Positions 1 to 64,000 of a DNA stretch of 64,000 bases are shown piece after piece (the stretch's first letter is position 1; the number at the start of each line of letters is the position of its first letter). The DNA lies in contig OX637393.1 of the NCBI GenBank assembly GCA_951799425.1, positions 34,587,244-34,651,243 on the forward strand, read 5' to 3'. Both the position numbers and the translations under genes were made by a program. The notes beneath the pieces are model-generated. The model did no database searches. It was given only the letters and a program-made list of their open reading frames with translations, and was not told where the DNA came from. The stretch comes from Ilex aquifolium. Lineage: Eukaryota > Streptophyta > Magnoliopsida > Aquifoliales > Aquifoliaceae.

Positions 1-865
1 AGTTTGTGGCCATTCTCTTAGTGGGGCATGGATATAGTGGGGCTGCTGCCGAGGGCACCTTTGGGCAAGAAGTTCCTCCTGGTCGCCACTGACTACTTCA
101 CGAAATGGATTGACGCTGAGCCCTTGGGCCGTATTCGGGATGTTGAAACCAAAAAATTCGTATAGCAGAATATCATTACTCGGTTTGGCATTCCACGAGC
201 CATTTGTCGAACAACGGCACCCAATTTAACAGTGGACCATTTAGGGAGTTCTATTCGGGTTTTGGGATACATAACTATTACTCGACCCCGGCGTATCCTC
301 AGTGTAATGGGCAGACAGAGGTCTCTAATAAAACAGTGTTGGTTGGGATAAAGAAGAGGTTAGAAAGAGCTAAGGGCAGGTGGATCGAGGAGTTGTTATA
401 CGTCCTGTGGGCATACAGGACCACTCCGAGAACTTCTACAGGGAAAACTCCCTATGCCATGACGTATGGGGTTGAAGCTATCATACCTTTGGAGGTAGGA
501 CTCCCGACCATACGAAGCCAAGCCTTCGAGTCAGGAAATAACGATCAAATCCTAGCCAGGGATCTCAATCTGGCTAAGGAAGGAGGGAATTGGCGTCTAT
601 ACAGGTAGCCAAGTAACATTGGGAGTTGTTAAGGTAGCATCGGAAGAAGGTCCGAACAAGGAGTTTCTAAGTGGATGACCTGGTGTTGTGCAATGTAGTG
701 GGTAATACTCGGGAATCGACAGACGGGAAGCTCGGCCCCAACTGGGAGGGTCCATATAAAGTCACTACCATGGGGGACACGGGAGCATATCGGTTACAAG
801 ACATGGGTGGAAAAGATGTAAACCGACCATGGAATGTATCAAATTTGAAGAAATATTATTACTAA
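1..865 (+). pseudogene. Decayed Ty3/gypsy integrase (C-terminal half)
   Basis: Remnant of a Ty3/gypsy pol. Translation from about position 28 gives an integrase core that reads DYFTKWIDAEPL, then meets a stop near 163 (tag in 'gtatagcag') and a frame change near 205. The next block (204-608) has the typical second half of the core, with NGTQF, YYSTPAYPQCNGQTEVSNK, WAYRTTPRTSTGKTPYAMTYG and EAIIPLE. The last block (671-865) is the post-integrase tail, ending in a GPYKV...GAYRL...RPWNVSNLKKYY pattern. At least two frame breaks and one stop show it cannot be expressed as one protein. The element continues upstream beyond the window. No clear LTR follows within the next few hundred bases. Family assignment is firm; clade is not determined. 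Confidence 0.9.
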
Positions 866-2082
866 GTTGATTTCAAAAGCCAAATTTCAAGGTCAAGTTT
901 AACACTATCATGAATCTATCTTCATTTGACAAGAAGTTAATTATCTTCTACATTTTTATCCAAATAACTTTCATCAAGTTGTGAAGCACAGATACATCCG
1001 CAAGGGTAGAATAAATGTATTGAATATGTATCAAATACGAATATGCATTAGATACGGCTTGATAAGTATCAAATCGATGCAGCCAAATACATCTCGAATA
1101 TTCTAAAAATATTTTTTAAATCTTTAGGATATGTCAATGATAAATGATTGGTACGTTTCAGATATGCAGGGATACATTGGAACTAAATATAGTATTATTT
1201 AAAGAATAGGTCATTGAAGTAACTCAAATAAGTTTTTTTGGTAAAATAAAAATATGGAGTTTTTTATGCAAGAGGAATATAATTTTGATCTCAAAACAAC
1301 TGATCTATTCAAAGCTTTGTTTATTGAACAAGAGTCTTTTATAACATATCATTGCCCTCCAACCTAAAATTTTACCCATTTAGGGTTCATTTGATTAAAA
1401 AGAAAATAATGATAGAAAGTGAAAATGGTAGAATGTAAAGTCAAAAAAGGAAAAAGAAAAGAAAATATATTTTTTTCATGTATTTGTTTAGCATAAAATA
1501 TGTACAAGAAAATTTTTAAAAATTTTCTTTCTATAGTTTGAAAAGTAAGAAAGTTAAAAGAAAATTTGTATAAATATCAATATTACCCTTATCTATATTA
1601 GAGAGATTTATATCCAATCGATAATAACCAACGTGGGAGGAAATATGGGCAAAGTGGAAAATTAGAGTTCAACTTTCCCGAGAAAAAAATTATTTTCTTG
1701 CACAATTTACAAGAAACAAGAGCTACATGTTACTAGAAAATTTTATGGGCCCAGGAATTTAGTTTCTAATAGTTTCTAGAATTATCATGTTAAACAAACA
1801 TTAAAAAATCAGAAATTTTGGTTATATATTTGACGTTTTGGAAGAGTTTTCTATTATAATGCCTGAAAAAAAATTTAATATCGACAATACAAAAAAACAT
1901 AGTTGAAAATAATAAACATTAACACAAACAAAACTATTATATGCAAGATTCGGTTTTTATACAAGGGTAATGTCATGTTTCACACGTTTCACCTCCGAGC
2001 ATGGTTATTAGCTTCACACTGTCCAAATTGCAAAAATTCATTACAAAATGGATAGAAATTTGTCTCTTTGTCTACCTAAATA
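866..2082. other. AT-rich non-coding stretch
   Basis: No convincing gene. From about 1378 (gggttcatttgatta) to 1805 (gtttaacaaacatt in the opposite sense) the ends are weakly complementary and could be an old MITE, but I see no target-site duplication, so I do not call one. Confidence 0.4.
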
Positions 2083-2463
2083 GTGTGATTTTGTTCCACT
2101 TACTCTAACATACATCTATTAGTTTTGGGACAATGCTAAATTAATACAAGTAGTTAAGATGGGTAATGTGAGAAACCCAATGGTGAAATGGTTGAAAGTG
2201 AGATCACACTCATAGGTAAACAATGCAAAGTATAATTACCCTCCAGAAAATGTGGAAGTGACCCACATGAAATGTTGTTCTTGTTCATATGCATAAATTA
2301 GCTTCTGCATGCAACAAAATAGGTCTCTTTCGCCTTCTTAGTCGTTGGACTCATTTCAGATCCAACTCTAAGTCAAGTCATCCTTGTGACATAATGTCTT
2401 TCTCAAGTAAAAAAATTTGCAATGATCCTGACAGTTTGCTTGATAAAATTTTCATTACAAATA

Positions 2464-3452
2464 GGGAGAATTACACCAAGACCGCTTGAGGTTTGTCACT
2501 TAATTACTCAGACCCCATAATATTTAAAATATTACCCGCAGACCCCCTAAGATTTGTATGCGCGTAATACTTAGACTCCTGCCGTCAAATGTCCGTTAGT
2601 ATATCTGTTAGTAAATTACTCCCAGACCCCTGAAGTTTATAGGTGTATAATATTGGACCCTTCAAGTTTAAAATGTTATAATTAAACAAAAAATACACCA
2701 ATCAAAGATAGAATATCAAATATTATAAATTTTAAAACCAAAATTCATATTCTATTGTATCATTTATTGAAATAAAATCAAAAATAAAAAACTAATTTTT
2801 TCTTAAAAAATCATAATTAGTATACAATTATACTATCTATTGGAATAAAATTAAAAAATCAAACAAGGGGTCTAAGTCATTCATAATAGAACATGAATTT
2901 TACAATCAAAATTCATGTTCTATTATGTCATTTATTAAAAAAAAACCAAAAATAAAAATCTAATTTTTCTTAAAAAAATCATAATTAGTATACAATTATA
3001 CTATCTATTAGAATAAAACTAAAAAAATCAAATGAGGGATCAAACTGTAATGAACACAATATATTCTAATTTTGATTGGGGTAATTTGATAGTTTAATTG
3101 TATACTAATTATGATTGTTAAAGAAAAAAAACATATTTTTATTTTTAACTTTATTTCAATAAATATCATAATAAAACATGAATTTTGGTTGTAAAATTTA
3201 AAATATTTGATATTCTATATTTGATTTGAGTATTTTTTGTCTAAGTAGAACATTTTAAACTTGAGAGATCTAAGTATTACACGTTTACAAATTTCAGGGG
3301 GGTCTGAATGTAATTTACTAAAGGATATACTTACGGACATTGACGACAAGGGTCTAAGTGTTACGTGCGTACAAACCTCAAAGGGTTTGTGTGTAATATT
3401 TCAAATATTAAGGGGTCTAAATGATTAAGTGACAAACTTCAGGGGGTCTGAG
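2464..3452. mobile_element. Long-TIR fold-back MITE (Mutator-like type)
   Basis: The left end reads gggagaattacacc..gtttgtcacttaatta..cagacccc. The right end reads ggggtct..taagtgacaaacttcagggggtctgag, its reverse complement. Inner blocks such as aatcataattagtatacaat (2811 and 2973) recur inverted near 3095. So nearly the whole element is self-complementary. The last roughly 15 bases of the right terminus seem lost. No ORF. Superfamily is inferred from the long-TIR architecture and the (g)gg.aattaca end, which resembles the MITE at 54476-54830. Confidence 0.65.
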
Positions 3453-3567
3453 TCAAATCAAATATATTGATTTTTAATTAATTATGGGTAATTTTTTTAA
3501 AAAAATAATAATATTAAAATAGTTCTAAGTTGCCCCTATTATGAATAATTTCTAGCTCCACCCCTGA
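3453..3567. mobile_element. hAT terminal fragment
   Basis: The stretch ends in tagctccacccctg, the reverse complement of a degenerate Tip100-type hAT terminus (caggggcggagc). No partner end is visible, so this is only a truncated remnant. Confidence 0.35.
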
Positions 3568-4176
3568 TTGCTAGTCTTCTTCCACATCTGGAAGTTTGTG
3601 CGACAAGAACATTTGTGGCTCCTAACAGGCCCTTCGAGCCACTCGTATTGACAAAGAAATTAGGAAGAAACAAATTGCCTCAGATGAATCCATCTTCCAT
3701 TTCTATGGTTTAAAGTTAGCCTAGTAATTTTAGACACGACCTGTGAAATCGACAGATTTTTACTTAACCCTTTTTTGGGTGTTAAACAGGTAGATCCGTT
3801 AGATATTTCAAATCAATGGATCGACATGAGCTTGAATAAGTATGCGTAAACCTACTAAACATAGTTTATTTAAGGCACAAACCTAATACGGCGCTAACCC
3901 AGATGAGCTAAATGTTTTGACATGACATGAACCTGGCACAACACGGCCCATTGACAGGTTAAAAGACCATAGCAGTCGTCTTTCCTTCTCGTTTCTACAT
4001 GGTAACAAAAACTTGGTATTTGGAGCTTCAATGGTCCCTATATTATTTGTAATGAAAATTCTATCAAGGAAACTTTCAAGATCATTGCAATTTTTTTGCT
4101 TGAGAAAGACATTATGTCACATGGATGACTTGACTTAGAGTTGGATCTAGAGTGAGTCCAATGACTAAGAAGGCGA

Positions 4177-4200
4177 GGGGGGGGGGGGGGGGGGGGGGGG
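4177..4200 (+). repeat. 24-base poly-G run
   Basis: An uninterrupted G tract sits in the right arm of the large inverted repeat. The matching place in the left arm (near 2323-2332) holds an ordinary mixed sequence (aaagagacc in the same sense), so the tract is an expansion, or an assembly or sequencing artefact. Confidence 0.95.
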
Positions 4201-4438
4201 CTATTTTGTTGCATACAGAAGCTAATCTATGCATATGGACAAGAACAACGTTCCATGTGGATCACTTCCACATTTTTTGAAGCTAATTATACTTTGCATT
4301 TTTAATCTACAAGTCTGATCTCACTTCAACCATTTCACCATTGAATTTCTCATATTACCCGTCTTAACTACTTGTATTGGTTTAGCATTGTCCCAAAATT
4401 AGTAGATGTATGTTAGAGTAAGTGAAACAAAATCACAT

Positions 4439-5150
4439 TGCTTAGAGTAAGCTACAGAGCTTAGTGCTCACCCCTTACAAATAATATATTTTCAGATTAT
4501 GTTTTAGAGGAAGAACTCGGAGTTGACGAGCAGGTGCTTTGGGAAGCTCAAGTTGATGGGCATGTAGATCCGGAGGGAACTGTCTAGGATTGTTCTTTTT
4601 ACGTTCTAGACTAGAAGATTCCTTTTGAGAATATTGTTCATATTAATATTTTGTTATTCCGCTGCAAATTAATAGTTGATTTTTGGGATGTAATTGCCAT
4701 AGTTTGACATATTCTTTTGGATGTAATGGCCATGGTTTGACTTATTCTTTTGGTATGATGATGTAGATATTATGGATGATGAATTTAATTTTTTTTAATT
4801 ATGGATCTTATTAGTTGCTCTCATGATGTGAATGATTTTAAATTGTAATGTCGTCCAAGGGAAATTTTGGGGCGTTACAGGTTGGGACTTTCTGTTTATT
4901 TCTAGATATTAGTCATTATTTATATAACAATTTATGTTCCTATTATTTTGAAGTTTTTATTTTTCTTATCGAAACTTCATGATGATTATTATTCCTTTCA
5001 AATATGATAATAAAGTGTTAGTTTGTTTAAGAATATCTCTTTTAGTATTCTGATATTGTTCATAATGGTTTATAAAAATTAAAGCATGGTGATCTATTTT
5101 TTGAGTTTTCTTCTAATCCTGCATCATAATGTTTAGAACCTACTGTAGTC
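4439..5150. other. Unassigned AT-rich DNA with an LTR-like end
   Basis: No gene recognised. The stretch 4460-4885 ends in ggggcgttacagg, which resembles the end of some gypsy LTRs, but no second LTR or primer-binding site was found. Confidence 0.3.
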
Positions 5151-8001
5151 CGATAAATGAAAAATTATTTTATCTTGTGATATAAATGACTAGGTCACAT
5201 AATTAGAGAAAGGTTGAAGAAACTAGTCAAATATGATATTGTTTTCAATCTATAATTTTATTGATTTTAGTGTGTACACATTCTATTAAGGAAAGAGCAA
5301 TGATATTGGGACCTAATTTACTGATATAATTTGCTGACCTAATTCACTGTGATTTTCGGATTCACTGTAGACCCCATCAAACATTAGAACTTGGTGTTGA
5401 TCTAATGATTCCTATGAAGCCACATCATTAGGTCAGCAAATTAGGTCAGATTTTTAGGTCCAAATAGTATTACTCTTAAGGAAAAATGAATCAAACACAC
5501 CAAAAAAAGGGTTCTAGAAGTGTAAAACTCTTTAAACTTATCTATACAGACACATAAAGAATTTGTTATCACATTTATGGATGATTTTTCACATTATCGT
5601 TATCTCAATATACTACATAAAAATTTCAAGTAGAGAACGTCATTAAGGTATATCTTATTAATGTTGAAAGGTAGGTATATAGAAAAGTGAAAGTCATCAG
5701 ATCGGATAGGTGGTGAATATTAGGGAAGGTATGATGGTTAAAGATAATGACATTATCTATTTGTTCAACTCCTTGAAAAGTATGGTATTTCTACTTAACA
5801 CACTATGTCTAGTACGTGGTAGCATAATGATATAACTAATAGGCATAATAACAACATAGTCGAAATGCTTAGGAGTATATTACGTGATTTCTCATTACCC
5901 TTATTCTATGGATGAATGCTCTTGGAGTTTGAGACATCTGAAAAGAAATTGGATTTTACAAAAATTAATAGTAACTTTATCGTTTACCAGGAAAAATCCA
6001 AAAGGTATAGGTTTTACTATCCTACCCATAGTATGAGAATTATATGTATTGATAATGTCAGATTTATTAAGAATGGTGAAATCAGTGGGAGTGATAAATC
6101 ACATAAAATGGTTATTAAAGAAGTAAAGGTAAAAGTCCTAATACCCATAACTTGTAATGATGTTGTTATTCCCACAATTGTTAAATGATTTGAAAATGTT
6201 GAACAACAAATTAATGATTAACCACTCCATATTGAGATTGTCACCAATAAATCGAAGTTGAAAAATTACATGAGTAGCATTAAGATGATCTCTGACAGAA
6301 ATAAGATAAGCAATTTCGAATAATTACGTGATATATCTATAAGAATCTGACTTTGATTTAATGTTAGGTAAAGATTTGATTTTGTTTTCACAAGCCATAG
6401 AAAGTGATGGTTTTACTAATTGGATTGATTTTATGAATGATTAATTGAAATCAATGGATCAGAATGAACTTTGAAATCTTCTTGTTAGATATGAAGTCAA
6501 ACTTATGATCAAATGTTTCACTCATAATTGAGGCATTGATTATATAGAGATCTTCTATCATGTATTTAACAAGGGGTCACTAATAATCATTATGCCATTG
6601 GTAGTTCATTATGATATAGAGTTATACCATATGAATGTGAAACTGTAAACCTTAATCTAAAGGGTTCTGAATAAGGGAATTGAAGTAACTCTTGACTTGC
6701 AAACTTAATAGGTCAATATATAGATATAAAGAAGTTTTTCCACCATGGTATTTTAAGTTCAATGGTACCATTTCTTCTTTAAGTATGGAAAGTACCATTA
6801 TTGGTGTATATATATATCTTAAGGTTAGTGAGAGTAAGATTTTTAACTCTATATGTTGATATTGTGTTGTTTGTCAGAAGTAATCTTAGATTATTACATG
6901 AAACTAAGTTTCTCTCTATAAATATTAAATGAAATATATGGTGAGACAAATTATGTGATTGAAATTTAAATATTCCAGGATCGATCACGTAGATATTTGG
7001 GTTGTCTCATAAAGCATATATAAGAAGAATTCTAGAGAGATTTATTATGGAGAACTATTTAGCTAATGTTACTCCAATTTAAGTAAAAGGAATAAGTTCA
7101 GCAGTAAGAATGTCCAAAGAATGTAACAGATTTCTTATGTTTTGTTGCATGATATTTTATGTATGCAATTACGTGTATAATGTCAGGCGTTATTCTTGCA
7201 GTTGGTATATTACGTAAATATTGAATCGATCCTGAAATGGATCATTTCGAGCTTACAAGATATTTACAAGGTATGAATGATTATATGCACACATTTAAGA
7301 ACTCTAATCATCTAGTGGTAACTAACAATTATGAAAGTTAAATTTGTGGCTTGCTTTGAGGCTACAATTTACGGATTATGGATGTGAAATTTTATCTCAA
7401 GACTTGGAGTTGTCGACTTTATGGCCAAGCCGCTGAGAACTTATTGTGATAATTTCGCATATGTATTTTTTTGCTGAGTTTCTATAGAGCATAATAGTAT
7501 GAAACTCATAATTGCAAATCCTTTAAATAAAAGGGCTACTAAAGACATTTAAAAATGTTAACATAATGAGTCTTAATTGTAGCTCATGATGGTTGTTCAC
7601 TTAATGTTGTGGATTTTGCATAATTATTATTTATTTGACACTTTCATTTCTTATTAGAACTGTTTATGATATCTCTTTTTTTTTTTTTCAGAATGTACGT
7701 ACATGTATGAGATTGAATGAATGATAACAAGAATAGCCTTTAGCACAATACATTATTTTTTAACCTTATTATAAACAATTCTCAATTATAGATCACATTA
7801 GACAGGTTGCTAGTGTTGTGGTACATGGAAGGGACTATGTTGAGTTAATGATGTATGACTGCCATGACTCGCATTAGTGGGTTGTTTAATTATGATATTA
7901 TGATGACCAAATTAAGATGACGATGGATTGGATTTATTGCACATTTATGTAAACCTTGCTAAACCCAATTGTAAGATAATCATATAGGCCAAGTGGGAGA
8001 A
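5150..8001 (+). pseudogene. Decayed Ty1/copia polyprotein
   Basis: Remnant of a copia element in plus orientation, broken by many stops and frameshifts. In order I can see the pre-integrase zone (LGHI..ERLKKLVK-like, 5190-5230), the integrase start (FMDDFSHYRYL, 5575-5610), the integrase core (SDR.GGEY, then EKYGIS near 5780), an intact piece at 5916-6188 from the integrase C-terminal region (FTKINSNFIVYQEKSKRYRFY), a reverse-transcriptase stretch (6540-6700) and an RNase H tail (LGVVDFMAKPLRTYCDNFA, 7400-7450). A polypurine tract (aagtgggagaatg, 7991-8003) precedes the LTR. A 181-bp MITE interrupts it at 5295. The 5' LTR, gag and most of the N-terminal region are missing. Confidence 0.8.
5295..5475. 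mobile_element. Mutator-type MITE with perfect 9-bp TSD
   Basis: The ends gagcaatgatattgggacc and ggtccaaatagtattactc are imperfect inverted repeats. The flanks carry the direct repeat ttaaggaaa at 5286-5294 and 5476-5484. A 9-bp duplication is the hallmark of Mutator-type insertion. It lies inside the copia remnant, so it is younger than that element. Confidence 0.85.
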
Positions 8002-8469
8002 TGTAAGAATTAATGTGACCCACATGATTTGACACGTGATTTTACTGATTATTATCAGATAATTAATTTGGGTTAGATAATGATAAGGTTATCAATCATA
8101 ATCTAACCGGTATAACTAATGGTTTCTGATTAGTCAATGAGAAGAAGTGGTTTCCTAATGTCCTACTTTGATGGGAAGTGGAGTTTATGTTAAACTAAGA
8201 AACCGGTCCTCTCTCTACCTATAAATATACACATGCCCCATCGAGTTGTGTATCATAACAATAAAGGTTAGGAAAGAAAAATCGATTTCTGGGCTACACC
8301 AAAGAATGGTTCAATTCTTGATCAAGGTTTGCAATTATGGCTCTAGGTATGTTGATTATGATGTTATGATGTTTTTAATTCCGCATAATTGATATGTGAA
8401 AATCATGATTGTTTTAGATCTTGGAATTAGGGTTTAATTGATCTCTTTGATCAAATAAAGTTTACATAT
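8002..8469 (+). repeat. Probable 3' LTR of the plus-strand copia
   Basis: It starts with tgtaagaatt directly after the polypurine tract and contains a promoter-like ctataaatataca (8219). It runs to the edge of the next element at 8470. The exact 3' end (perhaps tttaca near 8466) is uncertain because no second copy is available. Confidence 0.55.
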
Positions 8470-8734
8470 TGAAGATAGGAAGAACTATTTCTATTCACTC
8501 ATATCCAAATAAATATATTACATAGGATATATATAGACTTATACAATAGAACTCACTATATAATGCAACAATAAAAATAATAAAAACCCCACTCCTCCAT
8601 TACTCTGAGAATTAAAATACCAAAATTATTTTGTCCCCCAATAATAACAAATTCATGACCCACTATTACAAAAACTAATTGCATAAAAATAACTCCTAGA
8701 ACATGAAAAGTCATGTTTATTACTATTTTCAACA
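8470..8734 (-). repeat. 3' LTR of the minus-strand copia
   Basis: Read on the minus strand it begins tgttgaaaatag and ends atcttca. It lies directly after a polypurine tract (8735-8755, aaggggggggggaggtg-like on the minus strand). About 265 bp. No matching 5' LTR was found beyond the primer-binding site at 12870-12893. Confidence 0.7.
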
Positions 8735-11700
8735 CCTCCCCCCCCCCCCTTAAACTGATTTTTCTTCTCAACTCTAAGCAAACTTCTCAATTTGTAAAAG
8801 ACATCCTCTTTGAGGGACTTAGTAAAATTATCGGCAATTTGATCTTGAGAGTTCACAAACTTGAGCTCCACCTCTTTCTTGGTCACATACTCTCTAATGA
8901 AATTGAATCTTGTGTCAATATGCTTACTACGATCATGAAACACCGAATTTTTTGCCAATGCTAGTGCCGATTTTGTTGTCAATGAAGATCTCCGTCGATT
9001 CTTCTTGAGGCAAATGAAGCTCCTTCAACAAATTTCTAAGCCAAATGGCTTGATAAACACATGATGTAGCACCCACATACTTGGCTTCGCAAGTAGAAAG
9101 AGTCACAATGAGTTGTTTCTTTGAACTCCAAGCAAATGTGGTATCTCCCATGAAGAAAACATACTCGTTAGTACTTTTTCTATCATCTATATCTCCGCCC
9201 CAATCACTATCACAATAGCCCGCAAGTTTGGAATTATTAGAACAAGAATATAACAATCCATAATCAAGTGTACATTTGATGTATCTAAGAATTCTTTTCG
9301 CCGCCTTCAAATGGGTTATGGTAGGAGCTTCCATGTAGCGACTTACAAGACCAACACCTAAAAAAAATATACAGTCTTCTGCATGTTAAGTACCTCAAGC
9401 TTCCAACTACGCTCTTAAAATGGGTGGAATCCACATGCTCTCCATCTTCATATTTTGACAATTTTACACCACATTCAACAGGTGTACATACCGGCTTACA
9501 ATCTTGCATCTTGAATTTTGTCAAAATTGTTTTAGCATAACCTTCTTGGGAGATGAAAATACCTTCATTCATTTGCTTCACTTCAATGCCAAGGTAGTAT
9601 GACATAAGTCCAATGTTGGTCATCTCAAATTCTTTTACCATTGCTCTCTGGAAATCTTTAAACATTCTTGGACAATTTCCTGTGAAGATCAAGTCATCCA
9701 CATATAAACAAGCATAGAGTATATCACCATTATCATTCAACTTTGCATAAAGAGCATGTTCATGGGGACACTTGGTGAAATTATTTACTTGAAAGCACTT
9801 GTCATGTCTACTATTCCAAGCCCTTGGTGCTTGCTGCAAGCCATATAAAGTCTTCTTTAATTTCAAGACTTTCTTTCCTTACCATTTCACAACATAACCC
9901 AAGGGTTGTTCAACATACACCTCTTCATCAAGAAAGCCATTCAAAAAAGCAGACTTCACATCCATTGGTGAATTTTCCAAACATTTAAAGCGGCTAAAGA
10001 AACAATCAATTTAATTGTTTCCAAACGAGCAATGGGTGCAAATACCTCATCATAGTCAATACCCGGCCTTTGACTATAGTTTTTTACAACCAATCTTGCT
10101 TTGTACCTCTCCACTTCACCTTTGGTATTTTTCTTTGTCTTGTCCACCCATTTCACTCCAATAGCCTTTTGTCCTCTAGGGAGTGTGGCAAGTTCTCATG
10201 TTCCGTTCCTTTCAATAGCTTCAATTTCTTCATTCATGGCACTTCTCCACTTCTTGTCTTGTGTCGCTTTCTCATAGCCTATGGGATCACAATCGGCAAA
10301 TAGGCAAAAGAGTGTTAGATCACTAAATCCTTGAGTTACCTCTTTGGTTTTTTCATAGATATCTCGAAGACTCCTCATGCGAGGTGGCCTTTCACTTGAA
10401 CTTGTTTCGGATGATGATGGAGATACTTGCACCTTGGTGGGTGATGGTGGTGATGGTGGAGGAGAACAAATGGGCAGCTTCATTATCTCATTGGGCTCCT
10501 CCTCTTTTTCAAAGAATGGGAAAAAATCATAGTCTTCTTATGGAGTGTTCCAATCCCATTCATCTTCTTCATCAAACTCAACATCTCTACTAATGATTAT
10601 CTTGTCATTGCTTGAGTTGTAAAGCTTGTAACTTTTGCTTCTTGAATCATAGCCAATGAAGACAAACTTTTCACTCTTGTCATCTACTTTAGTTCGTTTC
10701 TCATCCGGCACATATGCATAGCATACACTTCCAAAAACTCGCAAATGAGAAATATTTGGCTTGATTCCTCCCCATGCTTCTTGTGGTGTTTTGTCTCGAA
10801 CACTTTTAGTGGGACACCAATTTAACAAGTAGATGTTACAATCAATAGCTTCCGCCCTAAACTACTTGGGCATTTTCTTACTCTTCAACATACTCCGAGT
10901 CATGTCAAGAATGGTTTGGTTCTTCCTTTTGGCAACACCATTTTGTTGTGGTGATCTTGGAACCGTTAGAGAATGGTGAATTCAATTTTCTTCACAAAAA
11001 AATTTGAATTCATTTGATGTGAATTCACCTCCTCTATCGGATCTAATTGTCTGAACGTCATACCCACTTTGTTTTTCAATCAAAGTCTTAAACTTTTTGA
11101 AAACATCAAACACCTCCGATTTTTGTTTTAGAAAATAAACTCACGTTTTCTAGCTAAAATCATCAATAAAGAGAAGAAAATACCGCTTCTTACCAAATGA
11201 TGGTGGGTCTATAGGCCCGTAAACATCTGAGTGAAACAAGTTGAAGTTGTTTGGTTGCTCTTGAAATGAATTCTTTGGGAAAGCTCTTTCTAGCTTGCTT
11301 TCTAATTAGACATCCCTCACAAAGTTTATCCGAGTGGTTGATAGAAGGCAATCATTTCACCATCTTCTTTCTAGACAACAATGTTAGTCCTTCAAAATTC
11401 AAGTGTCCAAATCTCAAGTGCCATAATCAAGAAGAATCTTTAACACATGCTTTCAAGCATTTTACCATATCACTTTGAATATTTAACATAAACATTCTAT
11501 TTCTTGTCATCGACACTTTAGCAACCAAATTTTTATTTCCATCTCTTATTGAAAGATCATGATTTTTCATACAAATATCATAACTTTTCTCTAAGAGTTG
11601 TCCCAAGCTTAAAATATTATTTTTCATGTTTGGCACATAAAAAATATTATAAATAATTTGGTGCCTTCCATCCTTCAAACAAATCAAAATATTACCTCTT

Positions 11701-12893
11701 CCCATTACCGGAATTTGAGAAGAATCCCCAAAAGTAACTTTTCCACTCACCAATTCATCAAGCTCCGCAAACATCTCTTTATTTTCACACATATGATTAC
11801 TAGCACCGGAGTCAAGGTACCACACGTTCTTGTCTCCCTTTTGTTCTTTTTTGTACGCCAACAACAAGATCGGCTCTACCTCTTCAACTTTATCTTCAAC
11901 AAAGTGTGTTATTTCTTCCACAAAATCATTTCTATACTCGGAAGCAAAATAGTCATATCGGTGACAATTATAGTATTGAATATGAGATTTGTCATACCTC
12001 CCTCCATATGACTTTGAATTTTTGCCTCTTCCATGTCCTCTTTCACGGTGTGATTCTTGGCCTCTTTCTTCTTTGTTGGACGAATTTTTGCCAAAATTTT
12101 CTCTTCTACCTTGATCACGTCCACCATGACCTCCACCTCCACGCCCACGCCATGTACCTCTTTGACTTTCATCTTACCTTCTTTCTTTGAAAGAAAGTTT
12201 GGTTTGTAGCACTTGCTCCAGCGGCTTTTGCTTCTTCTTGTCTAGCCGCTTTTCATGAGCTAACAACGATCTTATGAGTTCGTCAATCGTCATTATATCT
12301 AAATCGTTAGACTCTTCGATGGCTACAACAATATAGTCAAACTTAAGGTCCAATGAACGGAGGATTTTTTCTATCAGCCAGGTATCATCATACGTTTTCA
12401 AATTATTCACAACTACCAAGATTCTTGTGAAATAATCTGAAATTAATTTGGATTCTTTCATACGTAAAGCTTCAAATTCACCTCGTAGAGTTTGGAGGCG
12501 AACTTTCTTGATTTTTTTTCAGTCCACGATGAGCGATTTTAAGAACATCTCATGTTTGCTTAGATTTGGTTGCACTATCAACTTTTTGTAATATGACATC
12601 ATTCAAGCATTGATAGATGAGTGAAAGAGCTTTTCAATCCTTATTATTTATAGTTTGCAAGACTTCTTTTTGGGCTTGACTTAAGAAAGCTTCATCTTTC
12701 GGTGCCGTGTAACCAACTGTTACAATCTCCTATAAATCTTGAGATCCAAGAATTGTTTTCATGCAGATACACCAATTCTCATAGTCATCTTTTGATAAAT
12801 CAAGGCATTTGAAATAGAAGCATTACATTCGACATCTTTCTCTCACTCTCTATTTTTCGATACTCAAGTCTAACTCTGATATCACTTTAAAAA
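8735..12893 (-). pseudogene. Ty1/copia element 1, degenerate gag-pol
   Basis: Minus-strand copia polyprotein in pieces. From high to low coordinate: primer-binding site resembling tgatatcagagtt (12870-12893, initiator-Met type); UBN2-type gag (12461-12174); a basic gag tail whose CCHC zinc knuckle is damaged (first Cys now Tyr, about 11930-11990); protease with [10 protein letters not shown] (11921-11427); integrase (11200-10840), then its C-terminal part (10828-10538); a reverse-transcriptase N-terminal block (10156-9956); the RT core with LYGLQQAPRAW and the YVDDLIFTG catalytic motif (9866-9285); and RNase H (9334-8933, then 8982-8653). Frameshifts separate nearly every block, so it is not functional. 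The 5' LTR is absent or unrecognisable. Confidence 0.9.
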
Positions 12894-13700
12894 TTTTATT
12901 TATATTCTAACACAAACTTCACCGGTTGATACAACTATCTTTTGTATCATGGACTTAACTACCGTATTAATAAAAAAAAATTCAAATATCGTACCTCTAA
13001 ATTTTATTATTTTAATTTGTATTTTTATAACTGTTGTGGGTCACTTTACAACCAAAAAATTTACTATTTTTGTGGGTGATTTACCATTTTTGTGAGTGTT
13101 TATATAACTATTGTGATAATTATTTTTACTAGTTTTCGTCCACACAAAAATTTATCATTTTTTATGGGTGATTTACCACATTTATGAGTGTTTTTACCAC
13201 TATTGTGGTACTTATTTTTACTACTTTTTTCGACATCACAACAGTAATAAAAATATATATAACAACAATAAAAATACACATAAATTTAATAAATGTCAGT
13301 ATGATACTAATTTTTTTTTTTGTCGATACCGTAGAGTTGTAGACAACTCCTTGCATCATTGTTAATCTAGCTAAGCACATCTAATCTCGATTTTACATAA
13401 TTAAGAGTATGCACTTGGTCTTTATTTTTTTGGCAGGTACTTGTTTCTATATCATGTGGTGGCCCCCCATTGGCGGGTGCAAACTTTTATTATTCTGATA
13501 CTTATAACGAGTTCTAATTCTAAAAGTTTTCAAAGTGACCAGCCATGAGCGCTTCATTTCGGAATCATAACCTAACCCAATATCTAACAAAAGCGATATT
13601 GTTCTTTATGCAATTCTAAAGAATACAAACAAGAAGATGAGAGTTTGACATTTAGCAATTTGGAAGATCGATGGTAATTTGCTAATTTATTTGCATCTGA
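12894..13700. other. AT-rich DNA with a 93-bp tandem duplication
   Basis: No gene recognised. The block tgggtgatttacca...ttatttttactag at about 13071-13137 is repeated at about 13164-13230 (period 93 bp), with a weaker third copy starting near 13030. Confidence 0.5.
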
Positions 13701-14193
13701 CTCGGGGGGAGCCAGGATCCTCTCTTAGAGGGGGCAAAAAAATGACTAAAAAAAATTCACTAATTTATACAAAAAATTTCAAGTTTAAGCATGGCAAATT
13801 GTTTTAGAATCAAGACTAAATTATATGAAACTACAAAATAAAATTTCGTTTAAAATATGATTTATAAATAACTTTTAAATCTCAAAAAATAGGTTATAAG
13901 TGATTATTTTAAGCTACTTACTTAAAGAAAAAGGGTCAGAAATAACTTTTCACATTTATTTTCCTCAATCCAAAAATAAAACATTTGTTTCAAGCGGGCG
14001 ATGAGGCAATGAGCTACTAAGTTGTTTAAAATAAAAATAAAAATAAAAAAAGACTTGAATCACTATTAATTCTCAAAAAGTTAGTGGGCAAGTGTATTAA
14101 GTTTAAATAAAGTTAATGTCCCTATATGTAGAGTCGATCAAAAGTTTAGTGGGGGCAAGTGCCCCCATACCTCAGAACTTAGCTCCGCCCCTG
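13701..14193. mobile_element. hAT (Tip100-like) non-autonomous element
   Basis: The left end ctcggggggagccag and right end agctccgcccctg are inverted repeats of the caggggcggagc type found at Tip100-group hAT termini. The interior is AT-rich without coding capacity. The flanks (gcatctga / attctggc) are not a clean duplication, so the insertion is old or the left end is mutated. Confidence 0.6.
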
Positions 14194-15032
14194 ATTCTGG
14201 CCCATCCTTCGATGAATTCACCCACATTCACTCATTATCAAGTAATAAAAGCATAATATTTCAAATTGTTTGTGTTTCAGTTGTCACTTGTGACACTCTC
14301 AAAAAAATAGATCACGCAGTCAATCCTCACTAAATGTGATTCCTTTTCTCAAACCCCACCTCTTTGTTTGCTATTCTTTCAAAGAATTTTTTTTTAATGG
14401 TTAGAGGTGTTCAGGTTAATTTACGTACACTTCGACTAATTCTCTCTCCGATTCGATCAAAAACAAGTAATTCATGCCCAAACTAAGATATTCATGAGAA
14501 TAAATCCCTCATAATCCTTCAAGATTTTGCCAATTGAGAAGTCAAAGGATAATTCTTGCCTTGGCAGGAATTGATTTCTTTTTTCCTCTCTTTGAGAGTT
14601 TGATTGTTCTCTCTTTTGGACTTTCCTTCACTCCTCTCGAAGCTATAATGGTTAACTATTCATTGCAATAGAATATACGAGATGTATCAAAATAAAATAA
14701 AACAAAACAAAACAAAGCAAAACTAAATTAATTCGGGAGTAAGGTGACAGCCCACAACTCCACAAGGAGTCAAACCCCATGCAGGTGGCACAGGGTTCGG
14801 GTCTATGGAGTGGGGGTGAAAAAGGTCACCAGGCTGTGGAATGGGTTTTCTGTTTTTTTTTTTTTTTTGTACAAAACAATAGATTTGCTTTTTATATGTC
14901 TTTAATAAGTCAAGTTTTTGAAAGCATAGTGTCAAAAAACAACCCAAGCCAAACAGGTTTCTAAACATAACGGGGGACAATCACTTCCAAAACTAGTACC
15001 TCACCCATCCTCAAAATGGTGCACTACATATG
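14194..15032. other. Non-coding spacer with a possible SINE
   Basis: Mostly unremarkable. The stretch 14742-14868 contains ggttcgggtct (B-box-like, near 14795) and ends in a long T run (14851-14868). This is compatible with a short retroposon, but no A box or flanking duplication is clear. Confidence 0.3.
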
Positions 15033-15037
15033 GAAGC

Positions 15038-15607
15038 TGATGATGCACAAATTGACTTTGTATACCACCTGTCAATTAATTAGAAATAAAGGTTGTAATT
15101 AACGTAGAGAGAGACGGAATTTATAGTGGTTCGGTCAATACGACCTACGTCCACTTTGGAATGGCAAAGGCTTGCCGGTATTTTATTAATTCCGGTGAGT
15201 AGAGAGAACGGAGAGTTACAGGTTGGAGAAGGGAAATGAGTTTTGTGCTCTGTGAATGTGATGCCCCCCAAGTGTTGGTGGAACTTACAATTTATAGGCA
15301 CCCCCTAACAGGTTGGGGCGACTGTACCGCAACTAAACAACTATCTCGGTGGAGCTCACAACTTCTTTCCCATGTGCAAGGTGGTTGAGATGCTCTCCAT
15401 GAGACTCGGTCCAAGATGAGATGGGGGTGGACTGTTTCCTCGGTAGTGCAGGCAAGGCTCTCATGCTCTCCTTCTTGATGACGTAGCTAAGCAGAGGGTT
15501 TGGATAGACTTGGACCATATTAGGCTTGGTGGGCCTTTATAAGGATGGACTCTTCAATTGAGATTGGGCTTTCTACATAACTTGGGCTATTTGGGCTTGA
15601 CCCATCA
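15038..15607 (-). repeat. 3' LTR of gag-only element 1
   Basis: Near-identical to 18352-18920, differing by scattered substitutions and small indels (for example 'cccccaagtg' regions and ttctttcccatg versus ttcttccccacg). Confidence 0.92.
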
Positions 15608-15622
15608 TTTGCCCCCCAATGT

Positions 15623-17099
15623 CCCGTGTCCAAAGAAACTTTGGAGAAGGGAGCATTTGACTGAACCTTGAGCTCTGGGCAATGTCAAGGCAATCAATTT
15701 CAACCCAATCAAGGACTCGCAATCTGAGACGAATCCCGCTACATCCATGTTGCGCTTCGACTGGATCACATACTAAGGCTCCTCCTTCCTTCCTGATAGG
15801 ATGTTTCCATGGCGATGGAGTAATTGGCGCTGAGGCAGGCGGTGCTAATCTAGGCGAGGGGGCCATGCCGCCGAGGCTGGGCGAGCATGGTGTTGGTGAG
15901 GCCAGACGAGATGGCATCGGCGCTGAACTGGTTCAGGAGGGTGACCAGGAAAGAGAGATAAGGTGTTTGTTGCGCGTGGAGACGAGGCTAGGCACCTAGA
16001 TGGGCGCGCTGGTTTGGCGAGCACAGGAGGGCGTGCAGCAAGCTGCTGGGCACGTTGAGGGGCGCTGATCTGGGCGAGCAGACACTGAGGGTGCTGTTCT
16101 GGGCGAATAGGCGCTGAGAGGCGCGGTCCTAGGCACCAACCTGGGCGTGTAGCCTACTGAGGCGCTGAGGGTGCTGATCTGGGCAAGCAGAATTTTTTTT
16201 TTTTCGAAAAAACTTTGGGAGGCCAAAACAGCTGTTTCTGAGCCTTTTTTGGACTTTTTACAGCATCAGTCACAGCCAAAGGCTGTGAGTCTTGTAGAGC
16301 TCGTCGAGAGCTTCGATTTGATATATTATAAGCCCCATTTGAAGCACTTTGGGCGAGCCTGAGCTATCTTGGGCGAGCCTGGGACTGCCTTGGGCGCAAA
16401 GTTGGGTGCCTGAGAGGGCTTGGAGGGCTGGGCGCCTGAGGAGGAGACCTGGGCGCCTGGTGTGATGGCCTGGGCGCCTCAGGAGGAGGGTTGGGCGCCT
16501 CAAGAGGTGGCCTGGGCGCCTAAAGAGGAGACATGGGCGCCTGGTGTGGTGGCGGGTGCCTGTGCTGGGTGCCTGAGAGATGTCGAGTGCCTGTGCTAGG
16601 CGCCTGAGAGATGTCGGGTGCCTGTGCTAGGCGCCTGAGAGGTGCTGGGCGCATGTGCTGAGCGCCTGTGCTGGGCGTCTGAGAGGTGTTTGGGCCCCTA
16701 AGGAGTGTTGTAAGGTCTAGGCTACTCAGGCTGGGTGCCAATGGAGAGGCCCCGATTCCCTCGGGTTGCAAACTACCTGAGTTTCAATATCCTGCCTTTT
16801 AAGACCGAGCTTTTGGCGACCCATGAGAAAGTCCTTAAGCTTGAGGTATAGGCTGCCTGTTTGAGAATAGTGCAGAGGTAGGTGGCTGCCTGCTTGAGAG
16901 CAGTGCAGAGGTAGGCTGCCTACTTAAGAGACATAGTAGAGATATGTCAAGCTTTTTGGCGACCCGCGAGAAAGCCGCTAAGCTGGAGATAGGCTGTCTG
17001 TTTGAGAACAGTGCAGAGGCCAAACTTTTTTTGCGACCCGCGAGAGAGCCACTCAGCTGGAGATGTCGGCTGCCTGCTTGAGAGCAGTGCAGACATAGG
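15623..17099 (-). repeat. GC-rich repetitive 3' region of element 1
   Basis: Non-coding. Around 16350-16700 units of about 15-30 bases built on gggcgcct recur more than a dozen times. Around 16850-17100 a second unit (ggctgcctgcttgagagcagtgcagag with gcgacccgcgaga) repeats about four times. The short ORFs here are by-products of the repeats. Confidence 0.75.
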
Positions 17100-18289
17100 T
17101 CAAGCTCTTGGTGATCTGCGAGATGATTCACCTTGCCTGAACCTATTGATTTCCTCAGCACTCATATGTTTTTGAGTTTTTGCCAATAGTTCTGGCATGC
17201 TTTTTGGTGGGCGTTTCATCACGAAAAACAGTAAGCTCGATGATCGGAGGCCTCTTAGGAAGGCTGTCATGTTGACTTTTTCATCGGACTCTTCGACCTG
17301 AAGGACCCCCTCGTTAAAACGAGTGAGGTAGCTTCTCAGGCTCTCATCTTGGTCTTGTTTTATGCTGAGCAGATGGGTGACAAACTTCTGCTGGCGGCGT
17401 CCACCAATGAACTGTGTCACAAAAGATCTGCTCAGTTCAACGAATGAGCCTATAAAGGCCGGGGTGAGTTTGGTGAACCATTGTCGCGCTGATCCCTTCA
17501 AGGTAGTTGGGAACACTCTGCACATGATTTCGTCGAGGACGTTGTGCAGCTGCATCAAGGTCTTATAAGTTTCCAGATGATCCAGTGGATTTTTCGTACC
17601 GTCAAAGGTCTCAACGGACGACATCTTGAATTTCTGTGGAAGTGGATAGTTCGCCACGTCAGGTTTGAAAGGCGTGTCAGTTCGCCTAACAATATAGTCC
17701 ACAGTGTCAAGTTCTTGAGCCTTCATGGCGTTGAAGACGTCACCTAGTTGATTTTGTACTTCCTTGATTTTCTCGTCCCAATGATTGGGAGCTCCTCTGG
17801 AATGATCATGAAAATGACTCCCATATTCCATGCTTTGGTTCTCGCCCTCATCCTCTGGAGATGAGGGTCTCCACCATGGGAAGCAGGAGGAGGAGGTGGA
17901 AATCCCTCATGATGGGCACCCCTGTGTGGAAATCCCTCATGATGGGCTCCCCTGTGTGGGGCGCCCAGGGGGACTCCAAAGGGGGCGCCCAGCCCTGCAG
18001 GGGCGCCTAGGTGTGGAGCAGCAGGATGTGGAGCTCCTTGGCCTTCAGGGCGTGGAGCTCCTTGAGGTCCTCCAAGCTGTGCTCCACCAAGTTGTGCTCC
18101 TCTTTGTCCAGAGAGCATGAGTTGCAGTATATGCTGGTTTTGGGCCACCAGCTGCTGCATGGTCTCCAATATTTGCTGAGGATTTGGCGCTGGAGCGTTC
18201 GGGACAGGATTGGTAACTGGAGGAGCAACCTCCTCCTCTCGTGGAAGATTGTTTTCATGTTGGTTCATGGACCTGGTAGTGATTGTCAT
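17100..18289 (-). pseudogene. Gag of element 1 (Retrotrans_gag), one frameshift
   Basis: The start is placed at MTITTRSM (18289), because the related element 2 starts MAITTRSR in the same position. The first part (18289 to about 17830) is Gln/Pro/Ala/Gly-rich with an LMLSGQRG segment and a linker of repeated gap/gah-type codons. After a frame change near 17830 the second part (17831-17100) carries WDEKIKEVQNQLGD, FKMSSVETFDGTKNPLDHLETY, the Gag core ARQWFTKL, FVTQFIGGRRQQK and the DESLRSYLTRFN segment. This is the Retrotrans_gag family that packages RNA in plant Ty3/gypsy elements. No zinc knuckle is left at the C-terminus, unlike element 2. The frameshift may prevent expression. Confidence 0.85.
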
Positions 18290-18351
18290 TGGTTCAGCAA
18301 ATGGAATGTTTTGAAGTGAGAGTTTTGTCGTTCCCACAGACGGCACCAAAC

Positions 18352-18920
18352 TGATGATGCACAAATTGACTTTGTACACCACCTGTCAATTAATTAGAAA
18401 TAAAGGTTGTAATTAACGTAGACAGAGACGGGATTTATAGTGGTTCGGTCAATGCGACCTACGTCCACTTTGGAATGGCAAAGGCTTGCCGGTATTTTAT
18501 TAATTCCGGTGAGTAGAGAGAACGGAGAGTTACAGGTTGGAGAAGGGAAATGAGTTTTGAGCTCTGTGAATGTAATGTCCCCCAAGTGTTGGTGGGGCTT
18601 ACAATTTATAGGCACCACCTAATAGGTTGGGGCGACTGTACCGCAACTAAACAACTATCTCGGTGGAGCTCACAACTTCTTCCCCACGTGCAAGGTGGTT
18701 GAGATGCTCTCCATGAGACTCGGTCCAAGATGAGATGGAGGTGTACTGTTTCCTCGGTAGTGCAGGCAAGGCCCCATGCTCTCCTTCTTGATGACGTAGC
18801 TAAGCAGAGGGTTTGGATAGACTTGGACCATATTGGGCTTGGTGGGCCTTTATAAGGATGGACTCTTCAATTGAGATTGGGCTTTCAACATAACTTGGGC
18901 TATTTGGGCTTGACCCATCA
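18352..18920 (-). repeat. 5' LTR of gag-only element 1
   Basis: Transcription would start in this LTR and run toward lower coordinates. It is followed on the minus strand by a tttggtgccgtctgtgggaa context (18330-18351), the same primer-binding region as element 2. Confidence 0.92.
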
Positions 18921-19169
18921 GAAGCTATCAAACCCTAATATGTAATTGTAAGCCACTAAAGTCAAGCATGCACATAGTGAAACAATATTTGACAACCGAA
19001 TAGCACATAGCAATCCCCATTTTCCGAATGGGAAGCATTAAGGATATGAACGAACAAAAAAAACAGAAGATCATACATTGAAAGATCCAGAGACAGACCA
19101 GTTCACCCTTTCGTCAGCAACTTGTTCATATGAAGCAATGGAATAACAAAAGTTCAAGATGAGGAATCC

Positions 19170-19286
19170 ATAATGGTGCCTTATTGATCCATTAACCTTC
19201 CTCCAAACAAAAACACCCGACTCCAAACAAAATATAAGATGCCGCATGAAATTCCCACAGCAGCGATCATTCCATATGACATTAAA
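19170..19286 (-). other. COX6B 3' UTR with a polyadenylation-like signal
   Basis: Downstream of the stop, on the minus strand, atcaataaggcacc (about 19174-19187) contains AATAAG, close to a plant near-upstream element. The UTR end is not visible. Confidence 0.4.
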
Positions 19287-22200
19287 TTAAAGTGGCCCTG
19301 GGAAACTCCCATTCTCCCTCTGTTCATTCCACCTCTCGATCTGCGGGGAATATGGAGACAAAAAGAATACACATAAAGATGTGCATAAATAACTCTCTTT
19401 GTAGGTGTATGATATTAATACAAACACTAGGAAAAAAATGGTTTAGTGCGAGAGACTTGGTGCAAAAAAGAGAGGCAAAATGAAAACAACCAACCAGCAC
19501 CAAAAGGAATGTAGACATACAAAAACCAACATAGGCTATGGATATCTCTATTGCAACTACGGCTACTATTTAGCTATGGACAGAAAATAGCATTTCTGAT
19601 TAATGTGCAAAAACTGAAGGGTTTCCTACATCAGTGCGACGGAACCACCCATATTTCACAACAACATATTTTTTGTCTTCCAATGACACAATACAATAAA
19701 GTTTTGCTATTTCTCCCAATAGGAAAGGCCAGAGGTAATGGAAGCATTATAAGATGCCAGAGAGTACTATTCTTGTTCTTGCTAAACCAACTGTTTTTCG
19801 ATTTGCTCCTAATGTTGAGGCTTTAGCTCTCTGGGAAGGCGTGAAGGAGATTGTCTCCATGGGTCTCACAAATTACCTAATTGAGGACATGCAGAGGTGT
19901 TTGTTGGCTGGATTCAGTGTTGAGCAGGCTGATTTGTTGAGTAAGAAGGGAGTCTGCATGATGAGGCCTGAAAAGGATCACTTTGCTGCTATGGTATACT
20001 TTTACCAAAAAAAAGGATCTTATCTTCTCCCTCGCGGCTGAGTTTCAGGGTTTAAATTTGGGGTTCCTACTCGCTGGTTTAGTTGTTTTTATCTTTTCTC
20101 CCTTTCCTGTTTGAAGGATCTCCATCCTTCTTACTTTTTTTATATTTTTCATTCTCTTTAACAATCTTCTTGTTTGTTAAAAAAAATTCAAAACAAAGAA
20201 TCAGCCGACTTGTATGCGGTAAGATCATAATTATAAAGAGACAGCATCAGAGTAGTTACTTACCCATTCACCTGGGCAGAGGGAACGATAGTATTTGGCA
20301 AATCTCACGCATTCATCAGACTCTTCACCTTTTGCTGTCAAGCACCTGCAGTTCACAATTAAAGGTTGAGGAAAAGGGACGGTAAATTAGTCCAATTTCC
20401 GATCACAAGCCATATAGGACTCTCAGAACATCATATCAAGTAGGGCAGCCAATGAACTGAGTTTTTCAACCACAACTTCAGTTGACCTAGCTAACAAGAG
20501 CATTCTTGCATTCATATAAAAAAAAAACAAGAAAGCGAGAGTCGAATTATATGGCTCTGTTAATAAATGAGTCCATAGGGTGGGCCTTGGTGTAGCAAAA
20601 ACGTTGTTGTACTATGACCTGGGCATCAAGGGTTCGAGTCTCAAAAACAGCTTTTTTGCATCCAGTGGCAAGGCTATAAAGAGGAAGTTATTCAAATGCA
20701 AGAAAAAAAGAGTAGAATTGGAAGTCAAGTAAGAAGGAAGGAGGCTAGTCCCTGAAAATGCTCCGCGTGTAGGTTCATTTGTTGTTGGGGCTTACAATTC
20801 ACCTTCTGACCCATTCCTTCGGTCGAGCCTTCTTCGGGCATCGATCAATCTATCACTCAATCACTGGCCGGGCAATCCATTAAGGGGCCAATTAAGCAGC
20901 ACAATGAAGTGAATGTTGTGGTCGCCATGCTTGTGGCATTGAAAGGCGTCCCCGAACAACAAGCACCACAGTAGAGGAACGACAATCAGAGGTAGAAAGA
21001 GAAACATTGATCCCTATAGGCTAGGACAAGTTTATATGATCTTATCATAGTGGTGTATGAAAGGATTACCTTCAATCTATCTGTCTGGTGAAGAGATAAT
21101 GGAGGATACTCTCAATAGGACAAGCACCCAATACCTCGTCAAGTCCAAAGCTCCAGCGCGAGCAATTCAATCCAAAAAAGAGATGTCTGCCCAGCCTTCG
21201 TTCTCGCTCAAGCTAAAACTCAGTTTGCTAGCTCAAGTCGCAAGTCAAGTACTGGAGATCCAGTAACAGACAGAAAGGAGAGTTAAACTGGAATGCAAGA
21301 ATGAATCTCAAAAAAGTCTGCTCCCGTAATCAGGATTGCGACTTTGTAGGTTTTCAATAAAAGAAATACGTCAAAATATTATTTGGTTTACCCGGGCTAT
21401 ACCCCTATGGATTCTACTCGTATCGTAGCATGAGACCCTCTCGGAAGTAGTTGAAGATCTAAATCCTAAATACCGGGCTAATTGATTCTTCAACTCTATC
21501 TGTCAATGGTGAGATTGACACTGAACTCCCAACAGTTGAGGCTAATTCATCAGAATCTGAAGCAAGCCAAAACTTGCACTCTCAAGACTTGGCTATAGTC
21601 CCTTGCCCTGACACCCTAGTAGCAGAACCTCCCTTGGTGACATCGAGAATAATTTAATCTATATTTCCATCTTATTCTAGCCCTAAAGACTATATTGCTC
21701 CTATTATGGCTGCTTTTGCCACAGGACCTAGAGGATAGGAGTCCAACCCATATAGGTCTCCACTTGGCATGAATAAGCTTGTATGAGTAGCATGTCCATT
21801 TGGTGCTTACTTGTGGGGCGGGGTGGGACATAAATGGACCTAGTTAAACCTTTTCTCTTTTCTAATTTGGCAGGGGAGTGATAAGTGGTCCCTGTTTTTA
21901 CCATCTTATGCAAAAGTCTACTCATTCCACTCCTCCCTCAGTTTTCACTCGTTGCTACTTCTGGGAATCTTACTTTCCACATTTAAAATCAAGCACCATC
22001 ACGTAGATGAAATCTAGGGACTCACATCGATCAAATATGCATGCAGGATCCAATTAAAAACATTTGCTCTAGCTGTTTCAATGTCCTTCATCTACTGACT
22101 TAATTATCCATCAACTTAAAATTGTATCAAATACCTTAAACCTTTGTTTATCAACTTAATATGTAAAAAAGAACAAGAATGCTTAATGATAATAAAAAAC

Positions 22201-24321
22201 ATGTTTAATTTTTCTCTTCATTTTGTTTCAAACTTCTTTATCAATAAACCTCCAAATACACTGTCATAGACTTTTCCTTGATTTAATAGATGAAAGATTT
22301 TGCTAGCCTACCAAATCATGCACAAGTTAACAATTTGCAACCAAAAGTAAAAATGCCCTGAAATTATCTTGTTTCAAGAAAATGAGGGCAAAAATATAAT
22401 TAAAGTCCCCTAAAACCCCACCCCCCAAAAAAAAAATATTCTTCCATTTCCCACCAAATTTTTGCATTACTTTTTCTCTTTTCAACCCACGCTTCTGATC
22501 TTTTGAGATGGAATCCAATCGCCAGATATTTCTCTTCCGATGTCCAATCATGGTGACCCCCCAAAAATTCTGGAGAAACATTCAGGGCCAGAGTTTCAAA
22601 GAAAAATGGAATAGATTTCTTGTTGGAAATTATGAATGTTATCACAAAGGAGAAAGGGACAAGCAACTACAGAGGTGATACCTCAAGATCATAGAACACA
22701 GAACATCAAGAGTCAAATTTTGCCCAAAAATGAGAGAAACCTAGAGAAAATTGGGGGAGTTTGATTGCAATTTCAGTTGAGTTGGAAAAAGAGCTACAAA
22801 ATTGTTAGAAAGGGCTCCACTAAATTACACAAATAACCTCTTTTTTTTAAAAAAAATTAAAGGCCAATATATTTGGCATTTTTTTTTTATTATTTTGGCT
22901 TTTATAAATTGTTATCCTACCTTGGGTAGGATAACAAAATCCATAGGTTAAAACTTAAAATCTTATCACCCATTCACCTATAAATAGAATTTCATCTGAT
23001 AGACTAGATGGCCTCAGATGACTTCTACGTATACTAAATAACTTATTTTTTCTTCTCAAAAGTAAAATAATAATCCAATTAAAACAAGTCCCGGCCCCAA
23101 GGTCATTAAAATCTAGGCAGCGAAGTCTGAGAACATATGCTTAACCCAAGGGGAAGCCCAAACCGAGCTTGGCATACTCAATAACCAAAATAAGCTGAGC
23201 CTGAACAATCCGGTATTTGGTTCATTTCAATTCAATTCCTGCCATATTATCATGTCCAAGGGGAAAAGGAAAGGAAAAATTGCTCCACATAAAGCTGTAA
23301 GAATTTCTACAGCCCTTGAGGTATTATATATAAAGTTGACATTCAGCAGTGAATGCCCCAAAATTGCCATACCAAATTAAGCTTACAGGATTTCACCTGT
23401 GGAACTCGATGTAGCGTGTGAAACAGTGTCTGGTTTGATTTGTTGTTGGGAATCGAAAATCAGCTGGGGCAGTCTTCAATTCAATCTAATTAGAAAAGTA
23501 TGAAAATCAGTAAAACAAGAGCATTGAGGCTTAACAAAATGTCAAACATCAAATTACAATTGCAAGAAACTGTCACAAAACAGGTTCTACTGTGGGAATC
23601 TTGGGAAACAGAAGTGCCATTTGAGAGCCTTTTTGATTTCTTTCTTCCTTCCCTTTTCTTTTCTTTTTGTTTTGCTAATAATACAAGATTGTTGAAAGGC
23701 GAGATATATAACTACAATGTATCTATATTAAGGAAAAAAGGTCTCAGGACTCTCATCCTCAGAAATGTTAGATTGATAGATAAGACGTACAGTAGAACTA
23801 GAGAAGCAAACAAGCAAATGTTCTTTAATTGGTCCACTGATTTGGGCAACATTATTGCTAACATTTTTCAAATACCACTTTTTTTTTTTGGTACTGGGTG
23901 TGTTGGATTGCACCAACTACTCCCACGATCTCAACCTCTGCCATCGTGGTTTGAGCTCAAATACCACTTGCATTCATACCAGAATTACATTATTTTATCT
24001 CATTACATCTCTCAATCACATATAATCGAAAACATAATGAAGTTAAAACAAACCATCCTTAAAGACTGAAAATAGAGAATCTTTTCAGGTAAAAAGTGGT
24101 TTCGAGGAAAATCTAGTATCAAACTAGTGCATAGAGTTTTCTATAAGAGATGATACAGAAGTCCTTATTCGATTCTGAAATTAAAAAGCAAAAGAAGAAT
24201 CAAAAACAAAAATTCCAACAGCTTCCTTGGAAATAGATTATTCTGATATAAATAACATAAAAAAATGAAATAGAATGACAAAGAAAAGCTAAATTATGAA
24301 TTTTCGGTTTACCTCAGCCAT
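19287..24321 (-). CDS. COX6B: Cytochrome c oxidase subunit 6b (4 exons, one apparent frameshift)
   Basis: Small intermembrane-space subunit of respiratory complex IV that bridges the two monomers. Coding exons on the minus strand are 24321-24313 (MAE), 23485-23397, 20346-20264 and 19340-19287, with GT donors and AG acceptors at every junction. Exon 2 gives IELKTAPADFRFPTTNQTR. Then come Cys24-x9-Cys34 and Cys45-x10-Cys56, the CHCH pattern of this family. Exon 4 gives IERWNEQRENGSFPGPL and stops with TAA. The expected product is 77 residues, the usual length of the short plant form. Exon 3 is 83 bases, while an open frame needs 82. There is one extra base between the Cys34 and Lys38 codons (gctttgacagcaaaa), which would create a stop five codons later. 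Everything downstream is conserved, so this is either an assembly indel or a very young pseudogene. Introns are 827, 3050 and 923 bp. Confidence 0.9.
19754..20041 (+). pseudogene. Unidentified ORF fragment in COX6B intron 3
   Basis: A 95-codon open frame opposite to the host gene. The segment EALALWEGVKEIVSMGLTNY has the look of the RNase H domain found at the end of plant LINE polyproteins (alpha-helix rich in Ala/Leu followed by a Gly-Leu strand), but the catalytic Asp residues are not evident. A short A run follows near 20179. It could be a 5'-truncated LINE tail, or an accidental frame. I do not assign a function. Confidence 0.25.
20578..20680 (+). mobile_element. SINE fragment (Au-like, tRNA-derived)
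   Basis: The sequence gggccttggtgtagc (20581-20595) followed after about 40 bases by ggttcgagtctc (20631-20642) matches the A-box and B-box spacing of a tRNA-derived pol III promoter. The following aaaaacagc...tgca segment is like the body of Au-type SINEs. The 3' part is lost. It lies in intron 2 of COX6B, opposite to the gene. Confidence 0.65.
20776..21520. other. Possible organelle-derived (NUMT-like) insertion
   Basis: The base texture changes from AT-rich intron to balanced, non-repetitive DNA with segments such as gctcaagtcgcaagtcaagt and ttacccgggctataccccta. This style resembles plant mitochondrial intergenic DNA. It has no ORF of note. This is an impression only. Confidence 0.25.
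22911..22935. repeat. Perfect 11-bp palindrome
   Basis: gttatcctacc and ggtaggataac are separated by a 3-base loop (ttg). It is in intron 2 of COX6B and could form a stable hairpin in the pre-mRNA. Confidence 0.9.
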
Positions 24322-24475
24322 GGTTGACGATGAGATCTAACGAGACGATGAGAGCTTCGCGATCAGCGAGAGAATAGCAACAGTGGAGGATGTTTATAAG
24401 AAAAATTGCCCTCTGACTTCTGTCCAATCGAGCAATTGCCAACCAAATGAAGCCACGTGACTTCATTATGACGTG
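24322..24475 (-). promoter_or_regulatory. COX6B promoter region
   Basis: Reading upstream from the ATG there is a TATA-like TATAAA (24393-24398, minus strand) 72 bp before the start codon, a CCAAT motif (24424-24428, plus strand), a G-box CACGTG (24454-24459) and a TGACGTG motif (24469-24475). The G-box and TGACG elements are bZIP-type sites. The combination is plausible for a housekeeping nuclear gene of mitochondrial function. Confidence 0.55.
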
Positions 24476-24719
24476 TGTGAGAGATAAAAAAGTAAGTGCA
24501 AATTATACTTTGACGATAATTTATAGATTTTTTATTTATAACAAATATATAAGTAACTTTAATAATTATAGACGAGGAATTAAAAGAGATAGACACACGT
24601 ATCTATGTCAAGGATAATTGAAGAGAATAGGTATAATAAGTGGAAGAAATGAAAGAAACAATTGAAGGGGATAGGTATGATAAGTGGAAGAGATGAAAGA
24701 AATTCGAACAGCCTATTAA

Positions 24720-25371
24720 GAGCATCTCTAACAACAAAAGTTATTTTAACTATTCAAAAAACAACATTTTTTATTTTAACTATTCACTTTTTCAATACAC
24801 ACTTCAACAGATTTTCTATTTTTTTAACTATCTTTTTTAAATATTATTTCTAATGTTTTTTGGTTCATCGTATCTGCTGAAGAAAGAGAAGATGTTGTCA
24901 AAAATCTGATATTTGATTTTTCCTTGTCATTAATCCATTTTGGTTGGCCCTTCAACATATTCCAACAATCAAATTGAAATGTAGATTTTTGCTATTCTTG
25001 ATACATTCAACAAGCTCATAAAACAGGGGCAAGAGAAACAGAGTTAAAAATACAAAGAGAAAGAAGTTTAGCTAAAGTAAAAATGAATCTTTTGTATGTC
25101 TGCAAGAGACGAAGATCTTGATTTGGGAGTGGTCTGTTGGAGGGAGATAGACAAACTGGAGGGAAAGACAAGGGAGAGAAAGAAAATGAAGAGAGAAAAT
25201 AATATAAATTATGTTTATAAGTTGTTATAGTGATACTCTATATTTAGAGTATCATTGTAGCAAAAATCTATTTTAGAGTATTAGAACATGTTCTGTTGGA
25301 ACATGATTTTTGGCTTTGGTTAGCCAAATTTTAGCTATTTTGGAGCTTTGCATCATCTGTTGGAGATGCTC
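24720..25371. mobile_element. PIF/Harbinger-like MITE (TSD taa)
   Basis: The ends gagcatctctaaca and tgttggagatgctc are inverted repeats with one mismatch. The flanks are taa on both sides (24717-24719 and 25372-25374), a typical 3-bp Harbinger duplication. The interior is AT-rich with subterminal pairs such as ttattttaac. No coding capacity. It sits about 400 bp upstream of the COX6B start. Confidence 0.8.
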
Positions 25372-25583
25372 TAACGAAGGGATCAACTAGTTGGGCAGAG
25401 TGTAGGTGGAGTAAATGCTCTCATCAGCTAAGTAGATATCTCTCTCCTACAGTGGATAAGTAATGCGGGTATTTATAGCACAGTACTTGGTCTTCAGACA
25501 GCCCATCACGACCCTCTGACACTTGCGTCAACCCATAATTGCCACGACCCATGGCGATACCAGTGACCACTAACCACGAGCCA

Positions 25584-26747
25584 CAGGGGCGGAGCCAGAC
25601 ATCTTCTCCAGTGGGGGCAACCTAAACTATATTAATATTAAAATTTAAAATATTCACAAAAGTATAATTTTATTAATAAAACACCAATTAAAGACACAAT
25701 TCATATACATGAGCGATATACAAAAGGAGCTAACAAAAAAAACTCATTATAGATTTATCTATAAGACCTAACAAAAAAATTTTGAACCGCAAAATTGGGC
25801 TCAATCATATATTAAATTTTAAAAAAAAAATTCATAACTAATTCAAAAATTAATTTGTTCAATCACAAACTTAATATTCATCATTAAATTTTAACAAACA
25901 ATCGAAACTAACTTAAACTATAATTATTCTAGTAAACTAAACTTAGGTATATGAAGTACTTAACTTATCACAATAAAACTATTCAAACTACGAAATCAAA
26001 ATAATTTAGTCTAATTATAATGGAGGACTACAAGTCTCAATTCCAATTCTACAAATAAAAATAAAACAAATGAGACGACTACAAGTTCTAATTCCAATTC
26101 AACATATAAAAATAAAACACTAGAGAGGACTACAAACTCAAATATCAATTAAATATATAAAAAAATAAATCATAGAAGAGGACAAGCCCCAATTTTATTT
26201 CAACATAGAAAAATAAATACAAGACTACAAATCCTAGTTTCAATTCAATACCTAAAAAATAAAACATAAGAGATGATTACAAGCCTCAATTTCATATTTT
26301 CAATTCAACATGTAACAAATAAAATACGAAAGAGAGCTACAGACGCTAATTTCAATTCAACATTTAAAAAATAAACCATAAAAGCGGACTACAAACCCTA
26401 ATTTTCAATTCTAACATATAAACATAAAACAAAGAAGAGGATTTTAAACCCCAAATTTAGTTCAATGTATAAACATAAAACAAATGAGAGGGCTAACCTA
26501 TTTCGCAGCATATTAATTAATCTTTAAATGCCTAAATTTTTTATATCATCTTCCATTGATATTCACAAGTGAGACTCATATATTTGTCAAAATAACATAA
26601 CTACCCTTAAATCTTTTAAAAAAAATTCAGTGGGGGCAAATGTTTAATAAATTCTAAATTTTTTAAAATTATACTTAGTCCCCAAAATTTTTTAAAATTC
26701 CAGCGGGGGCAGCTGCCCCCACTGCCCCCACTGTGGATCCGCCACTG
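25584..26747. mobile_element. hAT (Tip100-like) element, TSD 7 of 8
   Basis: The left terminus caggggcggagccag and right terminus gtggatccgccactg are imperfect inverted repeats. The flanks are acgagcca (25576-25583) and acgagtca (26748-26755), an 8-bp duplication with one change. Subterminal gtgggggca blocks occur at both ends. The interior has a decayed repeat of the type ttcaattcaacat.aaaaataaa about every 60 bp. No transposase. Confidence 0.88.
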
Positions 26748-26800
26748 ACGAGTCACGTATCTTAACATTAATTAGGCAAATGTGACATTTTCCCAAACAC

Positions 26801-27388
26801 CAGGGCCGACCCGACAAAAGATGAGGCCCAAAGCAAAAATTATAAATAGGGCCCTTTAAAAATTTAGTATAAATATATTTTTAACATACAACTAAATTTC
26901 ATTTAAAATTTGTTATTCTTACTTTTGTGATGCAAAATTAGTGATTAATTTTTTATATTCACATGTGGTTAGTATAGCTTATTCCAAGTTTTATGCTTTT
27001 AATAGCTGGATTCATATTTTTAAGTTGACATATTCAAAATCCAAAATTCTTGTAAGCAAAGCAAACAATTAAAACAATAAATGACTATACTAAGAGAAAT
27101 TTTGATAAAAATGAAACAATAGTACATGATAAATAGAGATTGTGTAAATTGACTCTTTATTCATCTTTTAAATTGTCTAGAAAATTATACCTTCACAAAA
27201 AAAAAATAGTTGAATTAAATTAATCATATTATAAAAATATAAAAAATAATTTATTGATGTTTGTATGTATGTATATATACAGATCATGAGAAAGATGTAG
27301 AGTTTTTTTTAGTGGTATGGGTGACAAAGTATATAATACTTTTTTTTTAATGTAGACTAGTTAGTTACCATTAATGTGTGTGTGTGTT

Positions 27389-27421
<33 letters not shown>

Positions 27422-27678
27422 AAAGATTTATTTGTTGGCTTTAATTGTATCGCTACATTTGATACTTTAGTGATTTGACCGTTTGAGAGAGAGACTATTG
27501 GGCCTCTCGATTCTACTTGTGCTTTTTCTAAGAATTTGCATATGATTGAATCTTTTACATCTAAAATGTTTTATTGGGCGAAAGTAATAATTGAAGACCA
27601 CAAACATAATTTGGGGGCCCTTCTTTTTTTGAGGCCCTAGGCGACTACTTAGTTGGCCTGCATATTGGGCCAGCCCTG
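26801..27678. mobile_element. hAT-like non-autonomous element
   Basis: The left end cagggccgacccga and right end tgggccagccctg are inverted. Subterminal gaggccc / ggggccc motifs mirror each other. The 8-bp flanks match at 5 positions (ccaaacac / cgaaacgt). It contains a microsatellite, (tg)n(ag)n, at about 27376-27422. Confidence 0.6.
27376..27422 (+). repeat. Compound microsatellite (GT)n(GA)n
   Basis: tgtgtgtgtgtttgtgtgtgtg passes into gagagagagagaga. Confidence 0.9.
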
Positions 27679-28083
27679 CGAAACGTAGCCTGGACGCTGA
27701 ACCCAAAGAAGAGTGCAATAGCCCAGGCAAAAGGGGGCTTCCAAAGTTAAGGCACCCACAAATATTCATTCAATTTGTTGTTATTCTATTCTTAATTTGT
27801 TCAATTTATGATGTGAATGCTACTAATAGCAATCCCCATTAGAATTTGCATACTTCAACAAGCTTGGAAGTTAGAGGAGGAAAGGCACAAGTGGACCAAA
27901 TTTTCGTGCTTAATTTGCATGAGCAAATTGCAAGGCAATTAAGCTCTTGATTTGTATCCTAGTTGTAATTTTCAAAATTAATGACAATTGACAACTTTTA
28001 AGTGATCAATTTAACTTGAATTATTTTTTGTTATCATGTTTCTTAAATAAAGACTACAATGTAATAATAGTGATTATGATTTA

Positions 28084-29009
28084 TGACGAGCCCAAATTTG
28101 ACTGGGCCAAGCCCGATAAAATAAATCGAGAAAGGCCCAGATATTAGAAGCCCAAGTCACTAAGACCCATTCAGTCGGGTCAACCCATCCTAAAGGAGTC
28201 CAGAAGGAAGCCAAATGACCAAGGGGGACCAAGGGGCGCCAACAAGAGGTCATCACTTGGGCGCCGCCACTAGGGGTCATCACTTGGGCGCCACCCACTA
28301 GGGACTAATCACTTGGGCGCCGCCCACTAGGGACTCATCACTTAGACTCATCACTTGGACCTCATCACTTGGACCTCATCACTTAGGCGCCTACTTCTTA
28401 CCACTCCTCTTCGACTCCGTCACTCCAACTCAAGTCCAACCCAGCTCAAGAGGACAACTTAAGTCCAACCCAGCTCAGAGTCCTCCTCCGATGGAATAGG
28501 GACATAAGGGAGAGAATATCGGGATACGCATCGGAGATCTATTCCTACCTTAACTGTGCTTACCAAAGAGATCTACTCCTACCATGATTGTACTTACCAA
28601 AATAGTGGAAGACCTCAACTCACCGCCTCACTAAACATATATAATGTAATCCCTCTCCACATAGAGGGCATGTCCAAAGACCTGGAGACCTCTACCATTG
28701 GAGATCCCTACACACAATACACCTCCCTACACACATTGCTCTCTCTCTCTCTCTCCCAAAGGCATTGTAACACCCCGGAGTAAACTCTCCCAGTAACTTT
28801 TACTCATCAATAAATATCTCCGGCCACCGCTGCCGTTCCCGAGAGTTGAGTAGGTCACCCGGACCAAGTCACTATGTATCTTTGTGTTTGTCTCTATATT
28901 TACTGTTTTGTCATTGATCTGTCATTGATTGCTTATTTACTGCTCATTAATTACACCTGTTCATATACTTGACTGTTGATCTTTCCAAAGATAATTTTGT
29001 GCATCATCA
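28084..29009 (+). repeat. 5' LTR of gag-only element 2
   Basis: Contains several acttgggcgcc and catcacttgg short repeats (28245-28390), a (ct)n tract at 28739-28760 and an aataaatatc motif near 28810 before the R/U5-like end. The 3' copy lacks part of the short-repeat and (ct)n length, which explains its smaller size. Confidence 0.92.
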
Positions 29010-29066
29010 GTTTGGCGCCGTCTGTGGGAACGACAAGTTTCTACTACTTTCCTACTCTTTCAATTC

Positions 29067-30483
29067 ATGGCAATCACTACTAGATCAAGGTCTCAACAAC
29101 CCGGGGACAACAACCCGGCCCCCCGGGATGAGGTACCACCTCCCCTCGCACCATCGGAGCCGTCTGCTACGGCGACCCCCGTTGTGGGACAACAGCTCCT
29201 CAAAACCATGCAACTGCTGGTGAACCAAAACCAGCAGATCATCCAGTTGATGCTCGCCCAAGGAGGCGTCGCCCCTCACTTTGTGGAAACAGCCCCACTC
29301 CCTCCAACAGGAGAGGAACAACAACCTATTCACTCAGGGCGCCAAGCAGCACCCCGCCATGGGGTCCCTCGCCAGAGCGCCCCAGGACCACGCCCGGGCG
29401 CCCCTCGCCCAGTAGTCCCTCCTCATGTACCTGCACAGGAGGACGAGGGCGAGAGCCAGTATGGCGATCATGGAAGCCAGTACCACCACCCGACGGAGGA
29501 TGTCCCCAACCAGTGGGACGAAAAGATTAAGGAGGTGCAAAACCAACTCGGTGATGCCCTCAACGCCATCAAGGCACAGGCGCCCGAGACCGTAAACTAC
29601 CTGGTAAGACGCACCGACACTCCTTTTGTTGCTGATATAGTAAATTACCCTCTGTCCTCGAAGTTCAAGATGCCTACCCCTCGACCACCTCGACACATAC
29701 AAGTCCCTCATGCAACTCCACAACATGCCTGAGGAGATTATGTGTAGAGCCTTCCCTACCACTTTGAAGGGGTCTGCTCGCCAGTGGTTCTCCAAGCTCA
29801 GGCCCTCCTCCATTCGCTCTTTCGCAGAGTTGAGTAGGTCATTCGTCTCCCACTTCATTGGGGGACGCCGACATCAAAAACCAATGACCCATCTGCTCAC
29901 CATCAAGCAGGACAGGGATGAAAGCCTAAGGGACTACCTTGCCCGCTTCAATGAGGAGATTCTCCAGGTTGAGGAGCCAGATGATAAGGTAGCTCTGGCC
30001 GCCTTTATTGCCGGCCTCCGCACCTCCAGCTTCATGTTCTCAGTCCTCAAGAAGCCGCCCTCCAGCATGCCTGAGCTGCTGTCCAGGGCACAGAAATATG
30101 TGAACGCCGAAGACGTCACCAAAGCCAATAGAGGTGAGTCATCCCGAGGAGGGGAGAAAAGGAATGACACCCGCGAAGACAAGTGGGAGGTAGAGAACAA
30201 AAGAAATAGGACAGAGAAAATCTCTGTCAAGGACCGTCTTGGTCCCCCACCTCTGAGAGAGCGGCATGCTCTCACGCCACTCAATGCCTCGGTGGAGCAC
30301 ATCCTATTCCAGATACAGGATGACCCCACACTTCGCTGGCCCGAAAAGATGAAGACCACCCTGAACCGGAGGAGTCCGAACAAGTACTGTCGCTTCCACC
30401 GCAACCACGGCCATGATACTGACGACTGCTTTGATCTTAAAAGGCAGATCGAGGAGCTTATACAACGTGGCCACTTGAGGTAG
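29067..30483 (+). pseudogene. Gag of element 2 with zinc-knuckle-like tail, one frame break
   Basis: The start MAITTRSR lies 57 bases after the LTR. The N-terminal part (29067 to about 29670) is Pro/Gln-rich and ends with WDEKIKEVQNQLGD and LVRRTDTPF, matching element 1. Near 29670-29700 a short deletion removes the DGTKN region and shifts the frame. The second block (from about 29676, open from 29710) has PTTLKGSARQWFSKL, FIGGRRHQ, DESLRDYLARFNEE and a C-terminal CRFHRNHGHDTDDC metal-binding motif (about 30388-30430). The family is Retrotrans_gag of plant Ty3/gypsy elements. The total would be about 470 residues. The break means this copy probably cannot make Gag itself. Confidence 0.88.
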
Positions 30484-32993
30484 TACGTTGCTGGCAGAGG
30501 ACAAGCCCCCCCCCCCCCACTTGGTCGGGACCAGGATGACAGAGAATGCCAACAACCCCTTGGAGAAATCCAGATGATCGCCTAAGGGCTAGGAGGAGGT
30601 GACTCCAACTCCACCAGAAAAATCTCGGCCCACCTATGGGATACCGAGCACCTGAAGATTTTATCTATCCTTTATTAGTTGATTTATTTTGTTATTTGTT
30701 ATTTTATGAAATAACTTTCTGCGAAGATTATTGTGTCCAGAATTGTTGTGCTTTCCTAAAATTTACAGACAACTTACAAAAGTCTGAACATGATCTAACA
30801 ACAAAATAGACAAAAGGCAACCATCGCCAGGCGCCCTCAACAATAGATGCCGACGAGGGGTCTCGTCCTCTCGACCTTGGGCGTCCTCCATGATGCCAAC
30901 GAGGGGTCTCAGAGGCGCCCCCCATGATGCCAACAAGGGGTCTCACCCTCTCCACCTTGGGTGCCCCCATGATGCCAACGAGGGGTCTCGCCCCCTCTCA
31001 CTAAGCACTCAGCAGTAGGCGCCCAACACCAGGCGCCCAATCTCAGGCGTCCAGCAGCAGGTGCCCTGCCTTAGGTGCCCAATCTTAGGTGCCCAACGCC
31101 CAGCAGCAGACGCCCCACACTAGGCACCCAGCAGCAGCAGGGGCCCACCAGGCTCCCAGCTCCTCAGCATCATCTTTCATCTCCTCCATCTCTATGGAGT
31201 GAGCCTCTGGCCTAGTAGCTCTCTCAAGTGCTACTCGAAGGTCAGCCTCAAGTTGAGCAACCCTTTCATGCGCTAGCCTCAACTTCTCAGCGGCATCCTC
31301 TCGTGTCTACCGCTCGAGCCTTAACAGTTTCACGGCATCCTCTCGTGCCTGTAGTGCAAGCTACGCGGCATCCTCTCGTGCCTGTCGCTCAAACCTTAAC
31401 TGCTCTTCAGCAGCCTTATGTGTCCGCCTCTCCGCTGCCTGGACATCGATTGCCTCATTGATCTTCAGCGTATTTGTAAACATGCAGGGCAAAGCAGCAG
31501 CCACCTATAGGCATTCAAAGCCAAAAGTATAAAGAAAGAAAGCCAAGTACAAAGTCAAAGAGGAGTGCGGGACACACTTAGTAAGCCTCTGCTACGGCAG
31601 CCATCTCCCGAGACTATACGTAGCTCGGCATCTATGACTCTGCTCTCGCGCAAGTAGTCACCTAGTAAGTCTCTGCTACGGCAGCCATCTCCCGAGACTA
31701 TACGTAGCTCGACCTCTATGACTCTGCTCTCGCGCAAGTAGTCACCTGGTAAGCCTCTGCTACGGCAGCCATCTCTCGAGACTATACGTAGCTCGACCTC
31801 TATGACTCTGCTCTCACGCAAGTAGTCACCTTACAAGCCTCTGCCACGGCAGCCATCCACCGACGCTATACGTAGCTCGGCCTCAGCTCATGCGGCCCTC
31901 TCTCGAGACGTCCACAGCTCAGACTTTGCTCTCATGCAAACAGTTTGCCTCTCTCTCTAGGTAATCATGTTAGACATTTTAATGTTGGGATAACATTATT
32001 TTTGCCAGGTACACTTTTGAAACTCAAACCGTCTGCACTAGAGCCCCAACTCCTACAGTAGTACAACAGCTAGCTCTGATACACACATGAGTCTCAGTCA
32101 GAAAAGGAGTGGGGGCACCACGGGGTCCCATCTCATAGGAAGCAATCTAGCCATCAGACCTGGACCGAGAAACACTGGGGGCATCAAACCTCACCCTCTT
32201 GGGAGGAGGAGAAGACACCACCCTAAAAGTGCAGAGATTTCCATCATCGCTCTATCAACAGGACGCCTGTAATCAGAGAGAAGGTCAGCTAATGACCAAG
32301 CACCAGAGAGGCGTCGCCCATAGCAAGACTCAAGGCGTTGCTCAAACATAGCAGCGCTCAAGGCCTCTGGCGTCGCCCAAGGTGCCCTGTCAACCTCTTG
32401 GCGTCACTCAAAGCACCCTATCAGCCTCCAAGTGGCGCCCACAACAACTCTCCCTCTCGACCAAGTCTCCTCGCCCAAAGGAGGCGCCCAAGGCCAAAAA
32501 AAAAAAGAAGTGTGCCAACGCCCAAGCCAAGAGAAGAAAAAAGAAAAAAAAAAAAGAGAAAAAGAGAGTCCAGGAGGCCAGCGCCCAAGCAAGCCAAAGG
32601 AAGAAAAAGAAAAAAAAAAAAAAAGAAGAAAAGGGGTGGCCAGGAAGTCAACGCCCAGGAAACCAAGGGAAAGAGAAAAGAAAAAAAAAAAAAAAAAGAG
32701 GAGGGCTAGCAAGCAAGCAAAGAAGAAAAGAGAAAAAAAAGAAAAAAAAAAAAGTGGAGAAGGGCAGCGCCCAAGCCCAAAAGAAAAAAAAAAAAAAAAG
32801 AAAGATCAAGAGGCAGCGCCCTAGCCAGCAAAAACAAAATTTATATCCGATACCGATAAATTCAACAAGTCTCCGAAGATGAAAAAGTACAGTGGGAAAC
32901 AAGAAAATTTTTGCTCATTCAAGTGAAAACGGAGTACATGCCCACAACCTTTTCCTCCCACAGAAGTCAGAAGTTTGGAGCATGGGGGGCAAA
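30484..32993 (+). other. Non-coding 3' interior of element 2
   Basis: No pol. It contains acgaggggtctc repeats (30850-30990), aggcgcccaac-type repeats (31010-31130), an 84-bp tandem array (31579-31900), and an A-rich tract punctuated by gcgcccaag (32500-32830) that opens long but meaningless Lys-rich frames. A polypurine tract ends it. Confidence 0.8.
31579..31900. repeat. 84-bp tandem repeat, about 3.8 copies
   Basis: Copies start at about 31581, 31665, 31749 and 31833, each with ctctgctacggcagccatct and actatacgtagctcg. Because 84 is a multiple of three, the minus strand stays open through the array and encodes a 28-residue repeat (RESRVIEVELRIVSGDGCRS). Confidence 0.92.
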
Positions 32994-33884
32994 TGACGAG
33001 CCCAAATTTGCCTGGGCCAAGCCCGATAAAATAAATCGAGAAAGGCCCAGATATTAGAAGCCCAAGTCACTAAGACCCATTCAGTCGGGTCAACCCATCC
33101 TAAAGGAGTCCAGAAGGAAGTCAAATGACCAAGGGGGACCAAGGGGCGCCAACAAGAGGTCATCACTTGGGCGTCGCCACTAGGGGTCATCACTTGGGCG
33201 CCGCCCACTAGGGACTCATCACTTGGAGTCATCACTTGGAGTCATCACCTGGACCTCATCACTTGGACCTGGTCACTTGGGCGCCTACTTCTTACCACTC
33301 TTCTTCGACTCCGTCACTCCAACTCAAGTCCAACCCAGCTCAAGAGGACAACTTAAGTTCAACCCAGCTCAGAGTCCTCCTCCGATGGAATAGGGACATG
33401 AGGGAGAGAATATCGGGATACGCACCGGAGATCTATTCCTACCTTAACTGTGCTTACCAAAGAGATCTACTCCTACCATGATTGTACTTACCAAAATAGT
33501 GGAAGACCTCAACTCACCGCCTCACTAAACCTATATAATGTAATCCCTCTCCACATAGAGGGCATGTCCAAAGACCTGGAGACCTCTACCATTGGAGATC
33601 CCTACACACATTGCTCTCTCTCTATCTCTCCCAAAGGCATTGTAACACCCCGGAGTAAATTCTCCCGGTAAATTTTACTCATCAATAAAGATCTCCGGCC
33701 ACCGCTGCCGTTCCCGAGAGTGGAGTAGGTCACCCGGACCGACCCACTATTTATCTTTGTGTTTGCCTCTATATTTACTGTTTTGCCATTGATCTGTCAT
33801 TGATTGCTTATTTACTGCTCATTAATTACACCTGTTCATATACTTGACTGTTGATCTTTCCAAAGACAATTTTGTGCATCATCA
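32994..33884 (+). repeat. 3' LTR of gag-only element 2
   Basis: Almost identical to 28084-29009 apart from short-repeat length changes near 33225-33260 and 33600-33630. Confidence 0.92.
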
Positions 33885-34131
33885 ACTTATGTTATGAATT
33901 ACTTTTAGTAATATATCGTAGCTTTTTATTAGATAAATGCATGTTTTAATAATATTTTCAAAGTAAAGAGTGGAAGGATAAAACTGAAAATTAATTTATT
34001 TTTAGACGTCAGCTTTGTGTACTTATCAAACAGTTAGGTTCAATTCAATACTTACGTTTCAATGGGTACCAAAAAATTCATGAATTAAAAATTCAACATT
34101 CAGCACTTAAAATTTAGTATTCAGTTTTTGT

Positions 34132-34870
34132 CAGTGTTATTAGAACCAGACCGGACTGGCCAGTCGGACCGGTTGAACCGTGAACCGGGATCTAAAACGG
34201 TTCGGTTCTTTAGTTAACCCGCCTAAGGAATCGAACCGGTGGAAAACTGAAAAATCGGCTGGTTTTTGCCAAAAACGGTGAACCGAAGATTCTTAAAACT
34301 AGCCGGTTCAAAACAATACCAGCCCATTTGTCTTTGACTTCGTCTTCTCCCGCTGGTTCAAAAAAATTTCAGCCCTTTCGTCTTCATTTTCTTTGTCTCC
34401 AATATTTCTAGATCTTACTCGAACAGTGGCCACACCATATATCTCGAACTCCTTATCAGCCATTGATCTCCTCCTAAGCTTTATTAGTCTTCTTCTCCTC
34501 TTCCCCTCTCTCTCACGGTTTTCCATAGATGGCCCATCAAAGTTCTGCCTCTTCAGTCTTCCCTTTTATTTATTTTTCCTGATCTGCAACCCAACACCAA
34601 CCAGTTGGTTCCACTTTGTTTCTCTCTCTCTCTCCACGTTCACACACACACGGTCAACCTATACACACACTCAACAGTCAAAAAACTCAGTACACAATAC
34701 ACTTCACACAATAATTTTTATTATGATTGTGAATTTTTAACTAAATTATTATGTTGTATAATTTTTTTATTATATAACCGGTTCAATCAGTTGACCTAAC
34801 AGTTGAACCACTGAACCATTGACCCGGTCCCTTTACCAGTTCAATATCCGGTCCGGTTCTGATAACACTG
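34132..34870. mobile_element. hAT-like MITE rich in GGTTC/CCGG motifs
   Basis: The ends cagtgttattagaaccagac and ggttctgataacactg are inverted repeats. The 8-bp flanks gtttttgt / gttttcgg agree at six positions. The subterminal zones carry many ccggtt / aaccgg motifs. The central part (34320-34740) is pyrimidine-rich and contains no gene I recognise. Confidence 0.6.
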
Positions 34871-35619
34871 GTTTTCGGTATGAAGCTTTGAGTTTTTTCA
34901 AACACCATCGTAGTATAAGTAATATATTGTAAGCAAAACATTAACATAAAAAAGAATTTAACTTTAATATCTAATTTAATAACTCAATTAAAAATATTAT
35001 TATTTGAGTAGTCGAAACTGAGAAAGAAAGTAATTGAGTTAGTGATTCTTTCTAGTGTTTATGGTTTAAACGAAAAAAAAAAAAACATATTGAAACCTAA
35101 AATTATGACATAATACTTTGGTCTAAGGATGTAGCATGCAGTATTATCCCAGTGAAATGTTTAACAATGATAATTATGAAAATATTATTAGGTTATGTCA
35201 ATTGCTACATGATTTGATTAAATTATTAGATCAAATTTTTAGGTTTCAATAGTAATGCACTTTGAAAATATGGAGTACAATGATAATGACTCAATTTTAT
35301 TAGATCAAATGTGTCCATTAATTGATCAATTGGGCTTGGTCTTATATATATATTTTTTTGAAACATAGACTTCCATACAACTATGTTTATTAAACACTGA
35401 CTCTTCTTAAGTATAAACATATGAGAGATTTGGCGAGAGGTACACACTAAGAGACTTTTTTGGTTTTAGGTCCAGCCTCAATGCTTTTAATGTCGAAAGT
35501 CCATAAAATAAATTATTGGCAAAAATACTCTTAATGAGGGAAGTTATTTAAAAATATCTACCATTATCCCATTCTTATTTAAAAACCTCTATTCATTATC
35601 TCATTCTTATATTTATTAC

Positions 35620-36345
35620 CACTACCATTATCCTACCGCCGCCGCCACCATTTGTCACCTCCCAACACTACCACCACCACTCACCAACAACCATCGCCGC
35701 CCACCACAACCGCCCACAATCGTTGCCAAGCACCACCCACAACAATCATCACCGCCACAAACCACCCACCATCACCATCCACAATCAACACTAGTCATCA
35801 TCGCCGTCAACCACCACCACAATCGTCACCGTCGCCACCACCACCATCACCACCGTCCATTGCCCACCACCATAATCGCCGCCCCCACCACCATTGCCCA
35901 CCACTGTCGCCCCCCCCCGGCAACAACTGTCGCCCCCACCACCGCCGTCCACTACCACTACCACCACAACCACACTGCCACCAACCACCACCATTACCCA
36001 CTGCCACCATCGCCACCAACCACCATCACAACCATCGTACGCTACCATTACCACCACCACCTGCTGCCACCCACCACCACCACCACCTAAAACCCACCAA
36101 CATCGCCCATCATCACCACTGCTTCCAACCACCATCACCGTCGCCGCCCATCACCGTCCCCCACCATCACCACTGCCCAACACCCACCCACCACAGCTAG
36201 CCATCGCTGCCCACCACCACCCACCATCATCACTGTCGCCAAAAACCACCATCACCAGTCGCCACCATTACCTATCTTTGTTGCCAACCACCACCATCAC
36301 CACCCACTTCCACCAACTATCACTACCACAATCGTTACCCAACCA
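35620..36345 (+). repeat. CCA/CCATCACC simple-sequence tract
   Basis: A G-poor, C-rich degenerate array of ccaccaccatcaccgcc-type units. All three plus frames are open for long stretches as His/Pro/Thr-rich peptides, and the minus frames as Gly/Val/Trp-rich ones, which is what a repeat does and not evidence of a gene. It continues in shorter blocks at 36440-36800. Confidence 0.85.
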
Positions 36346-37640
36346 CTACCAAAAAAATGAAAAACTAGTGAACTCAAAAATATTGAAAAAAATATAAACA
36401 ATGAATTTTAATATAATGAAACTCTTTGTTCACAAAACAGTGAAAAACTAGACCACCACCCTACCATCGCAGCCCACCACCTCCGCCCACCACCTAAAAC
36501 AGTAAAAAACTAGCCCACCACCATCGCCGCCAACCACCACCACCCACCATCGCTACCAACTACCTTCATCCACCACCCAAAACAATAAAAAACTAGTCCA
36601 TCACCACCACCCACGACCATAATCCACCACGGCCCCACCACCCATCACTACTACCAACCATCACTACCACCACCTACCACCGTTGTCCACTACCACCCAC
36701 CACCATCACTCCCGCCACCACCCACTATCACCATCATCGTCGCCAAATGACCACCACTCACCGCCACCACCCACCAACAACCACCACCACCCGCAACCAA
36801 AAACAGTGAAAAACCAGTGAACTCAAAAGTATTTTAAAAAATATAAACAGTGAACTTTAATTTAATAAAAATCTTAGTAAATAAAATTTTCAAAAATAGT
36901 GAACTATATAATGAAAATCTTAGTTCACAAAAGTTTCACAAACAATGAAATTTAATATAATGAAACTCTTAGTTCACTTTCCAAAATTTTCATAAACCGT
37001 AAAATTTAATAAAATGAAACTCATAATTTACTTTCCAATATTTTCATAAACAGTGAACTACAAAATATTTAAAAAATTAAGAAACATATATAAAAAACAA
37101 CAAACTCAAAAATACTAAAAAAATATAAATAGTGAACTTTAATAGAATGAAACTCATAGTTCTTAAAATTTTTAATTTCAAATTTTACTGTTTCAATGAT
37201 GGTGAAATAAATCGGGTCATTTCACTGTTTACCTATTTTATTTGGTATTGAAATATGTAAAATTTTAAAATAGTGAATTTTATCTAATTCTCAAATAGTA
37301 AAAATTCAACTTATTTCACTGTTTTGGTCATTGAAATTGAGACTTAATTTTACCTTATTTACTTGGTATTGAAATATGAAATTTTTGAAAACAATAAATT
37401 TCATCTAATTTTAATGTCTTAGGCAGTAAAAATTCAATTTACTTACGAAAACATACTTAATGGCATAAAAATTATATATACCAAAAATAGTGAACTCAAA
37501 ATTAGTGAAAACAGAAAATTCAAAAATAATTAAAAATTAGTGAACACAAAAATAGTGAAAAATAGTAAACTCAAAAACAGTAAAAAATTACAGAACTCAA
37601 AAACATTGAAAAATTACTGAACTAAAAAATTACTTACTGT
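36346..37640. repeat. Degenerate AT-rich repeat (agtgaactcaaaaat family)
   Basis: Units such as cagtgaaaaactagtgaactcaaaa followed by taatataatgaaactcttagttcac recur at about 36353, 36803, 36950, 37060 and 37480-37620, interleaved with CCA blocks before 36800. No coding potential. Confidence 0.6.
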
Positions 37641-38187
37641 AAGCTCTCCAAGTTACAGATCTTACTAGCCCGTCCTACGGTTTTACATAATTCAACTTAC
37701 TACATCTTTTGCTAGAGACTTGTGGTTACAATGGTGTTTGACATGCTGAGAAATCTTAAGATTTTCCTGCTATATACTTCACTCTAAAATCCCCCAATCC
37801 ATTTGTCTATCAAAAAAAAACATACAAGGTGTTTACTCTATTAGAAAACAAATTATTGGGTTACTCCATGTGAAGCATAAAATTCAAAATTTAGGGTTGA
37901 TTTTTGTCTCACTAAAGGCTACTAGATTTGCATGGATTTGAACAACTATGAATTATTTTCAATATACTTACGAATGTAACATATTATTTTGTAAATAGTT
38001 ACTACATTTTGTGTCCTCATGTGCAAGAAAAAATCAAAACTATAACTCACAATTATTCATGTATAACAACGTGTGCATCAACTAATTAGACAGTAAAAGA
38101 AGTATTTTACTTTTTAATTTTGCTGCCAAAGCTAACAGTAAAATAAAGAAAATTTGAAAAAAAAATACAACCAAATTGACATCAACA

Positions 38188-38376
38188 ATGTAGGATCTTA
38201 AAATAATCAAGTACTTCAAATAACCTCGCACACACAATTAATCAAAAGAAAACAAAGTAAGAAATAAAATCAAGGAATAATAAATATGAAATTGACGAAT
38301 ACGTCAATGCTTAACGTCAAAACAAAGAAATTCTCTCATCATAGCTTCTACCGAAGGTTTTTTTCCATTACAATAA
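38188..38376 (-). repeat. 3' LTR of copia 2, part A
   Basis: Matches the 5' LTR segments 48515-48598 and 49800-49903 (cttaaaataatcaag, cacaattaatcaaaag, gacgaatacgtcaatgc, cttctaccgaaggttttttt). It is interrupted after caataa by the Helitron. Confidence 0.92.
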
Positions 38377-38679
38377 TGTATACTATTAATAAAAGTACCT
38401 AACATAAAAAAAAAAAAATTGATTCACTATTTTGCGCTTATAAGAAACTATAAAGGCTAATATACCCTTTTGTATTTAAATATGCAGATTACCATTATAT
38501 CCCTATATACTTAAATAACAAACTAACCACTAACATATCATGTAAATATCTATCTTTGCAAAACTTTTAGATGGTCATGTTACTCTTAACAGAATGTATA
38601 AAATATTTTTTTTTCAAAACCCCAATATTAATACACATCGACAACTTCATTGATACAATATCATCTCTGATGCCAAAAA

Positions 38680-38701
38680 ATTGATATATATATATATATA
38701 T
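38680..38701 (+). repeat. (TA)n tract at the left viral junction
   Basis: An alternating ta run directly precedes the first pararetroviral sequence. Confidence 0.85.
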
Positions 38702-38963
38702 AATCTCTTCTTTTGGATTTATTCTCTTCGGATTCAATTTCTTTGACAAGTTTACTTATGTTAGGCATGAAGACTAAATTATTTTCCCTTTTAATCATTA
38801 GAAGTTGATGATTAACTGGGGCAAGGCTTTCTAAATCACTAGCAGAAGGAGATGGGGTGAAGTCTTCTTCTTCTTCCTTATCTTCTTCTCTAGACTCATG
38901 TTGTGGTATACTCTGTTGGGGAGTATAGAAATGTTTGCTAACTTGAGATGATGAATTATCGAT
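38702..38963 (-). repeat. Direct duplication of an EPRV segment
   Basis: About 262 bases are nearly identical to 39462-39725 in the same orientation (ggcatgaagactaaattatt, ggagatggggtgaagtcttc). Only a handful of substitutions separate them. Confidence 0.9.
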
Positions 38964-39000
38964 TACTTGCTCAATTGTTTTTACTTGTAATTCAGATTTA

Positions 39001-39135
39001 ACGGTTTATAGTTAATGACTAATCTTGGGGTGCCTCTTTCTAATTCTGCACTTTTGTTGACATAGAAAGCTGGGCATGACCAAGGAGACTTGCTTTTCCT
39101 AATGATACCATTTTTGAGTAATTCAGAAATCTCTT
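39001..39135 (-). repeat. Inverted copy of part of the viral RT
   Basis: The reverse complement of this stretch matches about 42065-42204 in the RT block (shared landmarks aaaaatggtatcattaggaa and caccccaagattagttatta). It shows that one viral fragment was joined in inverted orientation. Confidence 0.88.
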
Positions 39136-39189
39136 TTTTGTGTTTTCCTATTGTAATTAGGCTTTGGTTAGTAAAATTGTTTTGTTCTA

Positions 39190-39891
39190 CTATTTCTTTT
39201 CAGAATCACTAGTGGGGATTTTGAAAGGAGGTGCTGTGACTTCAGTGTTTTTATGGCTGAAGGTGATAGTCTCTATCGGATGATGACTTGAGGATACTGT
39301 TGTAGCATCAGAAGTCTTCCATTTGTGTTTAGTAACTACTTTTACTTCTTTGTGACAAGATTCTATGTAATCAAAGAATGCAATTTCAGACTCAATTTTA
39401 TGCATTAGTTTGATCCATCCTATCCTAATTTCATTTCTTTGTTTATTATCAAATCTTTGAAAATAATCTCTTCTTTTGGATTTATTCTCTTCGGATTCAA
39501 TTTCTTTGACAAGTTTACTTATGATAGGCATGAAGACTAAATTATTTTCCCTTTTAATCATTAGAAGTTGATGATTAACTGGGGCAAGGCTCTCTAAATC
39601 ACTAGCAGAAGGAGATGGGGTGAAGTCTTCTTCTTCTTCCTTATCTTCTTCTCTAGACTCATGCTGTGGTATACTCTGTTGGGGAGTATAGAAAGGTTTG
39701 CTAACTTGAGATGAGGAATTATCGATTCCTTTTAGTTTAAGTCTACATTCTATTTCTTTAGCTAAGTCTTTATCTCTTCTAGATATGCTGGAATGAGACT
39801 CAGATTTTCTGCCTTCATTGATTTGAATAGGTTTATTAAATGATCTGCTTGATCTACTGGATCTTGCAGAGTCAAAGGAGATCCTTACCAA
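39190..39891 (-). pseudogene. EPRV polyprotein segment downstream of movement domain
   Basis: A 233-residue open frame: a Ser/Arg-rich start (ARSSRSSRSF), an acidic low-complexity middle (EEDKEEEEDF) and a segment with FDYIESCHKEVKV. It follows the movement-protein block with only one stop between. This layout is seen in caulimovirid polyproteins between movement and coat regions. I recognise no enzymatic motif. It is a fragment of a non-functional copy. Confidence 0.65.
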
Positions 39892-39903
39892 TCCATCAGA
39901 TAA

Positions 39904-40305
39904 CTACTGGATATTTTCTAAGTTCTCTGTGGTATTTTCACTATCTTTGTTATAATTTTCATTTTCAACTGTCCAGGATTCTGGTAGTTGAACATCTTTC
40001 CATAGTAGTCTTTTTGGGACTTGGATATTTGATTCACTAGTACTACTTTGTATTAGCAAAGTGCTATCTCTAGGACTTTTCTTTAATGCATGCACATTCA
40101 GGTTTGTGGTAATGCATTTGTAGTAAATCCTATAGATAAGTACTAATGATTGGGTTTCTTTTACCAATCTGGTGATTTGTCCAGAGAGTTCTACACCTAA
40201 AGTCAAGGCTTTTATGGTGTGTTTACAATCTAAACTTAAGGTAAAATCTGGAAAGCAGTTGAAATCTACTGGTCCGTTATGAAGACCAGCTGGTGTCTCT
40301 TGATT
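39904..40305 (-). pseudogene. EPRV movement-protein C-terminal fragment
   Basis: Minus-strand reading from about 40305 has VDFNCFPDFTLSLDC, then in the same frame LSGQITRLVKETQSLV and NIQVPKRLLWKDVQLP, resembling the C-terminal half of caulimovirid movement proteins (30K superfamily, cell-to-cell transport through plasmodesmata). The N-terminal half is missing. At its upstream edge (near 40310) it is fused to coat-protein-like sequence, an order not expected in an intact genome. Confidence 0.65.
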
Positions 40306-40314
40306 CTTGGGTGA

Positions 40315-40740
40315 GATAGTTGTCCCACCAACTTCTTAAGACTCCTGTAAAACCAGAGGTGATTAAATCAGCTAGTTCTAGTTCAGTGTTGTCCAAGTTA
40401 TTAACATAACTATTGATAACCATAGACATGTGGTTAATCTTATTAAGGATTTCTTGTTCATTTAATCCATCTATGTTCCATTCATAGAGTTTATTGGATT
40501 GAACTGAAAATTGGTTACTTATATTTTTTTCTTCAAATTGAAGATCAGGTGGTGTTGGTAATTTTTACTAGTGCTAGTTGGATTAACTTTGGAAAAGGTC
40601 AACTTATTAATTTGTTGATTTTCAAAAGCTTCTTCCAGTTCTTTGATTTCAGGATCAGAAGAACTTTCTATGTTACTGGGTTCGGAATCAGAAGTTTGGT
40701 TGATAACTGTTATTTGAGATGGTTCTACCTTAATTTCCAT
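40315..40740 (-). pseudogene. EPRV coat-protein-like fragment
   Basis: The block 40740-40519 is an acidic, low-complexity region. Just downstream, in another frame, are YEWNIDGLNEQEILNKI and SGFTGVLRSWWDNYL (about 40500-40320), typical of the capsid-forming core of caulimovirids. The zinc-knuckle part is absent. A stop/frame break separates the two blocks. Confidence 0.7.
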
Positions 40741-40741
40741 C

Positions 40742-40870
40742 TTATGAATCAGTTTCTCAATCTTCTGGATTTGAATGCTATCTTTTACTGAGATTCCTAA
40801 TTTACTTCTATCTTCGTGGATACACCATCAGTATCAGTTGTACAAGGACAAACGAGGTGATTTCTGTGAA
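40742..40870 (-). repeat. Inverted, internally deleted copy of the EPRV protease region
   Basis: The reverse complement contains cgtttgtccttgtacaa joined directly to ctgatactgatggtgtatcc. These two stretches lie about 80 bases apart in the plus-strand protease block (43405-43510). So this is a second, inverted and deleted copy. Confidence 0.8.
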
Positions 40871-41009
40871 CAATATGGTCTCCCTTCAGGTAATTGGATT
40901 AGAGGTTTCTCTAATTTTTTACTTGAGGATGGTCTGATTTCATCAATTTTGGTTTCAATTTTATCTAACTGTTTTCCAATTGTAATTAGGCTTTGGTTAG
41001 TAAAATTGT

Positions 41010-41640
41010 TTTACCAGTTGCAAAGGTTCTTAGGTTCCCTAAACTATGTTTCTGACTTTTATCAGAATCTTAGGAAAACCGTCAAACCTTTGTATGACAG
41101 GCTCAAAGGAAATCCTTCTCCTTGGACTCCTGAGCATACATCCATAGTTAAACAAGTCAAGCAGTTCATCAAAACTTTGTCTTGTCTTGGTATCCCATCA
41201 GTTGATTCTTTTAAAATCATCCAAACTGATGCCTCAGATATTGGTTATGGAGGTATCCTTCTGCAAAGGGAGTCTCCTAACTCTCCAGAGCAAATTGTCC
41301 AGTTCCACTCAAGAATCTGGAATAAAGCACAAGCAAATTATAGTACTATTAAAAAAGAGATTTTATCTATTGTCCTATGTATCTCAAAATTCCAGGATGA
41401 TATACTAAATCAAAAATTTTTAGTAAGCGTAGATTGTAAATCAACAAAATATGTTTGGAAAAAAGATGTACAAAACATTGCTAGTAAGCAAATTTTTGCC
41501 TAATGGCAATCTATTTTAAGTATTTTTTATTTTGACATAGAATATATTAAGGGCAGTAATAACTGCGTCCCTGATTTCCTAACCCGTGAATTTTTGCAGG
41601 AACCCCTTGGCGGACAGGAAATCCACTAAACCTGGTACTT
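41010..41640 (+). pseudogene. EPRV RT tail and RNase H fragment
   Basis: Plus-strand reading begins with the RT connection (LQRFLGSLNYVSDFYQNL) and continues into RNase H with TDASDIGYGGIL, NYSTIKKEILSIV (the conserved Glu helix) and VSVDCKSTKY (second Asp). After a stop at 41501 the frame continues as IEYIKGSNNCVPDFLTREF. It lies upstream of the RT core at 41965, the reverse of the normal RT-then-RNase H order, so the locus is rearranged. Confidence 0.85.
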
Positions 41641-41964
41641 CCTCTAAAAACCCGAGGAAGGACACTGATAAACATAAACAATTAGCCTTACCTAGCCCAA
41701 ATCCAAAGCCCAGTCAACTACCTAGCCAAACACTGCAGTTGCAATAGCAAATAGATATCAACCTCTTGGTAGGCCAGTAGCCCAACCAACCATTGTCAAC
41801 CCAAGTACTTTCCTTCAAATGGCCCAACAAGGCCCAATTAGTTCATCTAGCCCTTATATGGCCCAACCTTTATCCACTGTTAAACCTGACCAGTTAGTCA
41901 ACCCATATTAGAAACAGAAGTTTATTCTGACCTTCCTACAGCCTTTTGGCATAGGAAACAACAC

Positions 41965-42714
41965 ATGGTAAAACTTCCGTATATTAAAGGATTTAATAAG
42001 ACAAATATCCCAACTAAATCCAGACCCATCCAAATGAACCATGAAGTAATGAAAATTTACAAAAAAGAGATTTCTGAATTACTCAAAAATGGTATCATTA
42101 GGAAAAACAAGTCTCCTTGGTCATGCCCAGCTTTCTATGTCAACAAAAGTGCAGAATTAGAAAGAGGCACCCCAAGATTAGTTATTAACTATAAACCGTT
42201 AAATGTTGTTTTGGAATGGATCAGGTACCTGATTCCAAATAAGCAGGATTTAATTAAAAGACTTCATAATGCAGTAATATTTTCAAATTTTGATTTGAAA
42301 AATGGTTTCTGGCAGATCCTTATATCCCCAGAAGATAGATATAAAACTACATTTACAACACCCTTTGGTCATTATGAGTGGAATGTAGTGCATTTTGGAT
42401 TAAAAAATGCACCCTCTAAATTCCAGAACATAATGAATGAAATCTTTAATTCCTTAAGTTATTTTTCTATAGTCTATATAGATGATATTCTCATCTTCAG
42501 CAGGTCTATAGAAGAACATTGGAAACACCTTAATGCATTCCTTGAGACTGTTAGACACAATGATCTAGTCATCTCATCTAGCAAAATTAAGTTGTTTCAA
42601 ACCTCGGTTAGATTCCTTGGATATAATATCCATCAGTCAACTATAGTTCCCATCAGCAGGTCTATCCAATTTGCAGATAAATTTCCTGATGAAATCACAG
42701 ACAAAACCCAGTAG
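41965..42714 (+). pseudogene. EPRV reverse-transcriptase core fragment
   Basis: A 249-codon open frame with ELLKNGIIRKNKSPWSCPAF, PRLVINYKPLN, FSNFDLKNGFWQI (first catalytic Asp), FGLKNAPSKFQ and YIDDILIFS (the catalytic Asp pair). The polymerase motifs are present in order and unbroken here, but the frame lacks the protease before it and RNase H after it, and the stop comes at 42712-42714. It is a remnant, not an autonomous gene. Confidence 0.9.
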
Positions 42715-42759
42715 GATAGAAGATCCATAATTAAAATTAAAATATATCAAAAACCTCAA

Positions 42760-43650
42760 AGATCTGTTTGTCAAAAAAGACACTAAACAATCTTTTGGTG
42801 AAAAACAGTTAATCAGTTTTAACAAAACTTTAGAAAGATTCAGTAAGGAGAAAAAGAAAGAAATCACCTTACAAGATCTTCAAAGTGAAGTTAATAAACT
42901 TAAGCAAGAAATAAAAGACTTGAAAGCACAAGACAGAATATTTGTTGAAACTTTAAGCCTTTTACAAACTACAAATCTTGAGCCAACGGATTCTAATCCT
43001 GAAAAACAGCCTCAAGAACAATCTGATGATTATCAAAGAACACATTTACAGCGGATACCTGTAACCTCCACCTCTTTAGTGGACACTTCGGGTGTAACGA
43101 AGCTGTCATCTAATGATGAGTGTTCGCAAACGGATAATGATAATAGAATAAATTTGGTTAACAAAATTAGTTTTTAAAAATGGTATTCCCAAGTAAAAAT
43201 CATAATTGATAATGATTTATAGCTTGACACTGTTGCCCTTATTGACACTGGTGTAGACGTAAACTGCATCCAGGAAAGGATTATACCAACCAAATATTAT
43301 CAGAAAACCATTGAAAGATTAAGTTCAGTCAATGGTAGTAAAATGAATGTCAAATACAAGTTACCAAATGTACATATCTGTCAAGACAATGTTTGTTTTA
43401 AAACATCGTTTGTCCTTGTACAAGATATGACTGATGAAGTCATCCTTGGATTACCATTCATCTACCTGTTGTACCCATTTACAACTGATACTGATGGTGT
43501 ATCCACGAAACCATTTGGTCACTCTGTAACTTTTAGGTTCATAACTAAACCTGAAGAAAAAAACTTAAGACAACTTAAAGATCATTCAATCTCTAAGTAT
43601 GTTAGATTAATTAAGCAGAAAATTAATCAAGTGAAATTTCTCAAGGAATA
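42760..43650 (+). pseudogene. EPRV coiled-coil and aspartic-protease fragment
   Basis: The first part (about 42770-43177) is rich in Lys/Glu/Gln with a heptad-like QDLQSEVNKLKQEIKDLKAQ segment. A stop at 43177 precedes an aspartic-protease-like domain with ALIDTGVDVNCI (catalytic DTG; the usual Ala after DTG is Val) and DEVILGLPFIYLLYP (43435-43470), the ILG strand of the fold. It ends at 43651. In this family the protease normally precedes RT; here it follows it. Confidence 0.8.
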
Positions 43651-43689
43651 AATTAACCATAAAAGAATACAAGAACAGTTAACAAATCC

Positions 43690-43930
43690 AATCTTAATTG
43701 AAAGGAGGCATAACCATTTTTGCTGGAGTTGCTGGGGATAAGGTTGCTGGCACCGCTACTGGGGTTGGAACCTTGACTGGGAACTCCTGTTTTACCTGGG
43801 CAATGATCTTGTCTTGCTGGAATCTAGGCCACCATTTGACATAAAAATGTCAAGCAACATTGTTAGCAATAATTTCCCATTGCCATTTACAGATCCAGGG
43901 AACTCCATATCTACTATTAATAAGACCGGA
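43690..43930 (-). pseudogene. EPRV fragment at the right edge
   Basis: Minus-strand reading gives YGVPWICKWQWEI and FYVKWWPRFQQDKII with one stop between. This PW..KW and YVKWW pattern is familiar from the N-terminal capsid region of some caulimovirid polyproteins. It marks the right limit of recognisable viral DNA. Confidence 0.55.
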
Positions 43931-43953
43931 AACTGACTCTCATGTATACTAGG

Positions 43954-43985
43954 TTTATATATATATATATATATATATCGATATA
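43954..43985 (+). repeat. (TA)n tract at the right viral junction
   Basis: An alternating ta run just beyond the last viral sequence, mirroring the tract at 38680-38701. Confidence 0.85.
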
Positions 43986-44130
43986 TTTTTCTCTTCATCC
44001 ACAATACAAACAATTTAAGCATGATAAACATGAGATAATATATAATTTAGCTATATAATTAAATTTTTATGTATTTTATCAAATGTTTTAATGAAAAATT
44101 TCTCGTGCAATGTACGTGGTGCATTATTAG

Positions 44131-44311
44131 TAAAGACCAAAAAAAAAAAATTTTTGACTTCTAATCATAAACTAATAACTATTATTTTAAACTCAAACAA
44201 ATTGGAATACCATTTTGAGTTATAGTCCATGTGGACAAAAATTCCTAAACTAACTAGAAATCTAATATTAAAAGATAATTATTTAATAAGAGTTTGGGTC
44301 AAACTCCAATA
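44131..44311 (-). repeat. 3' LTR of copia 2, part B
   Basis: Aligns with 49905-50073 of the 5' LTR (aaaagataattatttaataag, ggaataccattttgagttat). Confidence 0.92.
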
Positions 44312-44349
44312 GCCTCCCTTAAACCAAACTCTTCAATCTTGATCATCCC

Positions 44350-47300
44350 CATCATCCGCTTCAATTTCGTAATGCATCTGATTTAAGCGGTTTAGTTAAA
44401 ATATCTGCAATTTGATCCTCGGATCGACAATACAAAATTTCAATCTCGCCATCAATAGTCAAGTCACGAATATAATAATATTTGACATGAATATGCTTGG
44501 TCTTCCCATGAAAAACTGGATTCTTTGACAAAGCAATAGCTAACTTATTATCACAAAAAATCTTTGAAGGAATTTTTTGTGCATGCTACAAAAATCTAAG
44601 CATACAATGTAACCACACTGCTTGAGTAGCACAATTGGTGGCTGCATTATACTCTGCTTCAGGGGTAGAAAAAGTAACAACTTGGTGTCTCTTCGAAGAC
44701 CAGAAAAAAATTTCTGAACCAATTTGAAAACAATATCCTAAAGTACTTTTGGCTTTTTTCACATCATCTTTGAAGGAATTTTCTGTCCATGCTGCAAAAA
44801 TCCAAGCATACGATGTAACCACACTGCTTGAGTAGCACAACTGGTGGCTACATTATACTCTGCTTCAAGGGTAAAAAGAGCGACAACTTGGTGTTTCTTC
44901 GAAGACCAGGAAAAATTTTTTGAACCAATTTGAAAACGATATCCTGAAGTACTTTTTGTTTTTTTCACATCACCTCCCTAATCATTGTTTGTATACCCAA
45001 TCAATCAATCACAAGAACCAGTAGGAGAATAAAAAATATCATCACTCTGAGTACCTTTAACATACTTCAAAATCTTTTTTGCTGCTTGCAAGTGGGATTG
45101 ATATGGAGACTCCATATACCTGCTGATATATCCAACTCCAAAAAAAATATCAGGTCTAGTGGAAGTCAAATAACATAAACTTCCCACCAACCGTTTAAAA
45201 TATATGGGATTCACCAACTCACCATTCCAATCTTTACCCAATTTCAATATTTCTTCAGCCATAGTTAAAATAGGATTACAAGAATCCATTCTGAATCATT
45301 TAAGGATATCCCTAGCACACTTCTGTTGGGAAATAAAAATTTCACTATCTGTCTTATTCACTTCAATCCCAAGAAAATAAGACATTAAAACTATATCAGT
45401 CATCTCAAATTGAGAAATCATTGTCTCCTTGAATTTCTCAATTAACTTCAGATTATTCCCTGTGAAAATAAGATCATCCACATACAGATACACAATAATA
45501 ATATCTCCCTGCAAATTAGTTTTAACATACAAAGTGCATTCATAGGGACATCTTTGAAAATCATTCTCAACAAAATAAGAATCAATCTGAGTGTACCAAA
45601 GCCTTTTTTAACTTATAGGATTTCTTTTCATCCCCTTTATTCACATAACTAGTAAGCTGCTCAACGTAAACTTCTTCCTCAAGATCACCATTCAAGAAAG
45701 CAGATTTCACATCCATTTGAAATATCTTCCAAAAATTATTAGCAGCAAGAGAAATAATCCTACCTAGCAACAACAGCAAAAACCTCAAGATAATCAATAC
45801 CTGGCTTTTGTTTGTAACCCTTGGCTACTAACCTCGTTTTGAAGAGACACACCTCTCTATTTGGCTTGTATTTGGTCTTGTACACCTATTTAACTCCAAT
45901 AGCTTTCTTTCTCTTAGAAAGAGAAATAAGCTCCCATGTATTATTTTTCTCAATGGCATGAATTTCTTCATCCATTGCTTTCACCCAATGTTTCTCCCTA
46001 CTTGCATCACTAAAATAAACAGGATCACAATCTGCATATAAAGCAAAATTTATCAAATCCTCATCTGAAAGATCAATGTTAGTGCCAATCATTTAATCCT
46101 CCAATCTAGCTGGCATGTGTCGTTCACCCTGTGAATGCCTAGATGACTCTAGCTGCGGGGGATTGAACAATTGGGGACTGTTCAACTGACTGATCACCAA
46201 CTGAATCATCAACATCAAAAAGAACAAGTGTAGTTGACTTGTCTTCCTTTTGGGACCAATCCCAAGCACACTGCTCATCAAAATTGACATCCCTACTAAT
46301 AATCATTTTTCTTGTGATGAGATTATAAAGCTTGTACCTCTTTGTTACTAAACTGTACCCAATAAAAATACATTTTTCAGCTTTATCCTCAAGCTCTTTC
46401 CTGGGTGGATCAGGAACATGGGCAGAGGCAATACAACCAAACACCTTCAAATGTTGAATATCAAGCTTCTAACCACTTTAAATCTCATAGGGAGTTTTTC
46501 CCTTAAAACTTCTGGTGAGAGACATGGACAACATAAACAGCACAAAAAACAGCTTCTATCCAAAAATTTTTAGGCATAGTTTTAGATTTCATCATGCATC
46601 TAACCATATCCATAATAGTTCTATTTTTCCTCTCTTCCATACAATTCTGTTGTAGAGTATATCTAACTATCAACTGATGCTTAATACCATAATTCCTCAA
46701 AAAAATCATCACAAACCATATATTTCTGACATTTGTCAATCCTCAAAACTTTAATTTTTCTCCCACTCTACCTTTCAACATAAGTCTTAAAATATTTAAA
46801 TGTATCATATGCATCAAATTTATTTTTCAAAATATACACCTATGTCTTTTTGCTAAAATCATCAATAAAAGTAATAAAATACCTACTCCCACCTTTGGAA
46901 AGAACTTCAACAGAACACAAATCAGAGTGAATCAAATCAAGAGGTCTTTTTGCTTGCCAAGCTTGTTTATTAGGAAAAGGGTTCTAATGTTTTTTTTCTC
47001 AAAACACAAGTCTCACAAACTTGACTAAGAATATTAATAGTAGGCAAACCAAAAACCAATTTTTTTCGGGAAAGAAAATTTAAACTATGAAAATTTACAT
47101 GCCCAAACTGCATATGCCATAACTAATTATCACCAGAAATCTCATAACTAAAGTAAGGTAAATTCTGAAAATTAATTTGTAAAGGGAACAATGTCATATT
47201 TACCTTTTCTATTAGTCCCCTGCATCTGTCATTGATTGTACAAATTCCATTAAAAATTCTCATATCATACCCTTTTTTTGACATCTGCTCCATACTCAAT

Positions 47301-48500
47301 AAATTGTGACTAAGACCGAGAATATAATAAACATCTGAAATAGCATTCAAAGACCCATCTTTTAACTTGATAGAAATTTTATATTTTTCCTTTATGGGGA
47401 TGGTTGAAGCATTCCCAAATTTAATGTATTATTGAACAAATGCATTCATCAAATACAGTGAACATCTCCATATAACCACACATGTGATTACTGCAGTCTG
47501 AATCCAGATACCACTTATTCTTTTGAACATCATTCACTGCACTATCCACCAAAAACAAAGTCTCTGATATTATCATTGCCCTCTACAATTTTAGCATGAT
47601 AATTCTTATTATCGAGTCTCCTTAATTTGTAGCAGTCCTTTTTATAGTGCCATAATTTTTCACAATAGTAGAACTTTACCTTGGATTTATCACATTGTTC
47701 ACCCTAATTATTACCTTTGTATTTTTCTCCACCATATCTGTTTTGCCACATACATTGGTTATTTGAATACTGATACTTCTGATTTGATTGAGATTTATTG
47801 TGGGACTCATAATTCTCTTTCTTGAAATTTGCCCGAGTCTACAAGGCTTCTTCTCCTAAAATCTCAGTCTTTTCTTTCAATCTTTGTTCATGGGCTTGCA
47901 AAGAACCCATCAACTTATCAACTGTCAGGAAATCAAGATCCTTTGACTCCATGATAGCTGTGACAACATACTCGAACCTCATTGATAAGGTCTAAAGAAT
48001 TTTCTCCATAACTTGGAGATCCTTCACATCCTTGCAGTTGACTCTCATCTGATTGACAATAACCAACGTCTGCGAGTAATAATTAGATATACTCTTTGAT
48101 TTTTCCATATAAAGAAGTTCAAATTGTCTGTGTAGGGTTTGCAACAGAACCTTTTTCACCTTGTCTTGTCCAATATAACAATTAATCAAGACATCCCATG
48201 TAGCCTTTGCCGTCGAAACATGAGTAATCTTGTCATAAATTGACGAATCAATTGCTCCATAAATATACATCAATGTTCTATTGTTTTTCTTTCGTTTACT
48301 TCTCAATTCATCCTTTTGGGCTTTTGTGTAAGTTAATAGATCTCCGGAATCTGTGGACCCGTTTGTCACAATATCTGAAAAAACCATGACCTTAAAAAAC
48401 AACTCCATTTGTATTTTGCAATATTGAAAATTTGACCTCCCGTCAAATTTTTCATCCAGGCATTGAACAAACTTATTCCTATTTGTCATCTCGATAATTG
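44350..48500 (-). pseudogene. Ty1/copia element 2 gag-pol, degenerate
   Basis: From high to low coordinate: UBN2-type gag (48500-47992); a zinc knuckle damaged at the first Cys (YYCEKLWHYKKDC, about 47640-47690); protease with YLDSDCSNHM (about 47500; the catalytic DSG is DSD); pre-integrase (47350-47123); integrase (47000-46500) with its C-terminal zone (46450-46139); RT start (46092-45886); the RT block with MDVKSAFLNGDLEEEVYVEQ (45797-45582); the YVDDLIFTG catalytic block (45532-45296); and RNase H (45289-44350). Stops and frame changes separate the blocks. RNase H contains a 206-bp tandem duplication. Not functional. Confidence 0.9.
44561..44972 (-). repeat. 206-bp tandem duplication inside copia RNase H
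   Basis: Two adjacent copies start at 44561 and 44767 (tctttgaaggaatttt...). Each encodes an SSK(R/K)HQVV..TLEAEY-type RNase H segment. They differ by about 10-15 substitutions. Confidence 0.9.
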
Positions 48501-48514
48501 GCTCTGATACCAGA

Positions 48515-50073
48515 TATAAGATCTCAAAATAATCAAGCACTCAAAATGATCTCACACAAACAATTAATCAAAAGAAAATAAAGCAAGAAAGAATGAAGGA
48601 AAATTTTCATCTACACCCCCTCTAAATAGGTCTATCTTTAACGATACCCCTTGTCTTTTCTGAAATTTCACTGCACTTCCTTCTAATTTATATGTCCTCT
48701 TCACCTAGACCCCCTACCGTAACCACCTGGTACTGACCATCAGAAAAGTGTTGATGTCATACCAAAATTTTTATTAAATGCCAATTTTACCTTTCTTATT
48801 CCCCATGAAACCCTTGTTTCACCCTCTTTCTCTCTCTCTCTCATGCGTCAACAACCCAATCACCTAGCTGCAAAAACAACGTGGCAATGAACCCAAGCCA
48901 CTGGTCCTAGCATGAATCGGTGAAGAATGATACAAAAAATCCACATAAAAAATATAGTGGTATGAATCGGTGACACAGTAAAAAAAAAAATTTAAAAATT
49001 TAAAAAAAATTCAGTGATATCGTACGCTTAAACATAATACAAGGAAAAAATTTAAAATAATTTTTTAAAAAAAAAATTAAAAAAAACCGGTGACATCGTA
49101 CGCCTAAACATAATACAAGAAAAAAATAGTTTTTTTTTTTAAAAAAAAATTTAAAAAAACCGTTGACATCGTACGCTTAAACATAATACAAGAAAAAAAA
49201 ATCAAAACAAGTTTTTTAGAAAAAAAATTAAAAAAAAAAACCGGTGACATCGTACTCTTAAACATGATACAAAGAAAAAATTCAAAATAAATTTTTTATA
49301 TGTAAACTCTACAGAGAAGGGTATTTGTGTCATTTTTCTTGCTTGTACCATTGGTGGATTTATACCAGCAAATAATACCACCTGGTAAGTGGTATTCATT
49401 AAAGTCATGTACAAGGGATAAAAGTTATTGTACAAAACGGGTCGGTATTGTAACCCGAAAAATAGTACTGCACATAAAATGACAACCAAACAAGGTAATA
49501 AGTGGGCCCGATGTACTATTTACTCTATCCCACTTACTAATATCTCATATATCGGCAAACAAACATGTTCATACTTATAGGAAATAGGAATATGTATTTA
49601 TATATAGTTTAATGAAAAATAATTGGTGAATATGTAAATCTTTATAAAATTCATGGGTAAAATGGTAAAACGTGTGTTTCCATCACGTCTGTTAGCCGAC
49701 CAACACTGACAGGGAAGGTCAATGAAATTTCAGAAAAGGTAAGGGGTGTCGTTGAAGATAGGCCTATTTAGAGAGGGTGTAAATGAAATTTTCTCAAAAA
49801 TAAATTATGAAATTGACGAACACGTCAATGCTCAACGTCAAAACAAATGAATTCTCTCATCATAGCTTCTACGGAAGGTTTTTTTGCCATTACAATAATA
49901 AAGATCAAAAAACAAATTAACTTCTAATCATAAACTAATAACTAGTGTTTTAAACTCAAACAAATTGAAATACCATTTTGAGTTATAATCTATGTGGACA
50001 AAATCTCCTAAACTAACTAGAAATCTAATATTAAAAGATAACTATTTAATAAGAGTTTGATCAAACTCCAACA
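48515..50073 (-). repeat. 5' LTR of copia 2, interrupted by a MITE
   Basis: LTR parts are 48515-48598 and 49796-50073. It preserves the uninterrupted ttacaataataaagatc site where the sister LTR holds the Helitron. Confidence 0.9.
48599..49795. mobile_element. Long-TIR Mutator-like MITE with internal repeats
   Basis: The left end gaaaattttcatctacaccc...ctaaataggtctatctt and right end ...gataggcctatttagagagggtgtaaatg are inverted repeats over about 90 bases. Inside, gacatcgtacgcttaaacat occurs four times (about 49017, 49093, 49165, 49245; spacing 72-80 bp). No clean TSD was identified. No coding capacity. Confidence 0.75.
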
Positions 50074-50078
50074 AACAA

Positions 50079-50880
50079 TCACAGAGACGATGATGCTCAG
50101 CAAATGTGATGATTCCCAGGTGTTCATATATTGGACAACACGGTTCACTGTTTTTTTTGTATAGTTACTAGTTCACTTAAGCACTCGAATCTATCCTTTT
50201 CTTTTTGGCCCCTTTGGTTTCACTATGCACATACCCCAGTAACACCATGGGCAAGACACAGGCAGTGAAATCCACTGCAAAGCACAATTGGACCCCCACC
50301 GCAAACCCCAATTAAATCCCACCGCAAAACGCAACAGCCACCCCAACGGAGACGACCGCAACACCGTCAAACAAACTTCGTAGGGATTCGATTACAGAGA
50401 GAACACCGACTAGGTAGTGATGCATTCAGAGAATGACCTAAAAGAACGTCTAAATATACTTTTGACTAATTTTTGCTCAAAACGTTTACATGATCTATAC
50501 TATATAATAAAATTAGAGTCTTTTTTTTATTTTGTAAAAAAAAAATTGGGACTTTATTTAATTATGGCCCTAAAGGGATCGCTTCGATAGCCTTCCGCTC
50601 TAGCCGGCCATGTCCATACGTACCTAGTGAAGTCTTAAACGCTCGGGTCGGGACACATCAAAGTAGTCTCAAACTCATAAACTGGTTTTAACTGAGATTT
50701 TACTGACGAAATAAAGTAAATCTTGAGCCTTTGACTATTTATTCCCCTACCTACCTATCCTAAAATGTCTCTCAGTCAGTCAGAGAAGTTATAGGCAATG
50801 TGGGAAATTTCTCATGCAAAACTCTATTGACTAGGTAAACAAAATGCATATAGAATGCAAAAAAAAAATACAGAAACATA
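50079..50880. other. Spacer upstream of the tetraspanin gene
   Basis: No gene or repeat recognised. The stretch 50270-50350 has several ccaccgcaaa.cccaa units. The promoter of the tetraspanin gene must lie in this spacer, but I see no definite TATA box. Confidence 0.4.
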
Positions 50881-50975
50881 CAACAATTTAAACTACTTGA
50901 TAATCTATAACCGAATGGAGATAATAAAACTAATCTTCACAGTGTTCTTCTACTTCTCTTCTATCTTCTTTAGAC

Positions 50976-53209
50976 ATGGCTGAAAATCCAGCTCCCATAG
51001 AAACAGTGTCAGTCACAGTTACTGAAGAACAGTGTATATCTAAAGAAGAAAACCCTGAGCCTGCAATGACCAGAGCTAAAGCAATTCCGATGAATCGTAT
51101 CATACTTCCATTAACCATTTTCTCTCTTCTTCTCTCTCTTCCAGTTCTTTCCTCAGTGGTATGGCTACTATACAATGGTCAATACGATTGTGAAGACCTC
51201 CTGAGATTGCCAAAGCTACAAGTTGGCATTGTCATTGGCCTGATCTTCCTCTTTGTTGTCAGTAATGTTGTAGTCTACCTGAGATCTCGATTTCCAGTCC
51301 CGGGACTTCTCTTGGTTATGGTACCACTGATAGTGATGCTTATCGTAGGTCTTGCCCTTGTTGGAGCTTACAAGATGGAGTCTGAGACCATACCAGGTTC
51401 ACCTATGTGGCTCAAAATGAAGGTGCTTGACAACAACAACAATTGGAACAACATCAAATCTTGCATATATGACACAAGAACATGTGAAGATTTGATCTCC
51501 AGATCGTATACAGTCAAGGCTTACGATTTCACGACGAGTAAATTGTCCTCCATTGAGGTAACATCATGCACATAATTGTTTAATTTCCTGTTTTATAATT
51601 TATTAGATTGACTTACTTGAGATGCTAAGTGAGATAATCTTTAATCAGCAATGCTATAGGGACCTAGTTAATTTGGCACATGTGGGATGAATTGTGGTGT
51701 AAATCCCAAGAAACTTAAGATGAAGAAGAAAAACTCAGTTCTCTTAATCCAGAGTAGGGTTGACCATTCTACACAAGACCCATGAGTACTATACAAAATC
51801 GACACAGAATGAACGCATTTGAGTTTAGCTTTAGTGAATTTGGACTGTAAAAGAGTAGACTCGTTAAATCCGTCAAGTATATGGATTGACATAAATCCGG
51901 TTAAATATGACACGAACCCAACTAAATATGTTAAAACACAACTTATACACGACATGAAATTGACACGATATGATTTGAATACGATATGACTTGAATACGA
52001 ATCCAATTACACATGATTTTTAATGGATTGGGTATGACTTGAATAAATTTTGGTACAATTCGGCCTATTAACAGCTCTAATCCAGAGGCATGAGTGCAGA
52101 GATAGATTGCCTTCAGAAATAACCTCAGGGTTGGCGGTTTCAACCCCCACCATAGGCATAGGGGTAACCTTATGGGGATTTCCTCGAACTTGTCTCTGGT
52201 ACGTGTGTTTGGGCGCATGTGCGCACCCAAGATTTGTCCATCTTAACTATGGATCAGGTTTTCTTGTCATCAAATAATTTGATACTACGTTAATTAGCCA
52301 TGCTTATGAAACAATGGGTTCGGGTTTTCCTAACAAATTAACCAAGTGACCTCCCATTGCGATGTTTAACCATGTGATTGGTTGTGTATATATGTATATC
52401 AGGAAGTGATTAATTTCTTGCATATACAATTAAACTTTGTTAAGAGTTTCTAATACCAATCATAAAATTAAATGTGTATTAGGGGACGAACATTGATGAA
52501 TCACATGTTCGGGTAACATAAATAATCTCTCTCCGAGTAGAGTTGAGATTGTTTATCTCTAACCTTCTCTAGACCCCAATGATGCGAGGCTGTGCAATAG
52601 CCTGTCCATCTGCACTAAATTCATCGTTATTTCATAGAGATGAAGTTTAAGTAAAATATAGCAGATTTCATCGTGAATGTAAGTCCAAACATAGTTACAC
52701 GATGAAGGTTGTGAGGCCTGCAATGCGGCCACATCAACACAATTCAATTTTGCGTGAACTGAAAACCTAAAAGTTGCAAGGATGATGAGGCCGTTTCTTG
52801 GCTACAAAATTCTTATCGTACGACTATGTTTGCATGCAATGCTTACAATCTATACATCATTAATTACTTATGCATATATAAATGTTTTCTCGTTTGCTAC
52901 TGTTTTTTTCAGTCTGGGTGTTGCAAACCACCCTCAAACTGTGAAATGGAGTATGTGAACGCCACATTTTGGATAAAAGGAGAATCAGTGGACTATGGCT
53001 CGAATCCATATGACAGTGACTGCGATTTGTGGCAAAACAAAGAAACAGCATTATGCTACGACTGCCATGCTTGTAAAGAAGGGTTTCTAAGAACACTGCT
53101 AGGCAAATGGGTGAAGCTCGGGGTTTTCCTAGTTCTTATGTCGTTGTTGCTCATAATTTCGCACCTCTTGCTATTCGTCGCAACAATGTGGGAACAGTAT
53201 GGAGGATAG
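50976..53209 (+). CDS. Tetraspanin family protein (2 exons)
   Basis: Four-pass membrane protein of the plant tetraspanin family, which organises plasma-membrane microdomains. Exon 1 is 50976-51557 (194 codons) and exon 2 is 52913-53209 (98 codons plus stop). The intron runs gtaaca...ttttttcag in phase 0. The protein is 292 residues. Membrane segments are near residues 41-66, 81-102, 108-132 and 261-286. The large extracellular loop (133-260) carries GCCKPP at 196-201, the plant tetraspanin signature, plus Cys163, 170, 204, 231, 242, 245 and 248 and a possible N-glycosylation site, NAT, at 210. The start has a good context (gacATGG). The N-terminus before the first helix is about 40 residues, longer than usual and acidic; Met31 would give a more typical length. 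No breaks seen. Member number within the family not assigned. Confidence 0.93.
51558..52912 (+). other. Tetraspanin intron with a degenerate repeat
   Basis: The 1355-bp intron contains a stretch rich in gacac(g)a / aatacga motifs (about 51890-52070), the kind found in a common class of plant MITE. A similar stretch is at 53880-54005. No gene inside. Confidence 0.6.
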
Positions 53210-53508
53210 AAGATTTGGGAGGGCTTTAATTCATATTTCAGCTTCTTGTTGGTCTCTTTTTCATTCGTTCAAACTTCAAAATTGTACATACTCAATGATT
53301 CTTGATTTGTTCTGTTGGCATCTTTAATAAGCATGATTGATTTAATAGCGATGGTCTTTTTTTTGGTATATGAACATCAACTATAACATTCGGGGTTGGC
53401 CACGTTGTGCTATCAATGATAGAACCTAGAATACGATCAATGTTATATGGGTCGGTGGTACCCAAGTTCTTCATGTTGCTCCATAATAAATCGTTACATT
53501 TTCACTAA

Positions 53509-54145
53509 TGTTCCGTTTGATACGATGAAAAAGTGGAAGGATAGAAAGTTGGAAGGATGGAAAGTGGGAGGGATAAATAAAGGGAAATGCTAGGTAAGTA
53601 AGGAAAGTAGGAAGGATAGAAAAGTAAATGGATTAACTTTCCTTCCAACTCACCAAAATCAATCCCTCCAAAATCGGAAGGAAAGTGGATGGAAAGTTAA
53701 TTATTTGTGTTGCGATGTATCTTATTTGTCTATATATCTTTTAATATATACATATATTATATATACATTAATTTCATATAAAAATACAATGATAAAATAT
53801 GTATTTATATATATATATTTTTTTTAAAAATTAAAAATCAAAAAATTAAAAAAATTAAAAATTAATAATAATAAACAGGTCAACTCGCAACTCGACACGA
53901 CACAATTAATTAAATGAGGTCTGTTAGATTTTACTAATGTTCGACATCAATCCGTAATGACTCAATACGAATCTGACACGATACGACTCGATTGTCACCC
54001 CTAATCAAAAAAAAAATTAGTAATTTTAATTTTCCATCCATCCAACCAAACACAAAGGAAGGAAAGTGTATCATTCCTACTTTCCTTCCTTAAAGGATAG
54101 AAAATGTATCCTTCCTACTTTTCATCTTTCCAACTAAACGGAGCA
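53509..54145. mobile_element. PIF/Harbinger-like MITE (TSD taa)
   Basis: The ends tgttccgtttgatacgatg and ttccaactaaacggagca are inverted, with matching ggaagga / tccttcc blocks further in. Flanks are taa on both sides (53506-53508, 54146-54148). It contains the gacacg-type stretch, possibly a nested repeat. It lies about 300 bp downstream of the tetraspanin stop codon. Confidence 0.7.
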
Positions 54146-54475
54146 TAAGTGATAATTGAGATAATATGATAAGTTGCTGCTATTATCAGCAGTAAAATGA
54201 TTGGGATCCTCTTGATTTGAAGATCCCTCCCCCCCTCCCCCCTTTTTTGTGTTGATCTTTTCTACAGTGACATGTGGAACTTGATACGCAGATATCGTTT
54301 TTACTGATAATAAGTGACATTTTTGTCAAGTTTTTAATAAAACAAAAATTTGCACAAAATCATTTTTGCACTAAGGTGAGAATCATTGTAAATTTTAAGG
54401 CTGAAAGTATACTTAACCCAAAAAAAAAAAAAAAAATTGCGGCCGATACTTGTTAGAATAATCAGGGTGAAAAAA

Positions 54476-54830
54476 GGGTAAATTACACTTGGATTTCCTA
54501 AATTATGGACTTGATTTCACTTTGTTCCTTAAACTATTGAATCTTTAATATTGTCTTCTCAACTACTCAAATTATTTTACATTGTCTCAATCACAAAACG
54601 TCTGCTGCCTTTTTGGATGGACATTACTGACATGTCGGACAAAGGGAGAAAAATTAGGTAGTTCATAGGATAAAATAAAACAACTTTCCATTTAACATAT
54701 AATGGATGATAATAATTGGGGTGAAGTAAAACTAATCCCATAGTTGAGGGTGTAATGTAAAAAACATGATAGCTGAGGGGACAATATGAAAAAGGTAACA
54801 TAATTGAGAGGGTTAACGTGTAATTTGTCC
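54476..54830. mobile_element. Mutator-like MITE (355 bp)
   Basis: The ends gggtaaattacac and gtgtaatttgtcc are inverted repeats, with further pairing inward (attatgg / cataattg). The flanks are A-rich on both sides, so the TSD is uncertain. The same terminal motif family as 2464-3452. Confidence 0.65.
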
Positions 54831-55687
54831 AAAAAAATAAAAAAGAACTCAAACACGCTATTTGAAAAGAATTTAAATTCTATCTGACTTACCCGAAAAC
54901 GAAGAGGTTTCCAATCAGCCAATAGATGATAGACACGTCATCGAAATATGGTAAAAGTGAGAAATACATGTGTGACATTCATACCAACTTTAATTAGAAT
55001 TTTAAGTGGGTCCCAATTTGCATTAGTTTTGGGTTACTTCGGTGTGGTTAGGGTTACACCTATAAATTCGAAAGGGGTTGTCATTGTTGGCTCCTCATTC
55101 TCCGGCAATCTTCTCCGGTTGCAATAATCTTCTACGAATTCCCTCTGCAACAGATTTTACTGTACTTGTTCTTTTGACCACACATTGCACAATTTAAAAG
55201 ATTTACCTTCGCATTGACACATTTCTTCTTTTAGCAATCTAGTCCAGAATTATCCATTGAATGACAAACTTTAAAGAAATTTATTACAAGAATAATCGAT
55301 TAGCAGGATTTGATGACTCAAAGATCTTAGAATACATATTTGATTGGGCATAGTCAGGGAAGTTAGGGGTTTTATAGAGACATTGGCTGTAAAATTGACA
55401 ATAGGAAAATGAAGTTAACTCTTCAATTTTGGTCTTAAATCAAAGTAACTACATAAAAATTACTTTCACATCTTCCTGAAAGAAGAATTTAGTTCGATTT
55501 GCAGTGAAGAAAATTTGGGCGGATATGTGGACAATTAAGTTTGGTAGTGGAAGAGTGCCAGTGCCGGAGAATATGAAGTGTTGTCCCTTTTTTGGTGGAA
55601 CTGTTTACACTCAAAAATAGTAAGATTTGAGGGTGACACGTGGAACGAATCCAACGATCAAAAGGGAGTCTGTGAGAGTGCACAATC
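54831..55687. other. Spacer without recognised gene
   Basis: The stretch 55050-55180 has a tataaattcg box followed by a pyrimidine-rich ctcctcattctccgg zone, like an LTR promoter or a 5' UTR, but no coding sequence follows. Confidence 0.3.
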
Positions 55688-55695
55688 GATAGGAT

Positions 55696-56481
55696 CAGGG
55701 GCGGAGCCACTCTTGGGCTAGGGTGGGCACATGCCCCCCCTCAATTTTTTTTTGCTTGATATTAGGTATGTATTTTTTGAAATAAAATTTAGATATATTT
55801 AATTGTGCCCACCTTAATATTGTGTTCTTTTTATATCGATTTGAATAGACTCCTACCTAAATGATTGTTAACTTTTTAAACAATGTTATTGAAACCTAAT
55901 TTAAGGACTTAATACATTACGATATTAAGTATAATAGTGAGTTTTAATATTTAATAAACTTTACTATCTATCTAATGGTTACAAACCATTGGGTCTCCAT
56001 CAATTAAATCTCAAATTAGGTGCAACTAATATTATTGTTAACTTTTAGACATGTTTCAGACATGTTCGAATATGTTTTGAAATATTGATGTTATTTTATA
56101 ATTTTTTAAAATTGTAGGGTTATTTCATTATAAAAATGTATGCCGTTTTGTAGTAAACTATAGGATCATAAATCAAATATTGTTACCGCGATTTTATATA
56201 TACAAAAAATATTGTTGATAAAATTAATTTGTAACTCTTTCAAATAAAAAAATATATTATGGTCAATTGTAAGTGATAATAATTAGTCGCATTCTCGATA
56301 AAAAAAATTTAATTATTATTTTTTTGTTCATGTTATGTATATCGATTTTTAATTTTCTATGTTTAAAAAGTATCAAATATAATTTCAATAAATATAAATT
56401 TATGAACTTTTACGGTCTATTAAAAAAAATTAAAATATGCTAGTGTGCCCACCCTAAAAAATTTTCCTAGCTCCGCCGTTG
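55696..56481. mobile_element. hAT (Tip100-like) element with perfect 8-bp TSD
   Basis: The left end caggggcggagccac and right end ctagctccgccgttg are imperfect inverted repeats. The flank gataggat is exact on both sides (55688-55695 and 56482-56489). 786 bp, AT-rich, no transposase. The perfect duplication suggests it is younger than the similar copies at 13701 and 25584. Confidence 0.93.
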
Positions 56482-56489
56482 GATAGGAT

Positions 56490-57138
56490 GGTTAGAGGAA
56501 TATGACTCTTGCAATCCTGATAAATGAGAAAACGTGACATCATGAGCCGTCAGTTAAAAAAAGCTCAGCAAACATTCGTGTGTCTCAAGGGATAATGCCA
56601 TGATCACAAGTAGTGGCCAAAAAAGCTGAATCAACGATTGAGAGCCATCTCTATAAATAGCAGAGGTTAGCCTACTGGAAAGAGATCCCACGATCAACCA
56701 CAAATACTCTCCACAGAGCTAGCCTATCTTTTTACTTAATCCTTACTTCCGAGCAACCTTTACTTTTCTTGTTTTCCTCACTCTGGTGATCTTTTATTGC
56801 TTTCATTTAATGGTAAGTCCAGTATTCGATTCATCCTCTAGATTCAAATTTAATTATTACTTTGCATCCCACTATTTACTTTCAAAAGTATTCACATGTC
56901 TCTGATTGGTGAAATTATTTAAAGTCCTTGAAGCTCCAAGGCATAGAAAGAACCTAGATATAACCTTATGTCTCACTACAATCGCCGGAACAGTCACGAT
57001 TTAGAACCCCACGTCAGTTCGAGTAGGTAAGGTCGTACATGTTTAAATTTGAAATCCACTTGGACTTTGGCACGCCCGCAATCCGAAAATGCATCAAACA
57101 TATTTTTGGGCATGCCTGGTGGGACCATCAGAGTAATA
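56490..57138 (+). repeat. Probable gypsy 5' LTR end and leader
   Basis: A TATA box (ctataaatag, 56650-56659), then a leader leading to ggcatgcctggtgggacc (57110-57127) just before the gag start. Such gcatgcc.ggtgggacc blocks commonly precede gag in plant gypsy elements. No second LTR is identified. Confidence 0.45.
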
Positions 57139-58330
57139 GCATGGCGAACACTCGAGGTAAGGCCAAGATTGGCTCATCTGAAGTGCCTCTAGCGCACGAA
57201 GTTATGGAAGAAAACATGCATGACATTCCCAACCTGCAAGAAGAAAGAGAATTGCGAATCCGACTCAAAGCCAGAGACCTCCATCAAGGCTGTTTCGTAT
57301 GAAGTCTCATAACAAGTCTCCAGTTTTATCCAAGGCTTGGGGGACTTGATCAAAGAAGAATCCACCAGACAAGTAATTGAGTGGATAGCAGACAGTCTAA
57401 GTCATCCAGGGGGTAGGAGACAACCATTGTTTCCCCCTGTGCAGGTGGCTCCAGTCTAAGCACCACAACCAGTGCTTCCTTCGTATGTGTCGCCTCAGAG
57501 GGCATAGAAGGCCAAGAATGGCCTTAGGAGCAACAACAATTCTCTTTTTTAGGAAGAGATGACCCCCAATCCCGAGGTTAGGGGGCAATGAAGGTAACCG
57601 CCGATCGTTATTCCAATGGCACCCCAGGTGATCATGAATAGGGACCAACTGGATGAAATCATTCAAGAACGCGTGGACCCCGTGATGAGAAGACTAATTA
57701 GGCTAACATACCGCAAACTTTATCCCGAATGGGTGGACGGGGACTATGAGTATCCGATGGGGTATAAAGTTCCATTGTTAGCTACATTTTTGGGTGAAGA
57801 TGGTCAGTTGACTGCGGAACACATTTGTCGTTTCACCGTTCAGTGTGGTGAAGCCGGAGCTAACGAATTCCTAAAGCTAAGGCCATTTTCCAATTCCTTG
57901 ATAGGATCGGCCTTCAAGTGTTACATTGATTTGCCGCTCAATTCTGTGTTAGGCTGGCAATAGCTCGAAGACAAATTTCACACTCAATTTTACCGCACTG
58001 AGGCAGTAGTCGCCATGGCCAATTTGGTCAGGTTGTACCAGATGACTAGGGAAACAGCGAGCAATACATTGCGTGGATAAAAAAAGGCTAGGAACCGATG
58101 CAGATTGGTGCTATCCGAGTTGGAGTATCTGTGAATTACGCAGAATGGCTTGGGGTTTGAGCACCAGAAGAAGTTCGAAGGGATGGAGTTCAACGAACTT
58201 TTTGAGCTGGTCAAGCGGGCCACATGATATGAGCATATCCTACGCGAAATGCTGGACCGAAGAAACGCGTCCAAAGGAACATACTATAGAGTTCCCAACA
58301 TTGAGATCTTTGTGGTTAAGTGATTGATCA
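57139..58330 (+). pseudogene. Decayed Ty3/gypsy gag
   Basis: The start MANTRGKA lies at 57139. After an acidic N-terminus and a stop near 57299, the frame resumes at about 57616 with QVIMNRDQLDEIIQERV, then YPEWVDGDYEYPMGYKVP, FLGEDGQLTAEHICRFTVQCGE and FKCYIDLPLNSVLGWQ. After a stop at 57961 come FHTQFYRTEA, then in-frame KKARNRCRLVLSE and QKKFEGMEFNEFFELV, ending near 58320. This order is the Retrotrans_gag core of plant gypsy elements. Several stops and a lost pol show a relic. It abuts the LTR of the Athila-like element. Confidence 0.85.
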
Positions 58331-58369
58331 AAAACAATCCTATTCCTAACCCTTTAACTACTATCCTTC

Positions 58370-59937
58370 AAATGATGCAATGTATGAGCGGAAGGAAGGA
58401 TTTCTCCCCCTTTGGGATAGTGTGAAAAGAAAGGGCAATAGGAAAGGGAAATGGGATGATGTAGATATGGAATGTGTATGCACAAAAATGCTCCCCAATC
58501 GCAAGGAGACTTTCGTGAGTTGTGTTTTACTTGGAAAGTATTCCAAGGTCGATTCCACAGGGAAGGAAGTGAGCAAATGTGAAAGTGATTTAGTGCAAAA
58601 GAAAGTGTAAAATTCTTGTTGTTGGAAATTGTTTGGCGAAGTGTGTTTTGGTGAAATTAGAATGAGAGAACAAGTGTTGGCAATTCCAAAAGGTCCCTCC
58701 AATAGGTATACTATCTCAACTCAAATCACTCCTCCGATTGAGTAAGAATGAACGGTTGATTCACGGAAAGCCGAGGATGATGATGGTGAGTGCCTAAGCA
58801 TAAACCGTGACTAGGCCTACGGGTTATCAAAGACTCACCAAATCATCCACCTTCAATCCGGTCAAACCGAACCATGGGACTCTAAAGGGAGGGTATAGAA
58901 AGAGTTGAAATGGTATACCCCAATGAGGATTCCCCTTGGTCTTGCCAACAAAAAGTGCTTAGCTACTCATACTTGAACTAGACATGATAATGTAAAGGTA
59001 ATGCATTCTAAGGCTATGGAGTTTTGAAGTACCTAAGCACAAGAAATCATAGACTAGAAGTGAATGGCATGAAAATCTATTTTATAGCTATGAACATGAA
59101 TAACTTTTGAAGCATTAATGGTAGAACTTAAATGGGAGCATTAAACTAGCAATCACATAAGGGAAAATGACATTAATGGCATTCATTCATGATATAAAGG
59201 CTCCTACCATTGATTACAAGACAATGCAGCAAAAGAAATGTAAAAATCACCACTTTCTCTCTCTAAAACTACTATTCACTGTCTTCCTCGCCAGAGCTTC
59301 TCTCTCTAAAAAACTATCTAATGTAATACATATATCCTCCCTTGCAGGAGACTCTTCCTTTTCCAAAAACGTGCCTGGAGAGAGAAGTGGGTCTACAGAT
59401 GTGATTTTCCTTCATAGGGATGCAGCAGCCAGGGAAAGACAAGGGGTGGCAGAGCATGTCTGCACACCCAGCACATCCCATCCTCTCTCTCTTCATTTAA
59501 TGCCTTAACTCCACAAGTCTAGAAGGGAGTGTGAATCATGATGAACAGTAAGGTGGGCGTGTCAGAGAAAAGCATGGAGGGGTCCACAAGACAGCTGAGC
59601 AGATCTGCAGAATTTGAGCACTTCAGGAAATCAGTACCGGTACTGCGATTCCAGTAGGTTTTCAGTACCGGTACCGAGTACCGGTACTGTTATGCATCCT
59701 TTTCTGAATTTCTTGATTTCTTTGCTCCCGATCTATCCTCAAACTATCATTTCAACTCCTTTTATCCCAAGTGGTATGGGAGGGTCTTTAAAGGCCATAT
59801 TTAGCTTCATTCAACTACAAAACAACAAATTGATGTTAAGACTTCAATCATCATAACTTAGATTATTTAAAGCTCAAAAGCAAGTGAAATGAGTTGATTA
59901 GCATCTTAAAAATATACAAAGTTGTGTGCTAATCACA
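58370..59937 (-). repeat. 3' LTR of an Athila-like element
   Basis: On the minus strand it starts tgtgattagcacac right after a polypurine tract (ttaagttggggggtg, 59938-59952). It contains the ggtcgattccacaggga motif (plus strand, about 58548-58565) familiar from Athila LTRs. About 1.57 kb. The far end (58370) is approximate. The second LTR must lie beyond the window. Confidence 0.6.
59628..59693. repeat. Palindromic GGTACCGGTAC array, copy 1
   Basis: Short self-complementary units (agtaccggtact, ggtaccgagtaccggtact) around a spacer tgcgattccagtaggttt. It is repeated in the same orientation at 61797-61890. Confidence 0.85.
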
Positions 59938-59952
59938 CCCCCCAACTTAAGT
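59938..59952 (-). other. Polypurine tract of the Athila-like element
   Basis: On the minus strand, ttaagttggggggtg lies immediately before the LTR start. A similar gttggggggtg block occurs at about 63701-63712. Confidence 0.6.
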
Positions 59953-60291
59953 TTTGCTAGTCCCTTAGCAAAATGTTCATTTCCCAGCACAACCAAAGCA
60001 ACCATAAATCACACAATCAATCAATTTAAACAACCATTCAGTCAAATGAAAAGTAAAAATCAAAATGCAATTAACAACATAAACAATGAGCAAAAAGGAA
60101 TAACTGTGGATTCATAAATTGTGAACAAAGTTAGAGTACAAAACGGAGTAGGACATTGAAAAGAACAATCAAAAGAAAAGCCTAATCTCCCTTCCCCAAC
60201 TTCACCTAATCCCAAAACAAAAAAAAAAGAAACAAAGCACAAGAATCCCAAACACAACTACTCTCCATCACTCTCATCATCACCCTCAAAT

Positions 60292-61458
60292 TCATCCCCC
60301 CCCCCCCTCATCTTCTTCATCATCTTCAGCCTCAGAAACTTCCTCCTCCTCATCCATTCTGGAGGTTGAAGGAGCAGCAGGAACTTCTGGGACAGCTTTC
60401 TCAGGAAATGTGTGTACATACATCTCCTTCAACATTGTTGCCATTTCCTGAACTGAGGTCTTGATTTCATGCGCTGTCTTTTCCAGGGCACCAAGTCTCT
60501 GATGGGTTGAGCGTTTCAAAACAGGCTTGAATGGCATGGTGGGCACAGCAGGTGCAACATCCTCTTCAGAGTCAGATTGAGCCCGATCCCCACGGCTCAT
60601 GGCCTTCCTTTTCTGACTGCTGGCCTTGCCAATAGCTCCAAACTCAGGGGAGGTCATTTTTTCCAGTCCATAGCCCTTAACCTTAGCATGGTCACAAAGT
60701 CGGGTAACCAAGCTTCCGTATGGTAGGTTGGCCATCAGTTTCTCAGTGGTGGCAAAGTCCTTCATCACATCCCAAATGATAAGGGCAAAATCCATTGTTT
60801 TGCCCGACACGACGGTATCCAGGAGGTTCAACTTTTCCACATTTGGTTTCTTCTCTGCGAATTTTGGGTAAAGATTATAGTGAAGGAGTTTGTTAAGAAG
60901 CCCATAAACATGCTTCAACCCCCCACTCTGAAAGGTTCCCCTGAACGTAGCAGGATCCTCATACATCAACTCAACAAGATCCTCTTTAGTCTTCGGCTTA
61001 CCCATTTTGCGAGGATAAACGGGTGATCTGGATGGGGGTCTCTGGTAATCCCCAAGGCATGTGGCTATGACATCAGGGGTCACCACAATAATCTTACCCC
61101 TAACATTTGCTCTCAACACTCCCTCATCATCATTCTCGATGAAATTTAGTGAACGGTAAAATTCCCTCACCATGGCCAAATTGTATCCCACAACCTCCTT
61201 AAACCAGAATTGCATCCCATGCCCCTCAATGATTTTCACAGCAGGATGAATGGGGGAAAGGGAAAGCCTATCCAAAAACCGTTCACAAGTCACATTCTTA
61301 CCGTCAATCAACTGGCGTCGAGCATCCCTCTTGGCCTTCTTTCTCTGCTTCTCAAGGTCCCCACTCGATCCTTCTCCACTTCTTTTGCGGCTGGCAGAAC
61401 CCATGGCAGGAGGAGAACTGGGCTCTGGTCCTGATCCGACCATCTTGGTGCGAGGCAT
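60292..61458 (-). CDS. Putative plant transposon protein (retrotransposon ORF), intact
   Basis: A 388-residue uninterrupted ORF. The N-terminus is basic (KRSGEGSSGDLEKQRKKAKR, residues 25-44). The middle has FWFKEVVGYNLAMVREFYRSL, VLRANVRGKIIVVTPDVIATCLG and LLNKLLHYNLYPK, the pattern I know as the 'putative plant transposon protein' domain found in Athila-type and related LTR elements. The C-terminus is an acidic tail (DEEEEVSEAEDDEEDEGGGG). I see no transmembrane helix or catalytic motif. It lies just upstream of the polypurine tract and LTR, where Athila elements keep their extra ORF. The Gly run at the end comes from a C/G homopolymer (60298-60308), so the exact stop could be length-dependent. 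Its function is not known. Confidence 0.75.
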   Translation of the reverse strand: MPRTKMVGSGPEPSSPPAMGSASRKRSGEGSSGDLEKQRKKAKRDARRQLIDGKNVTCERFLDRLSLSPIHPAVKIIEGHGMQFWFKEVVGYNLAMVREFYRSLNFIENDDEGVLRANVRGKIIVVTPDVIATCLGDYQRPPSRSPVYPRKMGKPKTKEDLVELMYEDPATFRGTFQSGGLKHVYGLLNKLLHYNLYPKFAEKKPNVEKLNLLDTVVSGKTMDFALIIWDVMKDFATTEKLMANLPYGSLVTRLCDHAKVKGYGLEKMTSPEFGAIGKASSQKRKAMSRGDRAQSDSEEDVAPAVPTMPFKPVLKRSTHQRLGALEKTAHEIKTSVQEMATMLKEMYVHTFPEKAVPEVPAAPSTSRMDEEEEVSEAEDDEEDEGGGG

Positions 61459-61796
61459 TGTGTAATGAATGGAGAGAATAGGAGGAACTTGAGATTCGGC
61501 TATAAGGGTAGGGTAAAATGGAGGAGGACTGTGGAAAATAATCTAGCTCAAGGGGATTTTATAGACTGAGGGGGAAGAAAAAGGGTTTTGGACCCTTGGA
61601 GTTCCATCGGGTAAGGGGGAAGGAGATAGGGGAGGAGTACATGGGGAGAGTGAAGAGGGAAAGAGAAAGGGTTCTTGACCCTTGGAGTGCCGTCGGGTAG
61701 GGGGGAAGGAGATAGGGAAGGAGTAAATGAGGGAAATGAAAGGTAGAATTTAGGTTTTGAAATTAAAAGCCCTAAAAAAAAATTTTCGTCAGGCAA

Positions 61797-61890
61797 ACGG
61801 TACCGGTACTCGGTACCGGTACTCGGTACCAGTACTGCGATTCCAGTAGGTTTTTGGTACCGTACCGGTACCGAGTACCGGTACTGTTCT
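61797..61890. repeat. Palindromic GGTACCGGTACTC array, copy 2
   Basis: Contains ggtaccggtactcggtaccg units and the same tgcgattccagtaggttt spacer as 59645-59665. It lies upstream (minus sense) of the 388-residue ORF. Confidence 0.85.
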
Positions 61891-63943
61891 GCTTTGTCCG
61901 CCAAACTACTGCTGAAACATTCCTTCAATCAAATTCAACTTAGGACCTTCCTAGACACTTCATCACATTACTTCTAACTCCAACTCCATTCGAAAAGATA
62001 TATTCCAATTATAAACCACAACTCGAACCATCATGCTCACTTTATGATTGAAATTGCAAGGTGATTTAAACCTATGAACATTCATCATACAAAAAAAAAA
62101 AAAAATCAAATTCTGTTCTCAACTATCAAAATGAGCACCCAAAATAAACATCATAAGGCTCAGAATCAAAGCATTCCTAAAATATGTCAATATCAATAAC
62201 TTGAGAGATATTCCCTCACTCTTGCAAGCATGGAGCTTTTTAACAAATTTCTCAATTGAATGAACTAGATGTACATGAGCAAAACCATAGTCCTCAATGC
62301 TAGTCAGAAATATGCACCTACAAATTAATTTTCAACTCGTGTGCACGTGAATTTAAACAAGTAATTTGGGCATTTACGAAACAGAATTCACATTTGAAAG
62401 GCTAGACAAACTCAGTTTCAATGCAAAACTCACCGGGGGACACTCTTAAGCAAAAAACGCACTCACGTTATACTGGTATGCACTCCATGTGTACATGTGA
62501 TATAGAATCTTGTATTCAAAACAAAGTGCTCACATGTAATCCAAAAATGAAGTTCATATGTGACAATGAGGCAACCTTGGCATAGTCTCATGAATAGGAT
62601 GTTAGTGCATTAGGTAGTAAGACTAAACTTATCAATTTTTTTACGAACATGCTTCTCCCATGCTTCTCGAGATCACTTAGGGCTTTAAGGGTTGTAATGG
62701 GGCCCTGGGGTGATATCTAGGTAAAAGAAATGAAGGAAAAGTACAACAAAGAGGGTCGTTCCGAGTGAGAGACTTTAATGTTGGAAAAACACTTCCTTTT
62801 TCATGGGATTTTGATTTTCTCACCATCACCACACCCCTTGTTTATTTTCTTTACTCTTCTTACATCTTCCTTTTCTTTTGATCACTCTTTATTCTTTTCA
62901 CCCCTTTTTCTCCTTTTCTTGGATTTTCATTCAACTCTTTGAGTTTCAAATCATTCATCCCTTTTGTTGGAGTTTCCACACCATACTTCCTTCTCTTTTG
63001 CACTCACTCATATTCAGCTCTAGGAACAACCAAGGTGAGGGAAATTTTTATCATCTTGCATTGGCTTGGTCAAATGTGTGGCATAGAAACGAATTTTAAA
63101 ATGGGCTCAATCACGACACTAGGGATAAAATTTTCTCAAGAAAAAGGGCTAAGGCTCAAAGTATTCAAAAATGGCCTAAGATCACTTCCAGGTCCACATG
63201 GGGAGAGCATTACATGATCAAGACAAATCAGTCTACTAACCAAATGCAACTAACCAAAGCAAGCATAATGAGACTATTGAACAAACTTGATATCAAAAAT
63301 TGTTCTTTGAGTAAACGTAAGTTCCCTCCAAAAAGGTTTGGCACTAAAACTCTCATGGGTCCTTACTCATCTCCACTACTTATGTCAAGCTTAAAACATG
63401 AATCCAACCCGTAAATCACTGAAATTACAAATTCAGAAATCGCATACAGATGAGTTTGAAAATCAATACATATGTGATATTTATGCATAGGATCCATTTC
63501 TATAGTAAGCTCATGTGCACAAGGTTCACAACAACAATCAACATGTCATCCAGTTCATACTCGCTTCATAAGGGAATACATATCAACTTAAAGGTATCTT
63601 TCATCAAAAATTTTCAAAAAATTCACCTATTTTTCACAATTGCAAGCAAAAATCAAAAGAAAATCAAATAACCTTGGTGTATCATACAAATGGTGCACCT
63701 CACCCCCCAACTAGAACCATGCATTGTCCTCAATGCAACAAAAAGATATAATATGCAATGGAAGACAATAAAAGGGATAGATAAGGTAAGAGAGCACCTC
63801 GCAATTTCGCTTTCGACAAAAGCACCAAGATCTGGATTCAAAAGAAAACAAGGCTATACACCAACAACAAGTAAGTGACATAACATAAAAACATGACATA
63901 ATTAAAATAAAAGAAGCTGTACATGCGAACAAGGGACCAATTG
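61891..63943. other. Non-coding interior of the Athila-like element
   Basis: About 2 kb without a convincing ORF. The block caccccccaactag (about 63698-63712) resembles the true polypurine tract at 59938 and may be a second, internal one, as reported for Athila-type elements. Confidence 0.5.
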
Positions 63944-64000
63944 TCATTCCTTAATCACTTCCGGATACACCGGGTCGGTTAACTCTTCCTCCACCACTTG
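63944..64000 (-). CDS. C-terminus of an ORF running off the window
   Basis: Minus-strand reading from the window end gives QVVEEELTDPVYPEVIKE followed by TGA (63946-63944). It is a partial, acidic C-terminus, probably that of the upstream ORF (pol) of the Athila-like element given its position, but 18 residues are too few to identify it. Confidence 0.35.
   Translation of the reverse strand, partial: QVVEEELTDPVYPEVIKE

Follow-up and report, generated by a model that had tools for sequence, protein, structure and literature searches.

A scrambled endogenous caulimovirid within a Helitron-like insertion in a copia LTR of Ilex aquifolium

In the portions of two reports used here, endogenous caulimovirids show a bias towards flanking (TA)n (PMC4241990; PMC10377300) and are usually scrambled (PMC10377300), and a model that combines (TA)n with filler DNA has been put forward for their integration (PMC10377300). 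For florendovirus, the same portions describe (TA)n that predates the insertion, together with unoccupied sites in related rice, and large loci near (TA)n at frequencies of 14% to 51% according to the species, that is, a bias and no rule (PMC4241990). The locus described here lies in a 64-kb stretch of the I. aquifolium genome, hereafter the window. It shares with endogenous caulimovirids the reverse transcriptase (RT), RNase H, protease and movement-protein pieces, the scrambling in two orientations, the (TA)n on both sides and transposon-rich surroundings. It differs from the others in that the landing site can be placed in a Helitron-like shell inside a copia LTR, the sister of which is the empty site (Table 1). 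For the shell, we used criteria for Helitrons from parts of three further reports (PMC4683698; PMC6591975; PMC2702305): an A^T target, no target-site duplication (TSD), TC at the 5' end, CTRR at the 3' end, a GC-rich hairpin of about 16-20 nt located 8-15 nt before the 3' end and several copies with the same two ends.

Table 1. Features of the insert and of its copia host, in positions of the window
Feature	Positions	Strand	Remarks
Copia 3' LTR	38189-44311	-	Alignment with sister LTR; broken at 38376/44131
Whole insert, between A and T	38377-44130	+	5,754 bp
Left shell arm	38377-38683	+	Starts TGTATACTATTAATAAAAG; GC 25%
(TA)n tract	38684-38701	.	Left edge of viral block
Viral piece	38700-38968	-	Direct duplicate of 39463-39731, 263/269 identical
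Reverse-transcriptase piece	38996-39141	-	Inverted duplicate of 42059-42204, 144/146 identical
Open frame	39190-39903	-	PF24496 (DUF7588)
Movement-protein piece	39904-40335	-	PF01107 in 6/11 database relatives
Open frame	40277-40564	-	PF24925 (DUF7746)
RNase H piece	41015-41602	+	PF17919, PF17917
Reverse-transcriptase piece	41905-42720	+	PF00078
Aspartic protease piece	43238-43720	+	PF00077; after, not before, RT
(TA)n tract	43956-43977	.	Right edge of viral block
Right shell arm	43978-44130	+	Ends TTAG; GC 23% (measured on 43980-44130)
Copia internal region	44312-48514	-	Broken frames; gag by domain match, later pol regions by visual reading only
Copia sister (5') LTR	48515-50073	-	Empty site A 49898 / T 49899

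The element that hosts the insert is a genuine copia, with paired LTRs, a 5-bp TSD (AACAA at 38184-38188 and 50074-50078, read from the sequence with positions counted by hand) and a copia gag domain (PF14223) on the minus strand at 47992-48540. A primer-site-like motif, TGGTATCAGAGCC, which we take to be of the methionine-tRNA type, is found on the same strand at 48500-48512. The TSD, the gag domain and the presumed primer site are those of Ty1/copia LTR retrotransposons, and we noticed nothing unusual in this copia, the role of which is that of host. The sister LTR carries a 1.2-kb insert of its own (about 48599-49795), some 100 bp away from the empty site, which is untouched.

The first-pass annotation had placed the break of the copia 3' LTR exactly between A 38376 and T 44131 and had reported that the other LTR reads straight through. 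Alignment of the two LTRs bore out both claims. The joined flanks (...CCATTACAATAA followed directly by TAAAGACC...) were compared with the sister LTR at 49868-49925 (...CCATTACAATAATAAAGATC...), within which the empty site lies, and no base was lost or duplicated at the junction. One T is common to both ends of the insert, for which limits of 38378-44131 are equally valid, and at this junction a 1-bp duplication is indistinguishable from the T of an A^T target. With the shared T read as that of the target, the insert sits at A^T and has no TSD, as Helitrons do. From the sister LTR it also follows that the copia was in place before the Helitron-like insertion. The earlier description of the event as precisely dated was overstated, because the only bracket is that it came after the copia insertion.

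The ends of the insert (TGTATACTATTAATAAAAG ... ATTATTAG) are present as the annotation had written them, including the TG start in place of TC and the TTAG end in place of CTAG. The shell resembles short non-autonomous plant Helitrons in its A^T target without TSD, its AT-richness, a possible hairpin about 12 nt from the 3' end and its 3' TAG, but it differs from them in starting with TG and not TC, in ending with TTAG and not CTRR (three of four bases agree) and in the weakness of the hairpin. Two changes in six strictly conserved end bases are above expectation (about 3% by a hand estimate with 5% per site; LTRs 7-11%). The weak hairpin, CTCGTGCA-A-TGTACGTG, lies 12 nt before the 3' end of the right arm; the hairpin claimed 14 bases before the end fits the stem CGTGC-AAT-GTACG, which has one mismatch. 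With G-T pairs allowed, the best stem at the Helitron position pairs arms of 8 nt, including one G-T pair and one mismatch, and an equally good stem occurs at 9 of the 262 (C/T)TAGT sites of the window, the insert's own site included. The minimum-energy fold favours a different stem, located 5 nt from the 3' terminus, and does not surpass shuffled sequence (z = -0.27; an equally good fold in 70 of 200 shuffles). The end motifs nevertheless resemble what we take to be plant Helitron ends, and a Helitron is most likely their source. Thus, the base-exact Helitron insertion of the annotation stands as a base-exact event at A^T, with a Helitron as the likeliest agent but with TG and TTAG ends and a weak hairpin.

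Ten of 32 open frames were scanned and showed no Rep or helicase domain, which only autonomous Helitrons carry. Within the window, the insert matched only itself (blastn, E <= 1e-5). A Helitron 5' end pattern had no match in viral contigs, and a 3' pattern that we take to be of the plant type matched once in viral contigs and four times in genome contigs. The match in a viral contig is GC-rich and by eye non-plant, and the other four are in bacterial records; we take all five as due to chance. Literature searches for the 5' string that we presume typical of Helitrons, for the presumed hairpin string together with Helitron, and for Helitron, TTAG, non-canonical and plant in combination returned nothing. 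At 43910 there is another Helitron-like 5' end, TCTACTATTAATAAG, with the canonical TC after A, which we considered as the start of a nested or alternative Helitron. It has three pattern mismatches, and at least two pattern matches as good as this one occurred in 4 of 100 shuffles. The right TA tract begins 46 bases further on, and the adjoining frames were read as viral by eye, without a database match. This end is probably due to chance.

The main content of the insert is a scrambled endogenous caulimovirid fossil, in altered order and both orientations. In a Pfam scan, 5 of 10 frames were above the cut-off, with RT (E = 4.2e-34), RNase H, protease, DUF7746 and DUF7588. The RNase H, RT and protease pieces follow one another in this order on the plus strand, and the movement-protein and DUF7746 pieces are on the minus strand. 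The DUF7746 frame is presumably the capsid region. The movement-protein piece itself had no Pfam match at E <= 0.1, and is assigned through its PF01107-bearing relatives. With this piece, the caulimovirid-type RT-RNase H and the (TA)n at the site, the block has the marks of an endogenous caulimovirid, which we take to be florendovirus/petuvirus-like (Caulimoviridae). The solved structure closest to the RT was 8r0s ("Enzymatic polyprotein", 7.7e-58), presumably from CaMV, followed by 4ol8 (1.7e-44) and Ty3-G 7q5b (1e-43). A Ty3-type LTR retrotransposon is ruled out as the source of the RT by the lead of 8r0s, with an E-value over 13 orders of magnitude below the next, and is also contradicted by the movement-protein piece. 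Searches of IMG/VR viral contigs for caulimovirid relatives, with a single sequence (8 pattern matches) or with an alignment (51), gave none that was confirmed. The rearranged viral fossil, which fills most of the insert, had been overlooked in the first-pass annotation.

About 91% of the insert is located between two (TA)7+ tracts, the sole such tracts in the window. On the left side, similarity to the second viral copy (39463) begins at 38700, the end of the TA tract. On the right side, the last mapped viral homology stops near 43720, short of the tract, and a 51-aa piece at 43694-43849 had no relative in the database search. The GC content is 34% in the viral block versus 23-25% in the shell arms, and the Helitron proper would be only about 0.5 kb long and AT-rich. 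The internal duplicates of the viral block differ at 9 of 488 bases (1.8%), and the copia LTRs at 19 of 268 in their right-hand part or at 41 of 364 when all ungapped columns are taken, i.e., 7-11% (Fisher p = 4e-4 and 8e-9, respectively). Because the viral duplicates differ less than the LTRs, the order copia, Helitron, virus fits. Taken together, the divided TA tract and the viral duplicates suggest that the virus arrived after the Helitron-like insertion.

At least two events most likely produced the insert in its present form, and we think it probable that the locus records three: first the copia, next a short non-autonomous Helitron and last virus DNA, which would have entered the TA repeat of that Helitron. 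The copia inserted with a 5-bp target duplication. A Helitron of about 0.5 kb, AT-rich, non-autonomous and with an internal TA microsatellite, would then have entered the copia 3' LTR at A^T, with no TSD; the insertion is exact, and a Helitron is the agent suggested by its end motifs and its A^T site. Later, a break in the TA microsatellite may have been sealed by end joining with caulimovirid filler pieces, in mixed order and orientation, which would have divided the TA tract. The sequence shows both the viral block and the TA edges around it, and published cases suggest the mechanism of repair. The component elements are all of known kinds and their nesting is well resolved; the insert is a fossil, and we claim no working element. 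The non-canonical TG and TTAG ends, the weak hairpin, a shell known from a single copy, the unmapped right viral edge and the fact that the (TA)n association is a bias and no rule count against the nested scenario.

A different order of events, in which the viral pieces were already in the Helitron, through capture or through virus insertion elsewhere, and the whole 5.75 kb moved together, would agree with the one clean A^T junction of the entire insert and with the ability of Helitrons to take up multiple gene fragments (part of PMC2702305). However, (TA)n on both sides of the block is a reported mark of direct caulimovirid insertion (part of PMC4241990), and scrambling is usual for endogenous caulimovirids anyway (part of PMC10377300); we regard prior cargo as unlikely. 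Entry of the virus into the Helitron at a different locus is compatible with both the (TA)n edges and the scrambling. There is only a slim chance that a Helitron lineage with true non-canonical TG...TTAG ends moved the unit with its viral cargo.

It is also conceivable, though improbable, that no Helitron was involved and that a double-strand break in the LTR was patched with AT-rich host and viral DNA through a one-base T microhomology. End joining yields patchworks such as that seen in the viral part, and the insert misses two Helitron end criteria and has a weak hairpin. Yet no LTR base was lost on either side, and break repair without base loss is unusual; the A^T target and the likeness of the ends to those we presume typical of plant Helitrons also argue against repair, as does the position of the virus edges, at TA tracts that lie some 0.3 kb and 0.15 kb from the ends of the insert, away from the LTR junction. 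Finally, the shell could belong to another kind of short DNA transposon, one that duplicates a single target base (T). The junction is compatible with this, and on visual inspection the regions near the two ends share a brief, imperfect inverted match (ACTATTAAT at the left, ACTAATAAT at the right when the reverse strand is read), but a search covering inverted repeats of at least 20 nt found none linking the insert ends. No plant superfamily known to us makes a 1-bp duplication of this kind, and we consider this origin very improbable. The reading that we favour remains that of three nested events.

The nesting of a Helitron and a pararetrovirus was not found in titles or abstract openings among the matches listed, and we do not claim novelty. 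The locus is a readable stratigraphy, and loci of this kind can be used to check the (TA)n filler-DNA model of pararetrovirus integration base by base and to bracket the age of a past infection. If other copies had TG...TTAG ends, the rules by which annotation programs recognize Helitron ends would need widening. Moreover, if a TG...TTAG lineage with cargo were real, Helitrons could spread endogenous pararetrovirus fragments through the plant genome.

An insert of 5,754 bp (38377-44130) breaks the left LTR of a copia element that lies on the minus strand. When the flanks of the insert were joined (...CCATTACAATAA|TAAAGACC...) and compared with the sister LTR of the same element at 49868-49925 (...CCATTACAATAATAAAGATC...), the two matched with no base lost or duplicated, as expected from the base-exact insertion and preserved empty site proposed by the first-pass annotation. 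A single T is common to both sides of the junction, and the insertion is therefore read as lying between A and T. In outline the copia is a complete element, with paired LTRs, a TSD and gag. Between its LTRs, 41 of 364 ungapped columns are mismatched (K 0.123), a count that takes in a stretch next to the sister LTR's own insert where the alignment is poor; the clean right-hand part has 19 mismatches in 268 columns (K 0.075). The sister LTR's insert, 1.2 kb long (48599-49795), ends in inverted repeats of some 80 nt that are 86% identical (48601-48680 and 49713-49792) and holds an internal 73-bp tandem array (48994-49298); no clear target duplication could be assigned to it. The copia also holds a 206-bp tandem duplication (44560-44972, 90% identical) in a region resembling RNase H by eye.

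Coordinates and domain matches of the copia element and of the viral pieces in its insert
Feature	Position	Strand	Family or motif (E-value)	Basis
Copia LTRs	38189-44311 (interrupted); 48515-50073	-		sequence alignment
Copia TSD	either side of element		AACAA	sequence
Copia gag			PF14223	Pfam scan
RNase H piece	41015-41602	+		mapping of listed RT relatives
RT piece	41905-42720	+		mapping of listed RT relatives
Protease piece	43238-43720	+		mapping of listed RT relatives
RT			PF00078 (4.2e-34)	Pfam scan of insert frames
RNase H			PF17919/PF17917 (above cut-off)	Pfam scan of insert frames
Aspartic protease			PF00077 (6.5e-8)	Pfam scan of insert frames
DUF7746			(3.7e-24)	Pfam scan of insert frames
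DUF7588			(5.7e-14)	Pfam scan of insert frames

About 0.9 kb beyond the right LTR, open frames at 50934-53209 look by eye like a tetraspanin gene; the two frames scanned there gave no Pfam family at E <= 0.001. A 416-aa frame at 60292-61542 carries PF20167, a putative plant transposon protein. Two pairs of direct repeats, 28083-29009/32993-33884 (93% identical) and 15034-15607/18348-18920 (97%), each flank gag-like frames, recognized by eye, and are thus probably LTRs.

Ten of the 32 listed open frames of the insert were scanned against Pfam, and five scored above its cut-off. Frames 38981-39199, 39904-40335 and 43694-43849 gave no match at E <= 0.1, and 42731-43177 and 40519-40827 only sub-threshold ones. 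A search with the RT frame gave 967 relatives at E <= 1e-3; the best among the 120 listed, from almond, is 74% identical and has an unrelated source name. Among solved structures, the one nearest to the RT frame by sequence is 8r0s ('Enzymatic polyprotein'), which we take to be a CaMV protein, with Ty3 behind. Frame 39904-40335 has 11 relatives, six with the movement-protein family PF01107. Mapping of the listed RT relatives (120 of 967) onto the window gave the plus-strand order RNase H, RT, protease, which differs from the usual protease, RT, RNase H; the movement-protein and DUF7746 pieces lie on the opposite, minus strand. An RT stretch is present twice, inverted (38996-39141 and 42059-42204), and a second viral stretch twice, direct (38700-38968 and 39463-39731). 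PMC10377300 describes rearrangements of this type in endogenous caulimovirids.

The window has just two (TA)7+ tracts, 38684-38701 and 43956-43977, and this viral block lies between them. Its left edge, placed by similarity to the second viral copy at 39463, is at 38700, at the end of a tract. On the right, mapped homology stops near 43720 and the last piece, 43694-43849, gave no relative in a search; hence the 91% of the insert that the tracts enclose is not viral throughout by homology. Close to this edge is a second Helitron-like 5' start, TCTACTATTAATAAG (43910-43926), with a canonical TC after an A. According to PMC4241990, florendoviruses show a bias to (TA)n: between 14% (grapevine) and 51% (rice) of their large loci lie near such tracts, and related rice species have (TA)n sites that are empty. 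Together with the GC content of the arms outside the tracts (25% and 23%, against 34% in the block), this indicates that the carrier of the virus is a shell of roughly 0.5 kb, whose internal TA tract was most likely the entry point.

Was the shell a Helitron? We take TATACTATTAATAAAAG to resemble plant Helitron 5' ends, a likeness that searches of contigs and of papers did not confirm. By the criteria given in PMC4683698, PMC6591975 and PMC2702305, a Helitron inserts at an A^T target without duplicating it, starts with TC at the 5' end, finishes with CTRR at the 3' end and has a hairpin 8-15 nt upstream of that end. The shell shows the A^T target and the absence of duplication, but neither TC nor CTRR was found at its ends, and its hairpin is borderline: equally good ones occur at nine of 262 (C/T)TAGT sites, 53 of 1471 (C/T)T(A/G)(A/G)T sites and 318 of 8029 sampled T sites. 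The minimum-energy fold uses another stem, 5 nt from the terminus, and is not better than those of shuffled sequences. We therefore judge it likely, taking this step by itself, that the shell behaves like a short Helitron, and we do not class it among the canonical ones. Its off-canon ends would be due either to decay or to a trait of the family. The Helitron of the first-pass annotation is likely but unproven, and a virus has to be added to the interpretation.

Between the viral duplicates, 9 of 488 bases differ (95% interval 0.8-3.5%), a smaller share than between the copia LTRs (clean part: Fisher p = 4e-4). Assuming that the duplicates were identical when the virus integrated, it would be several times younger than the copia. 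With plant substitution rates of 6.5e-9 to 1.3e-8 per site per year, a hand calculation would put the virus at about 0.7-1.4 million years, under the same assumption, and the copia at roughly 3-9.5 million years; both ages are indicative. Duplicates derived from different viral molecules would make the virus younger still; gene conversion between them would bias the estimate in the opposite direction. The Helitron step, first annotated as precisely dated, is bracketed by the copia only: it is later than the copia, has no date of its own and, on the best reading only, would precede the virus. The locus is a well-resolved nesting of known kinds.
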